This document shows positions 1-64,000 of a stretch of 64,000 bases of DNA, one piece after another; position 1 is the first letter of the stretch, and each line of letters opens with the position of its first letter. The stretch is taken from contig NZ_LR732328.1 of assembly GCF_902506325.1 (NCBI RefSeq), positions 1,175,071 through 1,239,070 of the forward strand, read 5' to 3'. Origin of the DNA: Limnobacter sp. 130 (GTDB taxonomy: Bacteria; Pseudomonadota; Gammaproteobacteria; Burkholderiales; Burkholderiaceae_B). The notes under the pieces are model-generated. The model had not been told where the DNA came from. It made no database searches and was given only the letters and a program-made list of their open reading frames with translations. The translations under genes were made by a program, and so were the position numbers.

Positions 1-471
1 TGCCTGCGGGGTTTGCGCATACTGCGCGAAATGTTTGAAGCCGTGCGAAAACAGCATGTCACCGGTGAGGAGCAAATCCGCGCCATTGGACATGCCTACA
101 TGCAGTTTTCTGAAGAATACCCCACACACTTTGCCGCAATGTCCAAGTTTGAAGCGTCTTCGCCCGACATGGCATTTGGCGATCCATGTAACTCTGCGCT
201 CGAAATGATTCAAGCGGGACAAAAAGTGCATGAAGAAATGGTGCTTGCTTTGGCCACCGGCATGGCCGACAAAACGTTGCGTGCCGACCTTGAAAACCTG
301 ATGCAAATTTCAATCACCCTGTGGGGTTTCACGCACGGAACCATTCAGTTGGCACAAACCAAAGCCAACTTCATGGCAACCATGGGCATCTCCAAAGAGT
401 CTTTCATGAATCAAGCTGTAGAGCTGGTCATGCAATCCCTGATCAACCGCAATTGCGGAGGCAAGAAATGA
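1..471 (+). CDS. TetR/AcrR-family transcriptional regulator, C-terminal part
   Basis: The reading frame is open from the first base, so the gene begins outside the window. The visible 157 residues are all helical ligand-binding domain. A TetR-type segment (TGEEQIRAIGHAYMQFSEEY) is followed by hydrophobic helices, and the N-terminal helix-turn-helix lies upstream. Such proteins repress adjacent efflux genes until a ligand binds. That role is inferred from the RND operon that starts at its stop codon. The stop (469-471) overlaps a possible ATG of the next gene, and a strong intrinsic terminator follows at 488-516. The family assignment rests on the C-terminal domain only. Confidence 0.75.
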   Translation, partial: CLRGLRILREMFEAVRKQHVTGEEQIRAIGHAYMQFSEEYPTHFAAMSKFEASSPDMAFGDPCNSALEMIQAGQKVHEEMVLALATGMADKTLRADLENLMQISITLWGFTHGTIQLAQTKANFMATMGISKESFMNQAVELVMQSLINRNCGGKK

Positions 472-1931
472 TCGAACATTTTCTCCCAAGCGCCCATCGA
501 AGGGGCGCTTTTTTTTACACTTTATTTGACAGACGTCTAATGGCTGCATTGCTGTTGATGATCTTTCAAATTCAACAGCCCAGTCAAGCCAACGCCCCCC
601 TTGATGAGTACTTGAGCCAAGCCATGGCCAATAACCCGGCCTTGGCACAGGCCAGCTTCGAAGTCGAAGCTGAGCGACAGCGGCTTGAAAATTTACGTGC
701 GCGCTTTTACCCCAGCCTTGCCCTGCAAGCGCGAGCAAGCGTGGCCGAAGGCGGACGCACCATTGATTTTCCAGCAGGCGATTTGCTGAACCCGGTGTAC
801 GCCACGCTGAACGCACAGGCCATTGCGGCAGGTCAGCCCGCGCGATTCCCCACTGTTGAAAATCAATCCATACCGCTGCTGCGCCCCACAGAACAAGACA
901 CGCGCCTGATTGTGCGAGGGCCGATTTACGAACCCGTACTGGACCGCCAACTACAAGCGCAAACCCAGGCAGTGGGCGCGCAAGAAGCCGCGCAGTTGCA
1001 GGTCAAAGAAGAATTGGTACGCGACCTGCATACCGCCTACTGGCAGTACGCGCAGGCCAGGGCCCGTATCAACATACTTGAATCGAGCTTGCGCACTTTG
1101 CAAGAGAACGAGCGTATCAACACGGTGCTGTACAAAGCCGGTGAAACCACACTGGACGCACCCAAACGCGCCGAGGCCGAAACACTTGAAATTCAGGTGG
1201 CTTTGCGTCAAGCCCAAACACAGGCTTTGCTGGCCAAGGAATATTTCAACCTGCTGCGCTATGCGCCCAACAACAGTGTTGTTGAACTGCCGCAAGAAGA
1301 CCTCAGCCCCAGTGCCATTGATACATTGCTGAACGAACTCACTCCGAAAACGCTGGGCACTACCCCTGCCCCGGCACTAACCCGACTCGAACGCAGCCTG
1401 GCCGCCCAACGCGCACAGCTGGATGCCAGCCGTGCCACTTACAAACCCACGCTGGGTTATTCAGTTGAAGGCGGCTACCAAGGCCGCGACTACAGCACGG
1501 GTCCGAATACTGGCTTTGCCAGCGCATCGGTGGTTCTGAACTGGACCTTGGCCGATGCGGGCATTCGCAGCAGCGAGGTGGCACGCAGCCAGGCACAGGT
1601 GCAAGCACTCGAAGCGCGTGCGCGACAGGTCAACCGACAATTGCAACTGGCCAAATTGCAGGCCAAAGAAAACCTGTTGGTGTCGCTGGACAGCATTCAA
1701 GCCCGCATGGCCCAACAGGCAGCATCTGAGGAAAGCCTTCGAATCAACGAGCGCAAACGCGATGCAGGTGAAACCACCCAGATTGAATTTTTAAGCGCAG
1801 AACAAAGTGCCACAAGAGCGCGCCTGGGTTTGGTGACTGCGGTTTATCAAGCCCGAATCGATCACGCAATTTGGCAATACAACAACCGAAACATTCCCGA
1901 GCCAAGCCAACAGGAAGGAGCTCAACCATGA
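468..1931 (+). CDS. TolC-family outer-membrane efflux channel
   Basis: This 487-residue protein (463 if the ATG at 540 is used) has the TolC/OEP pattern: a signal-like stretch ending in QANA, then two long helical repeats rich in Ala, Gln and Arg. It would form the trimeric outer-membrane duct of the tripartite pump encoded by the next two genes. The start is ambiguous. ATG 468 has GGAGG seven bases upstream and overlaps the TetR stop. ATG 540 lies after a strong terminator and gives a more compact signal peptide (MAALLLMIFQIQQPSQANA) but has no clear ribosome site. The stop overlaps the next start (ATGA). The family call is firm, the substrate unknown. Confidence 0.85.
   Translation: MIEHFLPSAHRRGAFFYTLFDRRLMAALLLMIFQIQQPSQANAPLDEYLSQAMANNPALAQASFEVEAERQRLENLRARFYPSLALQARASVAEGGRTIDFPAGDLLNPVYATLNAQAIAAGQPARFPTVENQSIPLLRPTEQDTRLIVRGPIYEPVLDRQLQAQTQAVGAQEAAQLQVKEELVRDLHTAYWQYAQARARINILESSLRTLQENERINTVLYKAGETTLDAPKRAEAETLEIQVALRQAQTQALLAKEYFNLLRYAPNNSVVELPQEDLSPSAIDTLLNELTPKTLGTTPAPALTRLERSLAAQRAQLDASRATYKPTLGYSVEGGYQGRDYSTGPNTGFASASVVLNWTLADAGIRSSEVARSQAQVQALEARARQVNRQLQLAKLQAKENLLVSLDSIQARMAQQAASEESLRINERKRDAGETTQIEFLSAEQSATRARLGLVTAVYQARIDHAIWQYNNRNIPEPSQQEGAQP
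488..516 (+). terminator. Intrinsic terminator after the TetR-type gene
   Basis: AAGCGCCC and GGGCGCTT form a perfect 8-bp stem with a 7-nt loop, followed by six more T. It lies 17 bases past the TetR stop codon. It would fall inside the coding sequence if the outer-membrane gene began at its best-placed ATG (468), which makes that start questionable. Confidence 0.75.
531..538. promoter_or_regulatory. Palindrome AGACGTCT, possible TetR operator
   Basis: A perfect 8-bp palindrome lies between the terminator and the ATG at 540. It is preceded directly by TTGAC (526-530), so a -35-like hexamer TTGACA (526-531) overlaps it. A palindrome between a TetR-type gene and its efflux operon is a reasonable operator candidate. 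No convincing -10 follows, so this is weak. Confidence 0.3.
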
Positions 1932-2974
1932 AACCCGTATCCGTCTTTTCAGCCCTCTCCCTTCTCGTTCTGGCCGCCTGTGGCCCGGCAACGCCCGAGG
2001 AAGCGCCTGCGGTGGAATACCGTTTGGTAAAAACCGAAACGGTGCAAACCGGGCCAGCCGCCAACCTGATTGAAGTTGCGGGCATTGGTGCGTTTCGCGA
2101 TGAAACACGTTTAAGTTTTAAAGTGGGCGGTGTGATCGAAGCAATCACAGTGCGCGAAGGTGAAACTGTGGCAAAAGGCCAGCGCCTTGCCGCACTGAAC
2201 AAGCAAGACGTCAACGCCGCGCTTAGCCAAGCCAGCGCAGGATTTGACAAAGCACAACGCGATTTGCAACGCGGCAAAACATTGCGCGCTCAGGAAGTCA
2301 TTTCCAGGGTGCAACTCGACAACCTTGAAACCGCTGCACAAGCGGCACGCGCGCAACTGAGCCAAGCGCAGTATGCAAGCCAGACTGCAGAAATTCAGGC
2401 ACAGGCCAACGGCGTTATTCTGAAACGATTTGCCCAAACAGGCGAGGTCGTATCACCAGGTCAACCAATATTGCTGCTTGGCAGCAAAAGCAGCGGCTTT
2501 GTCATGAAAGCGAGCCTGGCTGACAAGCAGGCCATACACGTTCAACTGGGTGCAAAGGCAGAGGTGCAATTTGATGCGCTTCCCGGTGTCAAATGGCCGG
2601 CCAAGGTGATCGAGCTGAGCCAGGCGGCCGACCCCGCCACCGGCACCTACGGCGTGTTGGTTGAAGTGGACACGCGCGCCAATGAAAAGCTAAACCTGCT
2701 CTCGGGCATGCAAGGCCGTACCCGCATTGAACCTGCCAATTTCAGCGGCACCCGCAGTTACCTGCCCATTGAAGCTGTCGTGGAAGGTGACAACAAAGCC
2801 GCCTGGATATACACAGTTCAAGCTGACAACACCGTGAAGCGCCAAACTGTTCAAGTGGCTTTTATACAAGGTGACCGCCTGGCCCTTCAGGACACATTGC
2901 CAGAAGGCACACGGGTGGTCAGTACCGGTGCAGCCTATCTGCACGACGGTGAAACCGTGAAAGTTCAGGAGTAA
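1928..2974 (+). CDS. RND efflux periplasmic adaptor, lipoprotein
   Basis: This is a membrane-fusion protein of 348 residues. The signal peptide ends in the lipobox LVLAAC with the lipidated Cys at residue 18, so the adaptor should be anchored to the inner membrane by lipid. A biotinyl-lipoyl-like half motif (GVIEAITVREGETVAKGQRL) precedes a helical hairpin and a second half motif (GVILKRFAQTGEVVSPGQPI), then beta-barrel and membrane-proximal domains. ATG 1928 has an AGGAAGGAG ribosome site and overlaps the upstream stop. It links the pump (2980) to the TolC-type channel. Firm family call. Confidence 0.9.
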   Translation: MKPVSVFSALSLLVLAACGPATPEEAPAVEYRLVKTETVQTGPAANLIEVAGIGAFRDETRLSFKVGGVIEAITVREGETVAKGQRLAALNKQDVNAALSQASAGFDKAQRDLQRGKTLRAQEVISRVQLDNLETAAQAARAQLSQAQYASQTAEIQAQANGVILKRFAQTGEVVSPGQPILLLGSKSSGFVMKASLADKQAIHVQLGAKAEVQFDALPGVKWPAKVIELSQAADPATGTYGVLVEVDTRANEKLNLLSGMQGRTRIEPANFSGTRSYLPIEAVVEGDNKAAWIYTVQADNTVKRQTVQVAFIQGDRLALQDTLPEGTRVVSTGAAYLHDGETVKVQE

Positions 2975-2979
2975 AGCAA

Positions 2980-5900
2980 ATGAAACTCTCGGACTTTTCA
3001 ATCAAGAATTACCAGTTCACGCTGGTGATTTTTTTCCTGCTGACCGCAATCGGTATCAGCGCCTATCAAAACATTCCCAGAACCGAAGACCCCTACTTCG
3101 ACATCAGCGCGTTTCGCATCAATGTAATTTATCCCGGAGCCGACCCGCGCGAAATGGAGCAGCAAGTTGCCAAGCCCATTGAAGATGCACTTCGTAGCCT
3201 GGATGACTTGAAAGAAATGCTGTCAACCTCGCGAAACAGTGGTGGCGTGGTGTTTGTGCGTTTCAATGCAGAAGTGGATGTCGACAAAAAGTTCGACGAA
3301 GTCAACCGTGAATTGAACAGCATTCGCGACAGCCTTCCGGCAGGCATTCAAAAACTGGAAATTGAGCGAATCAACCCGGGCTTCACCAACATCATTCAAT
3401 ATTCCCTGGTGTCTGAAACCGCCAGCTACGCCGACCTGGCCAACTATGCAGAGGATTTGTCAGAGGCCTTTGAGCGAATTTCTTCGGTACGCGAAAGCGA
3501 AAGCTGGGCCTATCCTGAACAGCAAGTGCGCGTTAGCCTGAACTTTAAAAAACTGGCAGAACTGGGACTGCAAGCAGCTGATGTGGCACGGGTTATTCAA
3601 GGCGAGTCGTTGAACATTCCAGGCGGCCCTGTTGAAGAAGGTGCACGCCGACTGAACGTACAAACATCAGGCCAGTACCGCAGCGTTGAGGAGATCAGAA
3701 ACACAGTCATTGCAGGCACGGGTACGGGCGGCGATTTGGGTGGTCGCCTGGTTCGCGTAGGCGATGTGGCCGATGTGCAATGGGACTATGAAAACCAGGA
3801 AGTAATGGCCCGCTTCAATGGCCAGCGTGCGGTGTTTGTTACCGCCAACCAGAAAGACAAGCGCAATATTTTTGTGACCCAAAAAGCATTGCAGGAAACA
3901 GCAGACGAGTTCGAGAAAACATTGCCGCACAACATCAAGCTTGAACGCGGGTTTGAGCAATACAAAAACGTGGAGAAGCGAATTGATCGCCTGACCTTCG
4001 ACTTTGGCCTTGCTGTAACGCTGGTGCTGATTACCTTGCTGCCACTGGGCTTGCGCGCCTCGGGCATTGTCATGGTGAGTGTACCGCTGTCCCTGCTTAC
4101 CGGCCTGGCCTGTTTGTACTATGCCGGCTTTTCGCTCAACCAGCTTTCGATTGCAGGCCTTGTGGTTGCCTTGGGTTTGCTGGTTGACGATTCAATTGTG
4201 GTGATTGAAAACATTGCGCGTTACCTGCGCATGGGATACAACCGGGTGGATGCTGCACGCCTGGCAACCAAGCAAATTTCACTGGCTGTTTTGGGCTGCA
4301 CTGCAACGCTGTTGTTTGCATTCCTGCCCCTGTTAATGCTGCCCGACAATGCCGGCAAGTTCATTCGCTCGCTGCCCGTTGCGGTGGTTTTCACCGTGAT
4401 CGCATCCCTGTTTGTTGCGCTGACCATCATTCCGTTTTTGGCCAGCCGTGTGCTGAAAAAAGAGGAAAATGAACACGGCAACATTGTGCTGCAAAAGCTG
4501 ATGGGGTTGATTGACAAAATTTACACCCCCCTGCTTCACCGCGCCTTGCAAACCCCGAAAACAGTGGTTACCGCTTCGCTGATCCTGTTTGTAGCCAGCC
4601 TCGGCCTGGCACCACTCATGGGTATGTCGCTGTTTCCCAAAGCGAACACACCCCAGTTTGTCATCGAAGTGGGCTTGCCACCAGGCTCCAGCCTGACCGC
4701 CACCGACACCGTGGTGAAACAAGTTGAAAACAAGCTAAGCCAGTTCGACGAAATTACTGCTGTCATGGCCACGGTGGGTGAAGGCAATCCGCAAATTTAT
4801 TACAACGTGTTCCAGCAAGACAAACAATCCAACGTGGGTGAACTGTTTGTTCAACTGAAGGAGTACAACGACGACACCCCCAAGCTGCTCGATACCATTC
4901 GCGGCGAGCTAAAAACCATTGCGGGTGCCAATTTGATTGTGCGTGAGTTCGAGAATGGACCGCCGATTGATGCGCCCATTGGTATCCGTTTGGTGGGCCC
5001 CGAAATTGAAACGCTTCGCGAATTGTCTGCACAGGTTGAGCGAATCATGCTGGCCACCCCGGGTACACAAAACGTCGACAATCCCCAGCGCACCGGGCGT
5101 AGCGACCTGCGCTTGAAGGTGAATTTCGAGAAAGCTGGTTTGCTGGGTGTGAACTCGGCCGAGTTGGACAAGGCTGTACGCTTGGCGATTGCAGGAGCCA
5201 ATGCAGGGGAAATTCGCCAAAGCAACGGTGATGCCTACACCATCAGCGTACGAGGCCCTGCGGGCGCACGAAGCAGTTTGAGTGCGCTGGATGACTTTCA
5301 TGTGATTGCCCGCACAGGGCAAGCCGTGCCGTTGACCCAACTCACCACGCTCGAACTGGACGACAACCTGAACAGCATTTACCGCTTTGACCGAGAGCGC
5401 GCTGTGCTACTCACCGCCTACACCCGCACGGGTTACAACACGGAAAAAATCAGCAACGAAGTGGCCAGGCAAATTGATGAAATGGGTCTGCCTACTGGAT
5501 ACCGCTACAAAATGGCCGGAGAAGTCAAAAGCCGACAGGAAAGCTTTGCAGGTTTTGGCACAGCCATTTTAGTTACCGTGTTCGGCATACTCGCCATTCT
5601 GGTGCTGGAATTTGGCAGCTTCAAAAGCACGCTGATTGTGCTGTTCGTGATTCCACTGGGGGTCACTGGGGGCATGGTGACACTGTTCCTGACCGGCAAC
5701 TCACTCAGCTTCACGGCCATGATCGGTTTCATTGCGCTCATCGGGATTGAAATCAAGAACTCGATTTTGTTGGTGGACTTTACCAACCAGTTGCGCGAAG
5801 AAGGCAAGGGACTGGACGAATCGATTGAAGAAGCGGGCCGCACGCGCTTTCTGCCGATTTTGCTGACCAGCGCCACCGCTGTGGGCGGCCTGTTGCCACT

Positions 5901-6036
5901 GGCGTTACAAGGTGGCGGACTTTATTCGCCGCTGGCGTGGGTCATTATTGGTGGATTGATTTCATCAACCTTTATTGGTCGCCTGGTCACCCCTGTGTTG
6001 TACAAGCTGTTGCCACCCGATCTGCAGAGGACATAG
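2980..6036 (+). CDS. RND-family inner-membrane efflux transporter
   Basis: At 1018 residues this is the usual length for an RND pump. One N-terminal membrane helix (about 11-31) is followed by a large periplasmic porter domain, a cluster of helices at about 340-500, a second periplasmic domain and a C-terminal helix cluster. The conserved paired Asp of transmembrane helix 4 is visible in GLLVDDSIVVIEN, the proton-relay site of this family. It starts five bases after the adaptor gene. The sequence resembles hydrophobe/amphiphile exporters rather than heavy-metal CusA pumps, but the substrate cannot be read from sequence. Confidence 0.92.
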   Translation: MKLSDFSIKNYQFTLVIFFLLTAIGISAYQNIPRTEDPYFDISAFRINVIYPGADPREMEQQVAKPIEDALRSLDDLKEMLSTSRNSGGVVFVRFNAEVDVDKKFDEVNRELNSIRDSLPAGIQKLEIERINPGFTNIIQYSLVSETASYADLANYAEDLSEAFERISSVRESESWAYPEQQVRVSLNFKKLAELGLQAADVARVIQGESLNIPGGPVEEGARRLNVQTSGQYRSVEEIRNTVIAGTGTGGDLGGRLVRVGDVADVQWDYENQEVMARFNGQRAVFVTANQKDKRNIFVTQKALQETADEFEKTLPHNIKLERGFEQYKNVEKRIDRLTFDFGLAVTLVLITLLPLGLRASGIVMVSVPLSLLTGLACLYYAGFSLNQLSIAGLVVALGLLVDDSIVVIENIARYLRMGYNRVDAARLATKQISLAVLGCTATLLFAFLPLLMLPDNAGKFIRSLPVAVVFTVIASLFVALTIIPFLASRVLKKEENEHGNIVLQKLMGLIDKIYTPLLHRALQTPKTVVTASLILFVASLGLAPLMGMSLFPKANTPQFVIEVGLPPGSSLTATDTVVKQVENKLSQFDEITAVMATVGEGNPQIYYNVFQQDKQSNVGELFVQLKEYNDDTPKLLDTIRGELKTIAGANLIVREFENGPPIDAPIGIRLVGPEIETLRELSAQVERIMLATPGTQNVDNPQRTGRSDLRLKVNFEKAGLLGVNSAELDKAVRLAIAGANAGEIRQSNGDAYTISVRGPAGARSSLSALDDFHVIARTGQAVPLTQLTTLELDDNLNSIYRFDRERAVLLTAYTRTGYNTEKISNEVARQIDEMGLPTGYRYKMAGEVKSRQESFAGFGTAILVTVFGILAILVLEFGSFKSTLIVLFVIPLGVTGGMVTLFLTGNSLSFTAMIGFIALIGIEIKNSILLVDFTNQLREEGKGLDESIEEAGRTRFLPILLTSATAVGGLLPLALQGGGLYSPLAWVIIGGLISSTFIGRLVTPVLYKLLPPDLQRT

Positions 6037-6094
6037 CCTAAGCCATTGATTTCACCTACAATACGGCCTCAATGCACAAGGACACCCTGAAATC

Positions 6095-7111
6095 ATGAAA
6101 AAACCCGCAGGCCGCAATGGCAGCGCAGGCCGCAGTGGCGACTTGGGCCGTTCTGGCCCACCCGCACGCCCCAGCAACCGAAACAAAACAGCCGTGGCTG
6201 AGAAACCTGCCACGGCCGGTCGTGGCCGACCGGGTGCAGCAAGCAGCAAGGCAGCTGTACCGGCAAAACCCGACCGCAACCGTGCCGCCCTGCGCAGCGC
6301 CCCCACCGCCCCAACGGCAGGCACAGCGCGCCCACGCCGCAGCAAGGTGACTGGCACCAACACACTCGACATGCTGGACCCATTCGAGCCGCAACGATTG
6401 AGCAAGATCATGGCGGCCAAAGGACTGTGTTCCCGTCGCGAGGCCGATTACCTGATCGAAAACGGCTGGGTCCGTGTGAATGGCAAAGTAGTCGACGAAC
6501 TGGGTGCCAAAGTGCTGCCCACCGTCACGATCGACCTGGACGCTCGCGCGAAAAACGTGCTGGGCAAACAAGTCACCATTTTGTATCACAAGCCGATTGG
6601 CGTGGTATCCGGTCAACCCGAAGGCCGCTACAAAGCCGCCATGGAATGCTTAAGCCTTGAAAACCAGGCGGATCGAAAAACATCCACTCCATTTCAACCT
6701 GCCATGTTGAAAGGTTTGGCACCGGCTGGCCGCCTGGACATCGACTCCACGGGCTTGTTGGTATTGACACAAGACGGCCGCATTGCCAAGCAATTGATCG
6801 ACGCCAACAGCACGGTGGAAAAAGAGTACCTGGTTCGAGTTGAAGGTGAATTGACTGACCGTGGGCTGGAAATGCTGCGTTATGGCCTGAGCCTGGACGG
6901 TGAAGCCTTGAAACCTGCCCGCGTGAGTTGGCAAAACGAGGACCAGCTTCGCTTCATTTTGAACGAAGGCAAAAAACGACAAATTCGCCGCATGTGCGAG
7001 ATCGTGGGCCTAAGGGTCGTGGGCTTGAAACGGGTAAGAATTGGCCGCGTGATGCTCGGTGACCTGCCTGTGGGGCAGTGGCGTTTGCTGACCCCGGAGG
7101 AACGATTCTGA
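6095..7111 (+). CDS. rRNA pseudouridine synthase, RluB/RluF type, with long basic N-terminal extension
   Basis: Isomerises a uridine of 23S rRNA to pseudouridine. After about 88 residues of disordered Arg/Lys/Ala/Pro-rich sequence comes an S4 RNA-binding domain (RLSKIMAAKGLCSRREADYL) and a RsuA-family catalytic domain. The catalytic Asp lies in GRLDIDSTGL, and KKRQIRRMCE is the conserved C-terminal motif. The motif spacing resembles E. coli RluF or RluB, but the target position cannot be assigned. The basic extension is longer than in E. coli enzymes and is common in betaproteobacteria. The gene stands alone, 58 bases after the pump. Confidence 0.85.
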   Translation: MKKPAGRNGSAGRSGDLGRSGPPARPSNRNKTAVAEKPATAGRGRPGAASSKAAVPAKPDRNRAALRSAPTAPTAGTARPRRSKVTGTNTLDMLDPFEPQRLSKIMAAKGLCSRREADYLIENGWVRVNGKVVDELGAKVLPTVTIDLDARAKNVLGKQVTILYHKPIGVVSGQPEGRYKAAMECLSLENQADRKTSTPFQPAMLKGLAPAGRLDIDSTGLLVLTQDGRIAKQLIDANSTVEKEYLVRVEGELTDRGLEMLRYGLSLDGEALKPARVSWQNEDQLRFILNEGKKRQIRRMCEIVGLRVVGLKRVRIGRVMLGDLPVGQWRLLTPEERF

Positions 7112-7165
7112 AAGGGTGAAAATCCACTCTATTCAGGTGATTGAGTGGAAATAACTTCCGGTACT

Positions 7166-7200
7166 CTCGAAATTAACATTTGGACAAAGTCAATTTCGAG
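7166..7200 (+). repeat. Inverted repeat directly upstream of the 7209 gene
   Basis: CTCGAAATT (7166-7174) and AATTTCGAG (7192-7200) form a perfect 9-bp inverted repeat with a 17-base spacer, ending eight bases before the ATG. As RNA the hairpin would bury the only purine-rich stretch in front of the start (CGAGAA). As DNA it could be an operator. A second inverted repeat, TCCACTC/GAGTGGA, lies just upstream at about 7122-7149. Confidence 0.5.
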
Positions 7201-7208
7201 AATTCACC

Positions 7209-8633
7209 ATGCATGCCCAGCACTCGGCCCTGAAACAACACGCCTCCCACACCCGGGTGCAACTACCCTCTAGCGGGTTTTTCGCATTTTTAAGCAAGCT
7301 GTCTGGCGCGGCAGCCAACGCCACTGATTTCGCCTCAATACGCATCAATGCCGACTGGCTGTGCGTGGTGGTCAGTTTTGTTTGCCTTGCATTTGCTGCG
7401 CTGGAAGGCTTTGCCTACAACAACATTGCCCAAGCCCTCGGCTGGGGAATTCCTTTGTTTCTAGGCAGCCTGGTGGTCACCCGGCTATATGCAGGCCACC
7501 CCTTGACCATGCACATCAATGCGCTGCTGCTGGTCGGCATGGGCGCACTGCACGTGCACATTTCACGCGGTTTGCCTGAATATCATTTCAGTTTTTTCAT
7601 GTTGCTGCCAGTCATGCTGGCCTATCGGGATACACGCCCCCTGCTCAGCATGGGCCTGTTCATTGTGATTCATCACATTGTGTTCGACATGCTTCAACAA
7701 GCGGGCTTCGACTGTTATATATTTCGCGGCCCCTTTTCAGGTCTGCCCGCAGTAGCCCTTCATAGTTTCTATATCGCCACCGAAGTGTTGCTGCTCACAG
7801 TGATTGCACAGGTGCTTCGCCAACACGCACTGGCTGCCGAAGAAAGCACCAAATTACTGGCCTATCTGGACAAAGAGAAAGGTATTAACCTGCGGGTTCG
7901 CGCACAAACCGATGAACTGGGCAGAACATCCCCCATGGGCCAGGTGTTCAATGATTACGCCGACAACATGGCGTTCGTGGTTGCTGCATTCAAAATGCTC
8001 CGGACCGACATTCGCGAATTGTCGCAAATTGCCAAAGAATTGGGCTCGGACAACAACCAGCACTTTGAAGAGAGTTCGCTGGCTTCCAAAAAGCTGCGCG
8101 ACTTCGTCCAAAGTCTGGGCAATCAAACACGCATGGGTCAAAGCACTGCTGAATTGTCCAAAAAGGTCACAGAGGACAGTTTTGATCTGCTCAATGAACT
8201 GAATCAATCTTTGGAGCAGTTGCAACGCATCAGCAAACAGGCATTTGATTCAAGCCAGCAAATACAGGCCTTGCACAAGGAAGTCCAGAAGGAGCTGTCG
8301 CCAGGCGCTGCCCAACAACTGCAAGCCACCCTGACAACACTGGACAATCTGAATGAGCGTACCAATGCTTTCATGGGCAGAATGGATGTTCTGAAAAGTG
8401 GTCTGAGTGCCATTGAAAATCAGCTGGTGTCGATCGACAGATCAACGCACCAATGGGTTGAAAATGGTCATGGCAATCAACGCCAGGGCTGGGAAGTTCT
8501 GGGTGCCATGGAAGGCATGCAAACGCGCACCGAGAGTGCATTCCGTACGCTGGCCAGCACGGTTCAAACCATTTTGCGTTCCGATGATTTGATGCGTGAA
8601 ATGGAGAAGCGGCTTTCGAGGTTCGATGTATGA
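7209..8633 (+). CDS. Polytopic membrane protein with HAMP-like linker and coiled coil, chemoreceptor-like without signalling tip
   Basis: I cannot name this 474-residue protein. It has six hydrophobic segments at about 50-69, 80-95, 102-117, 127-140, 146-165 and 181-203. A HAMP-like linker follows near 215-255 (DELG motif), then about 220 residues of Gln/Leu/Ser-rich coiled coil. The layout is that of a chemoreceptor, but the conserved hairpin tip that contacts CheA/CheW is absent. Its stop overlaps the start of a PAS-GGDEF-EAL gene (ATGA), so it probably senses something for, or scaffolds, that c-di-GMP enzyme. The function is inferred from structure and context only. Confidence 0.6.
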   Translation: MHAQHSALKQHASHTRVQLPSSGFFAFLSKLSGAAANATDFASIRINADWLCVVVSFVCLAFAALEGFAYNNIAQALGWGIPLFLGSLVVTRLYAGHPLTMHINALLLVGMGALHVHISRGLPEYHFSFFMLLPVMLAYRDTRPLLSMGLFIVIHHIVFDMLQQAGFDCYIFRGPFSGLPAVALHSFYIATEVLLLTVIAQVLRQHALAAEESTKLLAYLDKEKGINLRVRAQTDELGRTSPMGQVFNDYADNMAFVVAAFKMLRTDIRELSQIAKELGSDNNQHFEESSLASKKLRDFVQSLGNQTRMGQSTAELSKKVTEDSFDLLNELNQSLEQLQRISKQAFDSSQQIQALHKEVQKELSPGAAQQLQATLTTLDNLNERTNAFMGRMDVLKSGLSAIENQLVSIDRSTHQWVENGHGNQRQGWEVLGAMEGMQTRTESAFRTLASTVQTILRSDDLMREMEKRLSRFDV

Positions 8634-11026
8634 GCCTGAGCAATATTCTGGATGATCCATTGATCAATGAATTGCTGGACAGTGGAGCCTTTCGCTACGC
8701 CTTGCTGGGACACGTCACGGGTGAACTCAGCCTGATCGCTGCAAGCAAATTGTTTCGGCAAGAACTGGGATTCAAATCGGGCGGTGAATTAATTGTGAGC
8801 CGGTATGGCATGTCCATTTACCGCGCCCTGTCCAACGCCTTGCTTCGCCAACAAGGCTGGACCGGCCATGTCAAGGTGAATGAGCAGTGGTTTCGTTTGC
8901 AAATGCTGGCCCATGGCGAATTTGGCGTGCTTCACGAACAAGAGGTCAAGCATGGCAAACCGTCATCGGCACTGCCAACGACCAACACCCCAGAGCAACG
9001 GCTTGATTCAGCCGAGAGCGCCGACAAAAAAATTCCAACCAGCGTGTTACTCAGTGTTGACGACAAAGGGCGAATCAAAAAGGTCAGCCCTTCGCTGGAG
9101 GAGTTTTTGGGGCAAAGCAGCGAACAACTGCAAAACCTGGATGCTGCAAACCTGGTGTTTCGCACCGATGTAGGTCAGTTCAAGCGGGTGCTTGACCAGG
9201 TGAAATATCAAACCGGCTCTACCGATGGTTCCTTTCGCCTGCGCAACACCTTCAATGATGTGGTGTACTTCGACTGGACAGCTGCCTGTATTGGTGCAGA
9301 CATTCTCCTGATTGGCCGTTCGAGCAACATTCATCTTGAAGAAGCCTTGCTGAAAAGCGAAGAACGAATCAACAACATTCTTGAGTCCATGGACGATGCA
9401 TTTTTTGCCATCGACATGAATGGCTACGTGAACTACCTGAATGAGAAAGGCGCCGAATTGCTGGGCAAAAGTGCTGCACTTTTGCTGGGTCGAATGGTGT
9501 GGGAACGTGCCCCCCATTTGAAGAAAACGCCGCTGTTTAAATATGTGAATCAGGCCAAAGGCAGCATGCAGCCTGAAACATTTCAGTGGCAAGACCCCGC
9601 CAATGACATGTGGTACCAAGTCAAGGCCTACCCCAGCGACGAGCTGATCTCGATTTTCTTCACCGACATCAGTTCGATCAAGCGCAATGAAAGCAAAATG
9701 CGGCATCAAGCCACACACGATCCGTTAACGGGTCTTCCCAACCGCCTGGCCTTGTCGCAAACCCTGCAAGAACTGCTTGGCAACGACCAGGTTCAGGACT
9801 TCAAACTGGGCTTGCTGTTCATCGACCTGGACGGCTTTAAAGCGGTGAACGACACGCTTGGCCATGATCGGGGAGACGACCTGCTGATTGCCGTATCCAA
9901 ACGCTTGCGCAGCGTGGTTCGAAGTTCCGACATTGTTGCCCGTTTGTCGGGCGACGAATTTGTAATCACCCTGCCCTACATTGCCGACCAAGACACCGCA
10001 TTCAATGTGGGCCGCAAGGTGGTGGATGCCGTCAGCAAAAAACCGTTTGAGCTGGGTGAAAAGAAAATTTATGTGGGTGCCTCTGTGGGTGTGGCCCTGT
10101 TCCCAACCGATGCCACCGATGTTGAGGGCTTGCTGAAACATGCCGACATTGCGATGTATCAGGCCAAGCAGGCCGGGAAAAATACGGTGCGCGTGTTCCA
10201 CACAAATATGAGTGCCACCTTGCAAACCAAGGTTGATCTGGAAAATGATTTGCACGATGCAATTTTGCACGACCGCATCGAATTGCATTACCAACCGCGA
10301 TTCAATGCCAACGGCTCCATTTGTTCCGTTGAGGCCCTGGCGCGCATGCGTTCACGCACTGGCGAGCTGATTCCCCCTGCCCAGTTCATTCCGATCGCTG
10401 AGGAAACAGGACTGATCATTCCCATGGGTGAACAGGTCATGCGCAAAGCCTGCAAATGGCTGAAAGACACCAATAAAAAACTGAAGAATCCAATCAGTGT
10501 TTCTGTGAATGTATCGGGTATCCAATTGCTGGATGGCAAACTGTGCGGCACTGTCGAAAAGGTGCTTAAACTGAGTGGCCTGCCACCCAAACTGCTTGAG
10601 CTTGAATTGACCGAAACCGTATTGATGCAGAATCAGGACACTGTTTTACAAGACCTGAACCGCTTGCATGAACTGGGCGTTTCTTTGTCGATCGATGATT
10701 TCGGCACGGGTTATTCCTCGCTGGCCACCCTGCACCGCATGCCGGTTCAATCCATCAAACTCGACCGCTCGTTTGTGAGCAATTTGCCCAACAAAACCGA
10801 CAGCGTTATCTTGTCCCGAACCGTATTGGCCATGGCAAAGGCGCTTGGTCTGGGCGTGGTGGCTGAAGGCGTTGAAACCGCCGAGCAACGGGACTTTCTG
10901 ATTGAATCGGGTGTACTTGAGCTACAGGGTTTTGGACTGGCCCGACCAATGACTGCCGACGACTCAAGGCAGTTTGTGTGGGCGCAGCAGATCACCAGCG
11001 ACAAGGCGAAGAAAATTTTGGCGTAA
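8630..11026 (+). CDS. PAS-GGDEF-EAL c-di-GMP turnover protein
   Basis: A 798-residue soluble protein with an N-terminal region of unknown type (1-110), PAS-like domains at about 115-230 and 245-350, a GGDEF domain at about 357-525 and an EAL domain at about 545-790. The cyclase signature reads SGDEF (near residue 440), one change from GGDEF. The phosphodiesterase motifs are intact: VEALAR, LELTETVLM, IDDFGTGYSSL, KLDRSFV and VVAEGVET. It can therefore probably degrade c-di-GMP, and synthesis is uncertain. It overlaps the preceding membrane-protein gene by four bases, which suggests they are made together. Confidence 0.88.
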   Translation: MSLSNILDDPLINELLDSGAFRYALLGHVTGELSLIAASKLFRQELGFKSGGELIVSRYGMSIYRALSNALLRQQGWTGHVKVNEQWFRLQMLAHGEFGVLHEQEVKHGKPSSALPTTNTPEQRLDSAESADKKIPTSVLLSVDDKGRIKKVSPSLEEFLGQSSEQLQNLDAANLVFRTDVGQFKRVLDQVKYQTGSTDGSFRLRNTFNDVVYFDWTAACIGADILLIGRSSNIHLEEALLKSEERINNILESMDDAFFAIDMNGYVNYLNEKGAELLGKSAALLLGRMVWERAPHLKKTPLFKYVNQAKGSMQPETFQWQDPANDMWYQVKAYPSDELISIFFTDISSIKRNESKMRHQATHDPLTGLPNRLALSQTLQELLGNDQVQDFKLGLLFIDLDGFKAVNDTLGHDRGDDLLIAVSKRLRSVVRSSDIVARLSGDEFVITLPYIADQDTAFNVGRKVVDAVSKKPFELGEKKIYVGASVGVALFPTDATDVEGLLKHADIAMYQAKQAGKNTVRVFHTNMSATLQTKVDLENDLHDAILHDRIELHYQPRFNANGSICSVEALARMRSRTGELIPPAQFIPIAEETGLIIPMGEQVMRKACKWLKDTNKKLKNPISVSVNVSGIQLLDGKLCGTVEKVLKLSGLPPKLLELELTETVLMQNQDTVLQDLNRLHELGVSLSIDDFGTGYSSLATLHRMPVQSIKLDRSFVSNLPNKTDSVILSRTVLAMAKALGLGVVAEGVETAEQRDFLIESGVLELQGFGLARPMTADDSRQFVWAQQITSDKAKKILA

Positions 11027-11036
11027 TATTTTTACC

Positions 11037-11387
11037 TCACGCTCGGCCTTCAGCTTTCGCATCTTCCAGGTCAAACTCAACCCCGAATCCGATTGACCCG
11101 CGAAACACTTTCACTTTGATCAAAGGTCCGACCGGGCGAAGCTGATCCCAAATCCAGCGGGCGATATTTTCCGAGGTGGGCAGCTCAATAAATTCATTCA
11201 AATACGAATGATCAAGGCGCTTGTGCACAGCGCCCACCTGTTCGCTCAGCAGGCTTTCAGGCACCACATAACCATCTTTGGCTGGGCCTTCAAACCACAC
11301 CTCGGCGGTGTAGCTGTGCCCATGTAGACCGGGCCAGTCTGGCAATTGGTGGGCTACATCAAAGGTAAATTGCTTGAATACTTTCAT
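11037..11387 (-). CDS. queD: 6-carboxy-5,6,7,8-tetrahydropterin synthase
   Basis: Converts 7,8-dihydroneopterin triphosphate to 6-carboxytetrahydropterin, the first committed step to queuosine. The 116-residue protein has zinc-ligand histidines in FDVAHQLP and GLHGHSY, and a later conserved DHSYLNEF segment. The chosen ATG at 11387 overlaps the queE stop (ATGA), and homologues begin at this MKVFKQF. It converges on the c-di-GMP gene with only 10 bases between the stops. Confidence 0.92.
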   Translation of the reverse strand: MKVFKQFTFDVAHQLPDWPGLHGHSYTAEVWFEGPAKDGYVVPESLLSEQVGAVHKRLDHSYLNEFIELPTSENIARWIWDQLRPVGPLIKVKVFRGSIGFGVEFDLEDAKAEGRA

Positions 11388-12034
11388 GGCATTCCGATCA
11401 CTTTGTGGGTTTGAACGCTCAAACGCCACTGGGGTTTGTGCAGGCAGGTTTGAATGGCCACCTGCATATTCTTTGCTTTCCTGGCTGGTTCAGCGTCGTC
11501 CATGGCTTGCACAAAATAATGCTCAAAATCCAGTTGACCCAATGCATCCAGGTCTTGGCCCAACTGCGGTACCACCACTTTCAATTCGTGGCCGGTGGTT
11601 TGCACCAGCTCACTGCCAAATTTCGGGCTGACGCAAATCCAGTCCACGCCCGCAGGCACAGGCAAGGTGCCGTTGGTTTCAATGGCAATCTCGAATCCCT
11701 GGGCATGCACTGCCTCAATCAAGGCTGTATCCAACTGCAGCGTGGGCTCTCCACCAGTAAACACCACATAGGGTCTGTTCCATGTTGAATCGCCTTCAAA
11801 TGCATTGGCAATGGCCAGCGCCAGCGCTGCTGCATCCTTGAATTTGCCCCCACCCACGCCATCGGTGCCGACAAAATCCGTGTCACAAAACTTGCAAACA
11901 GCTGTTGCCCGGTCTTCTTCGCGACCCGTCCACAAATTACAGCCTGCAAACCGGCAAAATACAGCCGCCCTGCCAGCTTGGGCGCCTTCGCCTTGCAGGG
12001 TATAAAACATCTCTTTGACTGTGTATGTGGCCAC
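11384..12034 (-). CDS. queE: 7-carboxy-7-deazaguanine synthase, radical SAM
   Basis: Rearranges 6-carboxytetrahydropterin to 7-carboxy-7-deazaguanine in queuosine synthesis. The 216-residue protein starts with MFYTLQGEGAQAGR, the QueE signature. The iron-sulfur cysteines are C(33)N, then a longer insert, then CKFCD, which is the extended cluster motif of the proteobacterial QueE type rather than plain CxxxCxxC. SAM-binding TGGEPTLQ follows. It is translationally coupled to queD. Confidence 0.92.
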   Translation of the reverse strand: MATYTVKEMFYTLQGEGAQAGRAAVFCRFAGCNLWTGREEDRATAVCKFCDTDFVGTDGVGGGKFKDAAALALAIANAFEGDSTWNRPYVVFTGGEPTLQLDTALIEAVHAQGFEIAIETNGTLPVPAGVDWICVSPKFGSELVQTTGHELKVVVPQLGQDLDALGQLDFEHYFVQAMDDAEPARKAKNMQVAIQTCLHKPQWRLSVQTHKVIGMP

Positions 12035-12102
12035 GGCTTGATCGCTTGTTTGTTACAGGCGCAATGCTACTTGAATTGGGAAACAGTGCCCAGAAAATAG
12101 GC

Positions 12103-12133
12103 AAAAAAAATGCCCGATATGGTTAATCGGGCA
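12103..12133 (-). terminator. Intrinsic terminator of the candidate small RNA
   Basis: TGCCCGAT and ATCGGGCA form a perfect 8-bp stem with a 7-base loop (12111-12133), followed on the minus strand by eight U (12103-12110). It cannot serve queE, which starts downstream of it, and lies about 280 bases past the nearest upstream gene. Confidence 0.8.
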
Positions 12134-12273
12134 AACCTCAGAAGCAAAAGAGGAGGGATGTGAGCCCTTAGTTTGCAAGCACCCCGATTTCCTTTCAACT
12201 AGATTTTTCGAGGCTTTCCTCGAAACTCCAGAGTTACATCCAAGGTTTTGGACTAGAAGAAAAACTCAAAAAC
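12103..12273 (-). ncRNA. Candidate small RNA of about 170 nt
   Basis: A minus-strand promoter-like pair, TTAACG (12303-12308) and TATATT (12280-12285) with a 17-base spacer, points to a start near 12273. The intrinsic terminator at 12103-12133 gives the end. Inside are a strong hairpin, TTTCGAGG-AAAG-CCTCGAAA (about 12204-12224), and a C-rich CCCTCCTC stretch (about 12149-12157) that could pair with ribosome binding sites. It does not have the end-to-end pairing of 6S RNA, and I do not recognise the family. Expression is unproven. Confidence 0.45.
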
Positions 12274-12279
12274 CGCGGA

Positions 12280-12308
12280 AATATAACCACCGCTTTACTT
12301 TGCGTTAA
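12280..12308 (-). promoter_or_regulatory. Promoter-like -35/-10 pair for the candidate small RNA
   Basis: On the minus strand TTAACG and TATATT are separated by exactly 17 bases. The -10 matches the sigma-70 consensus in five of six positions and the -35 in four of six. Confidence 0.45.
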
Positions 12309-12350
12309 GGCGGCTGTTTTCTTTTCTCGGATTAGAGTCAAACACCAAAT

Positions 12351-12379
12351 CTGAAAGATTGTGGTGTGTGGCACCACAA
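12351..12379 (-). terminator. Hairpin after the DUF3597 gene
   Basis: TTGTGGTG and CACCACAA (8 bp, 5-base loop) are followed on the minus strand by TCTTTC. The stem is good but the U tract is poor, so termination may be partial. Confidence 0.45.
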
Positions 12380-12409
12380 CCGTTTTATTCATCAACAAAT
12401 ATTCAACAA

Positions 12410-12640
12410 TCAATCCAGCAAATCAGCCGGAATGTTGCCCCCGTTGTCCGCCAGTTTTTGAAGCACGGTTTTGTGCAGCCACATGTTCATTTGAGCAGAA
12501 TCGCCCATTTTCTCGGCCGGGCATCCCAACTCAGCGGCCAATTCCTTGCGCGCCGCCAAACTGCTGTCCAATCCCAACAACTTCATCAAATCAACAATCG
12601 ACACTTTCCAGTTCAACTTCTCTGGATTGGCTTTGGCCAT
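12410..12640 (-). CDS. DUF3597-family small protein
   Basis: This 76-residue protein consists almost wholly of the DUF3597 core (SIVDLMKLLGLDSSLAARKE, then MNMWLHKTVLQKLA, ending PADLLD). Many members are longer, with an N-terminal linker and sometimes a LysM or glycine-rich part, which is missing here. No function is established for the domain. ATG 12640 was chosen over a TTG three codons upstream. A poor ribosome site (TTGGAA) precedes it. It lies 38 bases downstream of the DUF1415 gene on the same strand. Confidence 0.75.
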   Translation of the reverse strand: MAKANPEKLNWKVSIVDLMKLLGLDSSLAARKELAAELGCPAEKMGDSAQMNMWLHKTVLQKLADNGGNIPADLLD

Positions 12641-12687
12641 GTTTTCCAACTTGTAACGTTAATTCACAATGTGAAGCAAACTCAGAA

Positions 12688-13260
12688 TCAGCGATCTGCC
12701 CCAGAATCGTTGCGCAAACAGGCTTCAAGCAAAGCACGCATTTTCTCCACACCTTGCTCATTCATGCATTCAATATTGCGCTCCGGGATCAAATCAACTT
12801 CCGGGTAGCTGTCGATTGCGTCGCTCAAACTGTCTTCACGCAGCAGGTGAAGCATTGGGTAGGGGGAACGGTTCGTGTAGTTTTCGGCATCGTCAGGTTC
12901 TGTGCCGCCAAATTGATACTCTGGATGAAAGCTGGCCACTTGATACACACCTTCCAGGTCCATATCCACCAAGAGTTGGTCAGCCAATTCCAGAAAATCG
13001 TTGTACTGGTAAAAATCCTGCAATACCCGGGGATGAATAAGCAAAGTGGTTTCCACTGATTCATCCACATTCAGCAGCGCCAATTCATGTGCCAGCTCAT
13101 CCAGCAAAGTGGCTTCATCAACTGCCTGGCTCACCACAAAACGCACCCGGTTTTTCACCAATTCTCGTTTTGCGAATGGGCACAGGTTAAAGGCCACAAC
13201 CACCTGCTCCACCCACAGCCGAGTGGCCTCGATCATTTCAGAATCGTTCACGGTACTCAT
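12688..13260 (-). CDS. DUF1415 domain protein
   Basis: A 190-residue soluble protein of the conserved DUF1415 family. Recognisable stretches are VVAFNLCPFAKREL near the N-terminus, FHPEYQFGGTEPDDAENYTN in the middle and a C-terminal helix. The CPFA element and the acidic loop are conserved in the family, but no biochemical role is known. Its ATG directly abuts the phosphomannomutase stop, so the two are co-transcribed. Confidence 0.8.
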   Translation of the reverse strand: MSTVNDSEMIEATRLWVEQVVVAFNLCPFAKRELVKNRVRFVVSQAVDEATLLDELAHELALLNVDESVETTLLIHPRVLQDFYQYNDFLELADQLLVDMDLEGVYQVASFHPEYQFGGTEPDDAENYTNRSPYPMLHLLREDSLSDAIDSYPEVDLIPERNIECMNEQGVEKMRALLEACLRNDSGADR

Positions 13261-14652
13261 TTAGAAAGGCAATTTAACGTCGGGGGCCACGGCAAGAATA
13301 GCCGCCTTGAATTCACCTTGAATGCGTGCCAATGCTTCATCACTGTCGGCTTCAAAGCGCATGACCACCACCGGTGTTGTATTGGACGGGCGTGCAAGCC
13401 CGAAGCCATCTGCATATTCTGCACGCACACCATCAATGGTATTCACGGATTCTGAAGTCGGAAACTTTCCTTCAGCTTGCAAGCGCTTGACGATTTCAAA
13501 GTTCACGCCTTCGGCAGTTTGCAACTGCAATTCAGGCGTGCTGGATGAGTTCGGGAGCGCATTCAATTCTGCGCTGGGGTCACTGCCGCGCGACAGAATT
13601 TCAAGCAGACGCACACCTGCATACAGACCGTCATCAAAACCAAACCAGCGTTCTTTGAAAAACACGTGGCCACTCATCTCGCCAGCAAGCGGTGCCCCAG
13701 TTTCCTTTAACTTGGCTTTGATCAGGGAATGTCCTGTTTTCCACATCAAGGGTTCGCCGCCCGCTGCTTTCACAGCCTTGGCCACATGGCGCGTACACTT
13801 CACATCGTAAATCACCATGGCACCCGGGTTGCGTGCAATTACATCGCGGGCAAACAAGATCAACTGGCGATCGGGGTAAATGATTTCACCGTCTTTGGTC
13901 ACTACACCCAGGCGGTCACCGTCGCCGTCAAAAGCCAAGCCAATTTCAGCATCGCCGTTTTTCACGCAGGCAATCAAATCCTGCAAATTCTCAGGGTGGG
14001 CTGGGTCGGGGTGGTGGTTGGGAAAGTTGCCATCCACTTCACAAAACAATTCGGTGACTTCACAGCCCAAGGCTTCGTACAGGGTTTTGGCAAATGCGCC
14101 AGCCACTCCGTTGCCGCAATCGACTGCAATTTTCATGGGGCGCGCCAATTTAATGTGGCCCAGAATATTGCCCAGGTAATCGGGCCACACATTCAGCTCG
14201 CGGTAGCCGCCACGCTGCACACCAGGCACCACGCCACGCACAGGCTTTTCATTTTGAATCCATTTCAGCAAACCCTGAATGGTGTCGCCATACAGCGTTT
14301 CACCCGCCACCATCATTTTCAGGCCGTTGTACTGCGGAGGGTTGTGGCTGCCGGTGACCTGCACCCCGGTGCCATTGCCCAGCAAGAAGGTTGCAAAATA
14401 AACCAAGGGGGTGGCCACCATGCCCACATCCACAACATTCACACCGGCATCGCGAAACCCGTCAGCCAAAGCACCGCACAGGCGCGGGCCGGAAAGGCGA
14501 CCGTCGCGCCCTACCACTGCCTCGTTCTTGCCACGGCTTAGTGCCAATTGCCCCAAAGCACGGCCCACACAATACGCTGCGTCTTCGGTCAATGTGTCGT
14601 CCACAATGCCGCGAATATCATAGGCCTTGAAAATGGAGGAGGAGATGCTCAT
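13261..14652 (-). CDS. Phosphomannomutase/phosphoglucomutase
   Basis: Interconverts hexose 1- and 6-phosphates, feeding GDP-mannose and UDP-glucose for surface polysaccharide. At 463 residues it has the AlgC-type four-domain plan. The N-terminal element is FKAYDIRGIVDD, the phosphoserine loop is VTGSHNPPQYNG, the magnesium loop is AFDGDGDRLGVV, the sugar-specificity loop lies near GEMSGHVFF, and the C-terminal phosphate-binding region ends in RPSNTTPVVVMRFEA. Transcribed away from apaH, which is divergent. Confidence 0.9.
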   Translation of the reverse strand: MSISSSIFKAYDIRGIVDDTLTEDAAYCVGRALGQLALSRGKNEAVVGRDGRLSGPRLCGALADGFRDAGVNVVDVGMVATPLVYFATFLLGNGTGVQVTGSHNPPQYNGLKMMVAGETLYGDTIQGLLKWIQNEKPVRGVVPGVQRGGYRELNVWPDYLGNILGHIKLARPMKIAVDCGNGVAGAFAKTLYEALGCEVTELFCEVDGNFPNHHPDPAHPENLQDLIACVKNGDAEIGLAFDGDGDRLGVVTKDGEIIYPDRQLILFARDVIARNPGAMVIYDVKCTRHVAKAVKAAGGEPLMWKTGHSLIKAKLKETGAPLAGEMSGHVFFKERWFGFDDGLYAGVRLLEILSRGSDPSAELNALPNSSSTPELQLQTAEGVNFEIVKRLQAEGKFPTSESVNTIDGVRAEYADGFGLARPSNTTPVVVMRFEADSDEALARIQGEFKAAILAVAPDVKLPF

Positions 14653-14766
14653 GGGTGAATACCTGAATTAGTCAAATAAGGAAAAAGAAGACGCAATGGC
14701 CTTGTCGCATTGAAAGCACATACACAAGGCATAATACTACTTTCGTTGTTTTGGTTTGTTTTCAAT

Positions 14767-15612
14767 ATGGCCAACTATGTGATTGGCGACGTTCAAGGTT
14801 GTCTGGATTCTTTACTCAAGCTTTTGGACAAGGTGCAATTCAACCCCCAGCTTGACGAGCTGTGGTTTGCAGGCGACCTGGTGAATCGCGGCCCAAAATC
14901 GCGGGATACCCTGCGGTTTGTAAAAAGCCTGGGGGAACGCGCCCACGCCGTGCTGGGCAATCACGACTTGCACCTGTTGGCCCTGTGGTGCAACAGTGGC
15001 CGCAGCCACGAAAGCGACACCATTGCTGAAGTGGTCAACGCGCCCGACGGCCAGGAACTGATTGATTGGCTACGCAGCCAGCCTTTGGCCTTGCGCCTGC
15101 CGAACGTTAACCACACACTGCACAATGCTTTGCTGACGCATGCGGGCATTCTGGCCCAATGGAGTTTCAGCGATGCCGTTCAGTTGTCCGGTGAAGTGCA
15201 ACAAATGCTGGCGGGCCCCGAATGGAAAACATTCATGGCCGAATTGTATGGCAACAAGCCCAATCGTTGGGACCCCACCCTCGAAGGATTTGATCGCCTG
15301 CGTTTGATTGTGAATGTGTTTACTCGCATGCGCATGGTGCGCGACGACGGCAAAATTGATTTCAAATACAAACTGGAACCTGCCGACGCGCCGCCCGACC
15401 TGAAGCCTTGGTTTGATACCCCACGCGAGTTTGCAAACGAAGGGCCAATTGTATTTGGGCACTGGTCTACATTGGGGGCACTGAAAAACAAGGCGGGATA
15501 TTGTCTGGACACAGGTTGTGTGTGGGGCGGGCAACTGACGGCGCTGCGGCTTGAAGATGAAGCCATTATTCAGGTAGAGGCGGTCGAGCCACCCTTGCCT
15601 GCCATTCCTTAA
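14767..15612 (+). CDS. apaH: Symmetrical bis(5'-nucleosyl)-tetraphosphatase
   Basis: Hydrolyses Ap4A to two ADP and can remove Np4 caps from RNA. The 281-residue protein has the metallophosphatase motifs in order: GDVQGC near residue 8, GDLVNRGPKS, GNHDLH, then histidines in LLTHAG and VFGHWS, and the Asp/Cys of CLDTGCVWGG. ATG 14767 is chosen because homologues start with MANYVIGDVQGC; the upstream extension is AT-rich and unlike the family. No good ribosome site is visible. Its stop faces the plsC stop seven bases away. Confidence 0.93.
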   Translation: MANYVIGDVQGCLDSLLKLLDKVQFNPQLDELWFAGDLVNRGPKSRDTLRFVKSLGERAHAVLGNHDLHLLALWCNSGRSHESDTIAEVVNAPDGQELIDWLRSQPLALRLPNVNHTLHNALLTHAGILAQWSFSDAVQLSGEVQQMLAGPEWKTFMAELYGNKPNRWDPTLEGFDRLRLIVNVFTRMRMVRDDGKIDFKYKLEPADAPPDLKPWFDTPREFANEGPIVFGHWSTLGALKNKAGYCLDTGCVWGGQLTALRLEDEAIIQVEAVEPPLPAIP

Positions 15613-15619
15613 ACCCGGC

Positions 15620-16387
15620 CTACTCGCTTGAACTTGCACCACTGGTTTGCCGGCACAATTCGCAGATCTTCAGGTGCGCTTCATCGCTGAGTTCATGCCG
15701 GGTTCGCCCATCGGTATCAATCGGTGCATGAATGTACAACTGCACCACGAAACCGGTCTTGCTGTTCATCAAAACCTGAATGTTCTCCAGCAGCGTTTGC
15801 TCGCCCACAAAGGCGGGCTCGGCTGAAAACTGTCCATCGGGGGTGAAGTACTGCAAGCTCACAGGCAACATAGGCACATGGGCCTGAATGGCGGGTTGCA
15901 CAAAGTTGCTGTGGAAATGCAAAGGCGCATCGCCAGGCCCGGTTGTTCCTTCAGGAAACACAGCCACACAGCGCCCCGAGCCCAGCACTTTCACCGCAGC
16001 GTGAATCACATCGCGCACGGCGTGGCGTTTGCCCCGCTCAATAAACAGCGTGCCGCTGCGCTTGGCCAGCAAACCACCAATGGGCCATTTTGAAATTTCA
16101 GACTTGGCAATGAAGGTCACAGGATGAATGCTGTTGAACGCAAAAATATCGAGCCAGGACACATGGGTGCTGTAAAGCAAACAGGGTTGGTGAATGGCGT
16201 AATTTGATTCCACCGATTCGTACACCACTTTCACCTGCACATTCAAAATGCCCAGTAATTGGCGTGCCCAACGCTTTTCAACGCCCTGCCTCAAAGCCTT
16301 GCCCAACAACGGCCAAAACACCAAAGCCACTACAAAACCGTACAACAGATGCGTCACCAGACGAAGCAACATGAACACTTTACGCAT
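15620..16387 (-). CDS. plsC: 1-acyl-sn-glycerol-3-phosphate acyltransferase (PlsC family)
   Basis: Transfers an acyl chain to lysophosphatidic acid in phospholipid synthesis at the inner membrane. The 255-residue protein has an N-terminal hydrophobic helix (about 7-27), the catalytic HX4D box as HVSWLD, the substrate-binding FIERGKR, and FPEGTT. It is the last gene of the pyr operon on the minus strand, 28 bases after the dihydroorotase-like gene. Acyl specificity cannot be told, and a paralogue elsewhere could be the main enzyme. Confidence 0.85.
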   Translation of the reverse strand: MRKVFMLLRLVTHLLYGFVVALVFWPLLGKALRQGVEKRWARQLLGILNVQVKVVYESVESNYAIHQPCLLYSTHVSWLDIFAFNSIHPVTFIAKSEISKWPIGGLLAKRSGTLFIERGKRHAVRDVIHAAVKVLGSGRCVAVFPEGTTGPGDAPLHFHSNFVQPAIQAHVPMLPVSLQYFTPDGQFSAEPAFVGEQTLLENIQVLMNSKTGFVVQLYIHAPIDTDGRTRHELSDEAHLKICELCRQTSGASSSE

Positions 16388-16415
16388 GCCTTGAAGTCCC
16401 TAAGCCTGAAAGCCC

Positions 16416-17732
16416 TTAAGCCGCCAACACTTTCATTTTGCTTTTATCAAGGCTGCTGTAGCCTACATTCCCGTTGACCATGGTCAGTTGTACTTTGCCC
16501 TGCATGGGAAAACCATTGAATGGCGTGTGTTTGCCCTGGCTGATCAAACTTGCTTCACCCACCACCCAGTCCACATCGGGGTTGAACAAACAAAGGTCTG
16601 CCGGCATGCCAGTGCGCAGGCTGCCTGCCTGAACTTTAATAATGTCGGCTGGGTTGCCGCACAACAATTCCACAATTCGCGCAGGCGGCACATTTTGCTC
16701 ACGCATCCATTTCACCGCCAAGGTCAACAAGAGTTCAAGCCCGGTTGCACCGGCTTCGCTTTCGGCAAACGGCAATAACTTGGCGTCGTCGTCCACGGGG
16801 GTGTGGTCCGAGCAAATGGCATCAATGGTGCCATCGAGCAAACCGGCGCGAATGGCGTCCCGGTCGCGTTGTTCCCGCAAAGGCGGAATCAGGTGGGCAT
16901 TGGGGTCGAAAAAGCCAATGTCCAAATCGGTCAAATGCACATGGTGAATTGCCACATCGCAAGTGACCGGCAAGCCTTCCGCCTTGGCTTGGCGAACCAG
17001 CTCAATACCCTTGGCAGAACTGATGCGGCAAATGTGCATGCGCGTACCGGTGGCCCGCACAAGCTCAAAATAGGCCTGTAAAGCGATCGTTTCCGCCATC
17101 ACGGGAATACCGCTCAAGCCCATGCGAGAAGCATAAGCACCCGCGTGGGCCACACCGCCTTTGCTGAAGTTGGGTTCGGTTGGGCGTAAAAAAACCGTGA
17201 GCCCAAAGTTGCGGGCGTACTTCATGGCTTGCAACAGCACCCGCAAATCGCGAATGGGCGATTCCGCCTGGCTGAAACCAACACAACCCGCTTCTGTCAG
17301 TTCGGCCATTTCAGTCAACGTTTCGCCACTTAAACCCGTGGTCAGGGCGCCCAGCGGGTACACCTTGGACAGGTTCAATTGGCGGGCCTTGAACTTGAGC
17401 ATTTCGATCAAGCCAGGTTCGTCCAGCACGGGTTCTGTATCAGGTGGACACACCAGCGAGGTAATGCCACCCGCCATGGCCGCTTCCATTTCGCTTTCCA
17501 GCGTGGCGCGGTATTCATAGCCAGGCTCACGAAGGCGTGCGGACAAGTCCACCAGCCCGGGAAATACCCACAAGCCAGTGGCGTCAATGGTTTTGCTGGG
17601 CGCGAAGTCGGCGGGCATTTCACTTTTGGGGGCCACCGCCACCACGCGGCCTGCGGCCACGGCAACATCCATGATCGCATCGATACCGATGCTGGGGTCA
17701 ATCACACGTCCGCCAGAAATCAACACTCGCAT
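16416..17732 (-). CDS. Dihydroorotase-like protein lacking the metal-binding HxH (PyrC')
   Basis: The 438-residue protein has the amidohydrolase/type I dihydroorotase fold, but the first metal site is gone. Where active enzymes read DxHxHxREPG, this one reads PGLVDLSARLREPG. Other elements survive (DGTIDAICSDHTP, NPADIIK). Inactive dihydroorotase homologues encoded next to pyrB are known in Pseudomonas and relatives, where they are structural partners of aspartate transcarbamoylase. That is the likely role here, by analogy, and a catalytic PyrC should exist elsewhere. It lies 21 bases after pyrB. Confidence 0.85.
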   Translation of the reverse strand: MRVLISGGRVIDPSIGIDAIMDVAVAAGRVVAVAPKSEMPADFAPSKTIDATGLWVFPGLVDLSARLREPGYEYRATLESEMEAAMAGGITSLVCPPDTEPVLDEPGLIEMLKFKARQLNLSKVYPLGALTTGLSGETLTEMAELTEAGCVGFSQAESPIRDLRVLLQAMKYARNFGLTVFLRPTEPNFSKGGVAHAGAYASRMGLSGIPVMAETIALQAYFELVRATGTRMHICRISSAKGIELVRQAKAEGLPVTCDVAIHHVHLTDLDIGFFDPNAHLIPPLREQRDRDAIRAGLLDGTIDAICSDHTPVDDDAKLLPFAESEAGATGLELLLTLAVKWMREQNVPPARIVELLCGNPADIIKVQAGSLRTGMPADLCLFNPDVDWVVGEASLISQGKHTPFNGFPMQGKVQLTMVNGNVGYSSLDKSKMKVLAA

Positions 17733-17753
17733 TGTTTGTCCTCGTTGTTCAAT

Positions 17754-18725
17754 TTAAGCGCTTTTGCTGGACGACGCCAGAATACTCATCACCGCCATGC
17801 GCACCGCAATCCCGAAAGTCACCTGATTCAAGATCACGCTTTGGGGACCATCGGCGACCGCAGAATCAATTTCAACCCCGCGGTTCATGGGGCCTGGGTG
17901 CATAACAATTGCATCGGGTTTGGCATGGCGCAACTTCTCTTCGGTCAAACCAAAATGCTTGAAATATTCTTGGGCAGAAGGAATCAGCGCGCCTGTCATG
18001 CGCTCTTTCTGCAAGCGCAGCATAATGATGACATCGCAATCCCTGATGCCTTCCACCAGGTCGTGGCATACACGCACACCCATGTTGTCCAGGTGGTTTG
18101 GCAGCAAGGTGCTGGGGCCTACTGCGCGCACTTCCGGACAACCCAGCGTGGTCAATGCGTGAATATCTGAACGTGCCACCCGACTGTGCAAAATATCGCC
18201 AACAATCGCGACACGCAATTTGGTGAAATCTTTTTTGTAGTGGCGAATGGTGTACATGTCGAGCAGCGCTTGCGTGGGGTGGGCATGCCGACCATCGCCT
18301 GCGTTGATCACATGAATGGTGCCGCCACTGGTGCGGTTCAAGTGCTGGGCCATGAAGGTTGGCGCGCCGCTTTCCGAGTGGCGCATCACAAACATGTCAG
18401 CCGACATGGCTGCCAGGTTGTCGATGGTGTCGATCAGCGATTCACCCTTGCTGGTCGACGACGAACCAATGTTCAAGTTCACCACATCGGCGGACAAACG
18501 CTTGGCCGCAATCTCGAACGTGGTACGGGTTCGGGTGGAATTCTCAAAGAACACATTGAACACCGATTTACCGCGCAGCAAAGGGACTTGTTTCACTTCG
18601 CGATCGGTCACCGACAAAAATGACTCTGCCGTGTCCAGAATGCGATGGATCATCGCCTTGGGCAGCCCTTCAATACTCAACAGGTGAATCAGTTCACCCG
18701 CGGCGTTCAGTTGAGGGTTATTCAA
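17754..18725 (-). CDS. pyrB: Aspartate carbamoyltransferase catalytic chain
   Basis: Condenses carbamoyl phosphate with aspartate, the first pathway-specific pyrimidine step. The 323-residue protein carries the carbamoyl-phosphate loop [13 protein letters not shown], then SSSTSKGES, the Lys/Ser/Glu swinging loop, and [14 protein letters not shown]. The start is TTG, overlapping the pyrR stop as TTGA, with GGAGG ten bases upstream; no better ATG exists before the conserved region. Followed by the PyrC'-like gene, as in Pseudomonas-type ATCase operons. Confidence 0.95.
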
Positions 18726-19228
18726 TTTGGTTTTACCTCCAGCTCCAGGCGGAAAGCACCTTGATCATCTTGGGTCAATACAAACGCTTCATTTGGTTTT
18801 AAGGGCAAGTGCTTGCCCACGTACTGTGCATCAATCGGCAACTCTCGGCCACCACGATCCAGCAACACGGCCAGCTCAATTTTTGCGGGGCGACCAAAAT
18901 CGAACAGGTGATTCACAATGGCACGCGTGGTTCGACCGGTGTACAGCACATCGTCCACCAACAAAATGGTGCGTCCCTGTACGTCAAATGGAACCTCTGC
19001 AGGTTTGGGCGTCTCTTTTAACCCACGCTCGGAAAAGTCGTCGCGGTAAAAAGCGCTGTCCAGAAATCCGCAAGGCAAGCTGAAGTTCAAGTCTTTGTGC
19101 AAGCGCTCAGCGATCCATGCGCCACCACTGTGAACGCCGATCAAACCCAATTCGGAACAGTCAGGAAAGGCTTTCTCAATTTGATCTCGCAATCGGGCAT
19201 ACAGGGCTTCGGGGTTGGGCAGGCTCAT
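18722..19228 (-). CDS. pyrR: PyrR regulatory protein / uracil phosphoribosyltransferase
   Basis: The 168-residue phosphoribosyltransferase fold has the PRPP loop [16 protein letters not shown] and [13 protein letters not shown]. In Gram-positive bacteria PyrR attenuates pyr transcripts; in proteobacteria its role is less clear, and salvage activity is possible. ATG 19228 has a good ribosome site (GGAGG five bases upstream) and overlaps the ruvX stop (ATGA). It is followed by pyrB with a stop/start overlap, so algH to plsC reads as one operon. Confidence 0.92.
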
Positions 19229-19659
19229 CGTCCCTCCAGAAAAAATTGTTCCAGAATCAGGCAGGCACTGCCCATGTCGACTCGGCCCTTGTTCTCGCGG
19301 GCGGCCTTGCCTCCCATGCAGCTTTCCATGATCGCACTGGTGTAACGCTCGTCCACCATGGCACACGGCAGGGCAAAACGCCCCTCAAGTTGACGGGCAA
19401 AGCGTTCGCATCGAGTGGTTAATTCGTTGCTGGCACCGTCAGGCTGGCGTGGTACTCCCACCACCAAACCTTCTGGCTGCCATTCTTTGATCAAACTTTC
19501 AATTTTGCCAAATCGTTGATCGTCGTTTTGAGCCTCGACCACCGCCACACCGCTGGCCGTTTTGGTCAGCGAATTACCGAATGCGACACCAATTCGTTTT
19601 AATCCAAAATCAAAAGCCAGGTATTGGGTAGGCTTGGGTGTTTGCATCTTGTTACGCAT
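19225..19659 (-). CDS. ruvX: Putative pre-16S rRNA nuclease, YqgF/RuvX family
   Basis: A 144-residue RNase H-like protein involved in maturation of the 16S rRNA 5' end. Family motifs are AFDFGLKRIGVAFG at the N-terminus with a catalytic Asp, VVGVPRQPDG, VDERYTS, and an acidic DMGSACLILEQ at the end. ATG 19659 overlaps the algH stop by eight bases; an ATG four codons later is also possible. The algH-ruvX pairing is widespread in proteobacteria. Confidence 0.92.
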   Translation of the reverse strand: MRNKMQTPKPTQYLAFDFGLKRIGVAFGNSLTKTASGVAVVEAQNDDQRFGKIESLIKEWQPEGLVVGVPRQPDGASNELTTRCERFARQLEGRFALPCAMVDERYTSAIMESCMGGKAARENKGRVDMGSACLILEQFFLEGR

Positions 19660-20236
19660 GCCCCGCGGAACCGCTCATCAAGGCGGGGTCGATGCCCAGC
19701 ATGGCGTAAGCGCTGGCGAATCGTTCTTCCAAAGGCGTGTCGAATAATATTTCGTGATTGGCCGAGACGGTCAGCCATGCATTCTGGGCAAGCTCTTCTT
19801 CAAGTTGCCCCTCGCCCCAACCCGCATAGCCCAGGGTGATCAGCCATTTGCCGGGCGCTTCGCCGCGGGCCACGGCTTCAAGAATATCGCGCGAGGTGGT
19901 CAGGGAAATTTCGTCGTTCACCTTCAGGGAGGAGTTCCAGTTCAAAGGCTCGGTGTGCAGCACAAAACCGCGCTCGGCGGCAACGGGCCCGCCCATCATG
20001 ACCGGGTAATGCGTAGGCAAGTAGCCTTCAATGTCCACATTGATTTTCTCGAGCAAACCTTCAATGGGCAGGTCGGTTGGTCGGTTAATGACCAAACCCA
20101 TGGCACCCTTGCCAGAGTGCTCACACAAATACACCACGGACCCCGCAAAACTGGGGTCGAGCATATTCGGCATGGCGATCAACAACTGACCAGACAAGCT
20201 AAATTCAGTGGGTGTAGAAATTTCGGTCTCGCTCAT
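19652..20236 (-). CDS. algH: YqgE/AlgH family protein
   Basis: A 194-residue conserved protein of unknown biochemical function. Signature stretches are LLIAMPNMLDPSFAGSVVYL, GAMGLVINRPTD, VMMGGPVAAERGFVLH and LGYAGWGEGQLEEEL. ATG 20236 is chosen because the family starts just before the LLIAMP motif and the upstream extension is not conserved-looking. First gene of the algH-ruvX-pyrR-pyrB-pyrC'-plsC operon, divergent from the photolyase gene with a 96-base promoter region between. Confidence 0.92.
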   Translation of the reverse strand: MSETEISTPTEFSLSGQLLIAMPNMLDPSFAGSVVYLCEHSGKGAMGLVINRPTDLPIEGLLEKINVDIEGYLPTHYPVMMGGPVAAERGFVLHTEPLNWNSSLKVNDEISLTTSRDILEAVARGEAPGKWLITLGYAGWGEGQLEEELAQNAWLTVSANHEILFDTPLEERFASAYAMLGIDPALMSGSAGHA

Positions 20237-20332
20237 GCCAAAATTGTAATGCCTTTTAACTGTGCAAAAGTGGGTAGGCGTTCCTCTACCCTCCTTAAAG
20301 CGCACAGACCAACCCAATTTAAGTTGTTCCCC

Positions 20333-21832
20333 ATGGCTGCATCACTTCTCGAGAACCACCCTTTATCTACCCAACCCAAGCCAGGCGAGTACGCCAAAGG
20401 TCTTGTTTGGTTCCGACGCGACTTGCGTACCCACGACAACGCCGCGCTGTTCTACGCTCTGAAGCACTGCAAACAGGTGCATTGCGTATTTGTTTTCGAC
20501 AAAACCATTCTGGATGCACTAAGCAACAAAGCCGATCGCCGGGTTGAGTTCATTTGGGAAAGCTGCATGGCCTTGAAGAAAAAGCTTCAGGACTTTGGCG
20601 GCGACCTGCACCTGGTGCACGACCACGCCGAGAAAACGATTCCTGAACTGGCTTTGAAACTGGGTGTGCAAGCCGTGTTCACCAACAAAGACTATGAACC
20701 GGCTGCCATTGACCGAGACATTACGGTGGGCAAAACCTTACAGGGCAAGGGTATTGAACTGTTCCGCTTTAAAGACCAGGCCATTTTTGAAGAGGACGAA
20801 GTTTTGACCCAGGCCGGTAAGTTTTTTAGTGTGTTTACGCCATTCAAAAACGCCTGCCTGAAAAAACTGGATGCATTCCACCTAACCCCCTACCCCAGCG
20901 AGGCGCACATTGATTCTTTGGCGGCCGACAAGAACCTGCCGTCCCCCAGCCTGGAAGACATGGGATTCACGCGCACCAATTTGCTGGACATGATCAAACC
21001 CGGCGAAGAAGGTGCACTCGATGCATTTGAGGATTTTCTGGAACGCATCGACAAATACAAGGACAAAAGAGACTTCCCTGCGGTGAAAGGGGTGAGCTAC
21101 CTGAGTGTGCACAACCGCTTTGGCACCATTTCCATTCGCAGGCTGGCCAAGGCGGCCTACGACAGGTTCAAATTCGATGGCAGCGAAGGCGCAATGGGTT
21201 GGTTGAACGAGTTGATTTGGCGCGACTTCTACTTCCAGATCATTTACCACCGCCCCGATGCTGCCGAAAAAGCCTTCAAGCCTGAATACGACCAAATTCG
21301 CTGGGATGATGACGAGAAGGCAAAACGCCTTTTCAAGGCCTGGTGTGAAGGCAAGACAGGCTACCCCCTGGTCGACGCAGCGCAACGCCAATTGAACCAA
21401 ACCGGCTTCCAGCACAACCGGCTACGCATGGTCACCGCCAGCTTTTTGACCAAAGACCTTGGGATTGACTGGCGCTGGGGCGAGCGTTATTTCGCTGAGC
21501 AATTGAACGACTTTGACTTGTCCGCCAACAATGGTGGCTGGCAATGGGCTGCCAGCACAGGCTGCGATGCGCAACCCTACTTCCGCATATTCAACCCCCA
21601 CAGTCAGTCTGAAAAATTTGACGCCGACGGCAAATTCATTCGCAAGTACTGCCCCGAACTGAGCAAGCTTTCCAACAAGTACATTCACAACCCCGCTGAA
21701 TGCCCGCCGTTCGAGCTGCAAATGGCAGGGGTTGTGCTGGGCGAAACCTACCCAAGGCCTGTGGTGGAACATGATGTGGCGAGGAAAAAAACGCTTGAGC
21801 GATATGCGGTGGTGAAAAAACAGAAAGAGTGA
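20333..21832 (+). CDS. phr: Deoxyribodipyrimidine photolyase / cryptochrome
   Basis: Uses blue light and FAD to split cyclobutane pyrimidine dimers. The 499-residue protein has the N-terminal antenna domain (GLVWFRRDLRTHDNAALF) and the C-terminal FAD domain with WLNELIWRDFYFQI, GYPLVDAAQRQL, RLRMVTASFLTKDL, WQWAASTGCDAQPYFRIFNP and the electron-transfer tryptophans expected there. These place it with class I CPD photolyases. ATG 20333 begins the conserved protein; the open frame upstream is antisense to algH and not part of it. Confidence 0.93.
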   Translation: MAASLLENHPLSTQPKPGEYAKGLVWFRRDLRTHDNAALFYALKHCKQVHCVFVFDKTILDALSNKADRRVEFIWESCMALKKKLQDFGGDLHLVHDHAEKTIPELALKLGVQAVFTNKDYEPAAIDRDITVGKTLQGKGIELFRFKDQAIFEEDEVLTQAGKFFSVFTPFKNACLKKLDAFHLTPYPSEAHIDSLAADKNLPSPSLEDMGFTRTNLLDMIKPGEEGALDAFEDFLERIDKYKDKRDFPAVKGVSYLSVHNRFGTISIRRLAKAAYDRFKFDGSEGAMGWLNELIWRDFYFQIIYHRPDAAEKAFKPEYDQIRWDDDEKAKRLFKAWCEGKTGYPLVDAAQRQLNQTGFQHNRLRMVTASFLTKDLGIDWRWGERYFAEQLNDFDLSANNGGWQWAASTGCDAQPYFRIFNPHSQSEKFDADGKFIRKYCPELSKLSNKYIHNPAECPPFELQMAGVVLGETYPRPVVEHDVARKKTLERYAVVKKQKE

Positions 21833-21943
21833 AATCGGTTTTTGTCCGAACTTATGATGGTCAGTGCAAGTGCCTTCACCCATAATCAGCGGTGAAATTT
21901 CAAGCACACAAACGGATTCAATCAACAAGAAGGAGACAAAACA

Positions 21944-22348
21944 GTGAACGCTTACACCACCGTATTGCTTTACGCCGGATGGATTTTAGTTCTGGCGTTG
22001 TTCTATGCCCTGCCGCGAGTGCCCCAAGCCTTGCTGGGCCAAAAGCGTATTGACAGCTGGGAGCGTGGCAAAGAACCAATCGACCCGATGTTCTTGCAGC
22101 GAGCAAAATCTGCCCACCTGAATTGCCTGGAAAACTTCCCGGTGTTTGCAGGCGTTGTGGCGATGGCGGGGCTAATGGGTGAAATTGAAGCGATCAGCGC
22201 GATTGCCGTATTTGTTCTGTACGCCCGCATCGCGCAAAGCATTTCACATCTTCTTGGCACTTCATTTATTTTGGTAATGCTACGCGCTACCTTCTTCTTG
22301 ATTCAGGTGTTCATCACCTTGTACATGGTGTACTTGTTGGTCTGCTAA
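21944..22348 (+). CDS. MAPEG-family membrane protein
   Basis: A 134-residue protein with four predicted membrane helices (about 5-23, 64-82, 84-102 and 110-131) and the MAPEG-type cytoplasmic loop (FLQRAKSAHLNCLENFPVFA). Eukaryotic relatives are microsomal glutathione transferases; bacterial members are mostly uncharacterised. The start is GTG at 21944 with AAGGAG eight bases upstream. A bidirectional terminator follows, separating it from convergent hemL. Confidence 0.85.
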   Translation: MNAYTTVLLYAGWILVLALFYALPRVPQALLGQKRIDSWERGKEPIDPMFLQRAKSAHLNCLENFPVFAGVVAMAGLMGEIEAISAIAVFVLYARIAQSISHLLGTSFILVMLRATFFLIQVFITLYMVYLLVC

Positions 22349-22363
22349 GCAACACCCCACAAA

Positions 22364-22403
22364 TAAAAAAACCGCCTTGGGTGCAAACCCGGGCGGTTTT
22401 TTA
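22364..22403. terminator. Bidirectional intrinsic terminator between the MAPEG gene and hemL
   Basis: ACCGCC...GGCGGT with an inner GGGT/ACCC extension forms a long stem, flanked by seven A on the left and six T on the right. It can end transcription from both convergent genes. Confidence 0.85.
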
Positions 22404-22423
22404 TGGCAACCCGATATCAAATC

Positions 22424-23719
22424 TTATTTGATTGCAGAAAACGCCTTGTCAATCGCCACCTTGGTGGCCTCAATCACTGAATCGTCGTGCGTCACGGACA
22501 CAAACCCAGCCTCGTAAGCCGACGGCGCCAGGTAAACCCCGGCGTCCAGCATAGCGTGAAAAAACTTGTTGAAGCGATCCCGATTCGACGCACTCACTTC
22601 CGCAAAACTGGTGGGTACTTTTTCGCTGAAATAAATGCCGAACATGCCGCCAATGCTGTCTGCACAGAAGGTTTCGCCATGCGCATACGCCACCTGGTTA
22701 AAGGCCTCCACCAATTTGCGGGTTTGAGTTTCCAGCTTTTCGTAAAAGCCTTCCTGCTTAAGCAGGCACATGGTGGTTAAACCTGCGGCCACCGCAACCG
22801 GGTTGCCACTCAAAGTACCCGCTTGGTAAACAGGTCCCAACGGCGCAATACAGGCCATGATGTCTTTGCGACCACCGAATGCACCCATGGGCATGCCGCC
22901 ACCAATAATTTTGCCCAGCGTGGTCAAATCAGGCGTGATGCCGTACACGCCCTGCACACCTTGCGGCCCCACGCGGAAACCAGTCATCACCTCGTCAAAT
23001 ATCAGCACGGCTCCATGCTGGGTGCACAAGTCGCGCAAAGTATTCAAAAACTCGCGCGTGGGCTTGATCAAATTCATATTACCCGCTACCGGCTCTACGA
23101 TGACACAGGCAATGCTGCTGCCGCTGGCCTTGAACAACGCGTGCAACTGCTCCACATTGTTGTAGTCCAGCACGCGCGTGTGTTTGGCAAAATCTTCAGG
23201 CACACCGGCCGAGGTGGGGTTGCCAAAAGTCAACAAACCAGAACCCGCCTTCACCAACAAGCTGTCGGCATGGCCGTGGTAACAGCCTTCGAATTTCACA
23301 ATGGTGTCGCGGCCTGTAAAGCCACGGGCCAATCGAATGGCACTCATGGTGGCTTCGGTACCGGAACTGACCAGGCGCACCTGCTCCAGCGAAGGCAACA
23401 TCTCGCACAGCGTTTCAGCCATCACAATTTCGCCCTCGGTGGGCGCGCCAAAGCTGAGACCACCCACGGCGGCTTCTTGCACAGCCTTGATTACGTCCGG
23501 GTGGGCGTGGCCCAATACAGCGGGGCCCCAAGAACCAATGTAATCAATGTAGCGTTTGTCATCTGCGTCCCACACATAAGGGCCATTCGCACGCTTGAAG
23601 AATCGGGGTGTACCACCAACAGAACGGAAAGCACGCACGGGTGAATTCACACCGCCGGGAATTGTTTTTTGTGCGCGTTCAAACAGCACTTCGTTTTGGC
23701 TCACTTCTTGACCACTCAT
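22424..23719 (-). CDS. hemL: Glutamate-1-semialdehyde 2,1-aminomutase
   Basis: PLP enzyme making 5-aminolevulinate for haem by the C5 pathway. The 431-residue protein has N-terminal [59 protein letters not shown], the [15 protein letters not shown] aspartate, and the PLP lysine in [16 protein letters not shown]. It is followed 18 bases after thiE on the same strand. The hemL-thiE-thiD-rubredoxin arrangement is typical of betaproteobacteria. Confidence 0.96.
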
Positions 23720-23737
23720 TGTTGAAACTCCAAATTA

Positions 23738-24409
23738 TTAATACTGCGTTTCCACTGCATCCACCCACTGCTGCGCCACACTGCAAACCTGCGCCGCATC
23801 CGGCTTCACGCCAAACAAACCATTCACCACCGCCACCGCATGGGCACCGGCTTTCATCAACTCGGGCACATGCGCCAGTGTTATTCCACCAATGGCCACT
23901 GTGGGCACCCCCAAGTCGCGGGCCTTTGACAACAACTCGAGTTCAGCCCGCACCGCATTGGGCTTGGTGCCGCTGGGGTACATGGCACCAAAGGCCACGT
24001 AGCTTGCGCCATTGCGCACAGCTTGTTCTGCCAGTTCAAACTGATTGTAGCAAGAAGCACCCACCACCCATTTGGCCCCAAGGCGGCTTCGCGCCTGCGC
24101 GATGGCTTCGTCGGTTTTGCCCAAATGCACACCCACCAGCGCGCCTCCGTCAAATTTTGAAAACTCGCCAGAGGGCACATCATTCAAAATCAGCGCCGCA
24201 TCGTACTTCTCGCACAGGGAGTTCAGTTGCCCGACAAACTCAATCAACTCTGCTTGGTCCCAATTTTTTTGTCTGCACTGAAACAAGCGCACGCCACCCT
24301 CCAGCGCAGCAGCCACACAATCCACAATTGCATCGGGGGTCCAGATGGCGGAGCGTTCAGGGGTAATTGCATACACCCCTCGAATAAGCTCATTGGTGAG
24401 CTCACTCAT
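23738..24409 (-). CDS. thiE: Thiamine-phosphate synthase
   Basis: Joins HMP pyrophosphate and the thiazole phosphate to thiamine phosphate. The 223-residue TIM barrel shows GVRLFQCRQKN, LILNDVPS, GVHLGKTDE, ASCYNQFE, FGAMYPSGTKPNA and VAIGGI. Two ATGs lie six bases apart; 24409 has GGAGAGG at proper spacing and is chosen over 24415. It overlaps the thiD end, so thiD and thiE are translationally coupled. Confidence 0.93.
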   Translation of the reverse strand: MSELTNELIRGVYAITPERSAIWTPDAIVDCVAAALEGGVRLFQCRQKNWDQAELIEFVGQLNSLCEKYDAALILNDVPSGEFSKFDGGALVGVHLGKTDEAIAQARSRLGAKWVVGASCYNQFELAEQAVRNGASYVAFGAMYPSGTKPNAVRAELELLSKARDLGVPTVAIGGITLAHVPELMKAGAHAVAVVNGLFGVKPDAAQVCSVAQQWVDAVETQY

Positions 24410-25211
24410 CTTCATCCTCTCCCAAATGCTGCATCAGGTGCATGCGGTCAGGAATTAACTGCCCTTGACCCACGGCGAACCCGTAACTCAAGGCCTGCCA
24501 GGTGTATTCCAGCGCCAATTCAACTGCCTCCTGCACACTTAAACCCTGCCCAAGGCCCACGGCGCAAGCACTGGCCAATGTACAGCCAGAACCATGGTAT
24601 TGCCCGGGAAGGCGCTCACAGGGAAATTCAACAAGCTGCTTGCCTGCCACATACAATCGGTTGACCACGTCGCCTGAGTCCAGGTGCTCGCCTTTCAACA
24701 GCACCGCCTTGCAACCCATTTGCAGCAGGCGTTCAGCCGCCTCGTCAATATTTTTAGCCCCGGTGAAGGCCTGGGCCTCGGGCCAATTCGGAGTTAACAG
24801 ATCAACCACCGGGAATAGCTCGTTTCTGTAACGATCAAACAAGTCCTGTCCGCCAAAAGCATCTCCACGCCCGGAAGCCCGCACGGGGTCAACCACCAGT
24901 GGCACATGGGGCCATAAGGCTTTGGCCTTCAACACCGCGGCCACAGCCGCCGAACTGCCCAACACACCGGTTTTGAGGGCACTTGGCGCGACACCGTCCT
25001 CAAGCAAGACGTTAAACTGGGCATCGATCCAGTCGGCCGAACATGGCTCGAAGCGCTGAACACCCACGGTATTCTGGGCGGTCAAGCCGGTAAGGATGGT
25101 CAAAGGATGTGCGCCAAGCGCCGAAACTGTCAGGGCATCAGCTTGCAAACCCGCGCCAGCAGTGGGATCCGATGCTGAAAAGGTCAGCACCAAGGGTACG
25201 GTCAGTGTCAT
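24402..25211 (-). CDS. thiD: Hydroxymethylpyrimidine/phosphomethylpyrimidine kinase
   Basis: Phosphorylates HMP and HMP-P in thiamine synthesis. The 269-residue ribokinase-fold protein has the DPTAGAGLQADALTVSALG start, VVDPVRASGRGDAF and the anion-hole LPGQYHGSGCTLASACA. In its leader a terminator-like hairpin ends only nine bases before the ATG, with no normal ribosome site between, so its expression may be attenuated. Divergent from the rubredoxin gene with 93 bases between the starts. Confidence 0.93.
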   Translation of the reverse strand: MTLTVPLVLTFSASDPTAGAGLQADALTVSALGAHPLTILTGLTAQNTVGVQRFEPCSADWIDAQFNVLLEDGVAPSALKTGVLGSSAAVAAVLKAKALWPHVPLVVDPVRASGRGDAFGGQDLFDRYRNELFPVVDLLTPNWPEAQAFTGAKNIDEAAERLLQMGCKAVLLKGEHLDSGDVVNRLYVAGKQLVEFPCERLPGQYHGSGCTLASACAVGLGQGLSVQEAVELALEYTWQALSYGFAVGQGQLIPDRMHLMQHLGEDEDE

Positions 25212-25220
25212 TCAAAACCC

Positions 25221-25248
25221 AAAAAAAACCGACAACCTTTGTAGTCGG
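25221..25248 (-). terminator. Terminator-like hairpin in the thiD leader
   Basis: On the minus strand CCGACTAC and GTTGTCGG pair (one mismatch) and are followed by eight U, then the thiD ATG nine bases on. There is no upstream minus-strand gene for it to terminate, only the divergent rubredoxin start, so it looks like an attenuator of thiD-thiE. Not a recognisable TPP riboswitch. Confidence 0.5.
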
Positions 25249-25304
25249 CTGCCAAACTCAGTATTATCCACCCGTTGCAATTTTTTTTCTGGAAGTAGCT
25301 CAGA

Positions 25305-25469
25305 ATGAATACTTGGATTTGTTTGATTTGCGGTTGGGTATACGATGAAGCCGCTGGCGTGCCCGATGAAGGCATTGCTCCTGGCACCAAATGGGAAGAT
25401 GTTCCACCAAACTGGGTTTGCCCGGAATGCGGTGCCCGCAAAGAAGATTTCGAGATGACTCAAATCTAA
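25305..25469 (+). CDS. Rubredoxin
   Basis: A 54-residue electron carrier with one iron held by four cysteines: CLICGWVYDEAAG and VCPECGARKEDFE, the standard two CxxCG knuckles. It starts MNTWICLICG with GGAAGTAG upstream of ATG 25305 and ends at a TAA at 25467-25469. In betaproteobacteria rubredoxin commonly sits between thiD and the pil chemosensory genes; here a coiled-coil membrane protein follows 21 bases downstream. Confidence 0.95.
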   Translation: MNTWICLICGWVYDEAAGVPDEGIAPGTKWEDVPPNWVCPECGARKEDFEMTQI

Positions 25470-25490
25470 AAACCAAAAAACCATGGATCA

Positions 25491-26858
25491 ATGACCGAAC
25501 AACCAGCCGACCCTGCCAAAGCGTTTGAAGACCACGCCCCAACGCCGGTCAGGCCCAAGTTTGTTCGGCAACTGGGTCAGTTTTCTGCGGGCTTGCTGGT
25601 CGCAGCTTTGGTCTTATTGGTGGCCGGTTTGTTTGCCAAAAGCCAATCGGACAACATTCGCAATACCCAACTGACCCAAATCAACCTGGTGGAAGGCCGC
25701 GTTCAACAAGAATTGCTGGCGCTCAATGGCCCGGGCAGTGAAACCGTGCAACCTCAGGGTTTAAAAGCCCTGCTGGGAATTGGCCAACAGGTCAGCCAGC
25801 AAAACAAAGGGATCCAGTGGTTCGGTGGCCTGCACAGCCAAACCTTGCAGGTGTTGTTAACGCAAAGTATTGAAGCACTCTCGCGCCCGGTCGCAGGCAT
25901 TGATTCAAACCTGGACACGCAGCGCCAACTGGAAATCCAGTTGCGCCTTGACACCCTGCCCAAACTCGCACAACTCAAATCGCACATTGCCCAAGCCACC
26001 AACGGCTATCTGGTCTTGGTATTCGGCTTGACCACATTGTTGGCAGCGATCGGCGTTGCTTTGGGTATTCAATGGAACACCCACCGAAAAACCCTGGCCC
26101 TAAGCCGCAGGGTGCAAATGTTAAGCCGGGCACTGCACAGCCAACAAGAAAACGACCAGAAGCGGGAAGGTGCGCATGCAGCTTTGGAAGGCGTATTAAA
26201 AGCACTCAACAGCAACCAGCAACTGGAACACCGTGGCACGCTGATGCAAATTGGGCAGCAGCTGGAGGAATTGAATCAAAGTGGACGTGCCGTGTTGCAG
26301 TTCGCCAAATCATTCCACCAGTTGTCTACCCAAGGTACACAGGTGGTGAAATCCACCCTCAACAGTGAGCAACGCAACGCCAAGGCCGAAAACCACATGG
26401 AAATCATGCAAACCCAGCTGGAAGGTTTGCGCTCCGACATTCGAAGTGCGGCACAGGGTTTGCGCAAGGCTGGCGAGGTAAGCCGACAACTTTTAGGCCG
26501 GCTTGACGCATCGCAAATGGAATTGACCCTGACAGAACCGGAAAACAGCCGGCAATTGCAGCAATTGGTGGAGCAAAGCCAGCAGGCCCTGAAAGAATCC
26601 ATTGAAGGTTTGGTGCTGGCCAGCCAGAAAATCAATATGGGCCAACATGAATCGAACAAGTTGGCCGAGTACATGGCCGTGAATCAAACCGCTTGGTCCA
26701 ACTTGCTCAGCCAGGTTGAACAGGTTGCTGAATCTGCGTCGCAAGAATCTGAAAGTGCCTTGCGCCTGGCCAAACGGCTGATGGAGAAAAGCCAACAGAC
26801 CGCGCTGGCTTCACCGGGCAATCAAGCCGCCAAGGCACCACCGCAACTGCTGCCCTGA
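25491..26858 (+). CDS. Two-helix membrane protein with long coiled coil, possible PilJ relic
   Basis: Not recognised by a specific family. The 455-residue protein has a membrane helix at about 32-50, a periplasmic part, a second helix at about 172-195, and then about 250 residues of Gln-, Leu- and Ser-rich coiled coil. This matches a chemoreceptor layout, but the conserved signalling tip is absent. It follows rubredoxin at the position where pilG-pilH-pilI-pilJ usually stand in related genomes, so a degenerate or diverged PilJ is a fair guess. Its 3' end overlaps the convergent radical SAM gene by 37 bases. Confidence 0.55.
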   Translation: MTEQPADPAKAFEDHAPTPVRPKFVRQLGQFSAGLLVAALVLLVAGLFAKSQSDNIRNTQLTQINLVEGRVQQELLALNGPGSETVQPQGLKALLGIGQQVSQQNKGIQWFGGLHSQTLQVLLTQSIEALSRPVAGIDSNLDTQRQLEIQLRLDTLPKLAQLKSHIAQATNGYLVLVFGLTTLLAAIGVALGIQWNTHRKTLALSRRVQMLSRALHSQQENDQKREGAHAALEGVLKALNSNQQLEHRGTLMQIGQQLEELNQSGRAVLQFAKSFHQLSTQGTQVVKSTLNSEQRNAKAENHMEIMQTQLEGLRSDIRSAAQGLRKAGEVSRQLLGRLDASQMELTLTEPENSRQLQQLVEQSQQALKESIEGLVLASQKINMGQHESNKLAEYMAVNQTAWSNLLSQVEQVAESASQESESALRLAKRLMEKSQQTALASPGNQAAKAPPQLLP

Positions 26859-27778
26859 CCCGCCGTGCAACCGTAGCAATGGTCGCCCACCACCACTTCG
26901 ATGGAATCCAGTGCAGTTTGAGTTAAATCAGCCAAAGTCAGCGCCCGGCCTTGCGAATCACGCACAGGCCAACCCAACTGTTGATTGAAGTCGCAATCGT
27001 ACAGCGTGCCCTCGTAGTCGATCGACACCAAACTGCGGCACATGACCGCGTCCAGATTGCTTTCCCGGTAGGCGCCTTTCAGCGTATTCATGTACGTTTC
27101 AAACGTACCTTTGCTGATCAAGGTGCTGCCAAAACGGGCAATCGGCATGTTGGTAATGGTCACCAAACCGGTGAAGCGAATACCAAACTTCTCAAACAAA
27201 ACTGCCTTGTAATCAGCTTCCAGCGCCTCTTGCGGGGGTGGCAAGGCAGGACCTTGCGGGTTGAACACCAGTGTCAAGCGCAGCCTGTCGCCATAGCCCA
27301 AGGCGTTCAGCTTTTGCAAGCCCGCAATACTGGCATCAAATACGCCCTTGCCGCGCTGCTTGTCTACGTTGTCCTCGAGGTAACACGGCAATGAAGCGAA
27401 GATTTCAACTTCGTTGTCGGCCAAAAACTGGGCAAGGTCTTCATAACCCGGTTCGCTCAAAATGGTCAGGTTGCAGCGATCAATCACATGCACACCCGCC
27501 TTGCGGGCCGCAACCACCAGGCGCTTGAAGCGCGGGTTCATTTCGGGTGCGCCACCGGTTAAATCAAGCTTTTTCACCCAACCCTGATTCATCAGGGTAA
27601 TCAGCTGATCAATTTGCTCGTCCTGCATCAACTCGGTGCGATTGGGGCCTGCATTCACATGGCAGTGGGTACAACTTTGATTGCACAGGTAACCCAAATT
27701 GACCTGAATGGTTTCCAGGTTCAAGCGCTTTACGCTAGGGAAGGTGGTACTTTTCAACAAATGAACTACTGAGTGCAT
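26822..27778 (-). CDS. ArsS-like radical SAM protein
   Basis: The 318-residue protein has the radical SAM cluster motif CNQSCTHCH and the SAM-binding LDLTGGAPEMN. Its C-terminal part is Cys-rich (CRSLVSIDYEGTLYDCDFNQ, then CYGCTAGQGSSCGG), as in the ArsS/DUF3641 family implicated in arsenosugar synthesis. No arsM methyltransferase or other ars gene is nearby, so substrate assignment is only family-based. ATG 27778 has GGAG seven bases upstream; a longer open frame exists but lacks conservation. Confidence 0.75.
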   Translation of the reverse strand: MHSVVHLLKSTTFPSVKRLNLETIQVNLGYLCNQSCTHCHVNAGPNRTELMQDEQIDQLITLMNQGWVKKLDLTGGAPEMNPRFKRLVVAARKAGVHVIDRCNLTILSEPGYEDLAQFLADNEVEIFASLPCYLEDNVDKQRGKGVFDASIAGLQKLNALGYGDRLRLTLVFNPQGPALPPPQEALEADYKAVLFEKFGIRFTGLVTITNMPIARFGSTLISKGTFETYMNTLKGAYRESNLDAVMCRSLVSIDYEGTLYDCDFNQQLGWPVRDSQGRALTLADLTQTALDSIEVVVGDHCYGCTAGQGSSCGGALAA

Positions 27779-27919
27779 GTAGGCTCCGGTTTCTGTGCGC
27801 CGCGCGGTTATTTCGTTTTCAGATAATGAGAGAATCAATGCTCGGAAGCAAGATTGATGCAGTTTATTTATCGCGTTAATCGATAGTAACAAACTTACAT
27901 AAGCTCATTCGCTCAAGCC

Positions 27920-28123
27920 ATGATTCAAGTTACAGTCAACGGTGAAAATCGTGAATTACCGAGCAACAGCACGGTTGCCCACTTGGTGGAAAGCCTCCAG
28001 TTAACCGGTAAACGCATTGCTGTAGAACTCAACGGCGAAATTGTGCCCAAAAGCCAGCACGCCACCACAACCCTCAGCCAAGGGGCCAGTCTGGAAATTG
28101 TGGTCGCAGTGGGCGGCGGCTAA
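27920..28123 (+). CDS. thiS: Sulfur carrier protein ThiS
   Basis: A 67-residue ubiquitin-like protein that carries thiocarboxylate sulfur to ThiG. It has the family N-terminus ([21 protein letters not shown]) shortened here to its beta-grasp core, and ends in the required Gly-Gly (VVAVGGG). It is followed 22 bases later by thiG. No thiO or TPP riboswitch is seen in its upstream 141-base divergent region. Confidence 0.93.
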
Positions 28124-28145
28124 ACCATCAGGAGCAGTACCCAAC

Positions 28146-28949
28146 ATGCAAAACACCAAGGACACATGGAAAGTAGGTCACCGTGAGTTCACCAGCCGTT
28201 TGCTGGTGGGCACTGGCAAATACGCCAGCATGGAAGAAACCCGCGAGGCCATCACTGAAAGTGGCTCCGAAATTGTAACTGTGGCCATACGCCGTACCAA
28301 CATTGGCCAAAACGCCGGCGAAGCCAGCCTGCTCGACTACATTTCACCCAGCCAATTCACCTACCTGCCCAACTCCGCGGGTTGCTACACGGCCAAAGAC
28401 GCAGTGCGTACCCTGCGACTTGGCCGCGAATTGCTCGACGGCCACAACCTGTGCAAGCTCGAAGTGCTGGGCGACCCCACCAACCTGTACCCCGACATGG
28501 AAGAAACATTGGTGGCCGCCAAAGAACTGGTGGCCGATGGTTTCGACGTGATGGTGTATTGCTCCGACGACCCCATTTACGCCCGCAAGCTTGAAGATGT
28601 GGGCTGTTTGGCCATTATGCCGCTGGCGTCCCTGATCGGCTCAGGCATGGGCATTTTGAACCCGTGGAACATCAACCTGATTCTGGAAAAAGCGCAAGTG
28701 CCGGTGATCGTGGACGCTGGCGTGGGCACCGCTTCCGATGCAGCCATTGCCATGGAACTGGGTTGCGCCGGTGTACTCATGAACACCGCCATTGCCAAGG
28801 CCCAAAACCCGGTACAAATGGCGCGCGCCATGCGTTTGGCTACACAGGCCGGTCGCGAGGCCTTTCTTGCAGGTAGAATGCCGAAAAAGTTTTACACAGC
28901 CAGCCCTTCTTCCCCAGTGGAAGGCGTTATTTCATCCAGCTCAAAATGA
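28146..28949 (+). CDS. thiG: Thiazole synthase
   Basis: Forms the thiazole phosphate of thiamine from deoxyxylulose phosphate, an imine and ThiS-thiocarboxylate. The 267-residue TIM barrel begins [14 protein letters not shown] and has VAIRRTN with the Schiff-base region, [26 protein letters not shown] and [21 protein letters not shown] 28146 has AGGAGC upstream; the open frame before it overlaps thiS and is not part of the gene. trmB follows with an ATGA overlap. Confidence 0.95.
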
Positions 28950-29650
28950 CAGACCAAACCCCCGACATTCCGTTTCGCGACCAGCACATTAAAAGTTTTG
29001 TGAAACGTCGGGGGCATATTTCACGCGCCCAAGAACGTGCGGTGGAAGATGGCATGCCCAAATGGGGCATCGCCTACAGCGCACAGACTCAAATTGATTT
29101 CAGCAAACAATGGGGCACCACCGGCCAGCCCAATTGGCTGGAAATTGGTTTTGGCATGGGCGAAACCACTGCCAAAATAGCCAAGGCACATCCCCATGTG
29201 AACTACCTGGGCGTAGAAATTTACACCGCCGGCGTGGGTTCGCTGATCAAGAAAATCGAAGAAGACGGCATTGAAAACATTCGCATCATTTCACACGATG
29301 TGGTCGATGTGTTGCGTGACATGATTCCCGACGCCAGCCTGGACAAAGTTCTGCTGTACTTCCCCGACCCCTGGCGCAAAGCCCGCCACCACAAACGGCG
29401 TCTGATTCAGCCTGAGTTTGTCGCCAAGCTTGCAAAGAAAATGAAACCAGGTGGTGTTTTGCACTGCGCCACCGACTGGGAAAACTACGCCCACCACATG
29501 CACGATGTACTCAGTGTGGCACCCCACTGGAAAAATATGGCTGATGCGCCATTCGCACCACGCCCCGACGACAGGCCACTGACCAAGTTCGAAAATCGAG
29601 GTCTGAAATTGGGTCATGGCGTTTGGGACCTCCTGTACCAGGTACGCTGA
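28946..29650 (+). CDS. trmB: tRNA (guanine-N7-)-methyltransferase
   Basis: Methylates G46 of tRNA with SAM. The 234-residue protein has SAM-binding [28 protein letters not shown], and the family motif [16 protein letters not shown], ending [15 protein letters not shown]. It overlaps the thiG stop (ATGA), and that thiG-trmB order is common in betaproteobacteria. Confidence 0.95.
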
Positions 29651-29737
29651 AGCACAAACAGACCTCCCCTCTTGCGGTATGCCTTGCCGAGCCTGAATTT
29701 GCTTTAATCAGGCTCAACCTCGCAAATTCTATACGGC

Positions 29738-31741
29738 ATGCTTTCATCGCAAAAAAACGGACTGGTGCGTGCATTCATCTCCAACAGCGCCGTCATATCG
29801 CTCAATTCACGCACGCTATTGGTTTGCGTCACCGCCTTGTTGGCCCTGTCGCTCTGCATTTACGCCATTTTGAACAATCAGTTCAGCGCACAGCATGCTG
29901 AACACATTGACCAATTACTCACGGCCAAAGCGCAAGCCATCGACCACAGCGACCACACAGGGCACGACCACGCCCTGGCCATGACACCGGTCTATTACCA
30001 CTCCGGCAATCTTGAAGGTGCGCAGGGTACGTCGCATTGGCCCAAAGGCTGCGAATTGGTGCCCACACTACCCGGGTCTGAAATTCGTCGTTTTCAATGC
30101 GGAAATGGCATCCGTCTGCATGCCCTTCAGGCCATGCTTCCGCCTGAACACGCGGCAGGCCAGGTCATCACCTTGTGGGCAACACACATTCCCAATGCCT
30201 CATTGTTGAACATGCAGCTGGAGGATCTCCTTGGTCTCGCCGCCCTGATGCTGGTCATCAGCACTTTGTGCAGTCGCTGGATCAGTCAATCCATTACCCA
30301 ACCTTTGGGCGAAATTACCGCCAGTGCGCAACTGATGGCCGACGGTAACTACGATTGGCGGCTTTCCGAGAGCTCAATTGGCGAAATCAACCAACTGGCG
30401 TTCACATTCAACCACATGGCCAAAAGCCTGCAAGAACGCGACAAAGTCATTCGGCGAACCGCGTACAAAGACCAGCTGACTGGACTGGACAACCGCGCGT
30501 ATTTGACGCTCGCATTAAGGGAACGAACACAAAGCGCCCGCGAGCCATTGAGTATTGTGATTTGGGGCATCGACAACCTGGACAATATCAATGAAGTGCT
30601 GGGACATGATGTTGCCGACAAAGTGTTAATCAAAGTGGCACGCAAGGCCAGTCGCATTTGTCAGGAAAACCTGGTGATTGCACGGCTTGAAGGCAATATT
30701 TTCTGCATGTTGTTGCCGCGAGAGCTACTTGAAAACATGTTGAAAAAGCACACACTGAAACGCATGCTTCACGGTTCACTGCGGGTGCAAGACTACCAGC
30801 TGGATATTCAAAGCCACGCTGGCCTTGCCCATTACCCCGAGCACGGCCAATGCCCCGAGACACTGATGCGCAGGGCAGAAATCGCCCGCCAACTGGCCAA
30901 GAAAACACGCCAAACCAGCATTGTGTTCGAAGCCCGGCTTGAACAACGCTCAGCCAACCGCCTTGAGCTGATTGCCCAACTGCGCAGGGCCATCACCGAC
31001 GACGAGTTTTGTCTGTACTTTCAGCCCAAGCTAAACCTTCGAACCAACAGCATCAATCAGGCGGAGGTGTTGTTGCGCTGGAATCACCCTACCCACGGTT
31101 TGATTGCGCCAGGCGCCTTTATCGAACTTGCAGAGCAAACAGGCATGATTCGCGAGATTACCCGCCTGGTCCTCAAACAAACCTACGCCATCATCAATCT
31201 GTGCGCGAATCAAAACATCAGGCTGTCGGTGAACCTGTCCGCCATGGATCTGGAAGACTTCAGCCTGATTGATTTCATGCAACACATGCACAGCAAGCAA
31301 CCCGACGCCTCACGCCATATTGTGCTGGAAATCACCGAAAGCGCTGCGATGCGAGACCCCGAGCAAGCGCTGGACATACTGAATCAACTGGCCGCCATGC
31401 ATTTTCAGATCGCGGTGGACGACTTTGGCACGGGCTACTCCTCCCTGGCTTATTTGAAACGCTTTCCGGTGACTGAACTTAAAATTGATCGCTCCCTGGT
31501 ACAGGGCGCAGACATTGATACCGATGGACAAATCATTCTTGAATCAACCATTGAAATGGGACACATCATGGGTCTGCTGGTGACGACCGAAGGCGTAGAG
31601 ACACAAGCCGAATACGAACTGGTCAAAAAACTGGGGGCCGACTATGTTCAAGGCTTCTGGTTGTCCAAACCCATGTCATTTGACGAATTCAAATTGAAAC
31701 ACCTGATTGGCAATCACGATCAAATGGTTCATCAACTCTAA
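29738..31741 (+). CDS. HAMP-GGDEF-EAL membrane protein, cyclase site degenerate
   Basis: A 667-residue inner-membrane protein with helices at about 27-46 and 162-182 flanking a His-rich periplasmic region (HSDHTGHDHAL), a HAMP linker at 183-240, a GGDEF-fold domain at about 245-400 and an EAL domain at about 415-660. The cyclase signature is lost (RLEGNIF in place of GGDEF). The phosphodiesterase site reads EVL instead of EAL but keeps the catalytic Glu, and EITES, DDFGTGYSSL, KIDRSLV and TEGVET are present. Likely a c-di-GMP phosphodiesterase or receptor. The His cluster could bind metal, which is speculation. Confidence 0.85.
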   Translation: MLSSQKNGLVRAFISNSAVISLNSRTLLVCVTALLALSLCIYAILNNQFSAQHAEHIDQLLTAKAQAIDHSDHTGHDHALAMTPVYYHSGNLEGAQGTSHWPKGCELVPTLPGSEIRRFQCGNGIRLHALQAMLPPEHAAGQVITLWATHIPNASLLNMQLEDLLGLAALMLVISTLCSRWISQSITQPLGEITASAQLMADGNYDWRLSESSIGEINQLAFTFNHMAKSLQERDKVIRRTAYKDQLTGLDNRAYLTLALRERTQSAREPLSIVIWGIDNLDNINEVLGHDVADKVLIKVARKASRICQENLVIARLEGNIFCMLLPRELLENMLKKHTLKRMLHGSLRVQDYQLDIQSHAGLAHYPEHGQCPETLMRRAEIARQLAKKTRQTSIVFEARLEQRSANRLELIAQLRRAITDDEFCLYFQPKLNLRTNSINQAEVLLRWNHPTHGLIAPGAFIELAEQTGMIREITRLVLKQTYAIINLCANQNIRLSVNLSAMDLEDFSLIDFMQHMHSKQPDASRHIVLEITESAAMRDPEQALDILNQLAAMHFQIAVDDFGTGYSSLAYLKRFPVTELKIDRSLVQGADIDTDGQIILESTIEMGHIMGLLVTTEGVETQAEYELVKKLGADYVQGFWLSKPMSFDEFKLKHLIGNHDQMVHQL

Positions 31742-31846
31742 ACGCTTCAAATAGCACCTCAAATCTGGCTGTATTTGACCCGAGCGCGCTCTGCTTCGAT
31801 ATGATGTTGACATGACAATTCACACACCCAAAGCATCACCGTGAAA

Positions 31847-33448
31847 ATGAAACAGTTCGACGTCGCCATCATCGGCAGTGGTTTAGCAGGACTCACCACA
31901 GCCCTGCAATTGGCTGACAAGCTCAAAGTGGCCATTATCTGCAAACGCTCTGTGTCTGACTCTGCCAGCCGCTGGGCACAGGGTGGCATTGCCGCTGTAC
32001 GCGACCCCGCAGACAGCGTTGCCGAGCACGTGCAAGACACGCTGGTGGCAGGTGGCGGCCTGTGTGAACGTGATGCAGTGCAATTCATTCTTGAAAATGC
32101 ATCGAAATCCATCGACTGGCTGGTGGAACAGGGCGTGCCTTTTTCTCGTGAAGACGAAGAAGGCCCGAGTAACACCGAACCCAACGGCTTTCACCTGACA
32201 CGCGAAGGTGGCCACAGCCGCCGGCGAATTCTGCATGTGGCCGATGCCACAGGCGATGCCGTACAAACCACGCTGGAAGCCAAGGCACGCAACCACCCGA
32301 ACATTCAATTGTTTGAACACCACATGGTGATCGACCTGATCACCGGAGACCGATTGAGCGAGAAAAAAGCCGGCATTTTGGGTGCGTACATACTGGATGA
32401 GCAATCACAGCGCGTGCTCACCCTGACCTGCCCCTACATTGTGTTGGCCTGCGGTGGCGCGGGCAAGGTGTACAACTACACCACCAACCCCGACACAGCA
32501 ACCGGCGACGGCATTGCCATGGCGTGGCGTGCTGGCTGCAGAATTTCCAACATGGAATTCATTCAGTTTCACCCCACCTGCCTGTACCACCCTTACGCCA
32601 AAAGCTTTTTGATCACCGAAGCAGTCCGTGGTGAGGGCGGCCTGTTGAAACTGCCCGACGGCACCCGTTTCATGCCTGAACACGATGAACGTGCCGAACT
32701 GGCACCGCGTGACGTAGTGGCCCGCGCCATCGACTTTGAAATGAAGAAACGCGGTCTGGATTGCGTGTACCTGGACATCAGCCACGAACCAGCCGACAAG
32801 CTGAAAAAGCACTTCCCGACCATTTACAAGCGCTGCCTTGAACTGGGCATCGACATCACCAAGCAAGGCATTCCTGTGGTGCCCGCAGCGCATTACACCT
32901 GTGGTGGCGTGGTCACCGACCACAACGCCCGCACCGACATTCCCGGCCTGTACGCCGTGGGCGAAACCGCCTACACCGGCCTGCACGGTGCCAACCGCCT
33001 GGCCAGCAACAGCTTGCTGGAATGTGTGGTGTTGGGGCAAGCCGCCGCCAACCACATTTTGACCAAACCCCACCGCGAAACCATGGGCTTGCCCGACTGG
33101 GACGAAAGCCGGGTGACCGACCCCGACGAAGAGGTGGTGATTTCCCACAATTGGGCAGAACTGCGCCAAACCATGTGGAACTACGTGGGTATTGTGAGAA
33201 CCGACAAACGCCTGGAGCGCGCGCAGCACCGCATTCAGTTGCTTCGCGAGGAAATTCTCGAGTTTTACAGCAATTTCCGGGTCAGCCGGGATTTGCTGGA
33301 ACTGCGCAACCTGGTGGACGTGGCCGACCTGATTGTGACCAGCGCACTAAGCCGAAAGGAAAGCCGTGGTTTGCACTTCAGTGCCGATTATCCAGGCACA
33401 TTGCCAAAAGCATTCCCCACGGTGTTGCAGCGACCCAAGAAGAAGTGA
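31847..33448 (+). CDS. nadB: L-aspartate oxidase
   Basis: Flavoenzyme making iminoaspartate for quinolinate and NAD. The 533-residue protein opens with the FAD loop [18 protein letters not shown], then [53 protein letters not shown] and FHPTCLYHP, with a C-terminal helical domain. ATG 31847 is used; a GTG two codons earlier is possible and neither has a strong ribosome site. It converges on nadC-nadA, which complete the pathway. Confidence 0.95.
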
Positions 33449-33455
33449 GCGCGGC

Positions 33456-33501
33456 AGCGACTGCTTGTCGCTTGCCGGGCGGCCGGTTTGGATCAACCGG
33501 C
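33456..33501 (+). terminator. Two tandem hairpins between nadB and nadC
   Basis: AGCGAC-TGCTT-GTCGCT (33456-33472) and GCCGGTT-TGGATC-AACCGGC (33482-33501) fill the 55 bases between the convergent stops. The second is followed by TCTTAAT on the plus strand, a weak U tract. They may stop nadB transcription imperfectly. Confidence 0.5.
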
Positions 33502-33503
33502 TC

Positions 33504-34370
33504 TTAATCCAGAACCCGCAACGAGTAATCCACCGCCGTCACGTCTTTCGTCAGCGATCCAATCGAAATGCGATCAACGCCTGTTTCTGCAATTGCGCGC
33601 ACCGTGTGCTCATTCACTCCGCCCGAGGCTTCCAGAACAGCCCTACCCTTGTTCAATTCAACCGCCACGCGCATGGCTTCAAGGCCAAAGTTGTCCAGTA
33701 GCACCGACTTGGCACCAGCCTGCAAAGCCTCTTCAAGCTGCACCAAACTTTCCACTTCAATTTGCACACTTACATGCGGCGCACCCAGCGCGTCGGCACT
33801 CGCCAACACCTGTGAAATACCACCCGCTGCTGCAATGTGGTTTTCCTTGATCAAAATGCCATCGTACAAAGCCAAGCGCTGATTCAAACCACCACCCACA
33901 CGCACTGCATACTTCTGCGCCAAGCGCATGCCTGGCAGGGTTTTACGGGTGTCCAGAATGGACGCGTTGGTGCCCTCAATCAAATGTACAAAATGGCGGG
34001 TGCGGGTGGCCACGGCAGAAAGCAGCTGCAAATAATTCATCGCAGAACGCTCGGCCGTCAACAAAGGGCGGGCATGCGCATCAATTTCACACACCACCGT
34101 GCCAGCTTGCACCTCGTGCCCCTCTGGAACCTGCCAGCGCACCAAAGAATCCGGGCACAGCGCATTGAACACGCCATTGAACCAGTCTTGGCCACACACC
34201 ACAGCCTTGTCGCGGCACAGCAGTTGCGCTTTGCAACGCTTTCCTTCGGGCACCAGCAAACCAGTCCAATCGGTGTTGCCCATGTCCTCGGCGATGGCAT
34301 CGTGTACATTTTTCAACAACGCCAGTTCAAGCGCGGGTCCAAAAGATTGAAACAATTCCGAACGACTCAT
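33504..34370 (-). CDS. nadC: Nicotinate-nucleotide pyrophosphorylase (carboxylating)
   Basis: Converts quinolinate and PRPP to nicotinate mononucleotide. The 288-residue protein has [65 protein letters not shown]-type acidic strand ([14 protein letters not shown]) and [18 protein letters not shown]. Its ATG overlaps the nadA stop (ATGA), so nadA-nadC is one operon. Confidence 0.95.
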
Positions 34371-35518
34371 GCTGGCCCCACTCCCTTGTGCGCCTGCTCA
34401 AGGCGGCCTTGGCCACGTGGCCCCGAAATACCATGTGTTTTGGCAAAATCCAGCATTCGGTCAATGCAACGGTAAGCTTGCTTGCCCAGTGCCAGATCCA
34501 CCTGCACCTCGCCCACACCACTATCAAACCCGGTTTTCAACACATCGCGCAGATTCTGCAAACCATTCATGGCCATCCACGGGCAGTGGGCGCAACTTTT
34601 ACAGGTGGCTGAGTTGCCAGCTGTGGGCGCTTCGATCAAATGTTTACCTGGCGCAAACTGTCGCATTTTATGAAGAATGCCGTTGTCAGTGGCAACAATG
34701 TAAGTGTTCACACCCGGGGTTTGAGTGGCCTTGATCAGTTGCGTGGTGGAACCCACCACATCGGCCAGCGCAACCACGTCGGCTGGTGACTCTGGGTGCA
34801 CCAACACCATGGCTTCGGGGTGCTGGGCCTTCAACAGTTTCAGTTCCTCCGCCTTGAATTCGTCGTGTACAAGGCACGAGCCCTGCCACAGCAACATGTC
34901 TGCCCCGGTCTGTTTTTGAATGTAATGGCCCAAATGCCGATCGGGTGCCCAAATCAGCTTTTGACCCTGCGCATGCAAGTGCCCAACAATGTCCAAAGCA
35001 ATACTTGAGGTGACCATCCAGTCTGCGCGCGCTTTCACGGCTGCACTGGTGTTGGCGTACACCACCACCGTGCGATCGGGGTGCTGATCGCAAAAAGCAT
35101 TGAACTCCTCTGAGGGACACCCCAGGTCGAGTGAGCATGTCGCATCCAGATCAGGCATGAATACCCGCTTCTCGGGATTCAAAATTTTGCTGGTTTCACC
35201 CATAAAACGCACACCAGCCACCACCAGGTTCTGCTGCTTGCTCTCGCGTCCAAAACGCGCCATTTCCAGCGAATCGGACACACAACCGCCGGTTTCTTCG
35301 GCCAAATCCTGCAGTTCAGCGTCCACGTAATAATGCGCAACCAGCACGGCATCGCGCGCTTTGAGCAAAGCCTTGATTTCCGCTTTCAGTGCAACCCTTT
35401 CTTCAGGCCCGGGCTGCTGGGGCACGCGGGCCCACGCTTGGGAGGGTTTACAACTTGTGGCAGGGCTGGCCTGGGATGGCAAATCGAACTCAACAGGCTT
35501 GATGTCTACTTGATTCAC
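34367..35518 (-). CDS. nadA: Quinolinate synthase A
   Basis: 4Fe-4S enzyme condensing iminoaspartate with dihydroxyacetone phosphate. The 383-residue protein has [57 protein letters not shown] and the cluster-region [10 protein letters not shown]. The start is uncertain. GTG 35518 ([12 protein letters not shown]-) matches where homologues begin; an ATG at 35641 would add 41 residues without visible conservation. No clear ribosome site exists at either. Confidence 0.93.
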
Positions 35519-35728
35519 GGAACGCTCGGTTGGTGACAAGGAAAGTCCATATTTTACTCCCTTGGCCCTCGAAAATCCTGTGAACCCAGAACGAAGGGCG
35601 ATCTGAACTTTTAGGTAACCCCCGTCACTCAAAGGGAGCATTTTGATTAATGCGACAACGCTCGTCGCCCAACTGCCCGATCCCCGTTGTCTTTTCTAGC
35701 CCTCATCAATATTCCTGGAGCACTCTTC

Positions 35729-36316
35729 ATGTTGAAGCAATCCCTAAAATCGTTATCCATTCTGGCTGCCTTGCTGTCCATGCACTCCGTTGCATCTGCC
35801 ACCTGTCAAGGCAACGACTGTCAAGTTGAAATCGACGCCAACATTGACTTTGACAGCAGCTATTATTTGAGCGAAAACCACAACGGCATTTTCATTCAAA
35901 GCAACATCGGCACCAACGCTGCAATCGTTGACCTGCAAAACGTGGTCATGCGCGACAACGGCAATATCACAGGCTCCGCGCAAGCAGTGGGCAACAACAT
36001 TGCCATTTCTCTCAGCGCCTCCTCGACCGTGCCTGTTCGTCACGTCTCACAGAGCAATTACGGCGATCAACTGGCCTCCGTCAATGTGGCCCAGCGCAGC
36101 ACCTCCAAAACTGGCGAAGTACTGATCGAAGCCGTTTCAATTGGCAACAACTTCAGCCTGAACCTGGACAATGCCAGCCTGGCTGAATTGTCAGTGGCCC
36201 AGTGCAACGTGAGCGACAACGTGGCTGTGGCCGAATACCGTTGGGACCCCACCCGCCTGACCGCTTCTGCTACAGCAGTAGGCAACAACATTTCAATTGG
36301 CAGTGCACGTCCTTAA
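35729..36316 (+). CDS. Secreted protein with GNN repeats, putative holdfast/curli-like subunit
   Basis: A 195-residue exported protein with a 24-residue signal peptide (cleavage after VASA). The mature part is Asn/Ser/Ala-rich with imperfect repeats: AQAVGNNIAISL, AVSIGNNFSLNL and ATAVGNNISIGS, alternating with SQSN/AQRS/AQCN strands. This is the look of a beta-solenoid or amyloid-like subunit, not of an enzyme. ATG 35729 has GGAG ten bases upstream. It is first in a set with an HfaA-like protein and a CsgG/HfaB lipoprotein, so it is likely the secreted or anchored substrate. No family is recognised with certainty; HfaD is a possible distant relative. Confidence 0.65.
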   Translation: MLKQSLKSLSILAALLSMHSVASATCQGNDCQVEIDANIDFDSSYYLSENHNGIFIQSNIGTNAAIVDLQNVVMRDNGNITGSAQAVGNNIAISLSASSTVPVRHVSQSNYGDQLASVNVAQRSTSKTGEVLIEAVSIGNNFSLNLDNASLAELSVAQCNVSDNVAVAEYRWDPTRLTASATAVGNNISIGSARP

Positions 36317-36329
36317 TTGAACTTTTTTC

Positions 36330-36366
36330 CCCCAAGCGACAACCTACAGCCAAAGGTCGCTTGGGG
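36330..36366 (+). repeat. Strong stem-loop between the GNN-repeat gene and the hfaA-like gene
   Basis: CCCCAAGCGAC and GTCGCTTGGGG form an 11-bp stem with a 15-base loop in the 96-base gap. No U tract follows on either strand, so it is probably an RNA-stabilising or processing element, or a leaky terminator. It would allow the upstream gene to be expressed more than the export genes. Confidence 0.6.
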
Positions 36367-36412
36367 TGAATTCCTACCCAAAGCCCCCTCAAGAAACCAA
36401 GGAACCATTCGA

Positions 36413-36733
36413 ATGAAATTACTCAAAATCTGTATTGCCACGCTGGCCTTCAGCTTTGGCGGCGCATTCGCCCAAACCTTTGAAGGCAACGTCAGCTCAT
36501 TCGAAACACCCTATGGCATGCGCAGCGTAACCGACATTGACTCCCCCGCAGGCACCCGCCGCGACGCCAATTTCAACCGCACCCAAGTTGACTCTCCAGG
36601 CTGGGGATTCGCATCCACCGCCATTGGCAACCTGATCAATGTGCAAACCGAAGGCAACAACAACACCGTTGTCATTAATGCGACCCAAATCAACAACGGC
36701 TCTCAAAACGCCACGATTGACGGCGGTTTCTGA
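36413..36733 (+). CDS. hfaA: HfaA-like holdfast anchoring protein
   Basis: A 106-residue exported protein with a 20-residue signal peptide (ending GGAFA). The C-terminal half, FASTAIGNLINVQTEGNNNT followed by VVINATQINNG and GF at the end, matches what I know of the HfaA family that anchors the Caulobacter holdfast to the cell envelope. It shares the GN/GNN style with the upstream protein. ATG 36413 has AAGGAA upstream. The CsgG/HfaB-like gene follows 43 bases on, the same hfaA-hfaB order as in Caulobacter. Assignment is from recalled family features plus context. Confidence 0.65.
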   Translation: MKLLKICIATLAFSFGGAFAQTFEGNVSSFETPYGMRSVTDIDSPAGTRRDANFNRTQVDSPGWGFASTAIGNLINVQTEGNNNTVVINATQINNGSQNATIDGGF

Positions 36734-36776
36734 GAACCCACGTCACGCACTGATACTGAATAAACAAAGGCCCACT

Positions 36777-37928
36777 ATGTTCTGCTACCCGCTTCCAAAA
36801 TTTGCATTTATTTCGGTGCTTGCTGCATCGGCCAGTGCATGCACAACACTACCCTCCTTCAGTGAAGCGGAGTATGTCAGCCCCTTCGACGGCGCAAGCG
36901 TGGTGGAAAACACAACCCGCTACAGTCCCGCGCTTGAATGCCTCAAGCCGATGGTGGGCGGGCGCGGCCCCAATTCAAAACGATTCGCGGTTGGCCGGGT
37001 CAGCGACTTCACGGGCAAGGAAGATTTGGTCAACGGCAAGCGCATCACACAGGGCGCTGCCTTGATGGTCATTTCCGCTTTGGCAAAAACCGGGGTTCCA
37101 ATCGTTGAGCGATTCGACACCACCATCGCCGACATGGAACTGAAGTACGCCGACAACAAGTTGATTACAGACAACCCTGACAGCAAAGCACACCGGCAAA
37201 TTTTTTCAGGCACCCTGCCGGGTTCGGACTATCACATTGTGGGTGGCATCACAGAAGTGAACTACAACATTCGCAGCGGAAGCATTGAATCGTCCATTCG
37301 CTTCATTGGTGCCGCAGCCCGCTACTTTGTCATGAACGTGGCGGTCGACCTGCGCGTCGTGAATACAAAAACGCTTGAAGTTGTGAACATACAAAGTCTT
37401 CAGAAACAAATTATCGGCACAGAATTAAATGGCGGCTATTTCCGACTATTCAGTGATGGTTTGGTCGACATCAATTCAGCCGAGCGCACCCAAGAACCCA
37501 TTCAAAAAGGTGTTCGCATGGTGATTGAACACGCGGTATTCAATATGCTGACCGAGATGAATAATTTGTCGGCGCAAAGTTGTGCGCGGCTAAGTACCGC
37601 TGAATCAACTGCCAAATCAACTGCCAAATCAACTGCCAAATCACCCACTCAATCACGTGCGAACAACCCAATCGTACTTACCCCGCCACCGGCAGAAACA
37701 TCATCAAAACAAGACCCCAACATTGTGATCGACCCATACACCGGGGAAATCATTCGCGAAGCGAGCAATCGCAACACCGCGGGCTCATCGCAAAGTGAAG
37801 TGACTGAATTGAAAGGCTTGTTTGGCAATGGCAACAACGCGGCAACCGCGCCACAAGAATCAACAAGCAACACCACCCGCGAAATGCAGGAAAAACTGCT
37901 GTGGGGCAATCGCCCACAAATTCGATAG
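36777..37928 (+). CDS. hfaB: CsgG/HfaB-family outer-membrane lipoprotein
   Basis: A 383-residue lipoprotein with lipobox ASAC (Cys22). The core, RFAVGRVSDFTGKEDLVNGK, ITQGAALMVISALAKTGVPI, VERFDTTIADMELKYADNK and GSDYHIVGGITEVNYNIRSG, is the HfaB subtype of CsgG. CsgG proteins form nonameric outer-membrane export pores for curli; HfaB is needed for holdfast anchoring. After residue about 270 there is an unusual tail of about 110 residues containing (STAK) repeats and an Asn/Ser/Thr-rich stretch. ATG 36777 gives a proper signal. A bidirectional terminator follows. Confidence 0.82.
   Translation: MFCYPLPKFAFISVLAASASACTTLPSFSEAEYVSPFDGASVVENTTRYSPALECLKPMVGGRGPNSKRFAVGRVSDFTGKEDLVNGKRITQGAALMVISALAKTGVPIVERFDTTIADMELKYADNKLITDNPDSKAHRQIFSGTLPGSDYHIVGGITEVNYNIRSGSIESSIRFIGAAARYFVMNVAVDLRVVNTKTLEVVNIQSLQKQIIGTELNGGYFRLFSDGLVDINSAERTQEPIQKGVRMVIEHAVFNMLTEMNNLSAQSCARLSTAESTAKSTAKSTAKSPTQSRANNPIVLTPPPAETSSKQDPNIVIDPYTGEIIREASNRNTAGSSQSEVTELKGLFGNGNNAATAPQESTSNTTREMQEKLLWGNRPQIR
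37599..37646 (+). repeat. 12-bp tandem repeat inside the hfaB-like gene, about four copies
   Basis: Units GCCAAATCAACT at 37611-37622 and 37623-37634 are flanked by near copies at 37599-37610 and 37635-37646. Each unit encodes four residues (STAK), so copy-number change would keep the frame and alter only linker length. Confidence 0.85.
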
Positions 37929-37944
37929 ACAAACACACACCCAA

Positions 37945-37978
37945 CAAAAAAGCCTCAGCATGTGCTGAGGCTTTTTTG
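37945..37978. terminator. Bidirectional terminator after the hfa-like locus
   Basis: AAAAAAGCCTCAGCA and TGCTGAGGCTTTTTT form a near-perfect stem with a very short TG loop. It serves both the hfa-like locus (plus) and the CorC-type gene (minus), which converge. Confidence 0.9.
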
Positions 37979-37993
37979 TTGCCGGCTTGGCGA

Positions 37994-39301
37994 TCAGGCT
38001 GATTCGTCGGTTTGTTCTTCTTCGCGAATCGGTGAGGCCAAAATCTTGTCGATTCGCTTTTGGTCCATGTCCACCACTTCAAAACGCCAACCGTCCCAAT
38101 CAACAGTGTCGCCGGTGGCAGGCAAACGCCCAGTCAACAGCATCACCATGCCACTCAAGGTGTGGTAGCGCCCCTTCTCTTCTTCCGGAACGCTCTTGAT
38201 ATTCAAGGTGTCTTTCAATTCCAAAATGGCAATTGCGCCGTCCAGCAACCACGAGCCATCGTCTCGCAACACCGCCCACGAGTCTTCCTTGTTGTGCGGG
38301 GTAAATTCACCAGTCAGGGCTTCCATCAAATCGTGCAAGGTCACAATGCCTTCAAGTTCGCCGTACTCGTCAATCACAAAGGCAATGTCCATGTTGTTGC
38401 TGCGGAACTGGGTCAACAGCTCCATACCCGTCAAGGTTTCAGGAACAAACACACATTGCTGCAAGTTGGTGGAGAAGTCAGGCATTTTGCCCTGTGCAGC
38501 ATAAGCCAGCGCCTGCTTGGCATGAATGACACCAATCAGGTTGTCCAGGCTGCCATCCACCACGGGGAAGCGCGAGTACTCCGACTCAATGACTCGCTTC
38601 AGGTTCTCTTCCTGGGGCAGGCGAATGTCGAGGTACAGCACATCGGAACGGGGAATCATGAGTGAACCCAGCTGCCGGTCATCCAGACGGAATACGTTGC
38701 GCAGCATGGTGTGTTCGCTGCTTTCAATCACGCCAGAAACAGAGCCCTCATCGAGCATGGCATGAATTTCTTCCTCGGTGACGCCGTTGTCTGTGTTTTC
38801 CTTGACACCCATAATGCGCAGCAAACCACGGGTAGAAAAAGACAAAAACATCACGAAGGGGCGCGTGGCAATCGCCAGAATTTGCATGGGTCTTGCAACC
38901 AGGCGGGCAATCACCTCGGGGCTGATCTGCCCCAAACGCTTGGGCACCAGTTCGCCAACCACAATGGAAACATACGTCACGCCCACCACCACAATGGCTG
39001 TGGAAACAACATCGGTCAGCGCCACTTCCAACCCGAAAGTTTGCAGCCAAAGGGCAAGTGGCTTGGCCAATACGGCCTCGCCCACAATACCGCTCAACAC
39101 GCCGATCGATGTAATGCCAATTTGAACGGTGGACAAAAATTTCGTGGGATCTTCAGACAACTTGAGCGCAACCGCAGCAGATTTGTCGCCTTCTGCTGCC
39201 AATTTCACCAAACGCGCCTTTCTGGCTGTCACCAGTGCGATCTCGGACATGGCAAACAAACCATTGGTCACGATCAAACCCAGCAGAATCAGTACTTCCA
39301 T
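37994..39301 (-). CDS. Hemolysin-type/CNNM family membrane protein with CBS pair
   Basis: A 435-residue protein of the DUF21-CBS-CBS-CorC_HlyC architecture. A four-helix DUF21 domain (about 1-185, with MSEIALVTARKARL) is followed by two CBS domains (MIPRSDVLYLDI and LTQFRSNNMDIAFVIDEYGE) and a C-terminal CorC/HlyC domain (GSWLLDGAIAILEL). Relatives are implicated in Mg/Co efflux or sodium-coupled Mg export; older names call them hemolysins. Specific substrate not inferable. An acidic C-terminus (REEEQTDES) is present. Confidence 0.87.
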   Translation of the reverse strand: MEVLILLGLIVTNGLFAMSEIALVTARKARLVKLAAEGDKSAAVALKLSEDPTKFLSTVQIGITSIGVLSGIVGEAVLAKPLALWLQTFGLEVALTDVVSTAIVVVGVTYVSIVVGELVPKRLGQISPEVIARLVARPMQILAIATRPFVMFLSFSTRGLLRIMGVKENTDNGVTEEEIHAMLDEGSVSGVIESSEHTMLRNVFRLDDRQLGSLMIPRSDVLYLDIRLPQEENLKRVIESEYSRFPVVDGSLDNLIGVIHAKQALAYAAQGKMPDFSTNLQQCVFVPETLTGMELLTQFRSNNMDIAFVIDEYGELEGIVTLHDLMEALTGEFTPHNKEDSWAVLRDDGSWLLDGAIAILELKDTLNIKSVPEEEKGRYHTLSGMVMLLTGRLPATGDTVDWDGWRFEVVDMDQKRIDKILASPIREEEQTDESA

Positions 39302-39504
39302 GAGGAATCTCCTTGACCCATAGGCGAAGCAAGGGCGGCAAACGCAAGGCTTGATCGAGCATTTTTAGGCTGGAAGGACTTGGAGAACTGGTGCGCTACA
39401 TGCGCTTTGAAAAGGTTTGCCACTGACGGCGAGTTGAAGTTTGAACAACTTCGACAACTGGAACTATCCATAGACGGTCGGGAAAGGCCCGAGCACTCCT
39501 GTAA

Positions 39505-39547
39505 TAAAAAAACACCGCCTAATCGTACAAAGACGACGGGGCGGTGT
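39505..39547 (-). terminator. Intrinsic terminator of thiC
   Basis: ACACCGCC and GGCGGTGT (39512-39547) form an 8-bp stem with a 20-base loop that has its own CGTC/GACG pairing, followed on the minus strand by about seven U. It lies 19 bases past the thiC stop. Confidence 0.8.
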
Positions 39548-39565
39548 CAATTTATCTTTTAAAAA

Positions 39566-41527
<1,962 letters not shown>

Positions 41528-41565
41528 TCATTCCACCCGACCACCCACAAGGAGAAAGGCCAGTG

Positions 41566-41648
41566 AAACGCTTCCTGCAAACAGCATTATCTGCACAGGT
41601 GTGAGGGTTTTTCTCACCCGGCAACAATTTGCCAGGACCCCTGCGTTA
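41566..41648 (-). promoter_or_regulatory. TPP riboswitch (THI element) upstream of thiC
   Basis: On the minus strand the leader reads ACGCAGGGGTCCTGG, then CGGGTGAGAAAAACCC, ACACCTGTGCAGATAATGC and finally GCAGGAAGCGT. The CTGAGA-like TGAGA box with ACCC, the ACCTG and the GATAATGC box are the conserved TPP-binding core, and the two ends pair as P1. Downstream, CTCCTT could pair with the thiC ribosome site AGGAG, and no terminator is seen, so control is probably of translation. Known biology: thiamine pyrophosphate binding shuts off thiC. Confidence 0.88.
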
Positions 41649-41750
41649 AACTCAAACAAGCTCAAAGTATAGGCCCGCGCCAGCAACACCTCAATACGCG
41701 GTTTGCACAAGACGCTCTTTTTGTTCAACTTTCTCGGATCACGCAATTTC

Positions 41751-42311
41751 ATGGGCAACAGACTCAGTTCAATCACCACCCGCACCGGCGACGATGGCAC
41801 CACTGGCTTGGCCGATGGCAGCCGTTTGGCCAAAAACGATCTTCGCGTTCATGCCATGGGCGATGTCGATGAACTGAACAGTCACATTGGCTTGATCTTG
41901 ACCGAGGCGCTACCTGAACGCCTGGCCACAGAACTGACCCGCATTCAGCATGATTTGTTCGATTTGGGTGCAGCCCTGTGCATGCCCGGCTTTGATGTAT
42001 TTCCGCAGCAAGCCGTGAGTAGGCTTGAAGACCTGATCAAGGAATTCAATGAACCCCTACCCCGCCTTGAAGAATTTATTCTGCCTGGCGGCAGCAAAGC
42101 CTCTGCTTACGCTCACATTGCCCGCACGGTGTGCCGCAGGGCAGAGCGGGTGCTGGTGGATTTGAACCAGCAACAAAAACAGCCTGAAGACCTGCTGCTC
42201 TACATGAACCGCTTGTCCGATTTCCTGTTTGTGGCCTCACGCTGGATTCACCACAAAAAAGGCGTGCGGGATGTGCAATGGAAAAAGGGATTCAACCGCC
42301 CGCAAGAATAA
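41751..42311 (+). CDS. Cob(I)yrinic acid a,c-diamide / cob(I)alamin adenosyltransferase, PduO type
   Basis: Transfers adenosyl from ATP to reduced corrinoid to make coenzyme B12. The 186-residue helical protein has the ATP-binding N-terminus TRTGDDGTTGLADGSRLAK, the VHAMGDVDELNSHIGL helix, FILPGGS and ARTVCRRAERVLVDL, followed by MNRLSDFLFVASRW. ATG 41751 is chosen as the family start; the preceding open frame is leader. It is divergent from thiC. No cobalamin riboswitch is visible. Confidence 0.92.
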   Translation: MGNRLSSITTRTGDDGTTGLADGSRLAKNDLRVHAMGDVDELNSHIGLILTEALPERLATELTRIQHDLFDLGAALCMPGFDVFPQQAVSRLEDLIKEFNEPLPRLEEFILPGGSKASAYAHIARTVCRRAERVLVDLNQQQKQPEDLLLYMNRLSDFLFVASRWIHHKKGVRDVQWKKGFNRPQE

Positions 42312-42313
42312 GC

Positions 42314-44374
42314 TTACTTGGACTCGGTTTTGGCTGGGCCCACCACATTGCTGTCGGCTGGGCCCGTTTCTTTGGGTGGATAGAAAAACTCGCCTGGGCT
42401 CGTGAAAAACCGCTTGAAAATGCGTCCCGCCAGGGAAAGGCTTTCCAGTTTTCGAACCCCACGTGCCCGCAAAGCGGTGAAAAACGCCAGGCTGAAGCTC
42501 ACGGCCAGGTTCACCATGCCGATCAGGAATACACCCACAACCGCAATCGCTACTTCGAACCCACTCAACATGAATTCCTGGGCTTGAAAACCATACGCCA
42601 TATTGGCTGCCGAGAAGGTAATGTGCCGAATGTCGATTGGCAAACCCAGAATAAGCCCCACAAAACCCGCAGAACCCAACATGCAGCCAAAGAAAAAATT
42701 ACCCGCCAAAGCGCCCGTGTTTTTGCTCAAGTAATCGGCCAGTTTGTTGGCGCGGACCACGCCAAGACGCTTGCGTAGCCAAGGTACCTTTCGAATTCTG
42801 TCGGGAATACGGTGATAAATCGACAGGTTGTCGTAATAACCCGAGATAACACCCGCCAAAAACAGAAATATGCCCGCGATGGCCGCATGCGGTAGTGCCG
42901 CAGAAAGCAAAGGATTCAATTCCAGCAGCATTTTCTCGCCTTTCTCCACTGCAATTGGCGATTCGCCGAGCAAGAAGGTAAGGCCCACTGCCACCACAGT
43001 GGCTGTGGCAAATGCAGGCAATACATTGCCCCATATCGCAATAAACTGGGTTCGAGCTACCTGGGTAATCAAATCAGCAACCCGGTCAGCGGAGCTTAAC
43101 CGACCATTGGCAGCATCGATGGCAGCCGCAATGCGGGCGGCAGTCATGGCTGGCTGCTTGGTGGCAATTGTGAACCCCAACAGGTGAATGATCACAAAGC
43201 CAATGCCGTAATTCAGGCTGAAAAACACAGCCTCCCAAAACGGGGGCAAATGCCAATCAGAAATACCTGCCTTGAAAAGCGAAAGTAGCGCAATAATAAC
43301 CCCGGCCCCCATGGCAGCGCGGGCCATTTTCCAGTATTCCGAGCGGGATTCCGTGGCGTATTTCTCGCCAGACTGGCTTGCATGTTCGGTGATTCGCAAG
43401 GCGAGTTTGTCAGTCAAACCACGCCACAAATCGGTAATTGAATGTTTGCGGTTTTCTTCCCGGGTCAAAGTACAGAAGAATTGAACGCAGGTACCCACAC
43501 GGTTTTCAGTGGGTAAGGCGCCCAGCAGTTGCAACAGGCGCCGCATGCGGTTGATTGATTGCTCTAGTCGAATCAACTGCATACTCAGAGTGACTGAAAT
43601 ACCCTGAACACGGGCCTGTGCGTAGGCTTTCTTGATTTGTCCCTGGCACTGATCCAGCAACACATCCAGGTGATCACCCAAGTCGTGCAGGGGCTCCATG
43701 TTGCTGAGTTTCTCGTGAGCCTGCCCAATCATGTTGCGCAATTCCAGGTGCTGCTCCACGAATGGGGAGGTATGCCGCTCTGAGATACCCAAACAACGAA
43801 CCACTTCGGAATCAATGCCCAAGGCAGCAATTCGCACGGCCAGCATTTCCATGGCCTCAAGCATTTCGTGTTGGATACGTTTCCACAGGGGCATGGCGGG
43901 GTCCAGCCACTCCAGCACATGGAACAGGCGGGTCCAGCTAGGTACACTGATCGATTCAAGCCACTCGTGGTCATCTGATTTGGTAAACATCAGGCTGAGC
44001 GATTCACGCACGGTTTTGTCTTCAACCGTGGCGGGCAAAAGGCGCTGAAAAATCCGGTTTTTCATGGCCTGACCGAAAGTTTCATTGCCAAGGATACCCA
44101 ACTCGGCAAAGGTGTACCGGTAACGCGATTCTTTCAGGAACTGCTCAAGGTAGCCCTTGACCTGCACACGCAGGTCATTGGACTGCTCAAGCGCCTCCAC
44201 CAGCATGGAAAATCGCCGCTCAATTTCGAAGTCGGAGCCGGGAGCTCCTTCTCGAAACCATTCCATGAAGTGGCACAGGTGGGCAATGTCCGCCTCGTGC
44301 TCGGTGTCTGGGCTCATCCCGTTCAGGATGGTCAGCAGCGCACCTCGAATGTTGTAGTTTGGATTCATTGCCAT
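42314..44374 (-). CDS. Gcr-type 'site-specific recombinase' family membrane protein
   Basis: A 686-residue protein of the SpecificRecomb/Gcr family named after a neisserial gene. It has a helical N-terminal half and several membrane helices in the C-terminal half (for example near IIALLSLF, AVFFSLNYGIGFVIIHLLGF, FLFLAGVISGYYDNLSIYHR). There is no tyrosine or serine recombinase catalytic motif, and the membrane topology argues against DNA recombination. Function unknown. It shares a 3-base gap with the convergent adenosyltransferase gene. Confidence 0.8.
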   Translation of the reverse strand: MAMNPNYNIRGALLTILNGMSPDTEHEADIAHLCHFMEWFREGAPGSDFEIERRFSMLVEALEQSNDLRVQVKGYLEQFLKESRYRYTFAELGILGNETFGQAMKNRIFQRLLPATVEDKTVRESLSLMFTKSDDHEWLESISVPSWTRLFHVLEWLDPAMPLWKRIQHEMLEAMEMLAVRIAALGIDSEVVRCLGISERHTSPFVEQHLELRNMIGQAHEKLSNMEPLHDLGDHLDVLLDQCQGQIKKAYAQARVQGISVTLSMQLIRLEQSINRMRRLLQLLGALPTENRVGTCVQFFCTLTREENRKHSITDLWRGLTDKLALRITEHASQSGEKYATESRSEYWKMARAAMGAGVIIALLSLFKAGISDWHLPPFWEAVFFSLNYGIGFVIIHLLGFTIATKQPAMTAARIAAAIDAANGRLSSADRVADLITQVARTQFIAIWGNVLPAFATATVVAVGLTFLLGESPIAVEKGEKMLLELNPLLSAALPHAAIAGIFLFLAGVISGYYDNLSIYHRIPDRIRKVPWLRKRLGVVRANKLADYLSKNTGALAGNFFFGCMLGSAGFVGLILGLPIDIRHITFSAANMAYGFQAQEFMLSGFEVAIAVVGVFLIGMVNLAVSFSLAFFTALRARGVRKLESLSLAGRIFKRFFTSPGEFFYPPKETGPADSNVVGPAKTESK

Positions 44375-44418
44375 ATTCTGAATACCTAGTCCGAGGGCTA
44401 GTGTACCCGATGAATTGG

Positions 44419-46236
44419 CTATTTACTCCAACTGTCCTTCAGGGTGGTGGCCCGGTTAAACACCGGGTTTTCCAGAGTATGGTCTTTCAAATCGGGCACA
44501 AAATAACCGTGGCGTTCGAACTGATAGACCGTACCAGACCACGCATCTTTCAAGCCCGCTTCCAGATATGCCTTCACCTCGGTCAATGAATTGGGGTTCA
44601 GGCTGTCCATGAAGTTCTTGCCGCCAGAATCAGGATGCTCTTCGGTAAACAAACGATCGTAAAGGCGCACGGTGGCGGGCAGGCAATCCTCTGAATCGAC
44701 CCAGTGAATATTGCCCTTTACCTTGTAAGTGTCGGCGCCGGGTGTACCCGATTTGCTGTCCAGAAACACCTGGGCATGCACGGCAATCACCTTGCCGTTT
44801 TCATCTTTGTCGCAGCCCGTGCACTCGATCACATAGCCATAACGCAGGCGCACCTTGTTGCCGGGGAACAAACGGAAAAACTTCTTCTCGGGATTCTCCT
44901 GAAAATCTTCCGCCTCAATCCACAAGCGCTTGCCAATCGTGAACTGGCGTGTGCCCCAATGCGGTTGGTGCGGGTGAACAGGTGCGGTGCATAAATCAGC
45001 CCAGTCATCGTCGACGTTGTCCAGAATCAACGGGATGGGGTCAAGTACCGCCACCGCACGGTGAGCCACGGGGTCGAGCGTGTCGCGCAAAGCGCCTTCC
45101 AGCACTGAGTAGTCAATCCAGGAGTCGGACTTGGACACACCAATGCGGGCGCAAAACAGCTGAATGGCCTCAGGCGTGTAGCCACGCCGGCGCAAACCCA
45201 CGATGGTGGGCATACGGGGGTCGTCCCAGCCACTGAGTTTGTTTTCAGTTACCAATTGCTGCAATTTGCGCTTGCTGGTCACCACATAACTCAAGTTCAA
45301 GCGGGCAAACTCAACTTGCTTGGGCAGTGGGTGGCTCAATATGGGTTTGATCAGGCTGCCATCCGCTGCAGTGTGCTCTGCAGCAAGATTGCGGAGAAGC
45401 CAGTCGTAGAACGGCCGCTGATCTTCAAACTCAAGCGTACAAAACGAGTGGGTAATGCGCTCAAGCGCGTCTTCAATAGGGTGCGCGAAGGTGTACATGG
45501 GGTAAATGCACCATTCATCGGCCGTGCGGTGGTGAAAAGCACGGCGAATGCGGTAAATGGCCGGGTCGCGCATGTTCATGTTCGGGCTGGCCATGTCAAT
45601 TTTTGCACGCAGCACGGCGGCGCCATCGGGCAACTCGCCTGCACGCATGGCACGAAAGCGGGTCAGGCTTTCAGCCACAGGGCGATTGCGGAACGGAGAA
45701 TCCACACCAGCTTGCGTTAACGTGCCACGATTGGCGCGCATGTCATCGGCATTTTGTTCGTCCACATAAGCCAAGCCAGCCTGAATCAGAAATTCAGCAG
45801 CCTGGTACATGAAGTCGAAGTAATCGCTGGCGTAATACAGATTGTCGTCGCCGAAGTCTTCCCACCTGAAGCCAAGCCAATACACGGCATCCAGTATGGA
45901 ATCGGCGAATTCTTCGCTTTCCTTCTCGGGGTTGGTGTCGTCAAACCGCATGTGGCAGGCGCCGCCGTATTCTTTGGCCAAGCCAAAGTTCACGCAAATG
46001 GCTTTGGCATGGCCCACATGCAAGTAGCCATTGGGCTCGGGCGGAAAACGCAAGCGTATTGCTGCAGGGTCGGCAGGTGCGCCCTCATGTACGTCTGCAC
46101 CACCTGGCTTACCAGCCCATGGGCGCGACTGATACTCGGGCTTTTTCAAGTCCGCATCAATGATGTTGCGAAGGAAATTGGAAGCTGGGGCGTTGTCAGC
46201 CCCGGCATTGGTGGTTTTGTTTGCAGAATCAGACAT
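44419..46236 (-). CDS. glnS: Glutaminyl-tRNA synthetase
   Basis: Class I synthetase charging tRNA-Gln. The 605-residue protein has the HIGH-type motif as PPEPNGYLHVGHAKAICVN, the QRPFYDWLL region, and the KMSKS-equivalent VVTSKRKLQQLV, plus the C-terminal anticodon-binding beta barrels. ATG 46236 has AGGA seven bases upstream; a GTG two codons earlier is possible. Its presence as glnS, not an indirect pathway, fits gamma/betaproteobacteria. Confidence 0.96.
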   Translation of the reverse strand: MSDSANKTTNAGADNAPASNFLRNIIDADLKKPEYQSRPWAGKPGGADVHEGAPADPAAIRLRFPPEPNGYLHVGHAKAICVNFGLAKEYGGACHMRFDDTNPEKESEEFADSILDAVYWLGFRWEDFGDDNLYYASDYFDFMYQAAEFLIQAGLAYVDEQNADDMRANRGTLTQAGVDSPFRNRPVAESLTRFRAMRAGELPDGAAVLRAKIDMASPNMNMRDPAIYRIRRAFHHRTADEWCIYPMYTFAHPIEDALERITHSFCTLEFEDQRPFYDWLLRNLAAEHTAADGSLIKPILSHPLPKQVEFARLNLSYVVTSKRKLQQLVTENKLSGWDDPRMPTIVGLRRRGYTPEAIQLFCARIGVSKSDSWIDYSVLEGALRDTLDPVAHRAVAVLDPIPLILDNVDDDWADLCTAPVHPHQPHWGTRQFTIGKRLWIEAEDFQENPEKKFFRLFPGNKVRLRYGYVIECTGCDKDENGKVIAVHAQVFLDSKSGTPGADTYKVKGNIHWVDSEDCLPATVRLYDRLFTEEHPDSGGKNFMDSLNPNSLTEVKAYLEAGLKDAWSGTVYQFERHGYFVPDLKDHTLENPVFNRATTLKDSWSK

Positions 46237-46282
46237 CAGCACATCCTGTTGGCGAATGCGCTGATGTTAGCAAAAACAAGCC

Positions 46283-47572
46283 TTAGGCAACGGCCAAGGC
46301 CTCGCCCTTCTTGGAAGAAATTCCAGTAAATGCGAAATCCAGCTCAGGCTGTTTGCCGTTCATGATTGAAGCAATTGAACGACCTGAGCCACAAGAGTGA
46401 GTCCAGCCGAGCGTGCCATGGCCAGTATTGAGGTACAGGTTTGAAATTTTGGACACGCCAATGTAGGGCACGTTGGATGGCGTGGCAGGGCGCAAACCGG
46501 TCCAGTACACGGCCTTCTCGGGGTCGGCCATGCCGGGGAACAGTTCCATGACGCGGCGGGTAATGGCCTTGCAACGCACATCGTTCAATTCCGTGCTGTA
46601 GCCATTCAATTCGGCGGTGCCGGCAATGCGCAACTTGTCGCCCAAACGGCTGAACACCAGCTTGTACTCGTCGTCGGTCAGGCTAACCTGGGGCGCCTTG
46701 CTCGCATCGTCGATCTGCAAAGTAGCTGAATAGCCCTTGGCAGGGTAAATCAACAAATCCACGCCCAAGTCTTTTACCAGCATTGGGCTGTAACTGCCCA
46801 TGCACAGCAAGTACTTGTCGGCTTTCAGTACTTGAACCTGACCATCAGCGCCGCGTACACGCACACCGCTGATTTGGCCACCTTCAGTGTCCAGGCCCAG
46901 AATGGCTGTGTCGTATTTGAACTCAACGCCTTTGGCTGCACACAGCTTGGACAGGTTTTGCGTAAACACGTGTGCATCGCCGCTTTCATCTGCATCGGTG
47001 AATGTTGCACCGGCAATTTTGTCTTTCACAGTGGCCAAGGCGGGCTCAAGGCGGACAGCTTCTTCAGCGCTGATCACTTTGCGATCACAGCCGAATTCAC
47101 GCATGATTTCAGCAGGTTCCAGGGCATCATCAAATTCTTGCTGGTTGGTGTAAAAGTGCAGAATGCCCTTGGTCAGGCAGTTGTATTCAATACCAGTCTC
47201 GGTACGCAATTCTTGCAGGGTGTCGCGGCTGAAAGTGCCCAAATTCACCATTTGAATGATGTTGTGACGAGTTTTTTCAGGGGTACATTCGCGCAGAAAC
47301 TGCATGCCCCAGCGCCATTGGCGTGCATCTGCGCGCAAGCGGAACAGCAGCGGCGCATCTTCGCGCATTAGCCACTTCAGCACTTTTTTCGGCGCACCGG
47401 GGTTGGCCCAGGGTTCGGCATGAGAAACTGAAATTTGGCCGCCATTGGCAAAGGAAGTTTCCATGCCGGCTGCAGGCTGACGATCCACCACGGTGACGTC
47501 AAAACCTTCTTTTTTCAAAAACCAGGCGGAAGTAATGCCGGTAACACCAGCACCAAGAACAATAGCTTTCAT
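46283..47572 (-). CDS. dadA: DadA-family D-amino acid dehydrogenase, glycine riboswitch-controlled
   Basis: A 429-residue FAD protein oxidising D-amino acids to keto acids at the membrane. It starts with the FAD loop IVLGAGVTGITSAWFLKKEG and has FANGGQISVSHAEPWANP, typical of DadA, then GLRPATPSNVPYIGVSKISN and LNTGHGTLGWTHSCGSG at the end. Its leader holds a tandem glycine riboswitch, so the natural substrate may include glycine or the gene may serve glycine catabolism. That link is inference; DadA itself classically acts on D-alanine. ATG 47572 is the family start. Confidence 0.9.
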   Translation of the reverse strand: MKAIVLGAGVTGITSAWFLKKEGFDVTVVDRQPAAGMETSFANGGQISVSHAEPWANPGAPKKVLKWLMREDAPLLFRLRADARQWRWGMQFLRECTPEKTRHNIIQMVNLGTFSRDTLQELRTETGIEYNCLTKGILHFYTNQQEFDDALEPAEIMREFGCDRKVISAEEAVRLEPALATVKDKIAGATFTDADESGDAHVFTQNLSKLCAAKGVEFKYDTAILGLDTEGGQISGVRVRGADGQVQVLKADKYLLCMGSYSPMLVKDLGVDLLIYPAKGYSATLQIDDASKAPQVSLTDDEYKLVFSRLGDKLRIAGTAELNGYSTELNDVRCKAITRRVMELFPGMADPEKAVYWTGLRPATPSNVPYIGVSKISNLYLNTGHGTLGWTHSCGSGRSIASIMNGKQPELDFAFTGISSKKGEALAVA

Positions 47573-47594
47573 GAGAATAGGCTCCACGAACAGT

Positions 47595-47631
47595 AAAAAG
47601 GGCTTTCGGCAAACCATTTGCCTTGTAGCCC
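47595..47631 (-). terminator. Terminator in the glycine riboswitch expression platform
   Basis: On the minus strand GGGCT (47627-47631) pairs with AGCCC (47600-47604) around an inner GGCAAA/TTTGCC hairpin, followed by five U. The left arm lies next to the P1 end of aptamer 2, so glycine binding could prevent termination, the usual on-switch logic. Confidence 0.7.
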
Positions 47632-47826
47632 CTCTCTGTCCATTTGCCTGAAAGATTCACAACGGGTTGCGTTGCTTGCCTCTTCGGCGGCTGTACCTAC
47701 GCGGCGATTGGCCGCGCACAGCGCTCTCCAGATTTGAATTTCTGAACCTGTACTGAAGCCTGAGCGTTCATGGGGATTGCGCCTTCGGCGAACCGGCAAA
47801 CATACATGCCAGTTACTCTCCAGATT
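47622..47826 (-). promoter_or_regulatory. Tandem glycine riboswitch upstream of dadA
   Basis: Two aptamers are visible on the minus strand. Aptamer 1 (about 47740-47826) has CTGGAGAG, the core CGCCGAAGGCGCAA and CGCTCAGGC. Aptamer 2 (about 47622-47732) has CTGGAGAG, GCCGCCGAAGAGGCAA and TTTCAGGCAAATGGACAG. These GGAGAG, GCCGAAG-GGCAA and TCAGGCAAA-GGACAG boxes are the glycine riboswitch consensus, and the tandem layout is the common form. A terminator follows directly. Confidence 0.9.
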
Positions 47827-47858
47827 CAACCTTCGATTGTACTCCTGTGAATCTGGAG
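47818..47858. repeat. 11-bp inverted repeat overlapping the glycine aptamer 1 start
   Basis: CTCCAGATTCA (47818-47828) and TGAATCTGGAG (47848-47858) pair perfectly with a 19-base spacer. The inner arm contains the GGAG of aptamer 1 (on the minus strand CTGGAGAG), so this helix would compete with aptamer folding or mark the mscL transcript end. No U tract follows. Confidence 0.6.
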
Positions 47859-47871
47859 AAGCCAGTCTAAA

Positions 47872-48312
47872 TTACTTCTTCAATGAGTCACGAATTTCAC
47901 GCAACAACAGAACGTCCTCGGGCGTGGGGGGAGGTGCAGCGGGCGCTGCAGGCTCCTCTTTGGCCAAGGAAGCGGTGAGCTTGGCCACCTGACGTACCAT
48001 CATGAAAATAATGAAGGCCAAAATGATGAAGTTGATCAATACAGACACGAAGTTGCCATACGCCAACACAGGAACTCCAGCAGCTTTTACCGCAACCAGT
48101 GTGGGCTCTACTCCCGCGGGCAGTTCTGTCAAGGGAAGGTACAAGTTTGAGAAATCAAGCTTGCCAAAAATACGTCCCACGATCGGCATGATCAAGTCGT
48201 CCACCAAACTTTTCACAATGCCGCTGAACGCCCCACCAATAATCACCGCCACGGCCAAATCAACCACATTGCCTTTTACTGCAAACGCCTTGAAGTCTTT
48301 GAGCAAACTCAC
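47872..48312 (-). CDS. mscL: Large-conductance mechanosensitive channel
   Basis: A homopentameric inner-membrane channel that opens under osmotic downshock. The 146-residue protein has the N-terminal amphipathic helix ([20 protein letters not shown]), gate helix TM1 with [22 protein letters not shown]2 (ISVLI-type [19 protein letters not shown]) and a C-terminal bundle ending [13 protein letters not shown] 48312 is chosen: GGAGG lies four bases upstream and homologues begin there. Confidence 0.93.
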
Positions 48313-48453
48313 GTTGCCTCCTGTTGAGTGTATACAAATGTAAAAGTCCAATACCCGCGCAGATTATCGCCGTGGATTCCTTTCAGGGCAATACGGCAGG
48401 TGCACGGTGGTGATAAAATCGCACCTCTTTGATTCAACAACAGAAAGTGAGCC

Positions 48454-49179
48454 ATGGCAGGACACAGTAAATGGGCCAACATTCAGCACCGCAAAAACCG
48501 CCAAGATGAAAAGCGCGGCAAGGTGTGGACCAAAATCATTCGTGAAGTCAGCGTGGCAGCCCGAGTGGGCGGCGGCGATGTGGCCACGAACCCGCGTTTG
48601 CGCCTGGCCATGGAAAAAGCGGCTGACGCCAACATGCCCAAGGACAACGTGCAACGGGCCATTGCAAAAGCCACTGGCGAAGCCGAGGGCGTAAATTACG
48701 AGGAAATTCGCTACGAAGGTTATGGTGTGGGTGGCGCAGCCGTCATTATTGACTGCATGACCGACAACAAAGTACGCACCGTGGCCGAAGTTCGCCATGC
48801 GCTGACCAAGCACGGCGGCAATTTGGGTACCGACGGCTCGGTATCGTTCATGTTCAAGCACTGTGGGCAATTCATTTTCGCGCCAGGCCACAGCGAAGAC
48901 GCGATTATGGAAGTTGCTCTTGAAAACGGTGGTGACGACGTGGTGACATCGGAGGACGGTGTAATCGAAGTGACCTGCCCCGTGCCCGAGTTTCACACCC
49001 TGAAAACTGCATTTGAAGCCGCCGACATGAAGTTCGAAAACGCGGAACTGACCATGAAGCCAGCCAGCGAAACCGAACTGGAAGGCGACGATGCCGTTCG
49101 CATGCAGAAGATTATTGACATGCTGGAGGACCTGGACGACGTGCAGCAGGTTTACACCAACGTGATCATCAACGAATAA
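48454..49179 (+). CDS. yebC: YebC/PmpR family transcriptional or translational regulator
   Basis: A 241-residue protein with the three YebC domains: [20 protein letters not shown] start, [20 protein letters not shown], and the acidic C-terminal. The family was described as DNA-binding regulators and more recently as aiding ribosomes through proline runs. First gene of a 14-gene co-directional run ending at bioB. AAAGTGAG is upstream of the ATG. Confidence 0.93.
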
Positions 49180-49200
49180 AAAGTACGGAGCATTACACAC

Positions 49201-50472
49201 ATGAAAATTTTGGTGATTGGATCAGGTGGCCGCGAACACGCCATGGCGTGGCGCATTTGCCAAACTCCCGGCGTAACGAAAGTATTTGTTGCTCCCGGCA
49301 ATGGTGGCACTGCCCTTGAAGCCAAAATGGAAAATGTGGCCATCAGCGACCTGGCCGAACTGGCCGACTTCGCGACCAAAGAACAGGTACACCTTACTGT
49401 GGTGGGCCCGGAAGCCCCCTTGGCCGCGGGTGTGGTCGATTTGTTCCGCCAACGTGGCTTGCGTATTTTTGGCCCAGCCAAATTGGCCGCTCAACTGGAA
49501 AGCTCGAAGGACTACGCCAAAGCCTTCATGAAGCGGCACAAAATTCCCACCGCAGAATACGAAACATTCACCGACGCGGCCAAGGCCCACGACTACGTGA
49601 ACGCCAAGGGTGCACCCATTGTGATCAAAGCCGATGGTTTGGCTGCGGGCAAAGGCGTTGTTGTCGCCATGAGCCTGGAAGAAGCCCACCAGGCCATTGA
49701 CGACATGTTGCTGGGCAACAGCATGGGCAGTGCCGGTTCACGCGTGGTGGTTGAAGAGTTTCTTGAAGGCGAAGAAGCCAGCTTCATCGTGATGGTCGAC
49801 GGAGTGAACGCCTTGGCCATGGCCAGCAGCCAAGACCACAAACGCCTTCTGGATGGCGACCTGGGCCCCAACACGGGCGGTATGGGTGCTTACAGCCCAG
49901 CACCGGTGGTTACGCCCACCATGCACGCCCGCGTCATGCGCGAAGTCATTTACCCCACCATTGCCGGCATGAAAAAAGACGGCCTGGTGTACACCGGCTT
50001 TTTGTACGCCGGCCTGATGATCGACGACAAAAACGACATCAAAGTGCTGGAATTCAACTGCCGCATGGGCGACCCCGAAACCCAACCCATCATGATGCGC
50101 TTGAAAAGCGACTTCGTGAATTTGCTCGACCATGCCATTGATGGCACGCTCGACCAAGTGGAAGCCGAATGGGACCGCCGCACCGCGCTGGGCGTGGTGA
50201 TTGCCGCCCACAACTACCCACAAACCCCGCGCGCAGGCGATGAAATCACCTTGCGTGCCGAAGCCAGCGACGAGGCCGTTGTATTCCATGCGGGTACCGT
50301 TGAGCAAAACGGAAAAGCGGTTACCTCCGGTGGTCGTGTGTTGTGCGCAACCGCATTGGGCGACACCGTGCGCCAAGCCCAGGCCAAAGCCTATGAACTG
50401 GTCGACACCATCAGTTTCGACGGCATGCAGTTCCGTAGCGACATCGGCTACCGGGCAATCAATCGCAAGTAA
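49201..50472 (+). CDS. purD: Phosphoribosylamine-glycine ligase
   Basis: Second step of purine synthesis, ATP-dependent joining of glycine to phosphoribosylamine. The 423-residue ATP-grasp protein starts KILVIGSGGREHAMAWRI and has VGPEAPLAAGVVD, KADGLAAGKGVVVA, LEGEEASFIVMVDG, QDHKRLLDGDLGPNTGGMGA and FNCRMGDPETQ. It follows yebC by 21 bases. Confidence 0.97.
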   Translation: MKILVIGSGGREHAMAWRICQTPGVTKVFVAPGNGGTALEAKMENVAISDLAELADFATKEQVHLTVVGPEAPLAAGVVDLFRQRGLRIFGPAKLAAQLESSKDYAKAFMKRHKIPTAEYETFTDAAKAHDYVNAKGAPIVIKADGLAAGKGVVVAMSLEEAHQAIDDMLLGNSMGSAGSRVVVEEFLEGEEASFIVMVDGVNALAMASSQDHKRLLDGDLGPNTGGMGAYSPAPVVTPTMHARVMREVIYPTIAGMKKDGLVYTGFLYAGLMIDDKNDIKVLEFNCRMGDPETQPIMMRLKSDFVNLLDHAIDGTLDQVEAEWDRRTALGVVIAAHNYPQTPRAGDEITLRAEASDEAVVFHAGTVEQNGKAVTSGGRVLCATALGDTVRQAQAKAYELVDTISFDGMQFRSDIGYRAINRK

Positions 50473-50487
50473 TCAGGACTCACAAAC

Positions 50488-51399
50488 ATGACACCAGCTG
50501 AGCTGAATCAGGTGAAACAATACCTTCAAGGGCTTCAAGCCAGCATTGTTGAAGGCATTGGTCAGTTTGAAAGCAAGCCGTTTTTGAACGACTCCTGGGA
50601 ACGTGCCGAGGGTGGTGGCGGTTGCAGCCGTGTACTGGAAGAAGGCAGTTTGCTTGAACGTGGTGGCGTTAACTTCAGCCACGTGATGGGCGACAAATTG
50701 CCCGGCTCGGCCACAGCCAGCCGCCAAGGCTTGGCTGGCGCCAGCTTTGAAGCCATGGGCGTTTCCCTGGTATTTCACCCCCGCAACCCCTATGTGCCCA
50801 CCGTGCACATGAATGTACGCCTGTTTGCAGCCACCACAGTGGAAGGTGAATCGGTGTGGTGGTTCGGCGGCGGCATGGATTTGACCCCCTATTACGGATT
50901 CGAGGAAGACGCAAAGCACTTTCACCAAAGCTGTAAAAATGCGCTCGATCCGTTCGGTGCGCATTACCACGCCAAATTCAAGAAATGGTGCGACGAATAT
51001 TTTTACCTGAAACACCGCAAAGAACCGCGCGGCGTGGGTGGCGTGTTTTTCGATGACTTTTCCGAGCTGGGGTTCGAACAAAGTTTCGCGATGACCCGCA
51101 GCGTAGGCGATGCCTTCCTGAAAGGCTACTTGCCCATTGTAGAGCGTCGCATGAACATGGCCTACGGCGAACGTGAACGCGACTTTCAGGCCTATCGCCG
51201 TGGTCGCTATGTGGAATTCAATTTGGTATTCGACCGGGGCACACTGTTTGGCCTGCAAAGCGGCGGGCGCACTGAATCCATTTTGATGAGCATGCCCCCA
51301 CAAGTGAAATGGCGCTACGACTGGCAACCCGAAGCGGGTAGTGCCGAAGCAAGGCTGTACACCGATTTTTTGGTGGACAAAGACTGGTTGGTTGCCTGA
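50488..51399 (+). CDS. hemF: Oxygen-dependent coproporphyrinogen III oxidase
   Basis: Aerobic step in haem synthesis, coproporphyrinogen III to protoporphyrinogen IX. The 303-residue protein shows [51 protein letters not shown] and [20 protein letters not shown]. It lies 15 bases after purD. Its presence suggests an aerobic lifestyle. Confidence 0.97.
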
Positions 51400-51402
51400 C
51401 CC

Positions 51403-52053
51403 ATGGCCAGCCGGCAAATTTGCATCATCGGCGGCACGTTCAACCCCATCCACATGGGGCATTTGCAAATGGCACGCTCGGCGCAGGCCCAATGCATGGC
51501 AGACGAGGTGTGGTTCCTGCCCGCGGGCCAACCCTGGCAAAAGCCCAATTCTGACCTGCCCCCCGCAGATATTCGCAAACACTTGGTTGAACTTGCCATT
51601 GAAGGCGTGCATTCCTGGCGTGTAGAGCCTTTTGAGCTTGAACACCAGGGCCCCACCTACACGGTGGATACCCTGGAAAAGCTGTCTGACCTGCACCCCG
51701 ATTGCAAATTCTCATTTGTGATTGGTGCCGACCAACTGGCCAACCTGACCAGCTGGAAGCATTGGCAAAGCCTGTTCGATTACGCCCGCATCGGCGTGGT
51801 GGACCGCACGCAATGGGGCGACTTTCAAGTGCCCGAGGCTTTAAAACGACACTTGCTTCAAGACCGTTTGTTTCGCATCCCCATGCCCAGCGTGAACATC
51901 AGTTCAACCCAAATTCGCCGGCAGTTTGAGCTTCTGCACTCAGGCAATACCGAGGTTCGGGAAACGGCAAGATTCAAATTAGAAGCCAGCCTGCCCACCG
52001 CCGTGTTCAAGTACCTGACACAGCACCCAGTTTATGGTCGCGCCCAACCCTGA
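51403..52053 (+). CDS. nadD: Nicotinate-mononucleotide adenylyltransferase
   Basis: Adenylates nicotinate mononucleotide in NAD synthesis, completing the pathway begun by nadB, nadA and nadC in this window. The 216-residue nucleotidyltransferase has IIGGTFNPIHMGHLQMA, FVIGADQLANLTSWKHW and the C-terminal ISSTQIRRQF. ATG 51403 is three bases after the hemF stop. Confidence 0.94.
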   Translation: MASRQICIIGGTFNPIHMGHLQMARSAQAQCMADEVWFLPAGQPWQKPNSDLPPADIRKHLVELAIEGVHSWRVEPFELEHQGPTYTVDTLEKLSDLHPDCKFSFVIGADQLANLTSWKHWQSLFDYARIGVVDRTQWGDFQVPEALKRHLLQDRLFRIPMPSVNISSTQIRRQFELLHSGNTEVRETARFKLEASLPTAVFKYLTQHPVYGRAQP

Positions 52054-52095
52054 AAGTTGTTAGAATTCAGGCAATTAACAAACCTTTGGAATTGC

Positions 52096-52518
52096 ATGGA
52101 ATTGCGTAAATTGCAGCGCGTGGTCATCGACGCGCTAGAAGACATCAAGGCACAAGATATCGCCATATTCGACACGACTCACCTCACCGGAGTTTTTGAC
52201 CGGGTCATCATTGCATCAGCCTCATCAAACCGCCAAACACGTGCTTTGGCCAACAATGTGCGCGAAAAAACCAAGGAAGCAGGTGGTGAAGTGCTCAGCA
52301 CCGAGGGCGAGGACACAGGTGAATGGGTACTGGTCGACCTGGGCGACGTGGTGGTTCACCTGATGCAACCCGCCATCCGCGAATACTACAATCTGGAAGA
52401 AATTTGGGGTGACAAGCCCGTGCGCGTGAAACTGAACCCGCACAGCTTGAGCAAGCCCATGCCTGGCGTGGACTACTTCCCGCAGCAGGCCGAAGCATAT
52501 TCAAGCCAGTACAACTAA
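52096..52518 (+). CDS. rsfS: Ribosome silencing factor
   Basis: Binds L14 of the 50S subunit and blocks subunit joining in stationary phase. The 140-residue protein has IVIDALEDIKAQDIAIFD-type N-terminus (VVIDALEDIKAQDIAIFDTT), FDRVIIASASSNRQTRALA, GEWVLVDLGDVVVHLM and REYYNLEEIWGDKP. ATG 52096 fits the family start. Between nadD and rlmH as in most betaproteobacteria. Confidence 0.95.
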   Translation: MELRKLQRVVIDALEDIKAQDIAIFDTTHLTGVFDRVIIASASSNRQTRALANNVREKTKEAGGEVLSTEGEDTGEWVLVDLGDVVVHLMQPAIREYYNLEEIWGDKPVRVKLNPHSLSKPMPGVDYFPQQAEAYSSQYN

Positions 52519-52530
52519 GTCATTTAGGCT

Positions 52531-53001
52531 TTGAAAATCCACGTCATCGCCCTGTCTCACAAAATTGAGCCATGGGCGCAACAAGCGGTTGATCAGTTCC
52601 AGAAACGTTTCCCGAACGACTGGAAACTGACCATCAAAGAACTGAAACCTGAAGACCGTTCTGCGGGCAAGCCTGTGGACCAAATTCTCGCCAAGGAAGC
52701 CGAGCGCATTCGTGCGGCCATACCCGGCGGCGCCCGTGTGCTTGCGCTGGATGAAAGGGGCGAGCGCCACACCAGCAAGGCCCTGGCTGAGCAGCTTCAA
52801 AAATGGCACAACAGCAGTGAAACCCTGTGCCTGCTGATTGGCAGCGCCGATGGCCTGGACGAAACCCTGAAAAAACAATGCCAAGGCATGTGGCGGCTTT
52901 CCGACCTTACCCTGCCCCATGCACTGGCCCGTGTTTTATTGGTGGAAGCTTTGTACCGCGCATTTTCCATTACCATTGGGCATCCGTACCACCGCGAATA
53001 A
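52531..53001 (+). CDS. rlmH: 23S rRNA (pseudouridine1915-N3)-methyltransferase
   Basis: A SPOUT methyltransferase of 156 residues that modifies helix 69. It has the KIHVIALSHKIEPW start, LALDERGERHTSKALAEQL, CLLIGSADGLDE and LTLPHALARVLLVEALYRAF-type knot with GHPYHRE at the C-terminus. The start codon is TTG at 52531 with only a short AGG three bases before; no ATG precedes the conserved sequence. Confidence 0.95.
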   Translation: MKIHVIALSHKIEPWAQQAVDQFQKRFPNDWKLTIKELKPEDRSAGKPVDQILAKEAERIRAAIPGGARVLALDERGERHTSKALAEQLQKWHNSSETLCLLIGSADGLDETLKKQCQGMWRLSDLTLPHALARVLLVEALYRAFSITIGHPYHRE

Positions 53002-53009
53002 ATCCCACA

Positions 53010-53672
53010 ATGAACACACCTGTTCGCCCCCAACACAGTGGCTTACCCGCCCAGGTTTGGCTTGCTTCACGCAGTCCCCGCCGCCTTGAATTGCTTCAAA
53101 CACTCGGAATTCAGGTTGAGGTGTTTCTGGCCCAAAACACCCCGGAAGCCGAGGCACTTGAAGCGCCCTTCGAGAATGAAGACCCTTTGCTGTACGTGCA
53201 GCGTGTTACCCAATTAAAACTGGACACTGCATTGAACGCCATGCGCGAGCAGGGTTTGAGTGGATTGGTTTTAGCCGCTGATACCACTGTGGCGCTACAC
53301 GGCGTCATTCTGGGCAAACCACAAGGCGCCGCCGAAGCATTCGACATGCTAAGCAGCCTTTCCAACACCACCCACGAAGTTCACACCGCGGTGGCGGGCG
53401 CCTGGCTTAATACGCACGGTGCCACTACAACAATGACAAACACCGTACAAACGTCCCACGTGGAGTTTTCAACACTTCCCGACACCTTCATCCAGGCCTA
53501 CATTTCCAGTGGCGAACCTTTCGACAAAGCAGGTGCTTACGGCATTCAGGGGATCGCAGGGCAATACGTTCGTCACATTTCCGGCAGTCATTCTGGCATT
53601 ATGGGTTTACCACTGTTTGAAACGAGCGAATTGATGCGCCATATCCAAACAGTGGCCCAGAAAAGCAACTGA
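53010..53672 (+). CDS. maf: Maf-family nucleoside triphosphate pyrophosphatase
   Basis: Hydrolyses non-canonical or regular nucleoside triphosphates, a house-cleaning or septum-related role. The 220-residue protein has WLASRSPRRLELLQTLGI, VLAADTTVALHGVILGKP, TTHEVHTAVAG and GAYGIQGIAGQYVRHISGSH. The DTTV rather than DTVV loop is a minor variation. The ATG overlaps the rlmH end region closely (8 bases apart). Confidence 0.93.
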   Translation: MNTPVRPQHSGLPAQVWLASRSPRRLELLQTLGIQVEVFLAQNTPEAEALEAPFENEDPLLYVQRVTQLKLDTALNAMREQGLSGLVLAADTTVALHGVILGKPQGAAEAFDMLSSLSNTTHEVHTAVAGAWLNTHGATTTMTNTVQTSHVEFSTLPDTFIQAYISSGEPFDKAGAYGIQGIAGQYVRHISGSHSGIMGLPLFETSELMRHIQTVAQKSN

Positions 53673-53710
53673 GCTACAACAAGAATCGATTAATACCCAA
53701 GAAGCAAAAG

Positions 53711-55189
53711 ATGATCAACGAACAAATACTGGTGAACGTGACACCGCAGGAAACGCGCGTGGCCATTGTTCAGCACGGTGCTGTGCAAGAACTTCACATT
53801 GAGCGAACTTCGACCCGCGGCATTGTGGGCAATGTGTACCTGGGCAAAGTGGTGCGCGTACTGCCCGGCATGCAATCGGCCTTTGTGGACATTGGCCTGG
53901 AGCGCGCTGCGTTTTTGCACGTGGCTGATTTGTGGGAACACCGCACCTACAACCACCACCAATCCAAACAAAATGGCAACCCGCCACCCGCCATTGAAAA
54001 AATGGTGTTCGAGGGGCAAACCATTATTGTGCAGGTGAGCAAAGACCCGCTGGGTACCAAAGGTGCACGGCTGACCACGCAAATCAGCCTGGCCGGCCGC
54101 ATGCTGGTGCACCTGCCACAAGACCCACACATTGGCGTTTCGCAGCGCATTGAAAACGAAGGCGAGCGAGAGGAATTGCGCGCCAAATTAACCCGCTTGC
54201 TGCCCGAAAATACCGGCGGCTTCATCATTCGGACCCACGCAGAAGAAGCCACCGATGAAGAGCTGACTGCAGATGTGAATTACCTGCGCACACGCTGGCG
54301 TGAAATGCTGGAATTGACCCGCACCAAGCCAGCGCCCAGCCTAATCTATGAAGACCTGACCATGGCCCAACGCGTGGTGCGCGACCTAGTCAGCGTGGAC
54401 ACGCAGGCAATTTTGGTTGATTCGAAAGAAACGCTGAAAAACCTGCTGACCTTCGCTGAAACCTACGCACAGGAAACCAAAGACCGCCTGCAACTACACC
54501 AGGGCGAACGGCCACTGTTTGAGCTGTACAACATTGAAGACGAGTTGCAAAAGGCCCTTGGGCGACGGGTGGAATTGAAATCGGGCGGCTATGTGATCAT
54601 TGATCAAACCGAAGCGCTCACCACCATCGACGTGAACACCGGTGGCTTTATTGGCGCACGCAATTTTGAAGAAACTGTTTTTAAAACCAATCTGGAAGCT
54701 GCACATGCCATCGCACGCCAACTGCGTCTGCGCAATTTGGGTGGCATTATCGTGATCGATTTCATCGACATGAGCACCGACGAACACAAAAAGGCGGTGC
54801 TGAACGAATTGCAAAAAGCGCTGGGCCGCGACCGTGCCCGCACCAGCGTCACCGACTTTTCTGCCCTGGGCCTGGTCGAAATGACCCGCAAACGCACCCG
54901 TGAAAGCCTGGCGCATTTGCTGTGTGAGCCCTGCCCCAGCTGCCAAGGCAAGGGGCAAGTTAAAACTGCACAAACTGTGGCTTACGAAATCATGCGGGAA
55001 ATTGTGCGGGAAAGCCGCCAGTTCAACCCCAAGGAATTTCGCATTCTTGCCAGCCCTGCCGTGATCGACCTGTTTCTGGAAGAAGAGGCGCAACACCTGG
55101 GCATGCTTGAAGAATTTGTGGGCAAGCCGATTACCTTGCAAGTTGATAATCTGTTTGTGCAGGAACACTACGACATTATTTTGACCTGA
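53711..55189 (+). CDS. rng: Ribonuclease G
   Basis: Endoribonuclease maturing 16S rRNA 5' ends and degrading mRNA. The 492-residue protein has an N-terminal S1 domain (VGNVYLGKVVRVLPGMQSAF), catalytic region TIDVNTGGFIGARNFEETV with IIVIDFIDM, and the zinc-link CEPCPSCQGKG. It lacks the long C-terminal scaffold of RNase E, so the RNase G name is preferred. Six bases separate it from bioF. Confidence 0.93.
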   Translation: MINEQILVNVTPQETRVAIVQHGAVQELHIERTSTRGIVGNVYLGKVVRVLPGMQSAFVDIGLERAAFLHVADLWEHRTYNHHQSKQNGNPPPAIEKMVFEGQTIIVQVSKDPLGTKGARLTTQISLAGRMLVHLPQDPHIGVSQRIENEGEREELRAKLTRLLPENTGGFIIRTHAEEATDEELTADVNYLRTRWREMLELTRTKPAPSLIYEDLTMAQRVVRDLVSVDTQAILVDSKETLKNLLTFAETYAQETKDRLQLHQGERPLFELYNIEDELQKALGRRVELKSGGYVIIDQTEALTTIDVNTGGFIGARNFEETVFKTNLEAAHAIARQLRLRNLGGIIVIDFIDMSTDEHKKAVLNELQKALGRDRARTSVTDFSALGLVEMTRKRTRESLAHLLCEPCPSCQGKGQVKTAQTVAYEIMREIVRESRQFNPKEFRILASPAVIDLFLEEEAQHLGMLEEFVGKPITLQVDNLFVQEHYDIILT

Positions 55190-55195
55190 ACGCCG

Positions 55196-56374
55196 ATGAA
55201 CCTGAGCCAAGCCAGCCAACAACGCCTTGAACTTCTGGCCCAAGACAGCGGCAAGCGCGTGTTGCTGCCCTGCCCCATGGACCGACGTGCGCTCGACTTT
55301 TCCAGCAACGATTATTTGTGCCTGGCCCAGCGTGGCGACCTTGTAGAAGCTGGCCATGAATGTGCAAAGCGATACGGCGCAGGTGCAACAGGCTCGCGTT
55401 TGCTGTCAGGCAACCTGGAATGTTTTGAAGCACTGGAAGCCCAAGTGGCGCAATTCAAAAACGCCGAAGCAGCACTGGTGCTATCAAGCGGCTACCAAAC
55501 CAATGCCAGCGGGCTTGCCGCCTTGCTGGACAAAAGTCTGTGGGGCGGCGTTGAACCCCTTGTTTTTACTGACCGCTTGAACCACGCCAGCCTGCACCAC
55601 GCTTGCCAATTGGCAGGTGTGAAGCAAGTCCGGTTTCGTCACAACGACATGGCACACCTGACTGAATTGCTGAACAAGCATGCCGACTCCACCCAACCCC
55701 GAATCATCGTGTCAGAAACCGTATTTGGCATGGAAGGCGATTTGCTGCCCGTAGAACAACTGGCTGAAATTGCCCTGCAACACAATGCGGTGGTTTATCT
55801 GGACGAAGCACACGCCACTGGCGTGTGGGGGCCACAGGGCCGCGGCCTGGGCGCACTGGCCCACCCGGCCATTGATGCACTTAAAACCATGGGGCACTGG
55901 GTGATCATGGGCACCTTCAGCAAAGCAGTGGGTGTGAGTGGCGCCTACATTGCATGCAGTGAAGTATTCAAACAGTACCTGGTGAACCGGTGCACAGGGT
56001 TTGTGTATTCCACCGCACCTTCGCCTTTCGTTGTTGGCGCAGTCGCGAAAGCTTTGGAAATCATTCCTGGCTTGAATGCCGAACGTGCAGCTTTGCAATC
56101 GGCGGCTGAAACGCTGCGCAACCGAGTGCACCAACTCGGCTTCGACACCGGGCTTTCCAACACCCACATTGTGCCGCTGGTGGTGGGTAGCAACACCGCC
56201 TGCCTTGAACTAAAAAGCCATTTGCAACAGACTGGAATCCGTACCTCTGCGGTGCGCCCCCCCACAGTGCCGCCCAATGCAGCCCGGGTTCGGCTTGCAT
56301 TGAATACTGGGCACAGCCAAGCTGTATTTGATCAACTTCAGGAGGCCTTGGTCCGCTGGAAGGAGGCTGCATGA
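55196..56374 (+). CDS. bioF: 8-amino-7-oxononanoate synthase
   Basis: PLP enzyme condensing pimeloyl-ACP with alanine, entry to the biotin ring pathway. The 392-residue protein has GAGATGSRLLSGN, DRLNHASLHHAC, SETVFGMEGDLLPV, LDEAHATGVWGPQGRG and the PLP lysine in MGTFSKAVGVSGAYI. ATG 55196 is six bases after rng, so rng and bioF probably share a transcript. Its end overlaps the next gene (ATGA). Confidence 0.95.
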   Translation: MNLSQASQQRLELLAQDSGKRVLLPCPMDRRALDFSSNDYLCLAQRGDLVEAGHECAKRYGAGATGSRLLSGNLECFEALEAQVAQFKNAEAALVLSSGYQTNASGLAALLDKSLWGGVEPLVFTDRLNHASLHHACQLAGVKQVRFRHNDMAHLTELLNKHADSTQPRIIVSETVFGMEGDLLPVEQLAEIALQHNAVVYLDEAHATGVWGPQGRGLGALAHPAIDALKTMGHWVIMGTFSKAVGVSGAYIACSEVFKQYLVNRCTGFVYSTAPSPFVVGAVAKALEIIPGLNAERAALQSAAETLRNRVHQLGFDTGLSNTHIVPLVVGSNTACLELKSHLQQTGIRTSAVRPPTVPPNAARVRLALNTGHSQAVFDQLQEALVRWKEAA

Positions 56375-57102
56375 AGCAACCCGAAATTTCCCAAGTGCTA
56401 TTGATGGCGCACGGCTGGGGCTACAACCACCGGTTCTTCAACGCCTTGCTGGACACACTACCCAAGCACACCCGTGAAACCACACTATTTGTGTGTTTCG
56501 AGGCAGGCTATTTTCCTGAACAAGGCAAACAAGGCCTGATGATCAATATACAGGGCGAGTGGGTGCACCACCCTGCGGAGGCTTTGCACAGCTTGGTTTT
56601 GGCGCAAGCCAATGTGCCTTGGCTGGGTCTGGGGCATTCGCTGGGCTTTTCCAAATTACTCGACTTTTCTGTACGTTGGCACAGCCTGTACAGCCTGCAC
56701 GGATTCACGCGTTTCACCAACAACCGGGTACTGGCGCGCATGATCCGAAAAGCCGAAGAAAACATGCCCGAGGTACTGGCAGACTTTCACAAGCGTTGCG
56801 GTCACATTGCCCCATGGACCACCCTGGATGAACGCGCACTGCTGGCCGACTTGATCGGCATGCAAAATTTAAGCGCTGAACAAGAATTGCAGCATGCCCT
56901 TTCCCATGGTGCCGAGTTGTACGCTTGGGCCAGCAGCGTCGATCAAATCGTACCCCTGGCTTTGGCACAGGCTTGTTTCGACAACACGCTGAAACTACAA
57001 AGCCGCACCTTGTTCATTCTGCCTTCCGAAGAACATGCAAGCATTGCCAATGCCCCTGCGCGTTATACTGATGCCTTGTTGCCCTTTCTTAGCCAGCATT
57101 AA
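56371..57102 (+). CDS. Alpha/beta hydrolase in the bio operon, candidate pimeloyl-ACP methyl ester esterase
   Basis: A 243-residue protein with an oxyanion strand LLMAHGWGYNHRFF, the nucleophile elbow LGHSLGFSKLL, an Asp in SVDQIVP and a His in SEEHASIA. These complete a Ser-Asp-His triad. It sits between bioF and bioC with a bioF overlap. In E. coli BioH removes the methyl ester that BioC adds; several unrelated esterases (BioG, BioJ, BioK, BioV) replace it elsewhere. By position this protein likely does the same, but its sequence is not clearly BioH or BioG. Confidence 0.7.
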   Translation: MKQPEISQVLLMAHGWGYNHRFFNALLDTLPKHTRETTLFVCFEAGYFPEQGKQGLMINIQGEWVHHPAEALHSLVLAQANVPWLGLGHSLGFSKLLDFSVRWHSLYSLHGFTRFTNNRVLARMIRKAEENMPEVLADFHKRCGHIAPWTTLDERALLADLIGMQNLSAEQELQHALSHGAELYAWASSVDQIVPLALAQACFDNTLKLQSRTLFILPSEEHASIANAPARYTDALLPFLSQH

Positions 57103-57119
57103 TTTCAACCCTCCTTGAA

Positions 57120-57920
57120 ATGTCCGAACACGCTTTGCCGCGAAAACTGAATTCTGTCCAGGCCGCATCACGCCGCTTCTCCAATGCTGCCCGCGATTAT
57201 GATCACCATGCACGCGTGCAAAAACATTCGGCACAGCATTTGTGTCAGTGGCTGGACCAAATGCTGCCCGCTGAATTTGACCCCAAGGCTTGCGTTGATG
57301 TGGGCAGTGGCACTGGCTTTCTCACTGAACACCTGCTGAACAAATTTCCGCAAAGCGCCGTGCACGCAGTCGATCTGGCGCAAGGCATGCTGACAGAATT
57401 GAAGCGCAAGTATCCCACCGAGCGCCTGCACACCCACTTGATCAACGGTGAAGAACTGGCGGTCGAACACCTTTGGATACCCAACCATTCCCTGCTCATT
57501 TCCGGAATGTGCGCACAGTGGTTCGGCAATATCGAAGAGGCCATTCGACGCTGGCTTTCAGTGTCCAATACGGTGGCATTCAGTGTGCTGCTGGGTGGAT
57601 CATTTCAAGCCTGGGAAGTGGCACACCAGGACACCGACCAAACCAGTGGGCTTCGACCGCTGCCCAGCGACGCCGATTTACAGAATATTTTGAATGCGCT
57701 CGTGGCAGAAGGAATTGCAGCAAGCACCGCGCACCACACCAAGAACTTTCTGGACCATCACCCCGATGGCCTGTCGTTTGCGCGCAGCCTTCGCGCCATT
57801 GGCGCGGACCAACCCCGCTTGAACCACACCCCGGTGAATTTGCGCAAAGTGATTTCCGCCTTGGGTGAGGCTTGCACCATGAATTACCACATTGGTTTTT
57901 ACTACCTGGAACGGCCGTGA
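57120..57920 (+). CDS. bioC: Malonyl-ACP O-methyltransferase
   Basis: Methylates malonyl-ACP to disguise it for fatty-acid elongation towards pimelate. The 266-residue protein has VQAASRRFSNAARDYDHHAR, then SAM-binding CVDVGSGTGFLTEHLL, VHAVDLAQGML and ISGMCAQWFGNIEEA. It follows the candidate esterase by 17 bases, and the stop overlaps the bioD start (GTGA). Confidence 0.92.
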   Translation: MSEHALPRKLNSVQAASRRFSNAARDYDHHARVQKHSAQHLCQWLDQMLPAEFDPKACVDVGSGTGFLTEHLLNKFPQSAVHAVDLAQGMLTELKRKYPTERLHTHLINGEELAVEHLWIPNHSLLISGMCAQWFGNIEEAIRRWLSVSNTVAFSVLLGGSFQAWEVAHQDTDQTSGLRPLPSDADLQNILNALVAEGIAASTAHHTKNFLDHHPDGLSFARSLRAIGADQPRLNHTPVNLRKVISALGEACTMNYHIGFYYLERP

Positions 57921-58534
57921 AGCATTTGTTTGTAACGGGAACAGACACCGGTATCGGAAAAACAATTGTGAGCGCCTGGTTGTGCAAACACTGGGAAGCT
58001 GATTACTGGAAACCGGTTCAAAGTGGTCTGGAAGGAGGCAGTGACAGTGAATGGGTTGCCCGCTTAAGCCATGCCCGGATACATCCTGAAACCCATCGCT
58101 TAACCCAGCCTTTGTCGCCCCATCAGGCTGCGGAAATCGACGGCGTAAAAATTCAGCTGAGTGATTTCGAATTGCCACAAACCGAGAGGCTTGTTGTAGA
58201 AGGTGCAGGCGGCAGCCTTGTGCCCTTAAACTGGCGCGACACCATGCTCGACCTGATGAAACACTTGGGCAGCTGCGCCCTGCTGGTGGCCCGTAGCGGG
58301 CTTGGCACCATTAACCACACCTGCCTGTCACTGCAGGCATTGAAAGGCGCTGGTGTACCTGTTTTGGGCGTAATCCTGGTGGGCGAAGTAAATTCCGCCA
58401 ACCGCGAGGCCATCCAGCATTTTGGTGAAGTGCCGGTTTTGGCTGAATTGCCGGTATTCAATGAAATAAGCGAACAGGCTCTGTCCGATTTTGGCATGCC
58501 CGAACGTTTGCTTCGCGCGTTGAACAGCCTGTAA
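57917..58534 (+). CDS. bioD: Dethiobiotin synthetase
   Basis: ATP-dependent ring closure with CO2 to dethiobiotin. The 205-residue P-loop protein starts KHLFVTGTDTGIGKTIVSAW and has YWKPVQSG, VVEGAGGSLVPL and VARSGLGTINHTCLSLQAL. The start is GTG at 57917, overlapping the bioC stop, with GGAACGG before it; an open frame extends upstream inside bioC but is not part of it. Confidence 0.94.
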   Translation: MKHLFVTGTDTGIGKTIVSAWLCKHWEADYWKPVQSGLEGGSDSEWVARLSHARIHPETHRLTQPLSPHQAAEIDGVKIQLSDFELPQTERLVVEGAGGSLVPLNWRDTMLDLMKHLGSCALLVARSGLGTINHTCLSLQALKGAGVPVLGVILVGEVNSANREAIQHFGEVPVLAELPVFNEISEQALSDFGMPERLLRALNSL

Positions 58535-58546
58535 GGGCGACCAGCC

Positions 58547-59905
58547 ATGTCACAACTTTCCCACACCAAACTGCTTGAACTGGACGCCCAATACTGCTGG
58601 CACCCGTTTACGCAAATGCAAACAGCCGCCCCCCCCTTGGCAGTTGTTCGTGGCGAAGGTGAATTTCTGTTCGATGCCCACGGCAACAAGTACTTTGATG
58701 CAGTTTCAAGCTGGTGGGTCAACATTCATGGGCACAGCAACCCAACCATTGCACGCGCCATTGCCAACCAGGCCCGCGAGCTGGAGCACGTCATGTTTGC
58801 GGGTGTCACCCATCCACCCGCGGCATTGCTGGCTGAAAAACTAATTCAACACGCACCGGCTCCCATGGCCAAGGTGTTTTATTCCGACAATGGGTCTACA
58901 GCCATTGAAGTGGCCCTGAAAATGGCCTTTCAGTATTGGCAAAACAAAGGCATGGGTGGCAAAAAACGGGTTGTTGCGCTTGAAGGCGGCTACCACGGCG
59001 ACACCTTCGGCGCCATGGCCGCTGGCAAGTCCAGCGGCTTTTACGACCCGTTCACCCCTTGGCTGTTTCAAGTGGACTTCATACCCACAGGCATTTGCGC
59101 CTGCACTGAAGAAGAAGCCTTGGCCGCCTTGGATCAGTTGTTGGCGACCAGTGCCGAAGAAATTGCTGCCTTGATTCTGGAACCCTTGATACAGGGCGCC
59201 AGCGGCATGCGCTTCATGCGCGCAGCGCACGTGGCCGAACTGTGCAAACGCTGCGAAGCAGCCGGGGTTTTGGTCATTTTCGATGAAGTGTTCACCGCCT
59301 TTGGCCGCACAGGCACCCTTTTTTCAGCAGACCAAGTGGCCCAGTTTGGCGGGCATGCCGACATTATTTGCATCTCCAAAGGGCTTACAGGGGGCTTTAT
59401 GCCCATGGCGGCCACGCTCACCAGCCAAGCGGTGTACGACGCATTTTTAAGTGACCAGGTAGGCCATGCCTTGCTGCACGGTCATTCCTACACGGCGAAC
59501 CCTTTGGGCTGCGCTGCAGCCTTGGCCAGCCTGGCGTTGTTCAATGAAGAAAGCACTTGGGCGAATATTCGGCACATCGAGGCCGCTCACCAGCGCTGGC
59601 TACCCACCCTGGCTTGCCACCCCCTGATTGAAAACCCCCGCATGTGCGGCACCGTGGCAGCCTTTGAGCTAAAATCCAGTCACAGTCAGTGTGGTCTGGG
59701 TTACGGTTCGAATGCGAGCCAGTGGATACGCCAAACGTTTCTGGAATTGGGCATTGTGGTTCGCCCCTTGGGCAACACCGTGTATTGGGTGCCGCCTTAC
59801 TGCACCACACCTGAAACGCTCGAAAACGCCTACCAAACACTGATACAAGTATTACAACGCTGGGGCACGCTGATTGCACCTGGCCCCGGAAGCGAATTGT
59901 TCTGA
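58547..59905 (+). CDS. bioA: Adenosylmethionine-8-amino-7-oxononanoate aminotransferase
   Basis: PLP enzyme using SAM as amino donor to form diaminopelargonate. The 452-residue class III aminotransferase has YCWHPFTQMQTA, SSWWVNIHGHSNP, VFYSDNGSTAIEVALKMAFQ, EGGYHGDTFGAMA, VIFDEVFTAFGRTG and the PLP lysine in CISKGLTGGFMPMA. In biosynthetic order it follows BioF, though it sits after bioD here. Confidence 0.95.
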   Translation: MSQLSHTKLLELDAQYCWHPFTQMQTAAPPLAVVRGEGEFLFDAHGNKYFDAVSSWWVNIHGHSNPTIARAIANQARELEHVMFAGVTHPPAALLAEKLIQHAPAPMAKVFYSDNGSTAIEVALKMAFQYWQNKGMGGKKRVVALEGGYHGDTFGAMAAGKSSGFYDPFTPWLFQVDFIPTGICACTEEEALAALDQLLATSAEEIAALILEPLIQGASGMRFMRAAHVAELCKRCEAAGVLVIFDEVFTAFGRTGTLFSADQVAQFGGHADIICISKGLTGGFMPMAATLTSQAVYDAFLSDQVGHALLHGHSYTANPLGCAAALASLALFNEESTWANIRHIEAAHQRWLPTLACHPLIENPRMCGTVAAFELKSSHSQCGLGYGSNASQWIRQTFLELGIVVRPLGNTVYWVPPYCTTPETLENAYQTLIQVLQRWGTLIAPGPGSELF

Positions 59906-59914
59906 AGGATGCAC

Positions 59915-60910
59915 ATGGAAAGCCAAATTACCTGGGTTGAAAACAAAAAGGCGGCCCCACCCGCCACCGAGAAACAGCGCTGGAGCATTGAGGCCATTGA
60001 AGCCCTGTTCGCCCTGCCATTTAACGACCTTATTTTCAAAGCGCAGCAAATACACCGCGAGCATTTCGATGCCAACACCGTGCAGTTATCCACCTTGCTG
60101 TCGATTAAAACGGGTGGTTGCCCTGAAGATTGTGGCTACTGCCCCCAATCGGCCAAGTACAACACGGGCGTAGAAGCTGAAAAGCTGATGCCCATCGACG
60201 AAGTACTTAAAGCAGCCCAAGCCGCCAAGGACAAAGGCGCCACACGTTTTTGTATGGGTGCCGCCTGGCGCAGCCCCAAAGACCACCAGGTTGAAGCAGT
60301 GGGCGAAATGATTTCCGCAGTCAAAGCCATGGGCCTGGAAACCTGCGTCACGCTGGGTATGTTGAAAGAAAGCCAAGCCAAGCAATTGCAAGAAGCCGGG
60401 CTGGACTACTACAACCACAACCTGGACACCTCACCCGACTTTTACGGTGACATTATCAGCACCCGCACCTACCAAGACCGCCTGGACACACTGGACCGCG
60501 TTCGCGATGCAGGCATCAAGGTGTGCTGTGGTGGCATTGTGGGACTTGGCGAAACAATTACACAACGCGCGGGTTTGATTGCCCAATTGGCCAATATGGC
60601 CGAGCCACCAGAAAGCGTGCCCATCAACAATTTGGTGAAAGTGGAAGGCACCCCACTGGCCGACAACGCCGAAATTGATCCCCTGGATTTTGTGCGCACC
60701 ATTGCCGTGGCCCGCATCACCATGCCTGGCAGTTTTGTACGATTGTCCGCAGGCCGGGAAGACATGAGCGAGAGCACGCAGGCCCTGTGTTTCCTGGCGG
60801 GTGCCAATTCAATTTTCTACGGTGAAAAACTGTTGGTAACAGACAACCCCGAATTGGAGCGCGACACCAAGTTATTCGAAAAACTCGGCTTAAAGCGACT
60901 TGAGAATTAA
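59915..60910 (+). CDS. bioB: Biotin synthase
   Basis: Radical SAM enzyme inserting sulfur into dethiobiotin. The 331-residue protein has [20 protein letters not shown] with the CxxxCxxC cluster, [32 protein letters not shown] and the conserved [13 protein letters not shown] and [19 protein letters not shown] 59915 has AAGGA five bases upstream; an ATG two codons earlier is less well placed. Last gene of the bio operon. Confidence 0.97.
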
Positions 60911-60913
60911 GCG

Positions 60914-61054
60914 CTAAAACCCTTTGTTTTTAATCAAAAATTCCCAAATAGCAGGTTCAAATACCTGAGTCAAATCAATGGTTTGGCGGGGTGAAGGCCA
61001 ACCTTCTCCCGCTTTATCCACGCAGAAATAACGCGCATAATTAAAGCCTTGCAT
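60914..61054 (-). CDS. Possible 46-residue micro-ORF antisense of the bioB downstream gap
   Basis: On the minus strand an ATG at 61054 opens 46 codons to a TAG at 60914-60916. The product begins MQGFNYARYFCVDKAGEGWP and ends AIWEFLIKNKGF, with a protein-like mix and no low complexity. The frame is open further upstream to a TGA near 61114, without another ATG. There is no ribosome site, no known family and no neighbour in the same direction. It could be a small gene, a relic, or chance. Confidence 0.3.
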   Translation of the reverse strand: MQGFNYARYFCVDKAGEGWPSPRQTIDLTQVFEPAIWEFLIKNKGF

Positions 61055-61105
61055 GCGAAACAGCTGAAATTGCTTGAATTGCAGCTGTTTGACAGGAATA
61101 AGAAC

Positions 61106-61495
61106 ATGAAAAAATCACTGCTATGCGTGTGCGTCACCTTGATGCCCGTACTGGCCAGCGCTCAAGCTGGTGGCGTTACATTGAACATTGACAATCAAAA
61201 CCCCCTGAGCAAATGGGGTCGTTGGACCAGTTCGGAGAACGGTGGCCTGGGCTATGGCTTCAGACTGGGTCAAGACCGCAGCAAAGCCCCAATGGGCGCT
61301 CAATGGGGAACCGGCGACTGGGTATTCAAGCTAAGCCGCGAAGAAGGCAACAAATACCCGGATTTGTTCTTTGGTTTGAAGGTGTCTGAAAACCAGTTAC
61401 AAACCACATCGCTGGGTTGCATGAGCAACAGTGGTAGTGCCACACGTTACAGCAGCACCCTGTGCGGCGTACAACTGGACATGAATTTGCAGTAA
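61106..61495 (+). CDS. Small secreted protein of unknown function
   Basis: A 129-residue exported protein with a signal peptide of 19 residues (MKKSLLCVCVTLMPVLASA). The mature part is Gly/Ser/Trp-rich with GRWTSSENGGLGYGFRLGQD, two cysteines near the end (GCMSN, LCGVQL) that could form a disulfide, and no family I recognise. ATG 61106 has AGGAA seven bases upstream. A strong terminator follows. It stands alone between bioB and the convergent porin. Confidence 0.6.
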   Translation: MKKSLLCVCVTLMPVLASAQAGGVTLNIDNQNPLSKWGRWTSSENGGLGYGFRLGQDRSKAPMGAQWGTGDWVFKLSREEGNKYPDLFFGLKVSENQLQTTSLGCMSNSGSATRYSSTLCGVQLDMNLQ

Positions 61496-61517
61496 TAGCC
61501 TGAACCAGGTTTGATTG

Positions 61518-61552
61518 AAAAAAGCACCTGAATAAAACCAGGTGCTTTTTTA
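61518..61552 (+). terminator. Intrinsic terminator after the small secreted protein
   Basis: GCACCTG and CAGGTGC form a 7-bp stem extended by flanking A/T pairs (AAAAAAGC...GCTTTTTT), with five or more T after it. The 5' A run allows use in both directions. Confidence 0.85.
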
Positions 61553-61584
61553 TTGGCCGAAACCTATTCCTGAACCCTGAAATA

Positions 61585-61611
61585 GAAAAAGCCACCCGAA
61601 GGTGGCTTTCT
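61585..61611 (-). terminator. Intrinsic terminator of the porin gene
   Basis: On the minus strand AAAGCCACC-TTCG-GGTGGCTTT has a stable UUCG loop and ends in TTTTTC, 41 bases past the porin stop. Confidence 0.88.
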
Positions 61612-61651
61612 CAAACTTTGCATTCAAACCAAGCTTAAGCTTGGCGTTGAA

Positions 61652-62773
61652 TTAGAAGTTGTGACGCAGACCAATTGTGAAGTTGTCTGTATCTGTTTCT
61701 ACGCCAGAGGCCTTAACTTCGGCATTCAGGCGGTTGTAACCCACGTATGTACGTGTACGCTTGCTGAAGTCGTAGTAGTAAGCGATTTGAGCCTGTGTAA
61801 CATCACGTGGAGTGTTCGTCACGGTAGTAACACCACCAACTGTTGTTGAAGTCAGAGAGTCGTTACGCTCAGAATCTGCGTACATGCCGAAAATACCGCT
61901 GTTACCGGTCAAAGGCACTGATGCTGTCAAAGCATACTCAGTATTGCTGTCTTCGCCGTTAGTTGCAGCTGAATACAGGTTCTTCTGGGCAATCAAACCA
62001 CCTACAGTGAAAGAGCCAAAGTTGTAAGAAACAACACCCTGAATCACTTGCTCAACACCAGCAGTCGCGTTCAACGTGTTCTGTGTCACTTCCTGAGAAT
62101 CGATTGACTGGAAACCACCACCAAAAGTCAACGCGCCAATTTTGTAAGTGGCTGCGATTTCAGTAGAACGTGTGTCGTTCTCTTTCAAACCAGTTGCAGT
62201 GTTGTTTGCCTGGTCGTTGGTACCATTGCCCAGTGCGTGACGGGCATTAATCTGCACGCCACCGAAGTTACCGGCGTAACCGAAAGAGTTACCTACGCGC
62301 TGTTCACGAGTAATTGCTTGACCAAGACCTACGTTTGTAGAACCAACAGTTGTCAAAGGACCGCCATTGTTTGATACAGAGCCAATCAAAGAAGCCTGGT
62401 TGTACAAGGGAGCCTGAGAATCGTTACCACCGTCTTGTGAACCGATAACAGCCAAACCATAAGCACCTTTCAAGCCCAAATAGGCGTGACGTGTGCTCAT
62501 TGGAGCAGCAGACACTTCGTCAGTGTTTACACCGAATTCGTAGGCGAAAATCGCGCTCAAACCACCGCCCAGATCTTCAGTACCACGCACGCCCAAGCGT
62601 GAAGATACGTCTTCAATTGCGAAGTTGCCGCCGCTTTCTGCGCCGGCTGTGTCTGAGGACTGGTGATCCAGAGCTTGGTGGATACGACCGTACAAAGTTA
62701 CGTTTGATGAATCAGCAAATACTGGAGCGGCAAATGCCAGGCCCAGAGCAGCAGCTACTAGCTTCTTGTTCAT
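61652..62773 (-). CDS. General outer-membrane porin, betaproteobacterial type
   Basis: A 373-residue porin with a 20-residue signal peptide (MNKKLVAAALGLAFAAPVFA), then the family start SSNVTLYGRIHQALDH. The sequence alternates short beta strands and loops (LGVRGTEDLGGGLSAIFAYE, AYLGLKGAYGLAVIGSQDGG) and ends in a typical strand finishing with Phe (NFTIGLRHNF). This is the Gram-negative porin family of Burkholderiales, a trimeric 16-strand barrel for small solutes. AAGGGTG is upstream of the ATG, and a small 5' hairpin GCCGC/GCGGC lies at 62806-62824. Confidence 0.92.
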   Translation of the reverse strand: MNKKLVAAALGLAFAAPVFADSSNVTLYGRIHQALDHQSSDTAGAESGGNFAIEDVSSRLGVRGTEDLGGGLSAIFAYEFGVNTDEVSAAPMSTRHAYLGLKGAYGLAVIGSQDGGNDSQAPLYNQASLIGSVSNNGGPLTTVGSTNVGLGQAITREQRVGNSFGYAGNFGGVQINARHALGNGTNDQANNTATGLKENDTRSTEIAATYKIGALTFGGGFQSIDSQEVTQNTLNATAGVEQVIQGVVSYNFGSFTVGGLIAQKNLYSAATNGEDSNTEYALTASVPLTGNSGIFGMYADSERNDSLTSTTVGGVTTVTNTPRDVTQAQIAYYYDFSKRTRTYVGYNRLNAEVKASGVETDTDNFTIGLRHNF

Positions 62774-63065
62774 ATTTCACCCTTATTAGTGTTGGTTGAA
62801 TCTTTGCCGCCATTTCTAGCGGCACGAGAGACAATGTACACGGGGACCCTTGGGCCGACCAACCAAATCGTGGTGCGAGAATGGGGAAACTGGCGTTTTT
62901 GTCGCTGACGTGCAACAGGGGAAACGCATCAAACCGATAGTTTTAGGCCATCACCAAAGCATCAAAACCGCCTTGAAACCCGCGAAAAGCCTTGTTAATG
63001 AAAAACTTAGGAATTCCGGTGAGCGCACACCGCGGCCAGAAGAGACAGAACGCGACAACGGCGTT
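62774..63065. other. 292-base gap before the porin
   Basis: This gap carries the porin leader (ribosome site AAGGGTG and the 62806-62824 hairpin) and the end region of the 63066-63875 gene. An open frame of 96 codons on the plus strand here lacks a ribosome site and family signals, and I treat it as chance. Confidence 0.5.
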
Positions 63066-63875
63066 CTAACTGTGACTTTTAACCAACAGAAGACGGTCAG
63101 AACGGCCCATTTCGCTACAAATTCGAGTGATTTTTTCTGAGTCACAAATCACCCGATCCGCGTAGGCAATCAGGCCCATGGCCTGGGGTAGGCCAACTTG
63201 AAGCCAGTCCGGTCGGCGATCAGTCATATACCGGGCAAGCAGGCGATTCTCGCCAACCACCACAGCGATCGTCAGGTGTAGATTGTTACCCAGACCAAGA
63301 ACACTGTTTTGAATTGCCTGCCACTGCAAATTCAGACTGGCTGGATCAGACGCCGGATAGAGCAAGGCCAACACCTTGCTTTGGCTTGGAAGTGCCTTGC
63401 GATAAAGTTGGGTTGCATAAGCCAAGGCTTGCGGCCCAGCCTGCAACAGGGGGCGTTCAATTTGAAGGAACGAGGACAGTTCTTGCTGAATTAGATGTCC
63501 GTCGATACCCAGCATTTTTTGAACATGCTGAAATTGCTCCACTTCTGCTTGCTTGGCCTTGTGCACATCGACCAACACTGAAACCCCAAGGCAAAGGTCG
63601 AGTTGCAAACCGCGCAGCTTTTTGAACTGGGTGCGCTTTTCAAGATAATAAGAGAGGCGGGTTTGCGCGGGCCTGCGGGGCTCTAGTCCCTTCAGGGGAA
63701 TATAGACAGGTACCCGCTCATCCATTTCAAACAAAAACAGACTCTCGCGAGGGCCCAATATCACCCAATCTGCGTCGGAATACTCCGCCCGCAACTGCCC
63801 CAACATGGCTCTGGCGGCCAGCGCGCATTCCAACCCCTGGCCAAACCACACGCCAATGCGTTTTGGCCCGACCAT
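63066..63875 (-). CDS. Unknown protein, possibly GT-B glycosyltransferase-like
   Basis: The 269-residue protein is not firmly recognised. The N-terminal IGVWFGQGLECALAARAML and a C-terminal GLIAYADRVICDSEKITRIC followed by EMGRSDRLLLVKS recall the two-domain GT-B glycosyltransferases such as heptosyltransferases, where the C-terminal part reads ADLVIT-type nucleotide-sugar contacts. The usual GT9 motifs are not clear. Its ATG overlaps the stop of a preceding glycosyltransferase gene (TGATG), so a role in lipopolysaccharide or surface glycan assembly is likely. Confidence 0.5.
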   Translation of the reverse strand: MVGPKRIGVWFGQGLECALAARAMLGQLRAEYSDADWVILGPRESLFLFEMDERVPVYIPLKGLEPRRPAQTRLSYYLEKRTQFKKLRGLQLDLCLGVSVLVDVHKAKQAEVEQFQHVQKMLGIDGHLIQQELSSFLQIERPLLQAGPQALAYATQLYRKALPSQSKVLALLYPASDPASLNLQWQAIQNSVLGLGNNLHLTIAVVVGENRLLARYMTDRRPDWLQVGLPQAMGLIAYADRVICDSEKITRICSEMGRSDRLLLVKSHS

Positions 63876-64000
63876 CAGGAGCGACCCAAGCGCGGTGTTT
63901 CAATGGTACCCACCAAGCCATCAATATTGCTTTGCTTGCCAAACTGGGCCAGTACCGCCTGCCTGCCTTGCGCTGCCATGTCCCGGGCTTTGTGGGGCTC
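63875..64000 (-). CDS. Glycosyltransferase, C-terminal end only
   Basis: Only the last 41 residues are in the window, starting EPHKARDMAAQGRQAVLAQF and ending ETPRLGRS. The pattern of a short Asp/Glu-Pro, then ARxMxxxGRxxVLxxF, is the C-terminal helix of GT4-type glycosyltransferases. The rest lies beyond the window. Its TGA shares a base with the ATG of the next gene. Confidence 0.5.
   Translation of the reverse strand, partial: EPHKARDMAAQGRQAVLAQFGKQSNIDGLVGTIETPRLGRS

Follow-up and report, generated by a model that had tools for sequence, protein, structure and literature searches.

Gene content of the locus and identity of its products

The window analysed here, a stretch of 64,000 nucleotides, contains three consecutive reading frames on the + strand, coding for an exported repeat protein (hereafter X), an HfaA-like protein and an HfaB-like lipoprotein (Table 1). 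Their translations were checked, and all three lie where the earlier note had placed them. Two genes of the opposite strand flank the unit: nadA upstream of X, with 87 bp between the two reading frames, and a CorC-type gene downstream of hfaB. The hfaA gene directly precedes hfaB with a gap of 43 bp. No promoter was found in a scan of the region (1.5 expected in shuffles). The region contains six terminator-like palindromes against 3.6 expected from shuffles, so that the one following hfaB is a weak signal when taken alone.

Table 1. Coordinates of the genes and sequence features of the locus
Feature	Position	Strand	Description
X, HfaD-like exported repeat protein	35729-36316	+	195 aa; three repeats of ~50 residues, each ending in a G-N-N motif
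Hairpin in the X-hfaA spacer	36330-36366	+	11-bp stem; 36330-36340 pairs with 36356-36366
hfaA-like gene	36413-36733	+	106 aa; signal peptide by eye; C-terminal GN..NV....N.T....Q.N motif
hfaB-like gene	36777-37928	+	383 aa lipoprotein; CsgG-type core at residues ~69-268; low-confidence tail of ~115 residues
Terminator-like palindrome	37942-37981	listed on -	downstream of hfaB, before the corC-type gene

The 106-residue protein was matched by the NCBIfam HfaA model NF037934 with 48.5 bits (E 9.9e-13), the best stretch covering model positions 82-115; the curated equivalog cut-off of 50 was missed by 1.5 bits. No other family fitted this protein in the Pfam and NCBIfam searches, and its HfaA-like nature is borne out as a homology. 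In an alignment of 20 rows (12 from Limnobacter and the MAG of its sister genus, 8 from Alphaproteobacteria), ten columns were invariant, of which seven fall inside the C-terminal motif. The invariant residues include R50, N55, G72, N73, V77, G81, T85, Q92 and N94.

The 383-residue protein was matched by the HfaB model NF037935 with 283.3 bits (E 1.5e-84) over model positions 3-261 of 264, without reaching the cut-off of 300. The curli CsgG model NF011731 gave it 33.8 bits and the Pfam CsgG model 64.6 bits. Its assignment to the HfaB subtype of the CsgG lipoproteins thus holds, again as a homology. A sequence search against the PDB retrieved five distinct sequences, all of them CsgG, with E around 2e-7. 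Cys22, of the lipoprotein signal, is invariant in the 18 aligned HfaB rows. Because both scores miss their curated cut-offs, the HfaA-like and HfaB-like proteins are, as judged from these profiles, divergent homologues and not certified equivalogs.

The structure predicted for HfaB has low confidence, with a mean pLDDT of 57.4, and within this model the core matches the fold of CsgG (4uv2, E 8.5e-11), in line with the CsgG core proposed previously. The last ~115 residues lie mostly below a pLDDT of 50. Two elements of this tail, an end motif M-x-E-K-[LM]-L-[WY]-G and a stretch I-D-P-x-T-G-E, were both kept in the tails of all 10 relatives compared; exceptions in the HfaB alignment are L024, with I-D-S instead of I-D-P, and L015, in which that stretch is missing. 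A short tandem repeat encoding repeated S-T-A-K was also observed in the hfaB tail of the window (37603-37642), and is absent from the other 17 alignment rows.

No Pfam or NCBIfam model matched X, and the HfaD model NF037936 found no match either in X or anywhere in its genome. In alphaproteobacterial loci an HfaD gene commonly follows hfaB. Using motif and position, HfaD-like proteins were collected in 46 of 66 loci, and an HMM was built from their repeat units. With this HMM, all 15 X proteins (the window, 13 named loci and the sister-genus MAG) scored between 19.5 and 45.2 bits, the X of the window obtaining 20.5 bits with three HfaD-type repeats. As controls, the best of 2000 shuffles (500 for each of four X proteins) reached 6.7 bits, 158 ORFs of the window, X aside, did not exceed 6.4 bits (5.5 for the HfaA frame) and 589 ORFs of other loci did not exceed 3.8 bits (3.1 for a curlin-like ORF). 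The repeat units having been picked by a motif also present in X, the shuffle control favours X and is only a partial test. In the reverse search, an HMM built from X recovered 27 of the 46 HfaD-like proteins above the inclusion threshold, with a strong composition bias.

When NF037936 was compared with 13 X proteins, three were matched at E <= 10, with one clear match, the X of L. litoralis (33.2 bits, E 3.4e-8, for a cut-off of 100). The two others were matched weakly (E 0.053 for the sister-genus MAG, above 0.1 for the other), at a level where unrelated models were equally good. Short alphaproteobacterial HfaD-like proteins from canonical operons reached 28.0 and 29.5 bits with the same model, and a full-length one from Caulobacter 441 bits.

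The AlphaFold2 model of X, computed from 13 sequences (mean pLDDT 68.6, pTM 0.69), consists of three repeats of three beta strands at residues 54-95, 105-147 and 155-193, where block pLDDT ranges from 66 to 90. A fold search with this model gave 116 matches, none of them at E <= 0.001. FapC was the top match (E 0.0099, TM 0.13), which was not taken as evidence of homology.

On the evidence of its repeats, X is HfaD-like without being HfaD. A set devoid of any HfaD-like part, which the curated HfaD model alone would support, is not the best reading because of this repeat evidence. The earlier note had described a third exported protein with GNN repeats; the repeats are present, while their HfaD-type identity had been overlooked, so that X is not a novel extra component. 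With X counted as HfaD-like, the unit holds all three kinds of anchor component. The Caulobacter order proposed in that note was found for the adjacency of hfaA and hfaB; the third protein being recognised as HfaD-like, the complete order is HfaD-like, HfaA, HfaB and not A-B-D.

The spacer between X and hfaA folds into a strong hairpin in all 14 Limnobacter spacers, although their sequences differ between distant species. Compared with shuffles, 13 of the 14 spacers, one of them cut to its first 110 bases, had z values of -1.3 to -4.9, below -2 in 8 cases. Among comparison spacers, four hfaA-hfaB spacers gave z from +0.6 to +1.1, and the nadA-X spacer, with -1.55, was on a par with the weakest of the 13. 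No U-run follows the hairpin in the window. The hairpin may shield the X mRNA and raise X over HfaA and HfaB, in which case the HfaD-like protein would be the most abundant product.

Distribution and ancestry

The named relatives of the genome are Limnobacter, which confirms the assignment to a betaproteobacterium. Relatives are encoded at 582 places at least, of which the best 80 were analysed. These comprise 13 Limnobacter-type loci (nine so titled and four MAGs under wider names), one other Burkholderiales MAG and 66 others, 63 of which bear alphaproteobacterial titles and three only Proteobacteria or Pseudomonadota. Among these best 80, every one of the 13 named Limnobacter-type loci has nadA, X, hfaA and hfaB in this order. 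Their downstream flank contains corC in 10 and thiC in 12; one locus (L100) has neither within 6 kb beyond hfaB. With the same genes at the same place in 13/13 named loci, the three-gene set is far beyond chance.

The locus of the sister-genus MAG (L079) is ordered nadA, GGDEF gene, repeat protein, HfaA, HfaB, then thiC. Its repeat protein was missed by tblastn with X; the repeat HMM gave it 19.5 bits and the HfaD model 12.8 bits, the latter not significant, and it was taken as X-like from its position and these two scores. The GGDEF (diguanylate cyclase) gene lying between nadA and the X-like gene (L079:10331-11338) was found only in this MAG, the nadA-X gap of Limnobacter being too small for a GGDEF gene beside the unit. 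Taken together, the conserved place points to a three-gene block that is probably old and vertically inherited in the Limnobacter group.

We also searched genome samples drawn at increasing taxonomic depth. In the family sample, HfaB exceeded 200 bits in 19 of 250 genomes, the next score being 61.6. These 19 are the 16/16 genomes of the genus, the sister-genus MAG (G285) and two genomes of another genus (G375 and G395). HfaA was detected in 17 of the 250, namely the 16 of the genus and G285, all 17 having HfaB above 200 bits. Two of the 300 genomes sampled from the order exceeded 200 bits with HfaB, both from the Limnobacter genus, and in the class sample the source genome stood alone among 274, the next HfaB score being 39.3. 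The phylum sample (398 genomes) contained 17 genomes from outside the class above 170 bits with HfaB, 11 of them over the cut-off. As the samples were drawn evenly and are not exhaustive, rarer carriers may exist. For the genomes sampled, the occurrence outside the known lineage is upheld. The literature searched, largely without subscription journals, contained no report of hfa genes in Limnobacter or in any other betaproteobacterium. Automatic annotation may already name these genes, and HfaA and HfaB appear in a list of adhesion product names (PMC10128055).

Presence in 16/16 genus genomes at one conserved locus would also fit a constitutive role. HfaB-type secretion could have been reused in the envelope, for outer-membrane integrity or for predator or phage resistance, with no function in adhesion, and no Limnobacter adhesion data were found in the literature searched. 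We consider such an envelope role quite improbable, since all three proteins resemble the anchor set.

To follow the ancestry of HfaB, two trees were computed, with nine CsgG rows in the first and four in the second. Both were built without L094, a near-copy of L090. The second was built without L062, L120, L114, L090 and five of the nine CsgG rows, and kept 24 of the 64 remaining non-Limnobacter loci, drawn at random. HfaB was separated from CsgG at 100% support in both trees. Limnobacter and the sister-genus MAG formed one clade (99/98), and the HfaB of G375 and G395 grouped with L063 and L064, which belong to a different class (99/100). A single clade of all betaproteobacterial HfaB was rejected (p-AU 2.3e-5), as was a single clade of all others (2.2e-7), in tests framed post hoc after the first tree was seen. 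Long branches in the first tree (L062, L102, L120 and others) make exact places unsure. In the second tree, the forks placing Limnobacter next to the main alphaproteobacterial clade were weak (83/55 and 85/76), and the program warned of long branches meeting, namely L065-L067 and the CsgG root. We name no donor because of these weak middle forks and meeting long branches. Because the clade tests reject one betaproteobacterial HfaB group, the trees favour at least two transfers of HfaB into the family, with the caveats of long branches, weak forks, subsampling and post hoc testing.

A second betaproteobacterial arrangement of HfaB was observed at L080:8028-14190 (G395) and L081:3103-10122 (G375). 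It comprises a 225-aa exported protein, an HfaB with an extra C-terminal region and an exported repeat protein of ~1280 aa, beyond which, in L081, lies another frame of 202 aa that starts similarly. This lineage resembles the Limnobacter unit in having an HfaB (222-223 bits) beside exported repeat proteins; it differs in that its HfaB groups with L063 and L064. The neighbours were considered as candidate HfaA or HfaD and obtained no credible score with the HfaA and HfaD-repeat models, so only HfaB was counted for this lineage.

The same trees bear on the relationship with curli, whose pore protein has the same CsgG-type fold. No match to CsgE or CsgF was found in the whole assembly, an E. coli control being positive in both searches, and the genome (assembly 99.83% complete) has no second CsgG-family gene. 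The absence of CsgE and CsgF, reported previously for the window, is therefore true of the assembly as a whole. The CsgG core also goes with HfaB and not with curli CsgG. The CsgG domain match could have suggested an ordinary curli system with its remaining genes elsewhere; for this assembly, a single CsgG-family gene, the missing CsgE and CsgF and the 100% grouping with HfaB refute it, and we give it almost no credit.

Polysaccharide context and proposed function

In Caulobacter, HfaA, HfaB and HfaD keep the holdfast on the cell, HfaB being the likely translocon (PMC6707917, PMC5362036). Deletion of any hfa gene leads to shedding of the holdfast, and the surface location of HfaA and HfaD depends on HfaB (PMC6707917). 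The Limnobacter unit shares with Caulobacter crescentus HfaA-HfaB-HfaD a CsgG-core HfaB lipoprotein, the HfaA C-terminal motif, HfaD-type repeats and the grouping in one compact unit. Besides the gene order, it differs by the size of X (195 aa and three repeats, against ~400 aa for Caulobacter HfaD), by an HfaA lacking a middle stretch and by the HfaB tail. Closer in size are the HfaD-like proteins of Rhizomicrobium electricum (L115) and strain SO-S41 (L126), with 222-226 aa, a C-terminal A-x-G-N-N as in X and HfaD model scores of 28-30 bits, similar to that of the L. litoralis X; their loci differ from Limnobacter in having the canonical order, with the HfaD-like gene behind hfaA and hfaB. 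Neither stalks nor polar holdfasts are known from Limnobacter.

There is no polysaccharide gene beside the unit, and no holdfast-specific synthesis gene was identified when the genome was searched for Poly_export, Bac_transf and BcsB. One Poly_export and one Bac_transf match were found, 15.5 kb apart, both within a stretch (C3, ~215-256 kb) containing many sugar-nucleotide and glycosyltransferase-like genes by eye; beyond these two matches, only a Wzz-type protein was confirmed there by Pfam. The cellulose synthase protein BcsB is present in 16/16 genomes of the genus, in one of them only as a fragment of 88 positions where a contig begins. After BcsB in the source genome come a large repeat-type protein and further ones resembling a bcs operon (by eye, except BcsB). 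L. alexandrii LZ-4, whose genome is L092 in our analysis, is reported to make EPS, attributed to cellulose from bcs genes (PMC12628687). Cellulose and the polymer made by the Wzx/Wzy-type locus of this genome are the candidates for what would be anchored.

The two c-di-GMP proteins announced for the window were recovered as a PAS-GGDEF-EAL protein (8630-11026) and a HAMP-GGDEF-EAL protein (29738-31741). Neither is adjacent to the unit, the former lying ~25 kb and the latter ~4 kb away, and nothing connects either of them with it. Two frames of 474 and 455 aa (7209-8633 and 25491-26858, respectively) had no Pfam match at E <= 0.001.

We consider it probable that the Limnobacter unit belongs to the HfaABD kind of system, in a divergent and permuted form, in which the HfaB pore exports HfaA and an HfaD-like protein as a tether for a surface polysaccharide. 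The part of this reading carried by the sequences comprises the HfaB homology with its CsgG-type core, the HfaA homology, the HfaD-type repeats and the conservation of the block in Limnobacter. By analogy with Caulobacter and CsgG, the HfaB lipoprotein would form an outer-membrane pore without CsgE or CsgF, through which HfaA and the HfaD-like protein would be exported. Outside the cell, the two would assemble into a beta-rich, amyloid-like tether retaining the polysaccharide, and the tail of HfaB may serve as the docking site of a periplasmic partner. What had been proposed earlier on homology to HfaA and HfaB, on lineage and on the absence of curli is retained, and the Caulobacter order and the composition of two known components plus a new one are given up.

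The lack of a neighbouring polysaccharide gene would also be expected of a protein fibre standing on its own, as in a minimal curli-like system, where HfaB exports X and HfaA and these polymerise as an adhesive coat holding no polysaccharide. The N/Q-rich beta repeats of X and HfaA are in keeping with it, as would be an over-production of X if the hairpin has that effect, and FapC and a CsgA fibril rank 1 and 3 in the fold search with X, at TM ~0.1. X has only three repeats, however, and HfaB, HfaA and the HfaD-type repeats belong with anchor proteins and not with curli. A fibre of this kind is a possibility to which we give clearly less weight than to a polysaccharide tether.

Extending the tether reading beyond this genus is more speculative. 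HfaABD might be a transferable polysaccharide-tethering module that is not specific to holdfasts, with HfaB having reached the betaproteobacteria at least two times. In such a module, the polymer of Limnobacter would most plausibly be cellulose, because BcsB occurs in 16/16 genus genomes, and perhaps be under c-di-GMP control. We put this forward as a tentative suggestion, more doubtful than not.

The anchor-like set described here, with its permuted order and its occurrence outside the usual lineage, is present throughout the genus as sampled. The Caulobacter holdfast is a very strong natural adhesive, and how it is fixed to the cell is described as unresolved (PMC6707917, PMC5362036). Limnobacter, a cultured genus of another class whose anchor-like set includes a smaller HfaD-like protein of three repeats, offers a simpler system, with which it could be asked whether the anchor is specific to one polysaccharide or accepts any, and whether the partner is set by the tail of HfaB.
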